DNA of 34,339 bases, taken from assembly GCA_017467105.1 (NCBI GenBank), contig JAFTSU010000019.1:1-34339 (forward strand). Direction: 5' to 3'. The notes under the pieces are model-generated. The model saw only the letters and a list, made by a program, of their open reading frames with translations, ran no database searches and was not told the DNA's origin. Shown in pieces: positions 1-34,339 of the stretch. How positions within the stretch are numbered: position 1 is the stretch's first letter; each line of letters starts with the position of its first letter. The stretch is from Clostridia bacterium. Its GTDB lineage: Bacteria > Bacillota > Clostridia > Oscillospirales > CAG-272. The translations under genes were made by a program, and so were the position numbers.

Positions 1-382
1 CTTCTTTTGATACGAATGCAAATCCAGCCTTCTCGAACAATCTTAAAGATCCAATATTTTCTTCATCAATGGAAATTTCAATGCTTTTATAACCGAGTTC
101 AAAAATATCATCTTGAATATCTTTGACAATACTTGTACCTAGTCCCGCTCTTTGAAACTTAGGAAACACCAATACATCCATAAACAGTACGTTTTCTTGT
201 TGTTCCAGATGTGTCGTTCCAATCAATTCGTCATTTTTGTACACTTTGTAAAAATGAACATTTTTATTATTTGTCGCATAGTGAAAGTAGTTGTCGCTGA
301 TACTTAAATATTCTTTCTTTCATTCCCAAAAACGGCGTTTGAAATTTTTCAAAAAAAGCCAAGAAATTTCTTCGCGCCCCAT
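1..382 (-). pseudogene. GNAT N-acetyltransferase, partial and interrupted
   Basis: The reverse strand reads as the acetyl-CoA binding half of a GNAT acetyltransferase and runs off the window start. It contains FMDVLVFPKFQRAGLGTSIV (the R/QxxGxG/A pyrophosphate loop) and then SLRLFEKAGF, the usual C-terminal motif. The same frame continues upstream to an ATG at 380-382, but an in-frame TGA lies at 320-322, just before KKEYLSISDNYFHYA. No good start codon or ribosome binding site follows the TGA, so the gene is probably inactivated, for example by TGG or CGA changing to TGA. Whether the 20 codons before the TGA are the true N-terminus is uncertain. The region is AT-rich like the other accessory DNA at the window ends. 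Confidence 0.55.
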
Positions 383-390
383 TAACAAAC

Positions 391-459
391 TTTCGTGTGA
401 TATAATCATAATACGAACTTTTGTTCGTTTCTTGAATGAATTACTTTTATCACACGAAA
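391..459. repeat. 12-bp inverted repeat around the SOS promoter region
   Basis: TTTCGTGTGATA (391-402) and TATCACACGAAA (448-459) are perfect reverse complements. They enclose a SOS box (414-427) and a TATAAT hexamer (401-406). The right arm ends inside the AAAGGAG ribosome binding site of the downstream DUF1492-like gene, so a transcript starting further upstream could mask that site in a hairpin. The repeat may equally be a second operator. Confidence 0.6.
414..427. promoter_or_regulatory. LexA (SOS) box upstream of the phage-type regulator
   Basis: CGAACTTTTGTTCG is a perfect match to the Gram-positive SOS core CGAAC-N4-GTTCG. It lies just downstream of a TATAAT hexamer (401-406) and 41 bp before the ATG at 469, a position where bound LexA would block transcription. 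A second copy lies after the gene at 883-896. Confidence 0.8.
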
Positions 460-468
460 GGAGCACTC

Positions 469-873
469 ATGGCAAAGAAAGAGCTGAAGTGCCAAAAATT
501 TTTCCAACAGCTTTTAAACATTCACGCGCAGATTGAGGAGAAGACCGACGAGCTGAATTATTGGCAAAGCCAATACGACCCGTGCTCCGCAGATCAAGCC
601 CTCTCCACAGAAATTCAACGCCGCACCGAGGAATTGCAGGGGCTGATCCGGAAAATGAACGCGCAAAAAATGTTTGCCACCAGGCTGATCGACCGATTGA
701 AGGATCCCATCGGACGGATCATCTTGCGCAGGCGGTATATTTTCCGCGAACCATGGAGCGTGATTGCCGATCTTTGCGGCAACATGAGCATTCGCAACGT
801 TTACTACATTCACACCCAATCACTCGAGGAGCTGGAGAATATCTACTGCGGTTATGAAGCCGTTTTTATTTAA
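469..873 (+). CDS. DUF1492-like phage regulator (sigma region 4-like)
   Basis: This 134-residue protein starts at the ATG with AAAGGAG seven bases upstream; a longer frame from 436 has no ribosome site. The N-terminal half is charged and probably coiled (QIEEKTDELNYWQSQYD, then EIQRRTEELQGLIRKMNAQK). The C-terminal half, DPIGRIILRRRYIFREPWSVIADL followed by a recognition-helix-like NVYYIHTQSLEELE, matches the layout of DUF1492/RinA/ArpU-type phage proteins, which resemble region 4 of sigma factors and switch on late phage genes. It stands alone with no other phage gene in view. The SOS box upstream suggests expression on DNA damage. It is either a prophage remnant or a stand-alone regulator; the family assignment comes from remembered motif layout, not a search. 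Confidence 0.7.
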   Translation: MAKKELKCQKFFQQLLNIHAQIEEKTDELNYWQSQYDPCSADQALSTEIQRRTEELQGLIRKMNAQKMFATRLIDRLKDPIGRIILRRRYIFREPWSVIADLCGNMSIRNVYYIHTQSLEELENIYCGYEAVFI

Positions 874-882
874 CCGAGAACA

Positions 883-896
883 CGAACATTTGTTCG
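883..896. promoter_or_regulatory. Second LexA (SOS) box, downstream of the regulator
   Basis: CGAACATTTGTTCG is again a perfect CGAAC-N4-GTTCG palindrome, 10 bp after the stop of the DUF1492-like gene and about 70 bp from the 3' end of the converging serine hydrolase. It may have controlled a phage gene that has been lost. The flanking AACCGA (872-877) and TCGGTT (894-899) could alternatively make it part of a weak terminator hairpin. Confidence 0.65.
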
Positions 897-964
897 GTTT
901 TAACTGTAAAAATGCTGACCCGTATGTCCGACGTCAAACATACAAGCCAGCAAGTTTTACTGAT

Positions 965-2644
965 TTAAAAGCCGATCAGATCCCACAGCACATAGTTCAG
1001 CACCGTGACCGCAAGCGAGAGATACAGCACCCACGCATAGACTCTGACGAAACGGGAGGGCTTCTCCCCTTTTTTGAGCAGGATCGCAAGCATACACCCG
1101 AAAACGCAAAGCAGGATCGCATAGACGAGTGCCGCAACCCTCGGCACCGCGGGGAGCGCCGCAAACCACGAAAGCGCGATCATCAGTCCGTACAAAACAA
1201 CCGCCGATTTTTTACGGTCGAGATTCCGCTTGCGGAAGCTGACCGCCGCGATCACTGCCCCTCCGATAAGGGAAAATCCCGCAAAAGCCATCCACAAAAC
1301 CGCCATCACGTCCAGAATCACGCCGCTTCCGTCAACGGCGAGATAGTCGCACGTGGAGATCTCAAAGCGATCTGGAAGCACGTTGACGTAAAGCCCGTCC
1401 GCAATTTCCGACGTGATGTGAAAGCCTTTTCCGACGAACAGATTGTAGAGCATTTTCATCTTTCCCTCAAACACGTGGCGCGCTGGGATATAGTAGCCGT
1501 CGACGGGGATATGGAGATCCGCCGTTCCGAATACGATCTCCGCCATTGAGGTGCGATACACCGAGCCGCCCAGCTGATTGGTCAGCACCACCATGCCGAC
1601 GTTGTTTTCGAGGTCGAGGAGCAATCTGCTGCTGCCGCCCATCGTGTTGCCGTCATGTCCGACGATGGGAGAAGCGAACTCATAGTCCACGAGGAATCCG
1701 TGGTACAGGCGCGCCTTGTCCGTGCCCGTGTACATCAGGCTGGGGCTGTACAATTTTTCAAACCCCTCCGCAGAGAGCAAGCGCGTGTCCCTTGTCAGGA
1801 GCGCCTTGGCGAAAGTCGCGAAATCCGCAAGCGTAGACGTGCACATTCCCGCAGGATAAGGGAGGATGAAGACCTTATTGTTCTCCTCGCTGAGCATACC
1901 GTCGGGCATATAGCTCACGAATTCCTTTCTCTTTTCCCGGACGTAGGCGTTGTCGCTGAGATCGGCGGCAAGCGCGCTGTGTTTCATTTCAAGCGGCGCG
2001 AAGATATGTGCCTGAACGTAATCGGAAAAAGCTTCGCCCGCGATACATTCCACAACGTAGCCCGCAAGCGCCGCGCCCCAATTGCTGTACGCAACGACGG
2101 AGCCGGGCTCAAAGACCTGCAGGGGCTGATAGGTCGCGAGGTATTCACCGAGAGGAATGATATCCTCCTCATCTTCCACCTCTAAAACGAAGGTCGTTTC
2201 CTGAAAGCCCGCGTTGTGATTCATGAGGTTCAGCATGGTGACGGGCTTGTCAAAACGGAGATTCTTTAAAAAGCCGTCCGGCAGATAGGTGCGGATATCT
2301 TCATTGAGATCAAGCTTGCCCGCCTCCCAAAGCTGCATGGCGGAAATCCAGACGAGGAGCTTCGTCGTGCTTCCCCATTCCAGAACGTGATCCTCATTCA
2401 AAGGAACATTGCCCGCGGCATCGACCGCGCCGAAATATCGGGTATAAAGATCGTCTTCTGCAGTAAATACCAAGACCGCAACGGCGGCATGATTGTCCGC
2501 CTTGGATTCCAAAAAAGCGTCGAGAGAAGCGCCGAGCTCCTGCGCGTTCCACTGTTCGGTATCCGCCTCCGCCGCGCACACGGGAAGCACCAATGCAAGT
2601 GCAAGAAGAAGTGCTGTGATCAAAACTAAAATTGATTTTTTCAT
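965..2644 (-). CDS. Membrane-anchored serine hydrolase (beta-lactamase/PBP4* family)
   Basis: This 559-residue protein has a signal peptide (KK then a hydrophobic stretch to about residue 24, VCAAEA cleavage region). Its hydrolase domain, about residues 35-375, carries the three class C/PBP motifs: S92-T-T-K95 (SxxK), Y186-S-N188 (YxN) and H330-D-G332 (HxG). After a linker there are about four membrane segments (about 443-468, 481-500, 503-523 and 533-555), so the catalytic domain should sit outside the cell, tethered at its C-terminus. Family members are D-Ala-D-Ala carboxypeptidases, D-aminopeptidases or esterases; the substrate cannot be read from the sequence. The start has AAAGGAGG upstream. 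The gene lies downstream of a remnant that shares its promoter side, and it converges on the DUF1492-like gene. Confidence 0.85.
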   Translation of the reverse strand: MKKSILVLITALLLALALVLPVCAAEADTEQWNAQELGASLDAFLESKADNHAAVAVLVFTAEDDLYTRYFGAVDAAGNVPLNEDHVLEWGSTTKLLVWISAMQLWEAGKLDLNEDIRTYLPDGFLKNLRFDKPVTMLNLMNHNAGFQETTFVLEVEDEEDIIPLGEYLATYQPLQVFEPGSVVAYSNWGAALAGYVVECIAGEAFSDYVQAHIFAPLEMKHSALAADLSDNAYVREKRKEFVSYMPDGMLSEENNKVFILPYPAGMCTSTLADFATFAKALLTRDTRLLSAEGFEKLYSPSLMYTGTDKARLYHGFLVDYEFASPIVGHDGNTMGGSSRLLLDLENNVGMVVLTNQLGGSVYRTSMAEIVFGTADLHIPVDGYYIPARHVFEGKMKMLYNLFVGKGFHITSEIADGLYVNVLPDRFEISTCDYLAVDGSGVILDVMAVLWMAFAGFSLIGGAVIAAVSFRKRNLDRKKSAVVLYGLMIALSWFAALPAVPRVAALVYAILLCVFGCMLAILLKKGEKPSRFVRVYAWVLYLSLAVTVLNYVLWDLIGF

Positions 2645-2656
2645 AAATTCCTCCTT

Positions 2657-2884
2657 TTAGGTTACACCGTTGATCGGCTGCACCGTACCATTGTTAATGA
2701 TGATGCTAGATTTCATCATGGCGTTTTTGAACATCTCATAGAAATCGGGCGCGTTGAGATCAAAATGGTTTTTGAAATGGTGGATTGCCTCCTATTTCAT
2801 ATTCTCATAATGCTCCGCATTGTTGAGCATTTCGAATTTATCTATGTATATTTCAACCAGTTTGTTTAGTCGTTCCAAGTTCAT
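2657..2884 (-). pseudogene. N-terminal gene remnant with in-frame TAG
   Basis: A coherent 75-codon frame starts at ATG 2882-2884 behind a good GGAGG site (gaatcGGAGG) and ends at TAA 2657-2659. Codon 31 is TAG. On either side the peptide is consistent: ERLNKLVEIYIDKFEMLNNA, then HFKNHFDLNAPDFYEMFKNA and IIINNGTVQPINGV. It resembles the N-terminus of clostridial McrB-type/AAA restriction-associated proteins as I remember them, where a Trp sits near the stop position, so TGG to TAG is likely. The reading frame then stops just before the ribosome site of the serine hydrolase, so the rest of the gene has been lost. Family assignment is tentative; that this is a remnant is well supported. Confidence 0.55.
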
Positions 2885-2937
2885 AACTTGCGCCCTCCGA
2901 TTCTATCCCCACGAAAGGATATACTTATTTACCAAAC

Positions 2938-2966
2938 ATTATAACACAAATTTCGCGTTTTTACAA
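2938..2966 (-). promoter_or_regulatory. Sigma-A promoter for the remnant and serine hydrolase
   Basis: On the minus strand TTGTAA, 17 bp, TATAAT. It lies about 55 bp upstream of the remnant start codon and is the only good promoter before the serine hydrolase, so it probably now drives that gene with the remnant as leader. Confidence 0.6.
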
Positions 2967-3050
2967 TTGAGTCGCGTCACTTTTTCGCGACTTGTGCGGA
3001 TTATTTCGTACTTTTTTCATTCAAATCCCTAAGTCTGACGGATTTCTTCC

Positions 3051-3069
3051 TTCTTTGCAAAGCAAAGAA
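3051..3069. repeat. Isolated perfect hairpin with 3-nt loop
   Basis: TTCTTTGC-AAA-GCAAAGAA is a perfect 8-bp stem with an AAA loop, the same format as units in the hairpin arrays near 31.8 and 33.7 kb. Apart from the promoter, this hairpin and the terminator-like structure at 3106-3149, I see nothing else in the 363 bp between the remnant start and the first tRNA; no ORF there has a convincing start. Confidence 0.5.
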
Positions 3070-3105
3070 ACGCGAAAAGTAAAACGCTTTTTGTTGCCAT
3101 AAAAC

Positions 3106-3149
3106 GCAAAAACGGGGGCTGGCGCGGTATGATCAACCGTTCCAGCCCC
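3106..3149 (-). terminator. Terminator-like GC-rich hairpin after the tRNA operon
   Basis: GGGGCTGG (3115-3122) pairs with CCAGCCCC (3142-3149), with an inner CGG/CCG pair. On the minus strand the stem is followed by CGTTTTTG. It is the second of two terminators downstream of the tRNA genes. Confidence 0.5.
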
Positions 3150-3201
3150 TATTTCAGTGGTATTTTCCTATGTTGAGGGCTATTTTGCCCCTAAACTCAA
3201 G

Positions 3202-3232
3202 AAAAAACCTCTCTTGTCTTGGTAGACAAAAG
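3202..3232 (-). terminator. Rho-independent terminator of the tRNA operon
   Basis: On the minus strand CTTTTGTCT, loop ACCA, AGACAAGAG is followed by GGTTTTTT. It starts about 16 bases after the tRNA-Gly gene. Confidence 0.8.
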
Positions 3233-3247
3233 TTCCTTTTTTGTTGG

Positions 3248-3320
3248 AGCGGATTACGGGGCTCGAACCCGCCACCTCCACCTTGGCAAGGTGGCGCTCT
3301 ACCAAATGAGCTAAATCCGC
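3248..3320 (-). tRNA. tRNA-Gly (GCC)
   Basis: The 73-nt cloverleaf on the minus strand has acceptor GCGGATT/AATCCGC, D-arm with AGCTCATTTGGTAGAGC, anticodon loop TTGCCAA in a CCACC/GGTGG stem (anticodon GCC), and GGTTCGAGCC in the T-arm. A genomic CCA follows the discriminator base. It is the last gene of a Val-Asp-Phe-Gly operon. Confidence 0.95.
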
Positions 3321-3326
3321 ATATGG

Positions 3327-3399
3327 TGCCTCCGGTCGGAATTGAACCAACGACACGGGGATTTTCAGTCCCCTGCTCTACCAACTGAGCTACAGAGGC
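3327..3399 (-). tRNA. tRNA-Phe (GAA)
   Basis: The 73-nt minus-strand cloverleaf has acceptor GCCTCTG/CGGAGGC, anticodon loop CTGAAAA in a GGGGA/TCCCC stem (anticodon GAA) and T-arm GGTTCAATTCC. Discriminator A and an encoded CCA follow. Confidence 0.95.
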
Positions 3400-3410
3400 G
3401 TTTCGGGTGG

Positions 3411-3484
3411 CGACTCGGATGGGGCTCGAACCCACGACCTCTAGCGTGACAGGCTAGCGCTCTAACCAACTGAGCTACCAAGCC
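3411..3484 (-). tRNA. tRNA-Asp (GTC)
   Basis: The 74-nt minus-strand cloverleaf has acceptor GGCTTGG/CCGAGTC (with G-T wobble pairs), anticodon loop CTGTCAC in a CTAGC/GCTAG stem (anticodon GTC), and T-loop TTCGAGC. Discriminator G and genomic CCA are present. Confidence 0.95.
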
Positions 3485-3513
3485 AACCCGATATGGATAC
3501 TTGCGTATCCTGG

Positions 3514-3586
3514 TGGAAAGTACAGGGCTCGAACCTGTGACCCTCTGCTTGTAAGGCAGATGCTCTCCCAACTGAGCTAACCTTCC
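3514..3586 (-). tRNA. tRNA-Val (TAC)
   Basis: The 73-nt minus-strand cloverleaf has acceptor GGAAGGT/ACTTTCC, anticodon loop CTTACAA in a TCTGC/GCAGA stem (anticodon TAC) and T-loop TTCGAGC. Genomic CCA follows. It is the first gene of the operon, directly behind a consensus promoter. Confidence 0.95.
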
Positions 3587-3601
3587 GTTGCGTGCTTAAA
3601 T

Positions 3602-3630
3602 ATTATAGCAAATGCTTTTTGATTTGTCAA
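3602..3630 (-). promoter_or_regulatory. Consensus sigma-A promoter of the tRNA operon
   Basis: On the minus strand TTGACA, 17 bp, TATAAT, both hexamers perfect, about 15 bp upstream of tRNA-Val. From here to about 3829 on the plus strand I see no gene, although the short open frames there were considered. Confidence 0.85.
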
Positions 3631-3829
3631 TAGCTTTTAGAAAAAAAGTTAAAAAAGTTTTTTATATGTTTTTTGAGAGCTCTTATAGCTTCTTCTATTC
3701 TCGTAAAAGAACCGACGAGCATTTTAAAAAAGGTTATCCAAAGGATAGAAAACAGGCGCGTTCGTAAAAAGCGAGGGATGCAAAAATCTTCGTTTCATTT
3801 TGATAGGCAGCACATATTCAAAAATTGCT

Positions 3830-3862
3830 TTTTATCAATAATACCTTCTATTTTATCAATAA
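3830..3862 (+). promoter_or_regulatory. Two direct repeats 21 bp apart, AraC-type operator
   Basis: TTTTATCAATAA occurs at 3830-3841 and again at 3851-3862, exactly 21 bp (two helical turns) apart and on the same side of the helix. The second copy ends 6 bp before the -35 box at 3869. This is the geometry of AraC half-sites I1/I2. The likely ligand is the AraC-family regulator encoded at 5603-6559, but this is inference. Confidence 0.55.
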
Positions 3863-3868
3863 CGTATA

Positions 3869-3897
3869 TTGACTACGCAATAAATGTGTGCTAATAT
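3869..3897 (+). promoter_or_regulatory. Promoter of the metallo-hydrolase gene
   Basis: TTGACT, 17 bp, TAATAT, about 84 bp upstream of the ATG. The direct repeats at 3830-3862 lie immediately upstream. Confidence 0.65.
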
Positions 3898-3980
3898 TTA
3901 TTTATCAAGGTATCTCTAAAAACGAGGAGAAGCGTCCGCCTTCCCTCTCAGAGAGCGGATAAACTTACGGAGGCAGCAAA

Positions 3981-5501
3981 ATGCGCATTACCGATATGAA
4001 GTTTGGAAAACTAAAATACTGCGAGAACAGAGGCGACCACACCGTGTACTCTTTCACCGACGTAATAGAGAAGGATTATTTCGGCTTTCTCTCGTCGCTT
4101 TCAAACAAAGGGTATAGAAACGTAAGCGAGTACAGTCTGGGGAGCTGCTCAACAACGGTCCTTGACCATAACGGAGACATGCTGATGGCGACTTATTTTC
4201 CGGGCAGCAAGGAGACTCAGATAGTTACTGAGCCAAAATCGAGCTATCCCTCCTTCAAGGATCATATTCATGCCCCACGCGTGCCTGCGCTTATTACTCA
4301 GATAGATCTGGAGGATTTCGGCGCTTCGGTGGTATTCAGAATTCCCGACGGCAGATTTATCATATTCGACGGTGGATGGCATTTTGAGCCAGACGCGGAT
4401 AAGCTTGTCCGTTGTCTCAAGGAGCAATCGCCCACCGATATACCCGTGATCGCCGCCTGGATATTCACGCATCCGCATTGCGATCACTACCGATGCTTCA
4501 GCACCGCTTGCGAAAAGCACGCTGGCGCCTTTACGGTTGAGAGGATCATTTACAATTTCATCGACGTAGATTCAAGCGCCGGGAAATTCTCCGATCTCGC
4601 AAAGGAAAAGGAGGAGCTTTTGCGCTTTGACGGATGGGTGAAAAACAGCGGTGCTACCGTGTATAAGGCGCACACGGGTCAGCTTTATCGCTTCGGCGAT
4701 GCAAGCCTTGAGATGCTGTCCACGCCCGACGATAGCTGCTTAGACTCCGTCACAAACATGAACGAGCTCTCTCTTGTGGTGAGAGTCAATATTGCAGGAC
4801 AGAGGGTCATGATGTGTGCTGACGCCAACCTTAAAGCCTTGAACCTTGTAAAAAGATATGGAGAATATCTGAAATCTGACATCCTTCAGCCCACGCACCA
4901 TATGTTTAACGGAGGCGACGTTGCGACGTACGATCTTATAGATCCCTCGGTATGCGTTACAGCAGGATTTGAGGAGCATTGTCTCGGCACCTTTTCCCTC
5001 TATCATCAAAAGAGCAAGGAAGCGTGCAGACATCTTCTATACAATATGCGCGTAGAGGATTTCTTTGCAGGCGGAGACGGAAACGTGGTCCTCGCCCTTC
5101 CCTACTCCCCAAGGCATAACGGCAAGCAGATCTATATGGATAAGTTGAAGGAATACAGTCGCAAAATGGGCGCTGAAAGCTGGTTCTTTTCCGATATGTC
5201 TGCGTCTGACTGCACCTTCACTCTAACCAACGTGTCCTTTGGCGAGGCGGAGGTCAACGTAGATCTGTACGGCGACAGTGCCTCGTCACTCGTTTGCGGA
5301 ATAAGCTTTAAGGTGCCTCCAAAATCCACCAAAACCCTCAATATTCTCGACACGGGTGCGGTGAACCCCGATGCGCTGTACTATAATCCATTCTCCCTCT
5401 CGAAAAATCCGCTGAAGGACGGAGCGAGATTTACCGTCAATCTAAAATCCAATATTCCGATAGTTGTATCAGGCAAAAAGCCTGCGGATTATCACAGCTG
5501 A
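3981..5501 (+). CDS. Metallo-beta-lactamase-fold hydrolase
   Basis: This 506-residue cytoplasmic protein has no signal peptide. The metallo-beta-lactamase metal site is clear: T163-H-P-H-C-D-H169 (HxHxDH), D281 in MMCADAN, and H306/H307 in LQPTHHMFNGG. The first 110 residues form a separate domain with no recognised motif, and about 100 residues after the metal domain form a beta-rich tail (PPKSTKTLNI). The nearest described relatives are ComEC/Rec2-like MBL hydrolases; the substrate is unknown. The start has GGAGG 7 bp upstream. It is a single-gene unit with its own promoter, an AraC-like operator and a strong terminator, converging on the AraC gene at 5603. Confidence 0.8.
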   Translation: MRITDMKFGKLKYCENRGDHTVYSFTDVIEKDYFGFLSSLSNKGYRNVSEYSLGSCSTTVLDHNGDMLMATYFPGSKETQIVTEPKSSYPSFKDHIHAPRVPALITQIDLEDFGASVVFRIPDGRFIIFDGGWHFEPDADKLVRCLKEQSPTDIPVIAAWIFTHPHCDHYRCFSTACEKHAGAFTVERIIYNFIDVDSSAGKFSDLAKEKEELLRFDGWVKNSGATVYKAHTGQLYRFGDASLEMLSTPDDSCLDSVTNMNELSLVVRVNIAGQRVMMCADANLKALNLVKRYGEYLKSDILQPTHHMFNGGDVATYDLIDPSVCVTAGFEEHCLGTFSLYHQKSKEACRHLLYNMRVEDFFAGGDGNVVLALPYSPRHNGKQIYMDKLKEYSRKMGAESWFFSDMSASDCTFTLTNVSFGEAEVNVDLYGDSASSLVCGISFKVPPKSTKTLNILDTGAVNPDALYYNPFSLSKNPLKDGARFTVNLKSNIPIVVSGKKPADYHS

Positions 5502-5504
5502 AAT

Positions 5505-5551
5505 AAAAACTCATTATGCTAAGCATCTGGAGAGCATAATGAGTTTTTATT
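5505..5551. terminator. Bidirectional rho-independent terminator
   Basis: A 16-bp stem (AAAAACTCATTATGCT at 5505-5520 with its complement at 5533-5548) followed by TTTAT, with an A-run on the other side. It can serve both the metallo-hydrolase and the converging AraC gene. Confidence 0.85.
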
Positions 5552-5602
5552 TATATTTAACGCTTAACGTTGGCTCAGATTTGCCTGCCCGTTATCCCGG
5601 GC

Positions 5603-6559
5603 TTACTCCTTCGCTTCCTCTCCCATTTTAGTTTTGGCAAACTCTTTTGGAGACAGTCCAAAGTGCTTCTTGAAGGCGGCACTGAAGGCAAAGGGGGTAG
5701 AATAACCAAGCAGCTCCGATATCTCACTTATCGGCTTTTTCCCTTCATCCAGAAGCGCCCTTGCCGCGTCAAGCCTGCGGCTGCGGTAGTATTCAGACAC
5801 GGTGTTTCCCGTAGTTTTGCTGAAGAGGTCGGAAAGATAGCTGTAGTTATATCCAAATCTATCGGACACCTCTTTCAGCGATGAAACAGAGTAAATATGG
5901 GAATCTATGTAGCTCATAACGTTCTGACACAGAATTTCCGCGTTATTTACGTTGGCTGTAAGACGGTAAGCGCCGGTAAGGTTTCTAATGACGTATATGA
6001 TCACCTGCTTTAATATTGAGCACATCATATCCGAGCTGTGAGCATCCGTAAGAGATACCTCCGATATAGCGAGAGCGATAAGATAGCTGACTCTCTCGTC
6101 GCGGAACAGTCTGGAGCATTCACCCCCTCTGACAGCATCCGCGATTTTCGTAATGGAGGAGACATATTTTGAATTTACGGAAAAAGCGAGGAAGTCATAC
6201 TCCAGCTTCTCCCCGTCGACAGTGCGGATATCGTGATGCTCTCTCGGTAATGAGAGATGTATATCTCCCGGGCGAACGCGCAGCTCTCCCTCATCCGTCA
6301 TAATGTATCCCTCTCCTGCCGTCACTATTGATAACTCGTAAAAATCACCGTGAAAATGCATTCCGATAACAGCGCCCGATTCACAATACCTTCTACCTAT
6401 CTGGTATAGGGTGATATCTCCGAATACTTTAGGATCGTCAAGAAACAGATTGTTTATATGAAATTTTGTTTTTCCACGGCTGCCGGGGTCCACTACGATA
6501 TATTTTTTTTGTAAATAAGCACCGGTGAGCTTGGCGGTGCGAGTTTTTTCCTTTGCCAT
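5603..6559 (-). CDS. AraC-family transcriptional regulator (cupin sensor)
   Basis: This 318-residue protein has an N-terminal cupin-like ligand domain (about residues 60-115, HFHGDFYELSIV with PGDIHLSLP) and two C-terminal helix-turn-helix motifs (about 212-310), ending in the AraC signature LGYSTPFAFSAAFKKHFGLS, PKEF. The regulator is divergent from the Gfo/Idh/MocA operon at 6770, so it very probably controls that operon in response to a sugar or sugar acid. It may also act on the direct repeats before the metallo-hydrolase. The start codon is followed by a charged tail and preceded by GAGGTAGGT. Confidence 0.9.
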   Translation of the reverse strand: MAKEKTRTAKLTGAYLQKKYIVVDPGSRGKTKFHINNLFLDDPKVFGDITLYQIGRRYCESGAVIGMHFHGDFYELSIVTAGEGYIMTDEGELRVRPGDIHLSLPREHHDIRTVDGEKLEYDFLAFSVNSKYVSSITKIADAVRGGECSRLFRDERVSYLIALAISEVSLTDAHSSDMMCSILKQVIIYVIRNLTGAYRLTANVNNAEILCQNVMSYIDSHIYSVSSLKEVSDRFGYNYSYLSDLFSKTTGNTVSEYYRSRRLDAARALLDEGKKPISEISELLGYSTPFAFSAAFKKHFGLSPKEFAKTKMGEEAKE

Positions 6560-6596
6560 ACCTACCTCTTAATGTGATTGGCATTATTCCATACCT

Positions 6597-6625
6597 ATTA
6601 TATAATATTTTTTTGCTTTAAGCAA
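6597..6625 (-). promoter_or_regulatory. Promoter of the AraC regulator
   Basis: On the minus strand TTGCTT, 17 bp, TATAAT, about 38 bp upstream of the AraC start. The 210-bp divergent region is very AT-rich. Confidence 0.55.
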
Positions 6626-6679
6626 CGGTTAAACTATAAAAAAACAAAAAAATAATATATAATTCATATAATAGCAATA

Positions 6680-6708
6680 TTCTATGCTATCAAAACTTCA
6701 TTTATAAT
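6680..6708 (+). promoter_or_regulatory. Weak candidate promoter of the Gfo/Idh operon
   Basis: TATAAT at 6703-6708 with a poor -35 (TTCTAT at 6680-6685). A poor -35 fits a promoter that needs an AraC-type activator. Confidence 0.35.
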
Positions 6709-6769
6709 AAATACAGCAGTACTTTTAAACCGTTAATTATATACTTAAAGAAATGATAGGAGATTAAAA

Positions 6770-7828
6770 ATGACAACGGTAGCAGTTATAGGATGTGGAA
6801 GAATCGCGAATAACGCGCATTTTCCAGCGCTTTGCTCTCTTGAGGACGTAAGGATCAAGTATGCCTGCGATATCATTGAAGAAAAGGCTCTTGAACAGAA
6901 GGAAAAGCACCCACAGATCGAGAACGTTATCACTGACTATAAGATCGCGCTGAATGATCCGGAGGTGGACGCCGTATGGGTTCTGACTCCGAATTACGCT
7001 CATTACACAGTAACTATGGATGCGATTCGGGCAGGAAAGCACGTTATGTGCGAGAAGCCCATTACGGTAAACTATCCTCTCTCCTGTGAAATGGCGGAGG
7101 AAGCGAGAAAACTGGGGCTTATGCTGAACATCGGCGTGTGCAACAGGCATCACGAATCGGTTATCAGACTTAAGAACAGCATCGAAAAGGGCGAGTTCGG
7201 CAACGTATATCACGTATACTGCTCCTTCCGTGCCTTCAGATCTATCCCCGGACTTGGCGGTCCGTTCACAAACAAGAAGCAGTCGGGCGGAGGCGTGCTT
7301 ATTGATTGGGGCGTGCATTTCTTCGATCTTATACTTTATATCCTCGGCGGCGCTAAGCTGAAGAACGTTACCTGCGACGCATATTGCGAGATGGCAAAGG
7401 ATATGAAGGCGTACAAGACCGAATATATGTGGGCAAGGGATACCTCGGATATTGAAAACGGTGTGAACGACGTTGACGATTTCATCACCGGTTATATCCG
7501 TACGGACAAGGCAAGCATCTCCTTCAACGGCGCGTGGGCGCAGAACGTTGGCAAGGATGAGATGTTCGTGGACTTCCTCGGCGACAAGGGAGGCGCGAGA
7601 CTCGAGTACGGAAAGCTCTATGAATTCTGGAACGGAAGCGATCTCAGCCACGCAGCACCGGAGTACGACATTCCCAATATGTATAAGAGAGAGGACAAGG
7701 CGTTTATCGATTCTATAAGCAGCGGTATCAAGGACGCGAACAACATAGAATACGTTCTGGAATCAGCAAAGCTTTTACAGGCGCTCTACGATTCAGCAGA
7801 AACAAAAAAGGAGATCTCGTTCGAGTAA
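6770..7828 (+). CDS. Gfo/Idh/MocA-family oxidoreductase
   Basis: This 352-residue NAD(P)-dependent sugar dehydrogenase family protein has a Rossmann motif G8-C-G-R-I-A13 and the family EKP motif at E95-K96-P97, where the lysine is catalytic. The second-domain signature GGGVLIDWGVHFFDL (173-187, with D179 and H183) is also complete. It should oxidise or reduce a hydroxyl of a sugar, inositol or sugar acid; the substrate is not readable. AGGAG lies 8 bp before the ATG. It is first in a four-gene operon with two further Gfo/Idh-type genes and a sugar isomerase-like gene, all under the divergent AraC regulator. Confidence 0.92.
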   Translation: MTTVAVIGCGRIANNAHFPALCSLEDVRIKYACDIIEEKALEQKEKHPQIENVITDYKIALNDPEVDAVWVLTPNYAHYTVTMDAIRAGKHVMCEKPITVNYPLSCEMAEEARKLGLMLNIGVCNRHHESVIRLKNSIEKGEFGNVYHVYCSFRAFRSIPGLGGPFTNKKQSGGGVLIDWGVHFFDLILYILGGAKLKNVTCDAYCEMAKDMKAYKTEYMWARDTSDIENGVNDVDDFITGYIRTDKASISFNGAWAQNVGKDEMFVDFLGDKGGARLEYGKLYEFWNGSDLSHAAPEYDIPNMYKREDKAFIDSISSGIKDANNIEYVLESAKLLQALYDSAETKKEISFE

Positions 7829-7837
7829 CAAGGAAAA

Positions 7838-8678
7838 ATGAAAAAAATAGGTTTTATTGATTACTATATCAGCGAGTGGCACGCGAATAACTATCCGAAA
7901 TGGTTCGCTGAGGCGTCGGAAAAAATGGGTGAGGACTTCACTGTAGCTTACGCATATGCCGAGCTTGATATATCTCCCGTGGATCAGGTTACAACCGACG
8001 AGTGGTGCAAGAAATTCGGCGTAGAAAGATGCTACAGCATAGAGGAGCTGTGCGAGAAATCAGACTACGTATGCATCCTTGCTCCTTCAAACCCCGAAAA
8101 GCATCTCGGATACGTGAAAGAAGCCTTCAAATTTGGAAAAAACACCTACGTTGATAAGACCTTTGCGGAGGATCACCGGGGGGGCGTGTGAAATTTTTGA
8201 GATCGGAAAGAAATATAGCACCCCATTCTTCTCCACCTCTGCGCTGAGATACGCCACAGAGCTATCATCTGCCGATGAAGCAGATTCTCTGATCACAACA
8301 GGCTGCGGCTCAAACTTTGACGAATATATAATCCACCAGTGCGAGATGGTGATCAAGACCCTTGGAGTCGATCTGAAGCTTGTCAGCGGAGAAGCGTTAG
8401 GCAACGGTCAGCACGTTATCAGTATACAGTTTGAGAGCGGGAAAAAAGCAGTAATGGTGTTCTCTACTGCCATGCCATACTCAATATGCGCAGGCTTCGG
8501 GGGCAAGAAGTCGGTATACGAAAAGCTGGAGAGCTCATACTTCCATGGACTAATAGAGGATATCCTTAAATTCTACCTCAGCGGAAAGGCTCCCTTCAAC
8601 CCCGAAGAGACCCTTGCGGTAATGAAGCTGAGAGAATCCGCTATAAAGGTAAAGAACGGCGGCACGGTAAATTTCTAA
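7838..8678 (+). pseudogene. Short Gfo/Idh-type protein, frameshifted in a run of seven G
   Basis: Two overlapping frames form one protein. The first reads from ATG 7838 to YVDKTFAEDH at about 8176 and then hits TGA at 8189-8191. The second continues as ACEIFEIGKKYSTPFFSTSA to the stop at 8678. The switch is at GGGGGGG (8178-8184). Six G would give DHRGACEIF and an uninterrupted 279-residue protein (841 minus 1 = 840 nt). The protein resembles the short Gfo/Idh proteins of this window (compare 27923-28792): VDKTF replaces EKP, and there is no classical GxGxxA loop. It may be a real mutation, a phase-variable tract or an assembly error. The start has AAGGA 5 bp upstream, and the gene sits 9 bp after the previous stop. 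Confidence 0.8.
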
Positions 8679-8697
8679 ATCATACGAGGACGAAAAA

Positions 8698-9720
8698 ATG
8701 AAGAAGCTAAGAGTCGCTCTTGTGGGATGCGGCAGAATATCCACCATGCATCTGAAATCAACGAAAATGCTTAACGGTTTATGCGAGCTGGTCGCTGTTT
8801 GCGACAACAAGACTCTGCGAGCACAAGATGCCGCATTAGAGTACGGTGTCAGCGCTTATACCGATCACATCACTATGCTGGATGAAGCAAAACCTGACGT
8901 ATTGCATATATGCTTACCCCACTATTTACATACACGGGTAGCCTCTGACGCCTTCAAAAGAGGTATTCACGTGCTATGCGAGAAGCCTATGGATATCGAC
9001 TATGAGTCTGCTGTGAAGGCGGTAGAGGAAGCGGATAAACAGGGAGTTCTGTACGGTGTTGTGTCGCAATGCAGATATAATAACGCCGCAAGATTTGTCA
9101 AAGCCGCGATAGAGAGCGGAAGGCTCGGAAAGGTAGTCTCAGCAGCGTCGTTTCTCACTTGGTCACGCTCTGACGAATATTACTCTATGAGTGACTGGAA
9201 GGGCACGTGGGATAAGGAGGGCGGAGGTGTTGTGATCGATCAGGCGATACACTCCATCGACCTTGTTAACTGGATGATAAACGACGAGATAGAATCCATC
9301 AGCTGTCACATGGCAAACAGAGGACACGATATCGTCAAGGTAGAGGATACAGCCGAGGGCTTTATCACCTACAAGGGCGGAGCAAGATACGGCTTCTACT
9401 GTATGAACAACTACGGCTGTGACCTACCTATAGAGATCAAGCTCCTCTGTGAGAGAGGAAGGGTATCTATGGGGTACGATGACGCATATATAGATTACTT
9501 CGACGGAACGCACGAGGAGGCTCATATGGAGGCTGCGGCTGCCGAGATTAACTACGGCGGCGGAAAGGACTATTGGGGAATTCGACACGTCAATCAGATA
9601 GAACAGTTTTATCGGGCGTGCCTCGGAGAAGAGCCCCTTGAGATCTCCGGCAGAGAGGCGCTAAAAACTCACAGGCTGATAATATCACTGTACGAGGCAG
9701 GCGGCTTTCGGAAAGGATAA
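8698..9720 (+). CDS. Gfo/Idh/MocA-family oxidoreductase
   Basis: This 340-residue protein has G10-C-G-R-I-S for nucleotide binding, E95-K96-P97 with the catalytic lysine, and the domain-2 signature GGGVVIDQAIHSIDLVNW (175-192; D181, H185, D188). SDWKGTWDKEGGG just before it is typical of the sugar-dehydrogenase branch. It differs clearly from the paralogue at 6770, so the operon probably carries out successive oxidation and reduction steps on related compounds. GAGGA precedes the ATG, and only 3 bases separate its stop from the next start, so translation is probably coupled. Confidence 0.92.
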   Translation: MKKLRVALVGCGRISTMHLKSTKMLNGLCELVAVCDNKTLRAQDAALEYGVSAYTDHITMLDEAKPDVLHICLPHYLHTRVASDAFKRGIHVLCEKPMDIDYESAVKAVEEADKQGVLYGVVSQCRYNNAARFVKAAIESGRLGKVVSAASFLTWSRSDEYYSMSDWKGTWDKEGGGVVIDQAIHSIDLVNWMINDEIESISCHMANRGHDIVKVEDTAEGFITYKGGARYGFYCMNNYGCDLPIEIKLLCERGRVSMGYDDAYIDYFDGTHEEAHMEAAAAEINYGGGKDYWGIRHVNQIEQFYRACLGEEPLEISGREALKTHRLIISLYEAGGFRKG

Positions 9721-9723
9721 AAG

Positions 9724-10572
9724 ATGAAAATTGGTGTTATAACTAATTGCTTTAAAAAAACTCACGCTGAGGGCATAAAAAAGGCGGCGGAGCTTGGGCT
9801 GATGGGCGTGCAGATATACGCGACCGACGGCTCATTCAGCCCCGACGCTCTTACCGAAAGCGACAAGGAGGAGTATAAGAGACTTCTTCGGGAAAACGGC
9901 ATATCCGTCAGCGCTCTTTGCGCGGATATGGGCGGATACGGCTTTGAAATCGCGGAGGATAACCCTACCCGTGTCGAAAAAACAAAGAGGATAATCGATC
10001 TGGCAGTCGAATTTGGCGCCAAGGTTATCACAACGCATATAGGCGTCATTCCCTCTGATAAATCAGATACGGTATACGGTACAATGCTGCAGGCGCTGAC
10101 TGAGATAGGCCTGTATGCAAAATCCCGAGGCGTTACCGCGGCAATAGAGACCGGGCCTGAAAAGGCGACAACCCTTCTCGCCTTTCTCAAGGATACAAGA
10201 GGCGGAGTAGGAGTAAACCTCGACCCTGCTAACTTTGCAATGGTAACAGCTGAGGATCCCGTTGCGGCAGTTTATCTGCTCAGGGATTATGTCGTGCATA
10301 CACACGCAAAGGACGGTATCCTTCTCGATCCGAATCAGTATCCGAGGGACGTTTATCACGCCTTCGCCATCGGAGGTGTTGACGCTCTCAATGCCTGCCG
10401 CGGATTTAAGGAGGTGCCTCTCGGTCAGGGTCAGGTCGATTGGGATAAATACATAGAGGCTCTGAAGGATATAGGCTACGACGGATTCCTGACTATAGAG
10501 CGTGAGTGTGGTGACGACCCGGAGGCAGACATCACTCTTGCGGCGTCCCATTTAAAAAAATACATCTGTTGA
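9724..10572 (+). CDS. Sugar phosphate isomerase/epimerase (AP2Ec TIM barrel)
   Basis: This 282-residue protein has the xylose-isomerase-like TIM barrel. The metal-binding residues of the family are visible: E142 (AAIETGPE), D167 (VNLDPANF), H192/H194 with D197 (VHTHAKD) and E259 (LTIERE). Relatives include inosose dehydratase/isomerase and tagatose/psicose epimerases. With neighbouring Gfo/Idh genes it probably isomerises or dehydrates the keto product they make, as in inositol-like pathways. It is the last gene of the operon and is followed by a terminator. Confidence 0.9.
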   Translation: MKIGVITNCFKKTHAEGIKKAAELGLMGVQIYATDGSFSPDALTESDKEEYKRLLRENGISVSALCADMGGYGFEIAEDNPTRVEKTKRIIDLAVEFGAKVITTHIGVIPSDKSDTVYGTMLQALTEIGLYAKSRGVTAAIETGPEKATTLLAFLKDTRGGVGVNLDPANFAMVTAEDPVAAVYLLRDYVVHTHAKDGILLDPNQYPRDVYHAFAIGGVDALNACRGFKEVPLGQGQVDWDKYIEALKDIGYDGFLTIERECGDDPEADITLAASHLKKYIC

Positions 10573-10578
10573 TACTTC

Positions 10579-10630
10579 AGCGCTCCGAAGCGTAAACCTT
10601 TTTATGTTACGGCGGAGCGTTGTTTTTTTA
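10579..10630 (+). terminator. Terminator of the Gfo/Idh operon
   Basis: AGCGCTCCG pairs with CGGAGCGTT, with an inner GTAA/TTAC pair, and is followed by TGTTTTTTTA. Confidence 0.8.
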
Positions 10631-10673
10631 CCTACCGTAAGCTATTATTTAAAAAACGAAACAAAAAAGACTG

Positions 10674-10702
10674 TTGCATCTTTTCTAAAGATATGATATA
10701 AT
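10674..10702 (+). promoter_or_regulatory. Promoter of the HD-domain gene
   Basis: TTGCAT, 17 bp, TATAAT, 38 bp before the ATG at 10741. Confidence 0.7.
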
Positions 10703-10740
10703 CTAGCTGAAAGGACGAGAATAAGTCAGAGGTAATAAAT

Positions 10741-11397
10741 ATGAAGATCAGCTTTGAAAAGGTTAAAAACGATCCCGCGATACAGACGTATATCAAGGCG
10801 GCGGATGAATCGCTCGTGGCGCTTGGGTATACCGAGCACAGCTTTGCCCACGTGGGAAAGGTGCTTGACAACGCGGCGAGGATACTTGAGCATCTCGGAT
10901 ACGACGAGGATACTGTTGAGCTTGCAAAAATAGCAGGCTATATGCACGATATAGGCAACTTGGTAAACCGCTCTGAGCATTCTCAGTCCGGCGCGGTTAT
11001 GGCATTCAGAATACTTGACAAAATGGGAATGAACCCTATGGATATAGCTACCGTGGTTACCGCGATAGGAAATCACGACGAGGGAACGGGAGTGCCCGTA
11101 AACGCGGTATCGGCAGCGCTGATATTAGCAGATAAATCAGATGTTCGCCGCACCCGTGTCAGAAATATTGATACTCTTGCCTTCGATATACACGACAGAG
11201 TAAACTACTCGGTTACCGACTCTGAGCTTGAACTTGATGGAGATATTATCCGGCTGTCGCTGACTATAGATACGGAGATAGGCTCAATAATTGATTACTT
11301 TGAGATATTCCTTTCCCGTATGAAGATGTGTACTCACGCAGCAAAAAAGCTTGGTCTCAGCTTCAAGCTTACGATAAACGGTCAAAGCTTTATCTGA
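10741..11397 (+). CDS. HD-domain phosphohydrolase
   Basis: This 218-residue cytoplasmic protein has the full HD metal site in order: H37 (SFAHVGKV), H69-D70 (YMHDIGN), H80, H112-D113 (IGNHDEGTG) and D131 (ILADKSDVRR). HD enzymes remove phosphate from nucleotides or cyclic dinucleotides. The substrate is unknown, and the ADKSDVRRTRVR stretch is shared with small HD proteins of Clostridia. GAGGT lies 8 bp upstream of the ATG. It is monocistronic, with its own promoter and a strong terminator. Confidence 0.85.
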   Translation: MKISFEKVKNDPAIQTYIKAADESLVALGYTEHSFAHVGKVLDNAARILEHLGYDEDTVELAKIAGYMHDIGNLVNRSEHSQSGAVMAFRILDKMGMNPMDIATVVTAIGNHDEGTGVPVNAVSAALILADKSDVRRTRVRNIDTLAFDIHDRVNYSVTDSELELDGDIIRLSLTIDTEIGSIIDYFEIFLSRMKMCTHAAKKLGLSFKLTINGQSFI

Positions 11398-11407
11398 TCT
11401 ATACGTT

Positions 11408-11454
11408 AAAAAGATCTCGGCTTAGCATATTAAACGCTAAGCCGAGATCTTTTT
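11408..11454. terminator. Strong bidirectional terminator
   Basis: A 19-bp perfect stem (AAAAAGATCTCGGCTTAGC at 11408-11426 with its complement at 11436-11454), loop ATATTAAAC, T-runs on both strands. It separates the HD gene from the MgtC-like gene, which is transcribed toward it. Confidence 0.9.
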
Positions 11455-11601
11455 ATTTATAGAAAATCTATTCTACCTATCTGAAAAATTAAACAGAAAA
11501 AATCATCCGTTTATCTAAAGAAATCGATTCTGCCGATCGTCCCATAAACGTAATGAAAAGCATCGGCGCAAAACCCATCGGAGATCTTACTGTCGTGATA
11601 A

Positions 11602-12297
11602 TTATATAGACTCGATGGTAAAGACCACGTAATCGCACGCCTCCATAACCTCGGTTACGTTATCGGGTGAGGTGCGGAAGTCTCTGTTAAGCACGTTTGC
11701 CTCAATACCAACGTTACCCGATGTACCGCTGCGAGGAGAGGTGACCTGGATATCTCTTACCGAGAAGTTACCCTCCAGATGATTAATAGCCTCTCTGACG
11801 TGCTTGTCTGAGCGTATCTCGACATACATACCGAAACGGCTGTACTTTTTGTTAATCGTATACTCAAGTCTGTGAACAACGGTGATAGTAATAACTGAGC
11901 AAAGGAATGTAACCAGCGCGCCCTCATAAAAGCCGGCGCCAAGAGCCAGACCTATTGCCGCGGCTGTCCAAAGTCCTGCAGCGGTTGTAAGACCTGTGAT
12001 CTGAAATCGACCCTTAATTAAAATAGTTCCTACTCCGAGAAAGCCTATGCCGGATACCACCTGAGCGCCCACACGGAGCGGGTCATTATCAATATGCAAA
12101 ACCTCTGAAACGTATATGCCTATCATAGAAGCTAAAGTCGCGCCAAGACAAACGAGGATATGAGTTCGCATTCCGGCCGCTCTGCCCTGCTTGTTGCGCT
12201 CTACGCCAATCGTACCGCCGATTATCATCGCCAGAACAAGTCTTATAAGCACGGTATATATGTTAAAATCACGTAAAAATACAACTAAATCCTTCAT
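11602..12297 (-). CDS. MgtC/SapB-family membrane protein
   Basis: This 231-residue protein starts at ATG 12297 (MKDLVVF), which has GGAG upstream; a TTG at 12330 would add 11 residues but lacks a ribosome site. The first 140 residues hold four or five membrane segments with the family motifs GVERNKQGRAAGMRTHILV, GIGFLGVGTILIKG and ITGLTTAAGLWTAAAIG. The last 80 residues form a soluble ACT-like domain (MYVEIRSDKHVREAI onward). The family is linked to Mg homeostasis and to regulation of ATP synthase or phosphate uptake. A ZIP transporter lies next upstream on the same strand with a 111-bp gap, so the two may be co-regulated. Confidence 0.9.
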   Translation of the reverse strand: MKDLVVFLRDFNIYTVLIRLVLAMIIGGTIGVERNKQGRAAGMRTHILVCLGATLASMIGIYVSEVLHIDNDPLRVGAQVVSGIGFLGVGTILIKGRFQITGLTTAAGLWTAAAIGLALGAGFYEGALVTFLCSVITITVVHRLEYTINKKYSRFGMYVEIRSDKHVREAINHLEGNFSVRDIQVTSPRSGTSGNVGIEANVLNRDFRTSPDNVTEVMEACDYVVFTIESI

Positions 12298-12408
12298 AGT
12301 ATCTCCATAGGGCAATTCCCTGTTTTTCAATATATTGTAATTATTTATTTACAAATCGGTCTAACTGACACAAAAATATGCAAAAGTGATATGATTAAGC
12401 AATAACGA

Positions 12409-13161
12409 TCAACCAAGCAAAACGTCCGTCGCCAGCATCACGCAGAAGCCTACGAGCAAGGCGTACGTCGCGCCTCTCTCGCCCCCGTGAGCGTGAGTTT
12501 CGGGTATCATCTCATCGCTAATAACGTAGAGCATAGTACCTCCTGCGAACGCAAGAGCGAACGGAAGAATAAACGATGCGATGCTTACGGCAAAATATCC
12601 AAGCAGCGTACCGACAACCTCAACGAGTCCGGTTGCCATCGCCAGAGCAAATGTTCTCCGAGGCTTGACTCCCGCTGCCAGCATAGGACCGATAATTACC
12701 ATTCCCTCAGGAATATTCTGAAGCGCGATACCTCCGGCGATTATCAGCGCTCCAGCCAGATCTCCCGAGCCAAAGCCAACGCCTGCCGCAATTCCCTCAG
12801 GCAGATTATGTATGGCAATGGCAGTAACGAAAAGAAGTATTTTGTTAACGTCCCTATTTGAATGGGACTCGATATCCGCCCCCGCGAGCCTATGAAGGTG
12901 GGGGACCAGCTTATCAATAAGATTGAGACACGCAGCTCCGCAAAAGATGCCTATGACTGTAATGAGTATTCCCCATTTTCCACCGTACTCTATGGACGGT
13001 ACAACAAGTCCAAGCACCGCGGCTGCCAGCATTACTCCTGCGGCAAAGGACAAAACGATATCGGAAAATTTATGGGTAATGTTTTTAAAGGCAAAGCCGA
13101 TGATCGCTCCTATAACCGTAGCGCCGCCGACTCCAATTGCTGTCAGTAAAACCTCGGTCAT
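12409..13161 (-). CDS. ZIP-family divalent metal transporter
   Basis: This 250-residue protein has about eight membrane segments. The ZIP signatures are H118-N-L-P-E-G (segment 4) and Q148-N-I-P-E-G (segment 5), which form the metal site. A His-containing cytoplasmic loop (PHLHRLAGADIESHS, about 87-101) sits between segments 3 and 4, and HAHGG near the C-terminus may also bind metal. The second motif has Gln in place of the more usual His. It probably imports Zn or Fe. GGAGG lies 6 bp before the ATG. Confidence 0.9.
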   Translation of the reverse strand: MTEVLLTAIGVGGATVIGAIIGFAFKNITHKFSDIVLSFAAGVMLAAAVLGLVVPSIEYGGKWGILITVIGIFCGAACLNLIDKLVPHLHRLAGADIESHSNRDVNKILLFVTAIAIHNLPEGIAAGVGFGSGDLAGALIIAGGIALQNIPEGMVIIGPMLAAGVKPRRTFALAMATGLVEVVGTLLGYFAVSIASFILPFALAFAGGTMLYVISDEMIPETHAHGGERGATYALLVGFCVMLATDVLLG

Positions 13162-13221
13162 AATAACCTCCGGACATTTTCAATATATCTTAACAGTATA
13201 TGCGCAACGAAAAAGTTGCAC

Positions 13222-13261
13222 AAAAAAGCGCTACTCCCATATCCCTTTCGGGATACGGGAG
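13222..13261 (-). terminator. Terminator of the rubredoxin gene
   Basis: On the minus strand CTCCCGTATCCC, loop GAAA, GGGATATGGGAG (one C-A mismatch), followed by TAGCGCTTTTTT. Confidence 0.8.
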
Positions 13262-13267
13262 AAATGA

Positions 13268-13426
13268 TTAGTTTTCGCTGAAGTTATCTTTGCCAACACC
13301 GCAAAGAGGACACTCAAAATCGTCGGGAAGATCCTCGAACTTAGTTCCGGGAGCAATGCCGTGCTCGGGAGAGCCTGCAGCCTCGTCATATTCCCAACCG
13401 CAAACGTCGCAAATATACTTTTTCAT
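13268..13426 (-). CDS. Rubredoxin
   Basis: This 52-residue protein is the standard rubredoxin size. It has the two iron knuckles: [13 protein letters not shown] (C6, C9) near the N-terminus and [11 protein letters not shown] (C39, C42) near the C-terminus, with [12 protein letters not shown] strongly conserved. It is a one-electron carrier that feeds flavodiiron protein and desulfoferrodoxin, both encoded just upstream on the same strand. AAAGGA lies 9 bp before the ATG, and a terminator follows directly. Confidence 0.97.
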
Positions 13427-13540
13427 TTATCTTTTCCTTTCTATAGTTATGTAATATAAGGCGAACACGCCGACTGCTCGGTAATTTTCAGATGCACGCC
13501 ACATTTGTGTCACGTAATTACAAAGCGCTTGTATATGCTA

Positions 13541-13921
13541 TCAAAGATCAGCCTTCCACAGACCGTGAAGATTGCAATAAGCATAGACAGAAACGGGGGT
13601 CTCACCGTCAGAGAGTGTAAAGGTCGCCTCTGGGGTACCGTCATATGAAAGCGCTCTGCGCTGACCTCCCTTGCTGGTCTCAAGATATATCCAGCTTATG
13701 TGATGCTCCTCGGACATAGGATGGATCACAGATCCAACGGTAACCTTAACGGTGTTTCCCTCTACCTTTACGTCCGGAATATGCTTCTCACGACTAGCCT
13801 CGACCACTCCTGCTTCAATAGCCTTCATCTTAGCTCCACAGCAAACGAGAGAGCCTCCTCCGCACTCAATAACTCCGACAAGATTGCCGCATTTTTCACA
13901 AACATAAAACTTATTACACAT
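13541..13921 (-). CDS. dfx: Desulfoferrodoxin (superoxide reductase)
   Basis: This 126-residue two-iron superoxide reductase has a desulforedoxin-type centre I with C8, C11, C27 and C28 (FYVCEKCGN and LVCCGAKM). Centre II ligands follow: H47 in EKHIP, H67 in HPM, H73 in EEHHISW, and C116/H119 in CNLHGLW; the catalytic E45-K46 pair is intact. It reduces superoxide to hydrogen peroxide with electrons from rubredoxin. The chosen ATG at 13921 has GGAGG 8 bp upstream; a TTG 15 bases earlier overlaps that ribosome site and is unlikely. It lies 35 bp after the flavodiiron gene and is probably in one operon with it. Confidence 0.97.
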   Translation of the reverse strand: MCNKFYVCEKCGNLVGVIECGGGSLVCCGAKMKAIEAGVVEASREKHIPDVKVEGNTVKVTVGSVIHPMSEEHHISWIYLETSKGGQRRALSYDGTPEATFTLSDGETPVSVYAYCNLHGLWKADL

Positions 13922-13956
13922 ATTATTAACCTCCAAAAGTTATTTATTACAAATAA

Positions 13957-15105
13957 TTATTTACATATTTCACGAGCAAGAGCCTTTATCTGTTCTCTGT
14001 TCGCTTCATTTACTGCAGAAAGAATTTTGACCGAATTCTCGGTATACGTTAAATTCTTCGACTTCTCTAGCATCCCTCTCATAACCTTCTCTGCCATAGG
14101 TGCCCAGCTGCCGTTTTCTATAAACGATACCCTGCGTGCCGAAAATCCGCGCTCCGTCAGACGATTGATAAAATCTCTCATAGGTGGGAATATATCCGCA
14201 TTATACGTGGATGAAGCGAGAACGGTATCCGAATATCTGAACGCATCCGCAACCGCGGCCGTCATATCGCATCTGGATAGGTCGTAAACGCTTACCTTAG
14301 CTCCAAGGCTTCGAAGCTCATCGGCAAGGCAATGCGCCGCAGAGCGTGTATTACCGTAAACCGATGCGTATCCGATAAATACACCCTGCTCCTCCGGGGC
14401 ATACGACGACCAGACGGAGTACAGATCAATATAGCGGGAAAGATCATCCCGAAGCACCGGCCCGTGAAGAGAGCATATCACCGATATATCAAGTCCGCTG
14501 ACTTTTTTCAAAAGAGACTGCACCTGAGCGCCGTACTTACCGACTATGCCTATATAATATCTGCGCGCCTCATCTGCCCATTCGTCACCATCTGCCATAC
14601 CGAATTTGCCGAAGGCATCCGCTGAAAAGAGCACCTTGTCCGTCGTGTCGTAGGTCATAATGACCTCCGGCCAGTGGACCATAGGAGCAGCAATAAATCT
14701 GAGCTCGTGAGTTCCGAGTGAAAGAGTATCTCCATCCGAAACTACTATGCTGCCGTCCGTCAGATCTCTGCCAAAGAAGTTTCTCATCATAGTATATGCC
14801 TTAGACGATGAAACTAATCGCGCCGTCGGAAACGCATCTAAAAAGTGACAGATCGAGGAGGAATGATCCGGCTCCATATGCTGAACTATAAGGTAATCCG
14901 GAGCTCTCTCTCCAAGGCGGGCCCTGATATTTGAGATCCACTCGTCCGAAAATCTGGAATCTACCGAATCCATAACGACGATCCTATCATCTATTATCAG
15001 GTAGGAATTATAGCTTATCCCATCCGGGATAGGATACTGCCCCTCAAAGAGATCTGTCAGATTGTCCATCACTCCTACGCCAAATATATGATTAGTTATA
15101 AGCAT
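13957..15105 (-). CDS. fprA: Flavodiiron protein (FprA-type oxygen/NO reductase)
   Basis: This 382-residue A-type flavodiiron protein has an N-terminal MBL-like diiron domain (1-235) with H76-x-E78-x-D80-H81 (VQHMEPDHSS), H144 (PMVHWPE), D163 (SADAFG) and H214 (SLHGPV), the complete set of iron ligands. The C-terminal flavodoxin domain (about 241-382) binds FMN through ASVYGNTRSAA. It reduces oxygen to water, or NO to N2O, using rubredoxin as donor. GGGAG lies 6 bp before the ATG, and a good promoter lies at 15134-15162. It is the lead gene of the oxygen-defence group. Confidence 0.96.
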   Translation of the reverse strand: MLITNHIFGVGVMDNLTDLFEGQYPIPDGISYNSYLIIDDRIVVMDSVDSRFSDEWISNIRARLGERAPDYLIVQHMEPDHSSSICHFLDAFPTARLVSSSKAYTMMRNFFGRDLTDGSIVVSDGDTLSLGTHELRFIAAPMVHWPEVIMTYDTTDKVLFSADAFGKFGMADGDEWADEARRYYIGIVGKYGAQVQSLLKKVSGLDISVICSLHGPVLRDDLSRYIDLYSVWSSYAPEEQGVFIGYASVYGNTRSAAHCLADELRSLGAKVSVYDLSRCDMTAAVADAFRYSDTVLASSTYNADIFPPMRDFINRLTERGFSARRVSFIENGSWAPMAEKVMRGMLEKSKNLTYTENSVKILSAVNEANREQIKALAREICK

Positions 15106-15133
15106 AGAACACTCCCATGAGTTTTGATAATCT

Positions 15134-15162
15134 ATTATAGCACAACTTTTCTTTTTTTACAA
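15134..15162 (-). promoter_or_regulatory. Promoter of the flavodiiron/desulfoferrodoxin genes
   Basis: On the minus strand TTGTAA, 17 bp, TATAAT, about 30 bp upstream of the flavodiiron start codon. Confidence 0.75.
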
Positions 15163-15204
15163 TACTTTAATTAATTTATATCGTTTCGTCGGAATGATAC
15201 CTCG

Positions 15205-16236
15205 TTAAAAGCAGCCTCTACTTCCACAATCCTCAACTCCGGAGCATCTGTGACAGAGCTCGTTGTTGCACTTTCCTACGGAGAGATAGTTCACTATATT
15301 ATCCACAGTGATCTCAGCGATATTGTCAAGCGCCTCCTCTGTGAAGAATGCCTGGTGTGAGGTCAGGATCACGTTGGGCATGGAAATCAGTCTGGAGAGG
15401 ATGTCGTCATCAAGTATATGTCCGGAGCAATCCTCAAAGAACAATTCAGACTCTTCCTCGTAAACGTCAAGGCAGGCCGCGCCGACCTTGCGGGACTTAA
15501 TAGCGACAAGCAGCGCCTCGGCATCAACCAGAGCGCCTCTGGACGTGTTTATGATCACAACACCCTTTTTACATTTCTGAAGCGCTTCTTCGTCTATTAA
15601 ATGATAGGTCTCCTCCGTAAGAGGGCAGTGAAGAGAGATCACGTCACTTTCCCGGAACAGCTCGTCCGCAGTGACGTATTGCACGCCGCTGCGTATAAGA
15701 TCCTCTGCGGGATATTTATCGTATGCCAGGACCTTCATACCGAATCCGAGGCAGATGTTGATAAAGGCTATGCCGATCTTACCCGTTCCGACCACTCCGA
15801 CAGTCTTGCCGTGAAGGTCGAAGCCCAGCATCCCATTCAAGCTGAAATTAAACTCTCTGGTTCTGTTATACGCCTTGTGTATACGTCTGACAGAGGTAAG
15901 AAGGAGCGCTATCGCATGCTCTGCAACAGCATAAGGCGAGTACGCGGGTACACGCAGAACGTGAAGCTTGCCATAGGCGTGCTTCATATCAACGTTGTTG
16001 AAGCCCGCGCATCTCAGGGCGACGAGCCTGACTCCCATCTCATAAAGCTTGTCTATGACCGGTGCGGATACCGTATCGTTTACGAATACGCAAACTCCGT
16101 CTGCCCCCGCCGCAAGCTCGACGGTATCCTCGGTAAGCTTGGTCTCATAGTACTTTATCTCTAATCCACGCTTTGATGCGTACGTCTCAAAGTATTTTTT
16201 GTCATATGGCTTCGTATCAAAAAATGCAATTTTCAT
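15205..16236 (-). CDS. ldhA: D-2-hydroxyacid dehydrogenase (D-lactate type) with Cys-rich tail
   Basis: This 343-residue protein starts at ATG 16236 (MKIAFFDTKPYDKKYF) behind GGAGAGGAGA; a longer frame from 16284 has no ribosome site. It has the NAD motif G150-T-G-K-I-G155, catalytic R233 (NTSRG), a Glu in the LDVYEEES segment and H294 (TSHQAFFT), matching fermentative D-lactate dehydrogenases. Pyruvate reduction regenerates NAD in the cytoplasm. The last 21 residues are unusual, with C323, C328, C331, C337 and C342 in GKCNNELCHRC and DCGSRGCF. The gene is divergent from a Crp/Fnr regulator and next to the oxygen-defence genes, so redox control is plausible. Confidence 0.9.
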   Translation of the reverse strand: MKIAFFDTKPYDKKYFETYASKRGLEIKYYETKLTEDTVELAAGADGVCVFVNDTVSAPVIDKLYEMGVRLVALRCAGFNNVDMKHAYGKLHVLRVPAYSPYAVAEHAIALLLTSVRRIHKAYNRTREFNFSLNGMLGFDLHGKTVGVVGTGKIGIAFINICLGFGMKVLAYDKYPAEDLIRSGVQYVTADELFRESDVISLHCPLTEETYHLIDEEALQKCKKGVVIINTSRGALVDAEALLVAIKSRKVGAACLDVYEEESELFFEDCSGHILDDDILSRLISMPNVILTSHQAFFTEEALDNIAEITVDNIVNYLSVGKCNNELCHRCSGVEDCGSRGCF

Positions 16237-16321
16237 ATTATATCTCCTCTCCGGATGAACTATCATCCATCTGTGGCAGAGCATAACGGTGTTCGAAATT
16301 TCTTCTTTCGCTCTCTTGCTC

Positions 16322-16350
16322 TTGATTTTCTGAGATCATTATAGTATAAT
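16322..16350 (+). promoter_or_regulatory. Promoter of the Crp/Fnr regulator
   Basis: TTGATT, 17 bp, TATAAT, 41 bp before the ATG at 16392. A perfect palindrome follows at 16365-16380, about where the transcript begins. Confidence 0.75.
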
Positions 16351-16364
16351 GTTATCATAAATGA

Positions 16365-16380
16365 TGTTGAAATTTCAACA
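16365..16380. promoter_or_regulatory. Perfect 16-bp palindrome, likely operator of the Crp/Fnr gene
   Basis: TGTTGAAATTTCAACA is perfectly self-complementary and sits between the -10 box and the ribosome site (AAAGGAG, from about 16380), where a bound dimer would block transcription. Its core GAAATTTC recurs at 16295-16302 (TGTTCGAAATTTC, left half nearly kept), 59 bp upstream of the lactate dehydrogenase start. Autoregulation plus control of ldhA is inferred. Confidence 0.6.
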
Positions 16381-16391
16381 AAGGAGAAAAA

Positions 16392-17051
16392 ATGGTAAAA
16401 AATATCGAAATTCTCAAAAAATGCCCTCTCTTTGACGGTATAGCCGAGGATGATCTCGTCAGGATGCTGACCTGCCTGTCCGCGAAAACTGTATTCTTCG
16501 ACAAAAAATATACGGTTTTCGCCGAGGGAACGACCGCGTCACATATAGGAATACTGCTATCGGGAGAGGTGCAGATAGAGTTGAACGATTACTACGGTAA
16601 CAGAAGCATCTTGGAGAGCGTGTCGCCATCCGAGATATTCGCCGAAGCCTACGCCTGCTCGGGAACGGAGCCGCTTCCCTTCTCGGTAGTTTCCAGCGAG
16701 CCGTCCGAGGTCATGCTGATAGAATGCTCGCACATACTGGAAATCTGTCACAACGGCTGCGGCTTTCACCACAAGCTCATATATAATCTAATGAAGGCTC
16801 TGGCGGTGAAGAACCTGCGCTTCCACAAAAAAATAGAAATCACCTCTAAGAGAACCACCAGAGAAAAGCTATTAACCTATCTTTCGCTTGAGAAGAAGAG
16901 GCACGGAAAAGCAAGCTTTGATATTCCCTTCGACCGTCAGGAGCTGGCGGATTATCTGGAGGTGGAGAGGACGGGCTTATCCGCCGAGATCTCAAAGCTC
17001 AAGAGCGAGGGAGTAATAGATTGCAGAAAGAACCACTTCACAGTGCTTTAA
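16392..17051 (+). CDS. Crp/Fnr-family transcriptional regulator
   Basis: This 219-residue protein has an N-terminal cyclic-nucleotide-type beta-roll (about 8-115, GTTASHIGILLSGEVQIEL) and a C-terminal winged helix (about 148-218, DRQELADYLEVERTGLSAEI as the helix-turn-helix). It lacks the N-terminal cysteine cluster of FNR, so a 4Fe-4S sensor of that kind is unlikely, although C11, C28, C89, C111, C119 and C123 are present. Such regulators in anaerobes often sit beside stress genes (hcp, rubredoxin). AAAGGAG lies 6 bp before the ATG. It is divergent from ldhA and is probably autoregulated through the palindrome at 16365-16380. Confidence 0.9.
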   Translation: MVKNIEILKKCPLFDGIAEDDLVRMLTCLSAKTVFFDKKYTVFAEGTTASHIGILLSGEVQIELNDYYGNRSILESVSPSEIFAEAYACSGTEPLPFSVVSSEPSEVMLIECSHILEICHNGCGFHHKLIYNLMKALAVKNLRFHKKIEITSKRTTREKLLTYLSLEKKRHGKASFDIPFDRQELADYLEVERTGLSAEISKLKSEGVIDCRKNHFTVL

Positions 17052-17167
17052 ACCTGTATACCCTATCTCGTGTTAAGTTTATTATCTTTTAGAGCACGCA
17101 TAATATTCAAGATGGGGATAATTTGCTGCATAAAGAAGTATACATTTGCTCCGATTGATCAAGTATT

Positions 17168-17202
17168 AAAAAACGGCTGCAACTACGATACAGCCGTTTT
17201 AA
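17168..17202. terminator. Terminator between the Crp/Fnr and GNAT genes
   Basis: AAAACGGCTG and CAGCCGTTTT form a 10-bp stem with T-runs on both strands, suitable for both converging genes. Confidence 0.8.
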
Positions 17203-17221
17203 TGTTCTAGGTCAAAAAACG

Positions 17222-18148
17222 TTATTTACTAAAAGAAACAAAGACTCTGTAGGTTGTAAATCCGGCGCGATCGTATATAGACGTGGCGGGCCCGGCCATT
17301 GGAGTGCTTTGCGCCCAAGCGAAGTCAAGACCGTCCTGCTTCATTGAAAGGAGGGTTTCTGCAAGCAGTATCTTACCAAGTCCCAGTCCTCTGAATTTTT
17401 CATTAACACCAAAAGGACCGAACCTCTCAGGTGCGCTGTAGGGATCTCCGTAAACGGTACATCCGATCACGTCGCCGTCCTTCAAGATAATATGATACTT
17501 GGAATAGTCCATAGTCTCAAGCAGTTGACGGCGAAATCTGTGAACCCATCCGGGAAGATATGCCGAAAGAAGAGACGTTACGTATCTCTCGGAAAGTGTG
17601 GTAAAAACAAATCCATCCCTCTCCCGCTCCTCTCTCAAGAGGCGAAGCTCTTCTGGATACTCATATTTAGAGAGATCAAGTCTTATTGATCTGTGACTTG
17701 CGCCCTCTGTATATCCGTGCTCCTTCAAGGCTTCAAGGATAATTGCGCGTTCTGAGTCTATACCGGGATAGAAGTAGTTTGGAGTGTATCCGCCGACGGA
17801 TATCCTGCGGTCACCGAAGCCGTATACGTACTCCTCCGCCGCGGAAATGAGAGAATCAATGGCTACGCTCGTATACTTTTGATTACATTTTACTCCTATT
17901 GCGTTGATATACCCCTTATCCGTGTCGAGTTTTCCCCCGTTATCTACGGGTACACGTCTAATTATAGCAAGGATAAAGCCTACTATTTCTCCTTCGTATT
18001 CGTATAGGAAAAATCCTCTCTCGTCGTAGTTTGGGTCAAGCAATATATTCTTGACAAATGTCCTGTTATCTATTATGCTGTGAGGGGTCACCTCATTCCA
18101 CAGCCTAATTACTTCTTCTATATCTTTGCCGTTGAAATTTCTGATCAT
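17222..18148 (-). CDS. GNAT-family N-acetyltransferase (tandem domains)
   Basis: This 308-residue protein carries two GNAT-like halves. The C-terminal one has the full acetyl-CoA motif FGVNEKFRGLGLGKILL (about 247-263) followed by YDRAGF. The N-terminal one (EGEIVGFILAI, about 52-62, and INAIGVKCNQKYTSVAIDSL) is degenerate in its loop, so only the second site is probably active. The acceptor substrate is unknown. AAAGGAAG precedes the ATG. It lies 62 bp downstream of the NamZ-like gene on the same strand, so the two may form a unit that handles amino sugars or peptides. Confidence 0.88.
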   Translation of the reverse strand: MIRNFNGKDIEEVIRLWNEVTPHSIIDNRTFVKNILLDPNYDERGFFLYEYEGEIVGFILAIIRRVPVDNGGKLDTDKGYINAIGVKCNQKYTSVAIDSLISAAEEYVYGFGDRRISVGGYTPNYFYPGIDSERAIILEALKEHGYTEGASHRSIRLDLSKYEYPEELRLLREERERDGFVFTTLSERYVTSLLSAYLPGWVHRFRRQLLETMDYSKYHIILKDGDVIGCTVYGDPYSAPERFGPFGVNEKFRGLGLGKILLAETLLSMKQDGLDFAWAQSTPMAGPATSIYDRAGFTTYRVFVSFSK

Positions 18149-18210
18149 TTTGCTTCCTTTCTAACAAATTGGGATCAAAAACGCGGATACGTTATGCTGT
18201 TTTCTGTATT

Positions 18211-19380
18211 TTAGTAGAGAAGATATTTTCTCCGTCTTTCCTCAAAGGCTATAGCATCCGCCTCCCACTTATCTAAGAGTGCCAGAGGACTCTCTCCTCG
18301 TTCAATTATGCTGTGAAGCTCATCCGTGCCAAGTCTCTTCCTTGCCCAGAATCTCGCAACCTTAAAATCGAATATCCACTTATCCGGAGCATAAAGCTTC
18401 TGCAAAGCATCCATAATATGAAGCTGTGTCCTCACCGCACGGAAGCTATCTCTGTTTCTGATCGTTATAAGTACTCCGTTGCAGGGCAATGGTGTTTTCT
18501 GACTGTCCACAGTAGTTGCCATATTGAATTTGGGTACGAAATATACGTCATCAAAATCTCTGGAATTAAGCTCGGTAGCCAGCTCCTCCGAGGAAAACGC
18601 GGGAAGGCCTATAAACTGGTACGGTGTGGTGGACATTCTGCCGAACGAGATATTACTTCCCTGCATAAGTCCAACTGTACAAAAATAAAGAAAGCTGTCG
18701 GGAGTTGGCATATTCGGTGTTGGCGGCAACCATAGAAGTCCGGTTTCATCATACCACATATCTCTCTTCCAGCCCTCCATTTTGAGAACTGTTAGCTTTG
18801 CTCCGATGCCCTTCTCCTCGTTATACATATAGGCAAGCTCGCCGACGGTCATACCGTGACGAAGCGGATAATCAAATCCGCAGAGCAAATTCGGAACGTA
18901 GGCGTCGGGAATATTTCCCTCAACGATATCACCTCTTATTGGATTTGGTCGGTCCAGAACTATCATCTCACAGCCTGCCTGTGCGGCAGCATCCACAAGG
19001 TAGATCATCCAAGGAGTAAAGGTCCAATGTCTGACTCCAGAGTCCTGAGTACAGTAAACCACCGCGTCAACCTGAGAAAGATACGACACGGGTGGGCGCC
19101 TTTCCGGAAAATCGTACAGCGATATCACTGGTATGCCCGTTTTTTCATCTATTCCCGCCTCGTCGTGCTCACCGGGCTGAAAATTACATCTGACACCGTG
19201 CTCCATTCCCAAAATGAATGCCACGTCCGCCCATTTTTCCTCCACGATAACGTCAAGGAGCAATCTGCCGTCGCCCATAATAGCAGTTGCGTTTATCATC
19301 AGCGCGATTTTCTTACCGCGGATCTTTTCTCTGAGTGACTCCTCCGCAAGCTTGACCGCGCCACCTATCCACTTTTTCAT
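18211..19380 (-). CDS. DUF1343 / NamZ-like exo-N-acetylmuramidase family protein
   Basis: This 389-residue protein keeps the DUF1343 motif set: MEHGVRC (59-65), TQDSGVRHWTF (111-121, matching the DIQDxGxRxYTY block), LDRPNPIRGDIVEG (142-155), LRHGMTVGELAYMYN (173-187), PPTPNMPT (219-226) and GSNISFGRMSTTP (241-253). The characterised member, NamZ of Bacillus subtilis, removes terminal MurNAc from peptidoglycan fragments. Here there is no signal peptide, so it should act in the cytoplasm on imported material, and several consensus residues differ (TQ for DIQ, FGRMS for EGRGT), which may mean a different substrate. It lies downstream of an AraC gene and upstream of a GNAT gene. Confidence 0.85.
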   Translation of the reverse strand: MKKWIGGAVKLAEESLREKIRGKKIALMINATAIMGDGRLLLDVIVEEKWADVAFILGMEHGVRCNFQPGEHDEAGIDEKTGIPVISLYDFPERRPPVSYLSQVDAVVYCTQDSGVRHWTFTPWMIYLVDAAAQAGCEMIVLDRPNPIRGDIVEGNIPDAYVPNLLCGFDYPLRHGMTVGELAYMYNEEKGIGAKLTVLKMEGWKRDMWYDETGLLWLPPTPNMPTPDSFLYFCTVGLMQGSNISFGRMSTTPYQFIGLPAFSSEELATELNSRDFDDVYFVPKFNMATTVDSQKTPLPCNGVLITIRNRDSFRAVRTQLHIMDALQKLYAPDKWIFDFKVARFWARKRLGTDELHSIIERGESPLALLDKWEADAIAFEERRRKYLLY

Positions 19381-19558
19381 ATTTTTTCCTTTCAGATAAT
19401 ACTTTTTCGCTCGTTTTCGCTACGTTATCTTACCAATCCCTGCACGTCAGATCCACGTGCTCTCTCTTTTCAGTTACGGTCTAGAGAAGACGCAAGAATT
19501 ATCAGCGCACGACAAACGCTTACGCTTAGTCGAAGCTCCAAGGCACCTGATCCACAGA

Positions 19559-20389
19559 TCACTTCCGACAGTCACGTCCGTCTCCCCCACGCTTAGCGAA
19601 CTGCTTAGGAGAATAACCGTATGCCTGCAAAAAGGATCTGGAGAAATGCGCCAGCGAGCCAAATCCCGCCTCCATAGCCACCTCAGTCACCGACATTTTA
19701 CCGGACAGCAAAAGATTTCGCGCGTAACTTAGGCGCATCCCCTTGAGATACTCTCCGAAGTTCACCCCTATTCGCTCCTTAAAGAGCATACTGAAGTAAT
19801 TTGGAGTATACCCCATATACGACGAGGCGTCGCTTACAGTTATGGGATAGTGAAAATTGGACTGCAGATATCCAAGCACCCGATTCACAAACACGCCTGA
19901 CGGAGCCTCTACTACAGCCGGCATTTCCCTTACCGCAAGTATGACCAGCTGCTGCACCAAGGTGCGCAGCATAGTTGCCGAGCCTGGCTGTTGCCGAGCC
20001 GCTCCGCACTCATCCAACAGAGCTTCAAGGATAAAGCGCATACGCTCTCCCGTAGCCTCAGTCAAATTAATGTGAGCCGGAAACCGTCTGATGTCGCATA
20101 GCTCCGACAGCTCCCCGTCAAGTATATCATAGGAGAACTTAACTCCGTAATACTCAAAGCTCTCGCCCTCGTTAACTATATTCATATGAAAATCGGCAGG
20201 GGAAAGAATGAACAGATCTCCCGTTGAAAACGGATGATCTACGCCGTTGATCTGTTGAATTCCTCTGCCGTCAATGATCAAAGTAAGCAAAAAATGATGA
20301 TGACCGTGCAGAGATGATGATTTGTCGCTCCTTACGTGATATGCGTCGCACAATGTATCCGGCATATTCCATCTTACAGGTATGCTCAT
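19559..20389 (-). CDS. AraC-family transcriptional regulator
   Basis: This 276-residue protein has an N-terminal cupin sensor (HGHHHFLLTLIIDG at about 29-42, FSTGDLFILSPADFHM at about 54-69) and C-terminal double helix-turn-helix (about 170-268) ending AGFGSLAHFSRSFLQAYGYS, PKQF. It faces the beta-propeller gene across a 182-bp AT-rich region and precedes the NamZ-like gene on its own strand, so it probably controls both. Its ligand could be a cell-wall sugar, but this is inference from neighbours only. Confidence 0.9.
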   Translation of the reverse strand: MSIPVRWNMPDTLCDAYHVRSDKSSSLHGHHHFLLTLIIDGRGIQQINGVDHPFSTGDLFILSPADFHMNIVNEGESFEYYGVKFSYDILDGELSELCDIRRFPAHINLTEATGERMRFILEALLDECGAARQQPGSATMLRTLVQQLVILAVREMPAVVEAPSGVFVNRVLGYLQSNFHYPITVSDASSYMGYTPNYFSMLFKERIGVNFGEYLKGMRLSYARNLLLSGKMSVTEVAMEAGFGSLAHFSRSFLQAYGYSPKQFAKRGGDGRDCRK

Positions 20390-20571
20390 TTTTCACTCCT
20401 CCTTTCTATCAAGGTTATTATAGCATAGGCTGTGGTATTTTTCTATAGTTTTTTTATTAATCGTAGAAAAAATCAAAAATATAATCAATACTGACAAGCA
20501 ATATCTTTTCTACTCAACTATAATAATAATTGCTATAATATAATTTTTACGCTTTATGAAAGGGAAAAAGG

Positions 20572-22605
20572 ATGAAAACTAAATACACGGTAATGAAGAA
20601 TAAGGATAGAGACTTCTTCAAGCTCATTCCTCAGACAGGCGTGACACATATGCTGTGCCTCGACGACCCCAAGCATAACGCCATATGGGATATGGCAGTA
20701 TCTCCCGAGGGAAGAGTCTTCTTCTCCGTATGTGGAGAAAGCTACGAGGCGCTGTACGCTAGACTCTACGAATACGATCACAAAAACAAAAAATTCATAA
20801 GACATATGGCACTCGAGGATAAGATACTGATGAGTCCGCACTCACTGAGGACCAGCAAATTTCATACCGCCCTTTCATTTATCGGCGACGGCAGGATCCT
20901 TACCACCACTCACACCACCTCTCCGGCACCAACTCACCCTACCTGGATGCCATATCAGTTTGCAGGTCATCCCTACGAGAGCTATCCCGGATCTAACCTT
21001 TTAATATATGATTACAATACGGGCGAGTGCCGCGGTCTCGGTCTTATATCCCCTCACGATACGACCTACGGCGCGACCTACGACCCGAAAAACGGAGACT
21101 ACTTTGCTATCACCTGGATGCGCGGAACAGGATACGTGTATAACGTTCATACAGGCAAGCTTCGCTGTCTTGGTCAGGTATCGGACACCCACACGAGCCG
21201 CACCTTCCTCCTCTCCGACGGACATATTTACGGCTCTACCTACTCCGGCGCAATGTTCAGATACAATACGGATATAAGAGAGCTTGAGTTCCTGGGTGTT
21301 AACGCGCCAGGACTTATCAGACACGCCCGTGAGGTCAACGGAATTCTATACTTCACTACCGGGCCTTGCTCCGTTCCCGGAAGAGGTCAGGAGCTGTACG
21401 CGTACGATCTGGAAACGAGAAAGATAACCACAATAGGCAGACCCGTTCCGAAGGCGGAGTCTCTGACGGGTGACCCAAACGTATTCTACAACGCCTACGG
21501 TATGGCGTTCGACTCAAAAAACCGTATGTGGTACGGTTGTATGACCTTTATTCCCAATCACCGTTACGTTGGAACAAGACTTTATATGTGGGATTTCCTT
21601 AACGGCAATGAGCCTGTGGACTGTGGATTCCTCGGCTCACCGGAGCGGACACTCAGCATAACCGCAGAGATGCATATCGTTGACGACGTGCTGTACGTTT
21701 CCGACGGTAACCACACCTCATACGAGGATACACCCTCGGGAATTCTGGCTATAGATCTTGAAAAATTCGTGCCGGCGCTCGACAGCGAAGAGAGACTTTT
21801 CTCTCACGATTTCGTGAATTATATTCCATATCAGAAGGAAGCTGCAGAGTGGTATCCTAAGGATGATTTTGCCGAGTGTATGAAGAAATATGACCGGTAT
21901 TTTGAGAATACTGTAATGTATTTTAACGACTTTCTGGCAGAAAACGCGCCGTACGCATCCTTTGGCAAAAAGACCGCAATAAGCGTATGGGAGAAAATCG
22001 GGCACGGCAAGGCTGAGGTGAAGAAGATCGAATGGACCTCAGATGACACCTTCCGTATTATAGCGGGAGACGAAAAGCGCTACAGCATCGAATGCAAAAT
22101 AGACGCTAACAGTAAGGCGCATATCGAAAGCATCACGAGCATTCAAAGCAAGGAGATCTCCAATCTTCTCGCGCCCGTGCCGGACGTTAAGCTCCCCGCT
22201 ATTCAGGGCAGACGATATCTGGCAAAGGCGGAAAGCTCCGTTCTGCTGGATGACGGCTCAATACTTGTTGGAACAGCAGATGCTTTACTGGCAATCATAC
22301 ATAACGGTAGTGTATATTCTCTTGGTCAGACCTGCTCTGCCGGTGGAGTTCACTCTCTCTCAAAAGCGCCTGACGGCACCGTATACGGTGTTTCCGGTCA
22401 CCCACTCGGCACAGGTCAGCTCTTCAGATACAACAAGGACGAGGGTTTGATCTCTATGGGTATGATACCCGAGGTATTCTCCGAGTGTGGAAGAAACGTA
22501 GGTATATACCGTCCTGTAGCAGTAGCCGTAAGCCCCGACGGAAAATATCTCGCTGTTGGCGGCGCAGATGAAATGAGCGGAGTCGTTATTCTCGAGCTTA
22601 TTTAA
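20572..22605 (+). CDS. Large cytoplasmic beta-propeller protein, function unknown
   Basis: This 677-residue protein has no signal peptide or membrane segment. It shows repeated short beta-blade patterns: LLIYDYNTGECRGLG, YVYNVHTGKLRCLG, AMFRYNTDIRELEFLG, ELYAYDLETRKITTIG, with inter-blade phrases such as HDTTYGATYDPKNGDYFAIT. A second set of blades follows residue about 540 (SVLLDDGSILVGTADALLAI, GQLFRYNKDEGLISMG, VAVSPDGKYLAVGG). A region without blades (about 410-510) is inserted between. Propellers with such phrases include polysaccharide lyases and sugar-binding sensors. I cannot assign a family. It is monocistronic, divergent from an AraC regulator, and ends at a strong terminator. No strong -35 box is visible, as expected for an activated promoter. 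Confidence 0.75.
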   Translation: MKTKYTVMKNKDRDFFKLIPQTGVTHMLCLDDPKHNAIWDMAVSPEGRVFFSVCGESYEALYARLYEYDHKNKKFIRHMALEDKILMSPHSLRTSKFHTALSFIGDGRILTTTHTTSPAPTHPTWMPYQFAGHPYESYPGSNLLIYDYNTGECRGLGLISPHDTTYGATYDPKNGDYFAITWMRGTGYVYNVHTGKLRCLGQVSDTHTSRTFLLSDGHIYGSTYSGAMFRYNTDIRELEFLGVNAPGLIRHAREVNGILYFTTGPCSVPGRGQELYAYDLETRKITTIGRPVPKAESLTGDPNVFYNAYGMAFDSKNRMWYGCMTFIPNHRYVGTRLYMWDFLNGNEPVDCGFLGSPERTLSITAEMHIVDDVLYVSDGNHTSYEDTPSGILAIDLEKFVPALDSEERLFSHDFVNYIPYQKEAAEWYPKDDFAECMKKYDRYFENTVMYFNDFLAENAPYASFGKKTAISVWEKIGHGKAEVKKIEWTSDDTFRIIAGDEKRYSIECKIDANSKAHIESITSIQSKEISNLLAPVPDVKLPAIQGRRYLAKAESSVLLDDGSILVGTADALLAIIHNGSVYSLGQTCSAGGVHSLSKAPDGTVYGVSGHPLGTGQLFRYNKDEGLISMGMIPEVFSECGRNVGIYRPVAVAVSPDGKYLAVGGADEMSGVVILELI

Positions 22606-22639
22606 GATGTAATTTCAACTATAGTTTGCATTTTTATAC

Positions 22640-22674
22640 AAAAAGAGCAAGAGTTCAACTCTTGCTCTTTTTTA
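22640..22674. terminator. Bidirectional terminator after the propeller gene
   Basis: AAAAAGAGCAAGAGT, loop TCA, and its complement form a 15-bp perfect stem with T-runs on both sides; it also ends the converging liv operon. Confidence 0.9.
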
Positions 22675-22726
22675 TTATTGGCTAATTATCTACGTGTAAA
22701 AGAGTAAATATTCGGTTTTGCAGCTA

Positions 22727-23437
22727 TTAGCCGCCAAGATACGCGCGTCTGATCTCCTCGTCGCCGAGAAGCTCGGAGCCGGTTCCGGTTTTAACCATCC
22801 TACCGGTTTCCAGAACGTAAGCGCGGCTGGCTATGCTGAGCGCCTTCTTCGCATTCTGCTCAACCAGTAGCACCGTTGTGCCCTGCTTATTTACCGCCTG
22901 TATCATATCAAAAATGATATTAACGTAAAGAGGAGAGAGGCCCATAGACGGCTCGTCCAGAAGCAAAAGCTTTGGGGATGACATCATCGCGCGGCTCATC
23001 GCCAGCATCTGCTGCTCTCCGCCGGAGAGAGTGCCCGCTATCTGAGAGGATCGCTCCTTTAGAATCGGGAAATGGGAATACATTTCCTCCAGGCGCATCT
23101 CAAACTCCGCCTTGCTCTTCTTGATAAAGAAGCCCATTTTAAGATTTTCGTAAACGGTAAGCTCCTGGAAGATCCTGCGTCCCTCGGGAACCTGAGCGAT
23201 ACCAAGCCCTATAAGCTTATGTGCCTGAGTGTGAGTTATGTCACTTCCGGCAAAATGAACGCTGCCGCCCGCCTTGGATATAAGACCGTTTACAGAGTGC
23301 ATAATAGTGGTTTTTCCCGCGCCGTTTGCGCCGATGAGAGCCACTATCTCGCCCTCATTTACATCAAAGGAAACGCCCTTGATGGCTTTGATAAGACCGT
23401 AGTTGACCTGCAGGTCACGAACTTCAAGTAATGCCAT
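22727..23437 (-). CDS. livF: Branched-chain amino acid ABC transporter ATPase LivF
   Basis: This 236-residue ABC ATPase has Walker A GANGAGKT (36-43), signature LSGGEQQ (137-143), Walker B LLLLDEP (157-163) and the LivF-specific YVNIIFDMIQ and TVLLVEQN stretches. It pairs with LivG to power uptake through LivH/LivM. ATG 23437 is preferred: AAAGGG precedes it, while a TTG at 23467 overlaps the livG stop. It is the last gene of livKHMGF, 19 bp after livG. Confidence 0.95.
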   Translation of the reverse strand: MALLEVRDLQVNYGLIKAIKGVSFDVNEGEIVALIGANGAGKTTIMHSVNGLISKAGGSVHFAGSDITHTQAHKLIGLGIAQVPEGRRIFQELTVYENLKMGFFIKKSKAEFEMRLEEMYSHFPILKERSSQIAGTLSGGEQQMLAMSRAMMSSPKLLLLDEPSMGLSPLYVNIIFDMIQAVNKQGTTVLLVEQNAKKALSIASRAYVLETGRMVKTGTGSELLGDEEIRRAYLGG

Positions 23438-23456
23438 TTTCGACCCTTTCTTTCCT

Positions 23457-24227
23457 TTAATCGCCAAGGTACGCCTTGATAACGTCAGGGTTGCTCAGCG
23501 CTTCCTCTACGCTACCCTCTGCGAGAGTAGTACCAAAGTTAAGCACCGTTACGTTATCGCAGATACCGGTTACCAAACTCATATCGTGCTCGATAAGAAG
23601 TATGGTCATATCGAAGTTATCCCTTACAAAACGGATGGTATCCATAAGCTCGGCGGTCTCCTGTGGGTTCATACCTGCCGCAGGCTCGTCCAGAAGCAGA
23701 AGCTTCGGTCCCGTAGCAAGAGCTCTGGCGATCTCCAGCTTTCTCTGCTTTCCGTAGGGAAGATTGTACGCCAGGTGATTTCTCACATCTATAAGGCCGA
23801 ATATCTCCAGCAGCTCCTTTGCCCTCTCGCGCATAGTGCGCTCTACCTCAAAGTGACGGGGCAGACGGAAAAGCGACTCCATAAGAGAGCACTTATACTC
23901 CGGAAGGTTGTGCAGTCCTACCATAACGTTACGAACTACCGTCATATTATTGAAAAGACGAATGTTCTGGAAGGTTCTGGCGATACCCTTATGGTTGATC
24001 TTCTCCTGAGAGAAGCCCTTAAGCTCCTCACCGTCCAGAAGGAAGGTTCCCGTCGTAGGCTTGTATACGCCTGTAAGCATATTGAATACGGTTGTTTTAC
24101 CTGCGCCGTTAGGACCGATAAGACCGTATATTTCATTTTTCTTGATCTTCAGGTTAACGTCCTGAGCAGCCTTGAGTCCGCCGAAGGAGATACCGAGATT
24201 TCTGGTTTCAAGTACGTATTCTGCCAT
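23457..24227 (-). CDS. livG: Branched-chain amino acid ABC transporter ATPase LivG
   Basis: This 256-residue ATPase has Walker A GPNGAGKT (38-45), the LivG form of the signature LPYGKQRKLEIARAL (156-170) and Walker B LLLLDEPAAGMNP (177-189), then ILLIEHDMSLV. The start overlaps the livM stop as TAATG, so translation is coupled. It forms a heterodimer with LivF at the inner face of the membrane. Confidence 0.96.
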   Translation of the reverse strand: MAEYVLETRNLGISFGGLKAAQDVNLKIKKNEIYGLIGPNGAGKTTVFNMLTGVYKPTTGTFLLDGEELKGFSQEKINHKGIARTFQNIRLFNNMTVVRNVMVGLHNLPEYKCSLMESLFRLPRHFEVERTMRERAKELLEIFGLIDVRNHLAYNLPYGKQRKLEIARALATGPKLLLLDEPAAGMNPQETAELMDTIRFVRDNFDMTILLIEHDMSLVTGICDNVTVLNFGTTLAEGSVEEALSNPDVIKAYLGD

Positions 24228-25381
24228 TATCCCTTATCCTCCTTGTCAGGCTCTAATGTGCTTTCCACAACCTTCAGATCGGTGGAGAGTATCTCGTTCA
24301 TCTCGATCTTGGTGGGCACTCTGTGCCATGCGCTCTCGTCATCCTTGCCGGCGGATGGCTTTCCGACGAATTTGAATATCTTCGAGACGAGTGCCTTCAT
24401 ATTATACTTTTCTCTGAAGAACTTAAGAGAGGGTGCGTTGTTGTAGATTATGATAACAACGAGTATCAGGGCGTAAATGATATCCTTGAGCACCGCAAGA
24501 TCGCCTGTGAGAAGCGTCTGAAGCTGAGTATTTATATAGGTGATGACCGTTGCGGATACGATAGCGCCAGAGATATTACCCATACCGCCGAGAACCACCA
24601 TAATGAGTATCTCAATGGAGTAATTATAATCAAACACAGCCGCCTTGACTGTAGAGTTCGCGAAGCTGTAGAACACGCCCGCAACACCCGCGAGTGAGGA
24701 TGAGATAATAAATCCGACGAGCTTATACTTAGTTACGTTTATACCCGTAGCTCTGGCTGCTATCTCGTTATCACGGATAGCGGTGATGGCTCTGCCATGC
24801 TTTGATCTGATAAGATTCTGAATGATAAACATTGTCAGAAGCACCAGGATAAAGCCAATTATGAAGAGATACTGCTTATCAAATCTGGGTGTTCTGAGTC
24901 CTATGGGACCGCCAAAGGATTCCTTGGATGAATTTTCGAACACGGTCTTTACTATCTCTCCGAAAGCGAGAGTAACTATAGCAAGATAGTCACCCTTAAG
25001 TCTGAGGGCGGGCAGACCGATGATAAATCCGAATACACCGGCAACCAGAGCTCCTACAGCCAGAGAGATGATAAAGGAAAGAATGCCCTTACCGTCTATG
25101 GCTCCGTCAAGAAGGCAAGCGGTTTTACCACCGATATACGCTCCGACGCACATAAAGCCTGCGTGGCCGAGCGACAGCTCGCCGAGAAATCCTACAACGA
25201 GAGAAAGAGATACGGCGAGAACAATATTCATCGTCGTCTTCTCAAGTAAGAAGAGGGTTGACTGAGGAAGTCCGCCCGCGAAAGTCATAGCGCTGAATAC
25301 TATAGCTACGATCGCCACAGCCGCGTAGTTCACGTAGTGATTCCACTTGATTTTTGAAAGTTTATTCATAAAGCTTGCCAT
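24227..25381 (-). CDS. livM: Branched-chain amino acid ABC transporter permease LivM
   Basis: This 384-residue permease has about nine membrane segments and the family phrases GELSLGHAGFMCVGAYIGG and AITAIRDNEIAARATGIN, the latter being the ATPase-contact loop. The last 55 residues after LKFFREKYN form a charged cytoplasmic tail that is longer than in many relatives. It overlaps livG by one base, and its start overlaps the livH stop in the same TAATG fashion. Confidence 0.95.
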   Translation of the reverse strand: MASFMNKLSKIKWNHYVNYAAVAIVAIVFSAMTFAGGLPQSTLFLLEKTTMNIVLAVSLSLVVGFLGELSLGHAGFMCVGAYIGGKTACLLDGAIDGKGILSFIISLAVGALVAGVFGFIIGLPALRLKGDYLAIVTLAFGEIVKTVFENSSKESFGGPIGLRTPRFDKQYLFIIGFILVLLTMFIIQNLIRSKHGRAITAIRDNEIAARATGINVTKYKLVGFIISSSLAGVAGVFYSFANSTVKAAVFDYNYSIEILIMVVLGGMGNISGAIVSATVITYINTQLQTLLTGDLAVLKDIIYALILVVIIIYNNAPSLKFFREKYNMKALVSKIFKFVGKPSAGKDDESAWHRVPTKIEMNEILSTDLKVVESTLEPDKEDKG

Positions 25382-26247
25382 TATACCTTCTCCCTTCTCT
25401 TCTTACCTAGGATACCGGTAGGCTTAACGAGCAGGATCACGATAAGGATCGCAAACTCGATAGCGATAGTATATGGCGCGATCTCGGGAACAGCCTTGCA
25501 AAGGCATTCCACGATACCAAGCAATATTCCGCCGACCATTGCTCCGGGAATAGAGCCGATACCGCCTATAACCGCTGCGGTAAAAGCCTTGATGCCGGGC
25601 ATTGCGCCGTAGGTGGGAGTTATAGTCGGCACGTTAAGCAGACTGCACACACCCGCGAGCGCCGCAAGAGCGGAGCCTATAGCGAAGGTGATCGTGATGA
25701 TCATATTAATGTTGATACCCATCAGGCGCGCTGCGTCTCTGTCCTCGGATACGGCGACCATTGCGCGACCGATCTTGGAATACTTGACGAACAGGCTTAG
25801 CACCGTCATAACGATAACGGTGGCAACGAGCGTGATTATTGTGCTGTACTTAATGGAAATAGGACCGAGATCCAGAGTACCGAGATTAGCGATAATTACG
25901 AATTCGGGAGCTGCTCCGAATATGATGAGAGCCAGACTCTGCAAAAGATAGCTGACACCGATAGCGGTAATAAGAACCGCAAGAGGTGACGCGCCTCGCA
26001 GAGGCTTGTAGGCTACCTTCTCTATAACTATTCCGAGAAGCAAGCAGAAGATCACGGACATAACGATAGCGAGAACAGGATTTACAGCGAGAAAAACAAG
26101 CACCGTATAACCGCCAACCATGATAACGTCACCGTGGGCGAAGTTAAGCATTTTGGCAATTCCGTAAACCATCGTATAGCCAAGAGCGATCATAGCGTAT
26201 ATGCCGCCAAGGCTCAGTCCGTTTACCAAAGTAACTATAAAGTCCAT
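25381..26247 (-). CDS. livH: Branched-chain amino acid ABC transporter permease LivH
   Basis: This 288-residue permease has about eight membrane segments and the typical LivH phrases NGLSLGGIYAMIALGYTMVY, MLNFAHGDVIMVGGY and MVAVSEDRDAARLMGIN. GGIGSIPGAMVGGILLG near the C-terminus is also conserved. It lies 91 bp downstream of livK and leads into livM with overlapping codons. Confidence 0.96.
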   Translation of the reverse strand: MDFIVTLVNGLSLGGIYAMIALGYTMVYGIAKMLNFAHGDVIMVGGYTVLVFLAVNPVLAIVMSVIFCLLLGIVIEKVAYKPLRGASPLAVLITAIGVSYLLQSLALIIFGAAPEFVIIANLGTLDLGPISIKYSTIITLVATVIVMTVLSLFVKYSKIGRAMVAVSEDRDAARLMGININMIITITFAIGSALAALAGVCSLLNVPTITPTYGAMPGIKAFTAAVIGGIGSIPGAMVGGILLGIVECLCKAVPEIAPYTIAIEFAILIVILLVKPTGILGKKRREKV

Positions 26248-26338
26248 AAAAATTACCTTTTCTAATTATGACAATTTGCCGACACGGCAAAAAACCGAGT
26301 CAGCAAATCGCATATAAAATATTGGTTAAATGTAAAGC

Positions 26339-27553
26339 TTAGTTAGCTTCGTTAGCTTCCTTAACAATGTACTTAACAGCTTCCTTGTTTACATATCCGG
26401 TAGAATTCCAAGAAATATTGGACTTGCCGTCAGCCTCAGGAGCGCCGGTTACACCGTGGAATACGAAGGAGTCGCTGGTAAATATATCCTTGAGAATATC
26501 GCAGAAGTCGGATGCGGAGGTATTGACCTCGAAGGTCTTGCCTGCAGCCTTTGCAGCAACGAGCGCGTCGCGTATAGCGTATACGCAGTCGTATGCAGCA
26601 GCACCGAATTGGTTAAGGGGAGCGTCAGCACCGTACTCTTCTCTGTAAGCGTTAATGTAGGTCTTCGCTGCACCATCGGTAGCGCCGGAGTTGAAGTGAG
26701 ACAGGTAGGAAACCTCCTGAGGAATGGTATTGATATCGAAATTCTTAACGGAATCAACGCCGTCAAGGCCGTCGCAGCCATAGTAGATAGCATTGTTCTT
26801 GATGGTTCCGATACCTGCAGTCATAAACTGAGATGCGGGAGTGTAATATATAGGCATAAAGATTATGTCGCACTCCTTCAGGTTCTGAACGTGCTGAGAG
26901 AAGTCGGAGTCACCCTCAACGAATGCAGCCTTGGTAACAGTACCGAAGCTTGCGTCAAGAGCTTCCTCAAACTTAGCAAGAATACCGGTGGAGTACTCGT
27001 CGTCGGACTTGTAGAATGCACCTACCTTCTTGCCCTGGTAGTTTTCGTTGAAGTACTGTGCGGAAGCAGTACCCTGGTTGGAGTCTGCGAAGCACATCTG
27101 GAATGCGTTGTCATACTCAGGAACCGCGTCACCGGATGCGGAGGGAGTAAGTACGAATACGTTATCGTCGTGAGAGAGATCCTTGAACTCAAGAGCGGGA
27201 CCTGTAGTAACGGTACCGAGAGTGATCTGCACACCGCCCTCGTAAAGAGAAGCATAGTTAGCAGCTACGAGAGTAGGATCGTGCTTATCGTCAGTCATAA
27301 CAAGCTCGTCGAAGAACATAGAGCCGTCTCCGAAGATACCGCCTGCAGCATTGATCTCCTTAATAGCCAGCGCCGCGGAGTTCTTAACTGCGATACCGTA
27401 AATTGCGGCTCCGCCGGTAAGAGGACCGGATGCGCCGATCTTTATCTTCGTGTTATCCTTTGCATAATTAACGTCGCCGCCACCGCAGGAGGCGAGTACA
27501 CCAAGGCACATAACGCATGCAAGCACAAGTGCCAAAACCTTTGTGAATTTCAT
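26339..27553 (-). CDS. livK: Branched-chain amino acid-type substrate-binding lipoprotein LivK
   Basis: This 404-residue protein has a lipoprotein signal with lipobox L20-A-S-C23 followed by GGG, so it should be lipid-anchored outside the membrane. The mature domain begins IKIGASGPLTGGAAIYG and continues LAIKEINAAGG, the periplasmic-binding-protein type I layout of LivJ/LivK. It delivers a ligand to LivHM. The family also carries urea, amides and other short compounds, so leucine specificity is presumed. AAAGGAGG lies upstream, and it is first in the operon. The 91-bp gap after it may allow more LivK than permease to be made. Confidence 0.93.
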   Translation of the reverse strand: MKFTKVLALVLACVMCLGVLASCGGGDVNYAKDNTKIKIGASGPLTGGAAIYGIAVKNSAALAIKEINAAGGIFGDGSMFFDELVMTDDKHDPTLVAANYASLYEGGVQITLGTVTTGPALEFKDLSHDDNVFVLTPSASGDAVPEYDNAFQMCFADSNQGTASAQYFNENYQGKKVGAFYKSDDEYSTGILAKFEEALDASFGTVTKAAFVEGDSDFSQHVQNLKECDIIFMPIYYTPASQFMTAGIGTIKNNAIYYGCDGLDGVDSVKNFDINTIPQEVSYLSHFNSGATDGAAKTYINAYREEYGADAPLNQFGAAAYDCVYAIRDALVAAKAAGKTFEVNTSASDFCDILKDIFTSDSFVFHGVTGAPEADGKSNISWNSTGYVNKEAVKYIVKEANEAN

Positions 27554-27607
27554 GGCGAAATTCCTCCTTTTATTATTAAATTTGTTCTTTAAAGGTTTTA
27601 TACATAT

Positions 27608-27635
27608 AGTATAATCTTTTTTTTAGAATTGTCAA
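27608..27635 (-). promoter_or_regulatory. Promoter of the liv operon
   Basis: On the minus strand TTGACA, 16 bp, TATACT, about 55 bp before the livK ATG. The hexamers are followed by an untranslated leader with no obvious attenuator. Confidence 0.65.
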
Positions 27636-27922
27636 GAAATTTTTTCTCATTTTTGCGCTTTTTCCGAAATTTCATCATTTTGGCAATTTTTGAGAATAAA
27701 TTGGCTTGTTTTTTTAACAAAATGCTACTATTTATGCATCAAAACGCATAAATATTCACATCGCGTGCTTTTTATTCATTTAATAAGCTGTCATAAAGTA
27801 GTATGGATCGATCTCGAGCTTGGGTAGAGCATTCGTTTGTCAAAAGAAGCAAAATCTTTAAACTATATTTTACCGACAAAGCCGCGAGATACAGTAGGGG
27901 GCAAATAATAAAAGGGAGATTT
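27636..27922. other. Intergenic region upstream of liv, no gene seen
   Basis: Together with the livK leader this gives 369 bp without a gene. The only structure noticed is a short inverted repeat, ATTTATGC at 27730-27737 with GCATAAAT at 27746-27753, without a proper T-run; it could be a weak terminator of the gene at 27923. Confidence 0.4.
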
Positions 27923-28792
27923 TTACATTTTAATTTCGTTGACAGGCTCTTCTCTGCCGCTCTTCATCGCTCGGTCTATGGCGTTCATGATATATACCGG
28001 TGCGATCAGCTCCTTATACGATAAAGTCATATCATTGCCGGACAGTATGCCGTAGTACTCACGGAATTCACGGAGGAACCAATCGCTTGATGCTGTGACG
28101 TCTCCGCCACGGCTTACCTCTGTGGCAAGGCGGAGAGCGTAATACTTGTTGTTGCCGTCGTAGAATACGCCGATCGCGTCACAGTCGCTATAGTGAAATC
28201 TGACCGTAAGCTGACCTCCGTTTTTCGCGGTGGAAACGGACAGGGGGTATCTGCCGAAGATCTCGCATACCATCTCTACTAAATGCTGGGCGTAGAAGTA
28301 AAATCCGCCGTATTCGCTATCCGGAGAGTACGGTGCGCGAACTATTCCTCCGACAGTCTTGCCTCCGACCTCGCCGAGCGCGTCAGCGTGAAGCTCGGAT
28401 ATGAAGGAGTCGTGGCGCAGAGAAGAGCCGCCGGTGACCTTGATTCCTTTGTCTCTCAGCGTTGTGACGAGCTCCAGCGCCTCCTCTTCCTTTATCGTGA
28501 ATGGCTTGTCAATAAACATAGGTACACCGCTCTCGATATACGGCTTTGCGTATTCATAGTGAAGATCACCGTGTCTCGCGGTTATGATAACACCGTCTAC
28601 AAGTCCGACAGCGTCAGCGTAATTTTTTAACACGGGTACGCCAAACTCCCGATTTAGCTTCTCTGAAGCGGCAGCATCGCAGCTGTAAACGCCAACTATC
28701 TGAACGTCTGAAAACTCGCCCATCTGCTGTATGAATTTAATAAATGAGTTTGCGTGAGAATTCTCACATCCAAGTATTGCTATTCTCTTCAT
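27923..28792 (-). CDS. Short Gfo/Idh/MocA-type oxidoreductase
   Basis: This 289-residue protein has a Rossmann start without the classical loop (IAILGCENSHANSFIKF), then D95-K-P97 in place of EKP and SSLRHDSF. In the second domain, GGFYFYAQHLVEMVCEIFG supplies the usual conserved His. It is shorter than typical members and resembles the frameshifted gene at 7838, so this may be a distinct subgroup. AAAGGAAG precedes the ATG. It lies 262 bp downstream of another Gfo/Idh gene on the same strand and upstream of the liv operon. Substrate unknown. Confidence 0.85.
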   Translation of the reverse strand: MKRIAILGCENSHANSFIKFIQQMGEFSDVQIVGVYSCDAAASEKLNREFGVPVLKNYADAVGLVDGVIITARHGDLHYEYAKPYIESGVPMFIDKPFTIKEEEALELVTTLRDKGIKVTGGSSLRHDSFISELHADALGEVGGKTVGGIVRAPYSPDSEYGGFYFYAQHLVEMVCEIFGRYPLSVSTAKNGGQLTVRFHYSDCDAIGVFYDGNNKYYALRLATEVSRGGDVTASSDWFLREFREYYGILSGNDMTLSYKELIAPVYIMNAIDRAMKSGREEPVNEIKM

Positions 28793-28938
28793 TTTTTTCT
28801 TCCTTTTCTGTATTCAATATAATCAGAGTACTTATAAAACTCTGTGCAGGTGACAAAATGGCTTATCGTATATTAAATAAGGCTACGGTATTCAAAGCGC
28901 TCGCCCGTCGTGTGCACATTCCGACAGCACGCACGCAA

Positions 28939-29039
28939 ATCGGTAAGTCGGGGCAGCGTAACAAGCAGAAGAGAGAACAAGTCGGTAAATTGCCGAAAGG
29001 TCCTCTCTTCAGTTCATTTTATATTTTACCGATCTGCCC
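28939..29039. other. Structured intergenic region with nested and crossing stems
   Basis: GAAGAGAG (28968-28975) pairs with CTCTCTTC (29003-29010), with inner TCGG/CCGA. Outside this, ATCGGTAA (28939-28946) pairs with TTACCGAT (29026-29033), and GGGCAG (28951-28956) pairs with CTGCCC (29034-29039). The last two stems cross, which gives an H-type pseudoknot or two alternative folds; their right arms are adjacent and could stack. The region is non-coding as far as I can see and may be a small RNA, a 3' regulatory structure or a processed end of the upstream gene. Confidence 0.4.
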
Positions 29040-29054
29040 GGATGTTTTTACGAA

Positions 29055-30125
29055 TTAAAACAACACGGGTAGCTTGTTTGCGGCGTGAACCTCTTCGATA
29101 ACACCGATGATCCTGGACGCCATCTCTGCGGTTACGTCCATAGGCTTGCCCTCGGAAATCTTGTAGTAGAGCTGCTCGTAGAGAGATGCGGTACCTATAT
29201 CAAACGCGGTTCCGCCGAACTCGCCCTCCTCCGTGTGCTTGATAAGCTCCTCGGAGCAGTACGCGGGCTTCCTGTCCTTATTCTCCAAAAAGCCCTCAAC
29301 GACCTGACGGTCGGGATTCTCGCCGTCTACTATGTAGGTGAGGCTGTACTTCTGAGGAGTCGCCTTGAAGGTTCCCTTGGAGCCTATTAGCTTCAGGTTA
29401 TAGTCTGTGTAAGCGTCGGTGGCGTGGATCTCGACGTCAGCTAATGGTCCGTTGGGTCTTGCGATAATGATCTTGCAGAAATCATCGCCGTCTCCGCTTG
29501 TCACGGTAGTATCAAGCTTGCTGTATACCACCTTCGCGTCATCCGCGAAGTCGAGGAAGCCAAGCGCCATACCAATGGGGTGAGGACCTGTGTTATAAGC
29601 ACTTCCCGCGCATCTCTTAAGGAGAGTCTGCCAGTCCCAACGGCGCTTGAAGTTGCTATAGTTAAGGCTTACCTGCTTCAGCTCTCCGATCTTGCCGGAG
29701 GCTATAAGCTCCTTGGCAAAGAGATAGAAGGGAGCAAGGAAGGTCTGCTGGAAGACAGCAAGGACAACTCCCTTATCCTTAGCGATCCTTATAAGATCGT
29801 CGCACTCGTAGCGAGAACGGGCAAAGGGCTTCTCGCTCAGCACGTTGAAGCCGTGAAGAAGCAGATCCTTAGTGATGGGATAGTGCATCTCGGAAAAGGT
29901 GGAGTTTACCACCAGGTCAATATCGTCGATAGCGAAAAGCTCCTGATAGGTAGAGAAGATTTTGCAGCCGGGATACATCTCCTCGGCAACTCCGCGGCGA
30001 TACTCGTCAGCGTCAACGACGTACTTTACGTTAAAGAATTTGTTAGCTTCACTTACGTAGAATTTGCCGTGAATGTCCTTACCGCTTCTTCCCTGACCGA
30101 TGATAGCGAGATTCAACTTTTTCAT
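29055..30125 (-). CDS. Gfo/Idh/MocA-family oxidoreductase
   Basis: This 356-residue protein starts at ATG 30125 (MKKLNLAIIG), which has AAGGAG 6 bp upstream; an earlier start at 30146 lies in front of that site and is unlikely. Nucleotide-binding loop G10-Q-G-R-S-G, EKP at E98-K99-P100, and the domain-2 signature GSAYNTGPHPIGMAL (H182) identify the family; the EGEFGGTAF stretch is typical of the sugar-dehydrogenase branch. It is divergent from an AraC regulator at 30317 that probably controls it, forming a third regulator-plus-enzyme module. Confidence 0.9.
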   Translation of the reverse strand: MKKLNLAIIGQGRSGKDIHGKFYVSEANKFFNVKYVVDADEYRRGVAEEMYPGCKIFSTYQELFAIDDIDLVVNSTFSEMHYPITKDLLLHGFNVLSEKPFARSRYECDDLIRIAKDKGVVLAVFQQTFLAPFYLFAKELIASGKIGELKQVSLNYSNFKRRWDWQTLLKRCAGSAYNTGPHPIGMALGFLDFADDAKVVYSKLDTTVTSGDGDDFCKIIIARPNGPLADVEIHATDAYTDYNLKLIGSKGTFKATPQKYSLTYIVDGENPDRQVVEGFLENKDRKPAYCSEELIKHTEEGEFGGTAFDIGTASLYEQLYYKISEGKPMDVTAEMASRIIGVIEEVHAANKLPVLF

Positions 30126-30204
30126 AACAGTCTCCTTTATATTCATATATTATCATCTGTTTATTGCCGAAGTATGATCGTTACGTGTAATCGGCTTTGA
30201 TTAC

Positions 30205-30233
30205 ATTATATAGCAATCAATTAACAAAGTAAA
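30205..30233 (-). promoter_or_regulatory. Promoter of the Gfo/Idh gene at 29055
   Basis: On the minus strand TTTACT, 17 bp, TATAAT, about 80 bp before the start codon. Confidence 0.5.
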
Positions 30234-30254
30234 TGGCAAAAACTGCTTTTTATA

Positions 30255-30283
30255 TTGCATTTTATGAACTTTTATGCTACTAT
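30255..30283 (+). promoter_or_regulatory. Promoter of the AraC gene at 30317
   Basis: TTGCAT, 17 bp, TACTAT, 33 bp before the ATG. A TATAAT follows at 30281 with poorer spacing. Confidence 0.45.
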
Positions 30284-30316
30284 AATATCATACACGTTAA
30301 ATATGGGGGTAAAGCT

Positions 30317-31111
30317 ATGGGAAACGGAAGCGGATACGGAAGCAAAAAAATAATCTTCAATCACAGAGTGCTGAAAAACGCAAAGCGTGATACCTACTCC
30401 ACGCATACCCATAACACCTATGAGCTTATATATTTTCTGGACGGTGATGCGACCCACGTGATAGAGGACAGGCGGTATAAGCTGCGTCGTGGAGATCTGA
30501 TAATAATTCGGCCCCTGCAGTATCACTTTATACACATAGATTCCGAGTCTGATTACGAAAGATACGATATACTCATCGATCCGGAAGCCCACGGGATAGA
30601 CTCAGGACTCATAAAGGACTGTCCCGAGATCGTAAATATTTTGGATAATCCACTGGCGGTATCTCTCTTCGAGCGGCTTGATTTCTACAGAGGTGAGCTT
30701 GAAGACCGAGACTTCGACAAGCTTTTCCCAAGTCTGTTGACCGAGCTTTTCTATATTTTAAACCTCACTCCGTACAAAAAAGACATAGAGGCAATGACAG
30801 CGTCAGCTCTTTTGACCGAGGCGCTTCGTTATATAAACGACAACCTCTGCACCCTTTCCGGAATTTCAGAGATCGCAAAAAAGCTTTTCATCAGCGAGAG
30901 CTATCTTTTCCGTCTCTTCAAAAGCGAACTGCATCAAACTCCAAAAAAATACATACGCGATAAACGATTACTGATGGCGCAAAGAATGATTTCGGAGGGT
31001 AAAAAGCCAATAATTGTTTACGAAAAGTGCGGATTTTCCGACTATACCGCATTTTACCGTAGCTACATTTCGTATTTCGGGCACGCACCGTCAAAGGAAA
31101 AGCATTCCTGA
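30317..31111 (+). CDS. AraC-family transcriptional regulator
   Basis: This 264-residue protein starts at ATG 30317 (MGNGSGYGSKKI), which has GGGGG 9 bp upstream; a longer frame from 30233 would start inside the promoter. The sensor half has the cupin pattern HTHNTYELIYFLDGDATHVIE-type, with RRGDLIIIRPLQYH. The double helix-turn-helix lies at about 165-262 (ISEIAKKLFISESYLFRLFK, then CGFSDYTAFYRSYISYFGHA, PSKE). It is divergent from the Gfo/Idh gene at 29055 and probably activates it in response to a sugar-type ligand. Confidence 0.9.
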   Translation: MGNGSGYGSKKIIFNHRVLKNAKRDTYSTHTHNTYELIYFLDGDATHVIEDRRYKLRRGDLIIIRPLQYHFIHIDSESDYERYDILIDPEAHGIDSGLIKDCPEIVNILDNPLAVSLFERLDFYRGELEDRDFDKLFPSLLTELFYILNLTPYKKDIEAMTASALLTEALRYINDNLCTLSGISEIAKKLFISESYLFRLFKSELHQTPKKYIRDKRLLMAQRMISEGKKPIIVYEKCGFSDYTAFYRSYISYFGHAPSKEKHS

Positions 31112-31136
31112 TAGCAGAACCAAAATCAAAGGATGA

Positions 31137-31457
31137 CGGTCGTCACCAAAACGCATTTCAAAAGCCTACGACAATTATAACGATAACCGCGGCAGCAGCC
31201 TATCTCAGATCACAAGACGAATCGGACGGTTTTCTTGCTTTGATCAAAACGCGGACCGATCGAGAAAGAGCCCTCCGAGTCGCATATTTTTTAGCGCCCG
31301 GGAATATAATTTAATGCTGCGTTCTTCAATGCTCACTCCAAGCTCATCAATAAGGAAAAGCTCCGTTTATCCCCGGCGCGCATTGATCTGTGTTGAGTTT
31401 ACCGAAAAAGCGGAAGAGAAATATTTCTTCAGCCGTATTCAATCATGTTTTATTTAA
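31137..31457 (+). other. Unassigned open frame in a 540-bp gene-poor stretch, possible transposase remnant
   Basis: Between the AraC stop and tRNA-Cys (31112-31651) there is no convincing gene. One frame is open for 107 codons without a usable start. Its first part, KAYDNYNDNRGSSLSQITRR, vaguely resembles the N-terminal helix-turn-helix of IS21-type transposases (a Y-x-x-Y-x-x-N region followed by S-x-S-x-I-A-R-R). The rest, rich in Ser and Arg, does not. I found no terminal repeats. The resemblance is from memory and weak. Confidence 0.2.
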
Positions 31458-31602
31458 ATAGTCTGATTGAGATAATTACTGTTATAGGTTTATTTGCACC
31501 GAGTATAGACAAGATTTTACCGCCTGCGTTTTTCTTCTCGCGGCAGCTTTAGCTTAAACAACAGCAAAAAGATAAATTAATCCACGAAATACAAAAAAAC
31601 AC

Positions 31603-31631
31603 TTGACAAACTTAAAATCCTCTGCTATAAT
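31603..31631 (+). promoter_or_regulatory. Consensus promoter of tRNA-Cys
   Basis: TTGACA, 17 bp, TATAAT, both perfect, 20 bp before the tRNA. Confidence 0.85.
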
Positions 31632-31651
31632 GTTATAGCACAAATAAATAA

Positions 31652-31722
31652 GGCGTCATAGCCAAGTGGTAAGGCAAAGGTCTGCAACACCTCTATCCCC
31701 AGTTCAAATCTGGGTGACGCCT
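31652..31722 (+). tRNA. tRNA-Cys (GCA)
   Basis: The 71-nt cloverleaf has acceptor GGCGTCA/TGACGCC, anticodon loop CTGCAAC in an AAGGT/ACCTC-type stem (anticodon GCA) and T-loop TTCAAAT in a CCCAG/CTGGG stem. Discriminator T and genomic CCA (31723-31725) follow. A hairpin array and accessory genes begin directly after its terminator. Confidence 0.95.
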
Positions 31723-31724
31723 CC

Positions 31725-31761
31725 AAAAAATTAAGCAACCCTTTGGGTTGCTTAATTTTTT
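31725..31761 (+). terminator. Terminator of tRNA-Cys
   Basis: AAAAAATTAAGCAACCC (31725-31741), loop TTT, and its complement (31745-31761) form a 17-bp perfect stem with T-run. The 3-nt loop matches the hairpin style of the array that follows 3 bp later. Confidence 0.85.
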
Positions 31762-31764
31762 ATC

Positions 31765-31975
31765 CAAGCCGACGAAGGAGGCTTGGTATGTAATCAATGC
31801 GCCCCGCGCATTGTATGTAATTGCGACGGAGTCGCGTATGGCATCACGCCGGGGCGTGTATATTTCGTCGGCTTGATAACATACATCCCTTCGGGATGAT
31901 TCCATACAGCCCTTACGGGCTGAGGACATACCGCCTGCAGCGGATTTCATCCATGGCTCCGCCGTGATTTGGATG
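31765..31975 (+). repeat. Hairpin array 1 (GTATG/CATAC type)
   Basis: A 12-bp inverted repeat, CAAGCCGACGAA (31765-31776) and TTCGTCGGCTTG (31864-31875), encloses three hairpins: CAATGCGC-CCC-GCGCATTG, GCGAC-GGA-GTCGC and CACGCC-GG-GGCGTG, separated by GTATG spacers (GTATGTAAT twice). To its right follow CATCCC-TTC-GGGATG, CAGCCC-TTAC-GGGCTG, CCGC-CTGCA-GCGG and ATGGC-TCC-GCCGT, separated by CATAC, the reverse complement of the left spacer; the last hairpin lies inside CATCC/GGATG. The stems all differ, so this is not a sequence repeat but a structural one. It ends 11 bp before the ribosome site of the four-helix-bundle gene, so it would be that gene's leader if transcribed from tRNA-Cys. Confidence 0.85.
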
Positions 31976-31998
31976 CGGGGACGCGAAAGGAGAACGAA

Positions 31999-32352
31999 AT
32001 GGCAAAAAATTTATTGCTCGAGTATTCTGAAGAACTTGCCACAAAGTGCGAACTGCTTTGCAAATCTATCAGCGGTAATTCTAACACCGTTTTTCAGCTT
32101 CGCAAATCCTCGTCAAGCGTGTTCGCAAATATCACCGAGGCGCAGTATCCTCAAAGCCTTGCGGATATGCTCTCCAAATTCAAGATTGCAAGAAAAGAGT
32201 GCGCGGAAACAGAAAGCTGGCTCAAATTGCTTTGTAATACAAAGGTGATTGACGAAGCGACCTTCAAAACCTACCGTAACCTCTGCGGCAGAATACAGAG
32301 AATGCTCACCTCGTCGTGTATCACGATTGAAAAGAAAATTGATAACAAATAA
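31999..32352 (+). CDS. Four-helix-bundle protein (S23/IVS type, Avd-like)
   Basis: This 117-residue protein starts at ATG 31999 with AAAGGAG 6 bp upstream; an in-frame start at 31969 lies inside the last array hairpin. The helical layout and the motif SSSSVFANITEAQYPQSLAD, then KFKIARKECAETESWLKLL, match the S23/IVS four-helix-bundle family (consensus SSVGANIxEAQYAxS, KECxETxYWLxLL). A Phe replaces the usual Gly of SSVGANI. Relatives are encoded in intervening sequences of 23S rRNA genes, and the DGR accessory protein Avd has the same fold and binds RNA and reverse transcriptase. No reverse transcriptase is in this window. The position directly after a structured hairpin array suggests that the array RNA is its ligand, which is inference. 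Confidence 0.85.
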   Translation: MAKNLLLEYSEELATKCELLCKSISGNSNTVFQLRKSSSSVFANITEAQYPQSLADMLSKFKIARKECAETESWLKLLCNTKVIDEATFKTYRNLCGRIQRMLTSSCITIEKKIDNK

Positions 32353-32378
32353 TTTTCAAATATTTATCCGGACTTATG

Positions 32379-32421
32379 ACTTCCTTTCGGTATAATGGTG
32401 CTTACCAAACCGAAAGGAAGT
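32379..32421 (+). promoter_or_regulatory. 12-bp inverted repeat covering a ribosome binding site
   Basis: ACTTCCTTTCGG (32379-32390) and CCGAAAGGAAGT (32410-32421) are perfect complements. The right arm contains AAGGAAG, the ribosome binding site of the ORF at 32428, so the hairpin would mask it in a transcript from upstream. The loop contains TATAAT (32391-32396), from which a shorter transcript could start and escape masking. Confidence 0.5.
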
Positions 32422-32427
32422 TTTTAT

Positions 32428-32616
32428 ATGGAATACGAACTAAAGCATCATTATCGAGTAAAATACGCTCGAAATGTAATCGATCGCGCATATTTTATCA
32501 TTCTGAATAAGATCGATGAGCTTGACGGGACAAATGATAGACTATTGAAATATTACAAAGAAAATATTGAAAAATATCAAAGATATGATATAATAATACT
32601 ATACCGAATACATTGA
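32428..32616 (+). CDS. Small hypothetical protein
   Basis: This 62-residue protein, rich in Tyr, Lys and Ile (EYELKHHYRVKYARNVIDRA, LLKYYKENIEKYQRYDII), has a ribosome site AAGGAAG at -7 that lies in the right arm of an inverted repeat. I do not recognise it. It is strongly AT-rich, and its 3' part holds the promoter of the hydrolase gene, so it may be a remnant or a chance frame. The whole stretch differs in base composition from the chromosomal core. Confidence 0.45.
   Translation: MEYELKHHYRVKYARNVIDRAYFIILNKIDELDGTNDRLLKYYKENIEKYQRYDIIILYRIH
32567..32594 (+). promoter_or_regulatory. Promoter of the alpha/beta hydrolase
   Basis: TTGAAA, 16 bp, TATAAT, 44 bp before the ATG at 32639, inside the end of the small ORF. 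Confidence 0.55.
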
Positions 32617-32638
32617 TATTTCAACCGAGGATAATAAG

Positions 32639-33559
32639 ATGGAAGTATATCGTTTTCAACTTGCCGTAAATTGCTTTTTGCCGCATAATGATCTTAATTC
32701 TGATTTTCAACAGAATGCGGAAGAATTATATGAAGACAACGGCTTTATTATTTTACCTGAACAATATTCGAAAACCGGAGTTCCGACAAGATTGGTGGTA
32801 AACTGTCACGGAGCGGGTGGCACTGTTACAACTGACGATTCGCAAGTGGAGCATCAGGTGTTGACCCAATATTTAGTAGCAAACGGATACGCTGTTATGG
32901 ATGTTAACGGACTTCCGGAGGCTTATGCAAAGAAATACGGAATTGATATCCGCAACAATATCGGATCACCGATCGCAATCAGAAGCTATGTCAAAGCCTA
33001 TCATTATTGCATGGAGCATTTTAATCTGAAGCCCGGAGTGTTTGTTCATGGTGCTTCTATGGGGGGAATCAGCAGCACGAATTTGGTATTGAGCGGTTGC
33101 ATTCCTGTCATTGCGCACAGTGCGTTTTGTCCGGTTTTGGATACTTACAACGAAATATTTCAACATCCGTGGAGCGGTGGGCTGCCCAAACATGCCATGG
33201 GAAAAATATACGGTTTTAAAATTAGTGATGAGGACGAGTATATCTACGATGAAAGCAAGCTTTCTGGATATAATCCGACCAGAAATACAAAATCAATTTG
33301 CTATCCTGTTCCTGTTAAATTTTGGCACTGTCAAGATGACCCAACCGTTTCTTACCAAATCACAAAGGAATTTGTTGAACGTATTAAAGAACACGGCGGT
33401 ATTGCGAGCCTTAGATCGTTTTCTCATGGTGGTCATGAACCACAGCTCGTTGGCGATCCTATTGCAAACCCATGCGGCAACACAACGTATGGTGAAGTCG
33501 AATTACAGATTTATCCTGCTGTAGAGGAAGCATTCATATGGATTAGAAATTTTGATTAA
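32639..33559 (+). CDS. Alpha/beta-fold serine hydrolase
   Basis: This 306-residue cytoplasmic protein has an oxyanion-loop motif HGAGG (57-61), nucleophile elbow G138-A-S140-M-G-G, acid D233 or D234 in WHCQDDPTV and H263 or H266 in SHGGHEP, so a full catalytic triad is likely. The fold suggests an esterase, peptidase or acyl hydrolase; the substrate is unknown. It is more AT-rich than the core genes and lies between the two hairpin arrays, with its own promoter and a strong terminator. It is probably a horizontally acquired passenger gene. Confidence 0.85.
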   Translation: MEVYRFQLAVNCFLPHNDLNSDFQQNAEELYEDNGFIILPEQYSKTGVPTRLVVNCHGAGGTVTTDDSQVEHQVLTQYLVANGYAVMDVNGLPEAYAKKYGIDIRNNIGSPIAIRSYVKAYHYCMEHFNLKPGVFVHGASMGGISSTNLVLSGCIPVIAHSAFCPVLDTYNEIFQHPWSGGLPKHAMGKIYGFKISDEDEYIYDESKLSGYNPTRNTKSICYPVPVKFWHCQDDPTVSYQITKEFVERIKEHGGIASLRSFSHGGHEPQLVGDPIANPCGNTTYGEVELQIYPAVEEAFIWIRNFD

Positions 33560-33610
33560 TAACGGGCAATTCTTTGTTTTTCATTAGCATCTTTTTTGTC
33601 AACGCACCTC

Positions 33611-33648
33611 AAAACAAAAAGCACTTCATAAGAAGTGCTTTTTGTTTT
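33611..33648. terminator. Strong terminator after the hydrolase gene
   Basis: AAAACAAAAAGCACTTC (33611-33627), loop ATAA, and its complement (33632-33648) form a 17-bp stem with T-runs. The stretch between the hydrolase stop (33559) and the next start (33882) holds this terminator, hairpin array 2 and a promoter. Confidence 0.85.
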
Positions 33649-33653
33649 GGAAC

Positions 33654-33826
33654 GATGTGTTCCGCCCCGGCGGAACGTGATGCGCACTGCGTGCGTGATG
33701 TTGCCTTTGGCAGTGATGTGCGCTTCGCGCGTGAGTATGCGGAACACATCACATCACTTTGCACCGCAGGCGCAATACATCACTATGGCAAAGCCATAAC
33801 ATCACTTCGGCGTAGCCGATACATCA
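33654..33826. repeat. Hairpin array 2 (GTGATG/CATCAC type)
   Basis: The 12-bp inverted repeat GATGTGTTCCGC (33654-33665) and GCGGAACACATC (33739-33750) encloses GTTCCGCC-CC-GGCGGAAC, CGCAC-TGC-GTGCG, TGCC-TTT-GGCA and GCGC-TTC-GCGC, spaced by GTGATG(T). To the right lie TTGC-ACCGCAGGC-GCAA (an imperfect stem with an A-C mismatch around loop GCA), TATGGC-AAA-GCCATA and TCGGC-GTA-GCCGA, spaced by ACATCAC, the reverse complement of the left spacer. Six of seven loops are three or fewer nucleotides. The layout repeats array 1 with a different spacer word. It follows a terminator and precedes the promoter of the next gene. Confidence 0.85.
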
Positions 33827-33829
33827 CTC

Positions 33830-33858
33830 TTTACAAACAGCCCAAAATGTGATATAAT
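33830..33858 (+). promoter_or_regulatory. Promoter of the gene at 33882
   Basis: TTTACA, 17 bp, TATAAT, 23 bp before the ATG, with its -35 box only 4 bp after the last hairpin-array spacer. Confidence 0.6.
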
Positions 33859-33881
33859 AAAACCAGAAAGGCGGTGGAGAT

Positions 33882-34339
33882 ATGCTCATAAAAAAACAAG
33901 ATTGTACAATGGACATCGATATTAAGAAAACAAAAGAGTATTATCAAACACATTCACTTTGTGATTGTCCCTGCTGTCGAAATTATTATGCTCAAGTAAA
34001 ACAACGGTTTCAATTAGTGGATGAGTTTTTGTCTGATTTTGGGGTTTCTATCGAGTGCCCCGATGAGCTTGGAAGTGTAGAATTGCAAGACGAAATTCAA
34101 TACATTTTCGCTTCGTATACCGTGTGTGGAAAAATCTTGGAACTTGATAAATATGAAATTGATATAAATGATGGCGGGTTGTTTTTGAACATTGTCATTG
34201 GTGATTACTATATTCCGAACGAACAGAAAACGGATTATTTTGTTGTAACGATTTACAATATAAATTTGCCTTGGGTGTTAAATGAGCCCTTTCCTACATC
34301 TGTTCCTTACAAAAATAGCTTTTTTAATAAAATCAAGTC
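33882..34339 (+). CDS. Hypothetical protein with CxCxxC motif, cut off by the window end
   Basis: The frame is open from ATG 33882 (ribosome site GGTGGAG, 2-8 bp upstream region) to the last base, so at least 152 residues. Near the N-terminus it has YYQTHSLCDCPCCRNYYAQV, a cysteine cluster C27, C29, C31, C32 that could bind zinc, followed by an acidic, Phe-rich and Tyr-rich alpha/beta region (VSIECPDELGSVELQDEI, YIFASYTVCGKILELDKY). I do not recognise a named family; small acidic proteins of this composition are often immunity proteins, but nothing here proves that. It is AT-rich, like the other genes of this end. Confidence 0.7.
   Translation, partial: MLIKKQDCTMDIDIKKTKEYYQTHSLCDCPCCRNYYAQVKQRFQLVDEFLSDFGVSIECPDELGSVELQDEIQYIFASYTVCGKILELDKYEIDINDGGLFLNIVIGDYYIPNEQKTDYFVVTIYNINLPWVLNEPFPTSVPYKNSFFNKIK

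Follow-up and report, generated by a model that had tools for sequence, protein, structure and literature searches.

A terminator-shaped hairpin, an array of short hairpins and a gene of the S23/IVS protein family follow one another behind a tRNA-Cys gene in the 34,339-nt stretch of DNA that was analysed (the window), and these parts probably (about 0.58) make up a small, selfish-looking element of the S23/IVS kind, mobile or recently mobile, that is adapted to tRNA genes and whose protein reads a word of its own. The distinctive trait of the feature is not the hairpins alone; the hairpins are split by a fixed 8-nt word, which turns up in inverted form in the array's second half.

Structure of the unit in the window

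The window belongs to an assembly of 1.68 Mb that is 56.6% complete; all features given here lie on the forward strand. The tRNA-Cys (GCA) gene (31652..31725; ARAGORN and Rfam) is preceded by a promoter-like site TTGACA-17-TATAAT at 31603..31631 (12/12 consensus positions), the only strong promoter-like site ahead of the S23 gene. The left end of the unit is a terminator-shaped hairpin with an A-run and a T-run (31725..31761), a perfect 17-bp inverted repeat that was missed by a simple terminator scan because the T-run sits within the stem. By direct reading, the first array hairpin, CCAAGCC/GGCTTGG (31764..31786), starts 2 bp past it; the 5' arm and the loop of this hairpin have a second pairing partner at 31864-31875, and the resulting 12-bp long-range helix (5' arm 31765..31776, 3' arm 31864..31875, exact inverted repeats) closes the first half of the array.

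Words and hairpins of the first half were read directly at 31787..31844; the words are conserved and the stems change. The word TATGTAAT occurs at 31787-31794 and again at 31814-31821, and the word TATGGCAT at 31837-31844; hairpins stand between them at 31795-31813 and 31823-31835, and the last hairpin of this half is CACGC/GCGTG (31845..31858). The second half (31876..31966; direct reading and covariation) contains the inverse words ATAACATA (31876), ATTCCATA (31899), AGGACATA (31923) and ATTTCATC (31944), ending in CATA or CATC, and the hairpins 31884-31898, 31907-31922, 31931-31943 and 31952-31966. Overall, words of the TATGTAAT type come first and inverse words of the ATTACATA type second; seven more short hairpins follow the first one, and the array ends at 31966. 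A ribosome binding site AAGGAG (31987..31992; direct reading) and the S23/IVS-family gene (31999..32352, ATG at 31999, 117 aa) come next. No promoter-like site was found between array and ATG in the window class; one weak promoter-like site lies inside the window array.

The array was more stable than 200/200 shuffles (folding z -3.67) and is the sole run of at least four such hairpins in the window; no such run was found in 10 Markov-shuffled windows. The Rfam search of the window at gathering score gave tRNAs only. A second inverted-word array (33610-33830; GTGATG/CATCAC words; folding z -4.54) stands after another terminator-shaped hairpin and is followed by a TTTACA..TATAAT-like promoter and a non-S23 ORF at 33882.

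The S23 protein

The protein of the window was matched by TIGR02436 (E 4.5e-19, 68.7 bits; cut-off 24) and by PF05635 (E 2.3e-18, 66.8 bits; cut-off 33.8), both over the curated cut-offs, and is a member of the S23/IVS-protein family; together with ARAGORN, Rfam and the folding result, these matches bear out the row of tRNA-Cys, hairpin array and S23-type gene described in the original prediction. Relatives of S23 are pentamers; the sole sequence match among solved structures was 2rld (E 1.8e-11), a homologue with five chains. The gene is under strong purifying selection (dN/dS 0.01-0.03 in the 6 computable pairs; 3 more pairs were saturated), and assemblies of Clostridia and Oscillospiraceae from gut and rumen supplied its close homologues.

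Conserved words and covarying stems

In 12 aligned relatives the words were largely invariant and the stems varied. Pair changes on both sides were counted in 53 cells, against 18.5 ± 3.1 in shuffles (0/500 shuffles reached the observed count), and the signal was lost when the pairing partner was slid; the count of further pair types was not above shuffles (175/500). The covariance analysis that had been proposed along with the original prediction thus gave covarying stems and fixed words. Among 789 hairpins in 143 upstream regions, 372 distinct stems were found; the gaps of 4-14 nt between neighbouring hairpins (n = 334) were 8 nt in 184 and 7 nt in 57 cases. The 5' arm of the first hairpin matched the central segment of its own array in 32/42 arrays, against 31/840 for foreign arms.

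The comparison of words with proteins used a set of 34 S23 proteins (identity below 80%). Similarity of the words followed protein identity (Mantel r 0.47; highest of 5000 permutations 0.21); five word letters were shared by 0/328 pairs below 50% identity and by 36% of the 50 pairs at 70-80% identity. This correlation is also expected from joint inheritance of unit and protein; specific reading of the word by S23, which it would fit too, would be the stronger claim.

Arrays upstream of S23 genes

Arrays were sought at 76 S23 loci of relatives and at 67 GTDB loci, two sets that share some genomes; the score counted exact 6-mers that occur two or more times and thereafter two or more times in inverted form within 450 bp upstream, and loci with less than 200 bp upstream (2/23 window-like, 4/53 canonical, 4/67 GTDB) were omitted. 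Array score of at least 5: 13/21 window-like, 32/49 canonical (relatives) and 32/63 GTDB loci; background ORFs of the window genome, 3/464; shuffles, 0/700. Array score of at least 4: 18/21 window-like, 33/49 canonical and 47/63 GTDB loci; background ORFs, 13/464; shuffles, 6/700. The window array itself scores just 4, the level also reached by those 13/464 background ORFs, because its words vary and the measure takes exact words. The test of S23 upstream regions that was suggested at the outset therefore came out in favour of the association, arrays preceding S23 genes far above background. It had also been said that S23 genes lacking an array, or arrays with no preference for S23, would speak against the link: the preference is there, and 16/49 canonical S23 genes score below 4, which counts against a mobile element too, and some arrays stand ahead of genes other than S23. 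In the window assembly four S23 matches exceeded the family cut-off, one with in-frame stops, and 4/4 stand behind arrays; three of them have TATATCAT/ATGATATA words, and two of these three lie behind tRNA-Leu or its 3' half.

Seen from the array, the link is one-sided. Arrays of the TATATCAT type were present in 11/35 genomes and those of the TATGTAAT type in 5/35 (reversed control pattern, 0/35). By hand count, 6/44 clusters of the TATATCAT type lie within 500 bp of an S23 match, one of these matches being a fragment; the other 38/44 have no S23 nearby, several being at contig ends. S23 is present at four of the five TATGTAAT-type places; the remaining one is locus L195, discussed below. In genome G005 (95% complete) five TATATCAT-type arrays were found and no S23 of the matching class was seen. 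Genomes G016 and G001 carry long arrays in one direction only. The TATATCAT class has a TTGATT-17-TATAAT-like promoter (by eye) between array and ORF, and the array is therefore absent from that S23 mRNA.

Further arrays were noted in passing. Loci L199, L202, L203, L204 and L207 have long one-direction hairpin arrays with ATGATATA-type words, free of terminator and S23; array-only copies in L004 (2668-2780), L043, L165, L192 and L218 share a common tail, T-arm-like GTTCGAATCC plus AAAATATCTTTTT; and two unannotated 'Bacteriophage sp.' records from human faeces (L263, L264) contain an S23 gene and inverted-word arrays.

tRNA genes and the borders of the unit

Among the GTDB S23 loci whose upstream sequence covers 500 bp, 52/61 have a tRNA gene on the same strand within that distance upstream; 13 tRNA kinds are represented, Cys (15) and Glu (13) being the commonest. 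An upstream tRNA on the opposite strand was found at 1/61 of these loci, and a downstream tRNA at 0/60 (same strand) and 1/60 (opposite strand). Background ORFs had a same-strand tRNA within 500 bp upstream in 1/419 cases. In the relatives, an upstream tRNA was present at 10/17 window-like and 16/46 canonical loci. The tie to tRNA is a main feature and not a chance neighbourhood. Phylum-wide S23 loci had an upstream tRNA in 0/29 cases, and tRNA targeting is therefore a trait of this variant and not of S23 generally.

Left border: copies behind tRNA-Val (L081) and tRNA-Cys (L079, L086) are identical from the CCA onward, terminator included; their tRNA parts differ, unlike the shared unit. Locus L083 agrees nearly exactly with L080 and L084 from the CCA on. 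To judge from these copies, the unit starts at the tRNA CCA, and the terminator hairpin belongs to it and travels between tRNA genes.

Right border: similarity to the window stopped 0-15 bp past the S23 stop codon in 8/13 comparisons, which places the border zone of the window unit at 32353..32368, and ran 73-116 bp beyond the stop codon in 5/13. Another array stands directly behind the S23 terminator in L138, and L090 has the same terminator at both ends.

Sites with and without an array: throughout the order a conserved tRNA cluster ends in Gly-Cys, and 11 such loci were read. A unit of the window kind is present at 2/11 (G003, G019) and arrays with other words at 3/11 (G008, G009, G049); 5/11 are free of an array by eye (G024, G043, G044, G047, G048), and G020 is unclear. 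The comparison of tRNA-Cys loci in relatives, which had been recommended for finding the borders, thus yielded array-free sites. An empty site with the right flank of the window copy was sought via the neighbouring hydrolase, for which no close homologue was found (3/35 genomes gave weak matches or the query itself), and no target-site duplication was found.

Loss of the gene: in L195 a class-2 array behind a tRNA-like end is followed by 89 nt, and the S23 ORF is absent; in L118 and L104 their counterpart is the final 23 nt of the S23 ORF together with the flank behind it. By this match L195 is a copy that lost its S23 ORF.

Two S23 units, in L003 (about 1140-1190) and L048, stand behind the 3' half of a tRNA only, as if this half had moved along. 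The idea that sites without a tRNA generally contain a tRNA 3' fragment was dropped, such a fragment having been found at just 2/50 loci that lack a full tRNA.

S23 genes in other bacteria

S23 was found in 42/249 phylum-wide genomes, and 29 loci were read; tandem 7-nt words often precede the ORF and inverted words follow it. The score for flanking inverted repeats was at least 28 at 19/29 phylum loci, at 8/12 plasmid loci (12 read of 37 records found) and at 8/69 loci of relatives; background ORFs, 2/461; other ORFs of the phylum loci, 3/102. The plasmid loci come from Cyanobacteriota, Bacteroidota, Spirochaetota, Chloroflexota and Bacillota; the Bacillota locus and one cyanobacterial locus were not above shuffles. 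Other Bacillota, and four phyla besides, have S23 genes with inverted 7-nt words. Of the phylum loci, three are within 23S rRNA (L230, L236, L237) and two within RNase P RNA. In the latter two (L242 and L245, about 1247-2021) the S23 ORF with inverted 7-nt words lies within the RNase P RNA gene; no paper on S23 at such a place was found in the accessible literature. Six plasmid S23 genes (L255, L257, L258, L259, L260, L262) were seen between or beside defence genes: cas2 and cas1; hsdS and hsdR; drmD and MmeI; DUF1156 and a Swt1 HEPN protein.

S23/IVS elements were described more than 25 years ago and are regarded as selfish, with function and movement unclear; in the Coxiella IVS, heptameric repeats (GACAGAT, as printed) stand ahead of the ORF (PMC4990558, accessible text). 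The same text gives the IVS of 23S rRNA three features in common with the window unit, namely the protein family, short repeats before the ORF, and insertion in or next to stable RNA genes; it also places them inside 23S rRNA, with terminal inverted repeats around the ORF and a cut by RNase III, whereas the window unit lies behind a tRNA. In the window, where Rfam shows tRNAs only, no insertion in 23S rRNA was found, and unlike in the IVS both inverted halves are upstream of the ORF, with hairpins between the words. Terminal inverted repeats around the ORF (flanking score of at least 28) were seen at 0/59 GTDB loci of the window's S23, against the 19/29 phylum loci. We read the window variant as the same design, in which the hairpins would fold the words into a tandem row.

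The cyanobacterial STRR repeats likewise consist of tandem 7-nt words that are intergenic and often ahead of start codons. Unlike the window array, neither these nor the heptamer repeats of Beggiatoaceae have hairpins between the words. TAATTCG words were found on both sides of S23 genes in Nostoc and Dolichospermum plasmids, and a few plasmid loci of this kind suggest that STRR repeats may be ends of S23 elements; their placement at S23 is possibly due to chance, since such repeats are common in those genomes. The TAACTGA repeats of Beggiatoaceae have the same tandem, intergenic arrangement, often ahead of start codons, in the accessible text of PMC4679880, which makes no mention of S23.

Alternative explanations and known systems

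One alternative would do without mobility: the array would act as a structured 5' UTR, by means of which either S23 itself or a signal linked to the tRNA regulates S23 translation or read-through at the tRNA terminator; the switch would be the alternative pairing open to the first arm. The window agrees with it, having its ribosome site directly after the array and no promoter-like site between array and ATG, and so does the conservation of the alternative pairing (32/42 against 31/840). A regulatory leader is nevertheless unlikely in view of the promoter between array and ORF in the TATATCAT class (by eye), of the numerous array-only copies, and of sharply bordered units behind different tRNAs. 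The leader RNA of the original prediction accordingly fits the window class and fails for the TATATCAT class, which has a promoter of its own. The second form of that prediction, a small RNA-protein element lacking a reverse transcriptase, held in so far as the array makes up one unit with the S23 gene and the 56.6% complete genome gave no reverse transcriptase match; recognition at the level of DNA would be as admissible for S23 as RNA-protein binding.

REP sequences are dispersed palindromes served by RAYT, a Y1 HUH transposase. The window arrays share with REP/REPIN and RAYT the dispersed palindromes in inverted arrangement, a minority of which stand beside a single protein gene; S23, as distinct from RAYT, is a small protein of four helices for which no catalytic activity is known, and unlike in REP the window-type stems vary freely, with a word between the hairpins. 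If the arrays were REP/BIME-like repeats that owe their movement or expansion to some host or foreign factor, S23 would be one frequent passenger that does not act on the words; this would account for the 6/44 TATATCAT arrays near S23 (hand count), for the long one-direction arrays in G016 and G001 and for non-S23 genes behind arrays. Such an origin is rather improbable, given that S23 stands behind arrays far more often than other ORFs do and that word and S23 sequence co-vary. The enzyme is scarce as well: a Y1 HUH transposase (PF01797) was not matched in the window assembly (56.6% complete) and was present in 4/22 same-genus genomes, and a reverse transcriptase (PF00078), as in diversity-generating retroelements, was not matched in that assembly and was present in 2/22. 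Movement of the retro or REP type by a resident enzyme is therefore little supported, the assemblies being incomplete, and a link to either enzyme was set aside. Avd, which by family naming has a related four-helix fold, works with structured RNA in diversity-generating retroelements; unlike in Avd systems, the window genome gave no reverse transcriptase match and the window protein no bAvd match at E 1 (a weak one, E 0.051, came from the 23S-type S23 of L230).

The 3' ends of tRNA genes are classic attachment sites, and ordinary integration by a tyrosine integrase, with array and S23 carried along as cargo, would explain the tRNA targeting; the units of L003 and L048 behind tRNA 3' fragments would be in keeping with it. 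The compared units of ~0.6-0.7 kb are too small for a gene of integrase size, and S23 units of other taxa lie in operons, 23S rRNA and RNase P RNA, which makes integrase cargo very improbable. Group IIC introns insert behind terminators; no group II match over the gathering score was found in the window (Rfam). A type III-like toxin-antitoxin pair, with the array as antitoxin RNA, would have an RNA-like repeat module that immediately precedes a small gene, as seen here. Type III systems have the order repeats, terminator, toxin gene; in the window the terminator-shaped hairpin is ahead of the array and not, as in ToxIN, between repeats and gene, and S23 had no toxin-family match in Pfam or NCBIfam, so that hardly any weight is given to such a pair.

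Proposed mode of action

In the tRNA-adapted S23/IVS element that we favour, the unit would comprise the terminator hairpin, the hairpin array and the S23 gene, from the CCA of the tRNA 3' end to, usually, just past the S23 stop codon. The 8-nt words are the predicted recognition sequence; the hairpins, having no fixed sequence, would fold DNA or RNA away so that the words adjoin, and words side by side would resemble the 7-nt words that stand in tandem around S23 in other bacteria. Whether on RNA or on single-stranded DNA, S23 would bind its own word and have a part in the spread or maintenance of the unit; array-only copies could be served in trans by S23, as REP sequences are by the RAYT protein. 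A position behind the tRNA terminator would do little harm to the host, and in the window class S23 would be transcribed through read-through from the tRNA promoter. Against a mobile element stand the majority of TATATCAT arrays that lack S23, the non-S23 genes after arrays, the lack of a target-site duplication, and the difference between upstream-only arrays and the flanking repeats of other S23 genes.

A wider reading is offered tentatively, the odds being somewhat against it: S23 proteins could be the word readers of a broad class of minimal elements, in which each lineage has its own 7-8-nt word in inverted arrays (tandem in some phyla, hairpin-spaced in gut Clostridia). Such elements would settle within or after stable RNA genes (23S rRNA, RNase P RNA, tRNA) as well as between the genes of operons, S23 would be their only protein for spread, array-only copies would be served in trans, and some cyanobacterial heptamer repeats would be element ends.

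S23, IVS elements and the heptameric repeats of one IVS are already in print (PMC4990558, accessible text). In the open literature, subscription papers and preprints being mostly outside its scope, no paper was found that ties S23 genes to hairpin arrays, tRNA genes or general repeat words; within that scope the tRNA-linked hairpin-array variant appears to be new, and a general link between S23 proteins and words may amount to more than a variant. With a fixed co-varying word, covarying hairpins, sharp borders and array-free sites, binding and mobility are directly testable. The units recur behind many tRNA genes in gut Clostridia and give a hint at the target of the S23 family; if S23 alone should suffice for spread, this would be a mobile system that needs no known transposase, integrase or reverse transcriptase.
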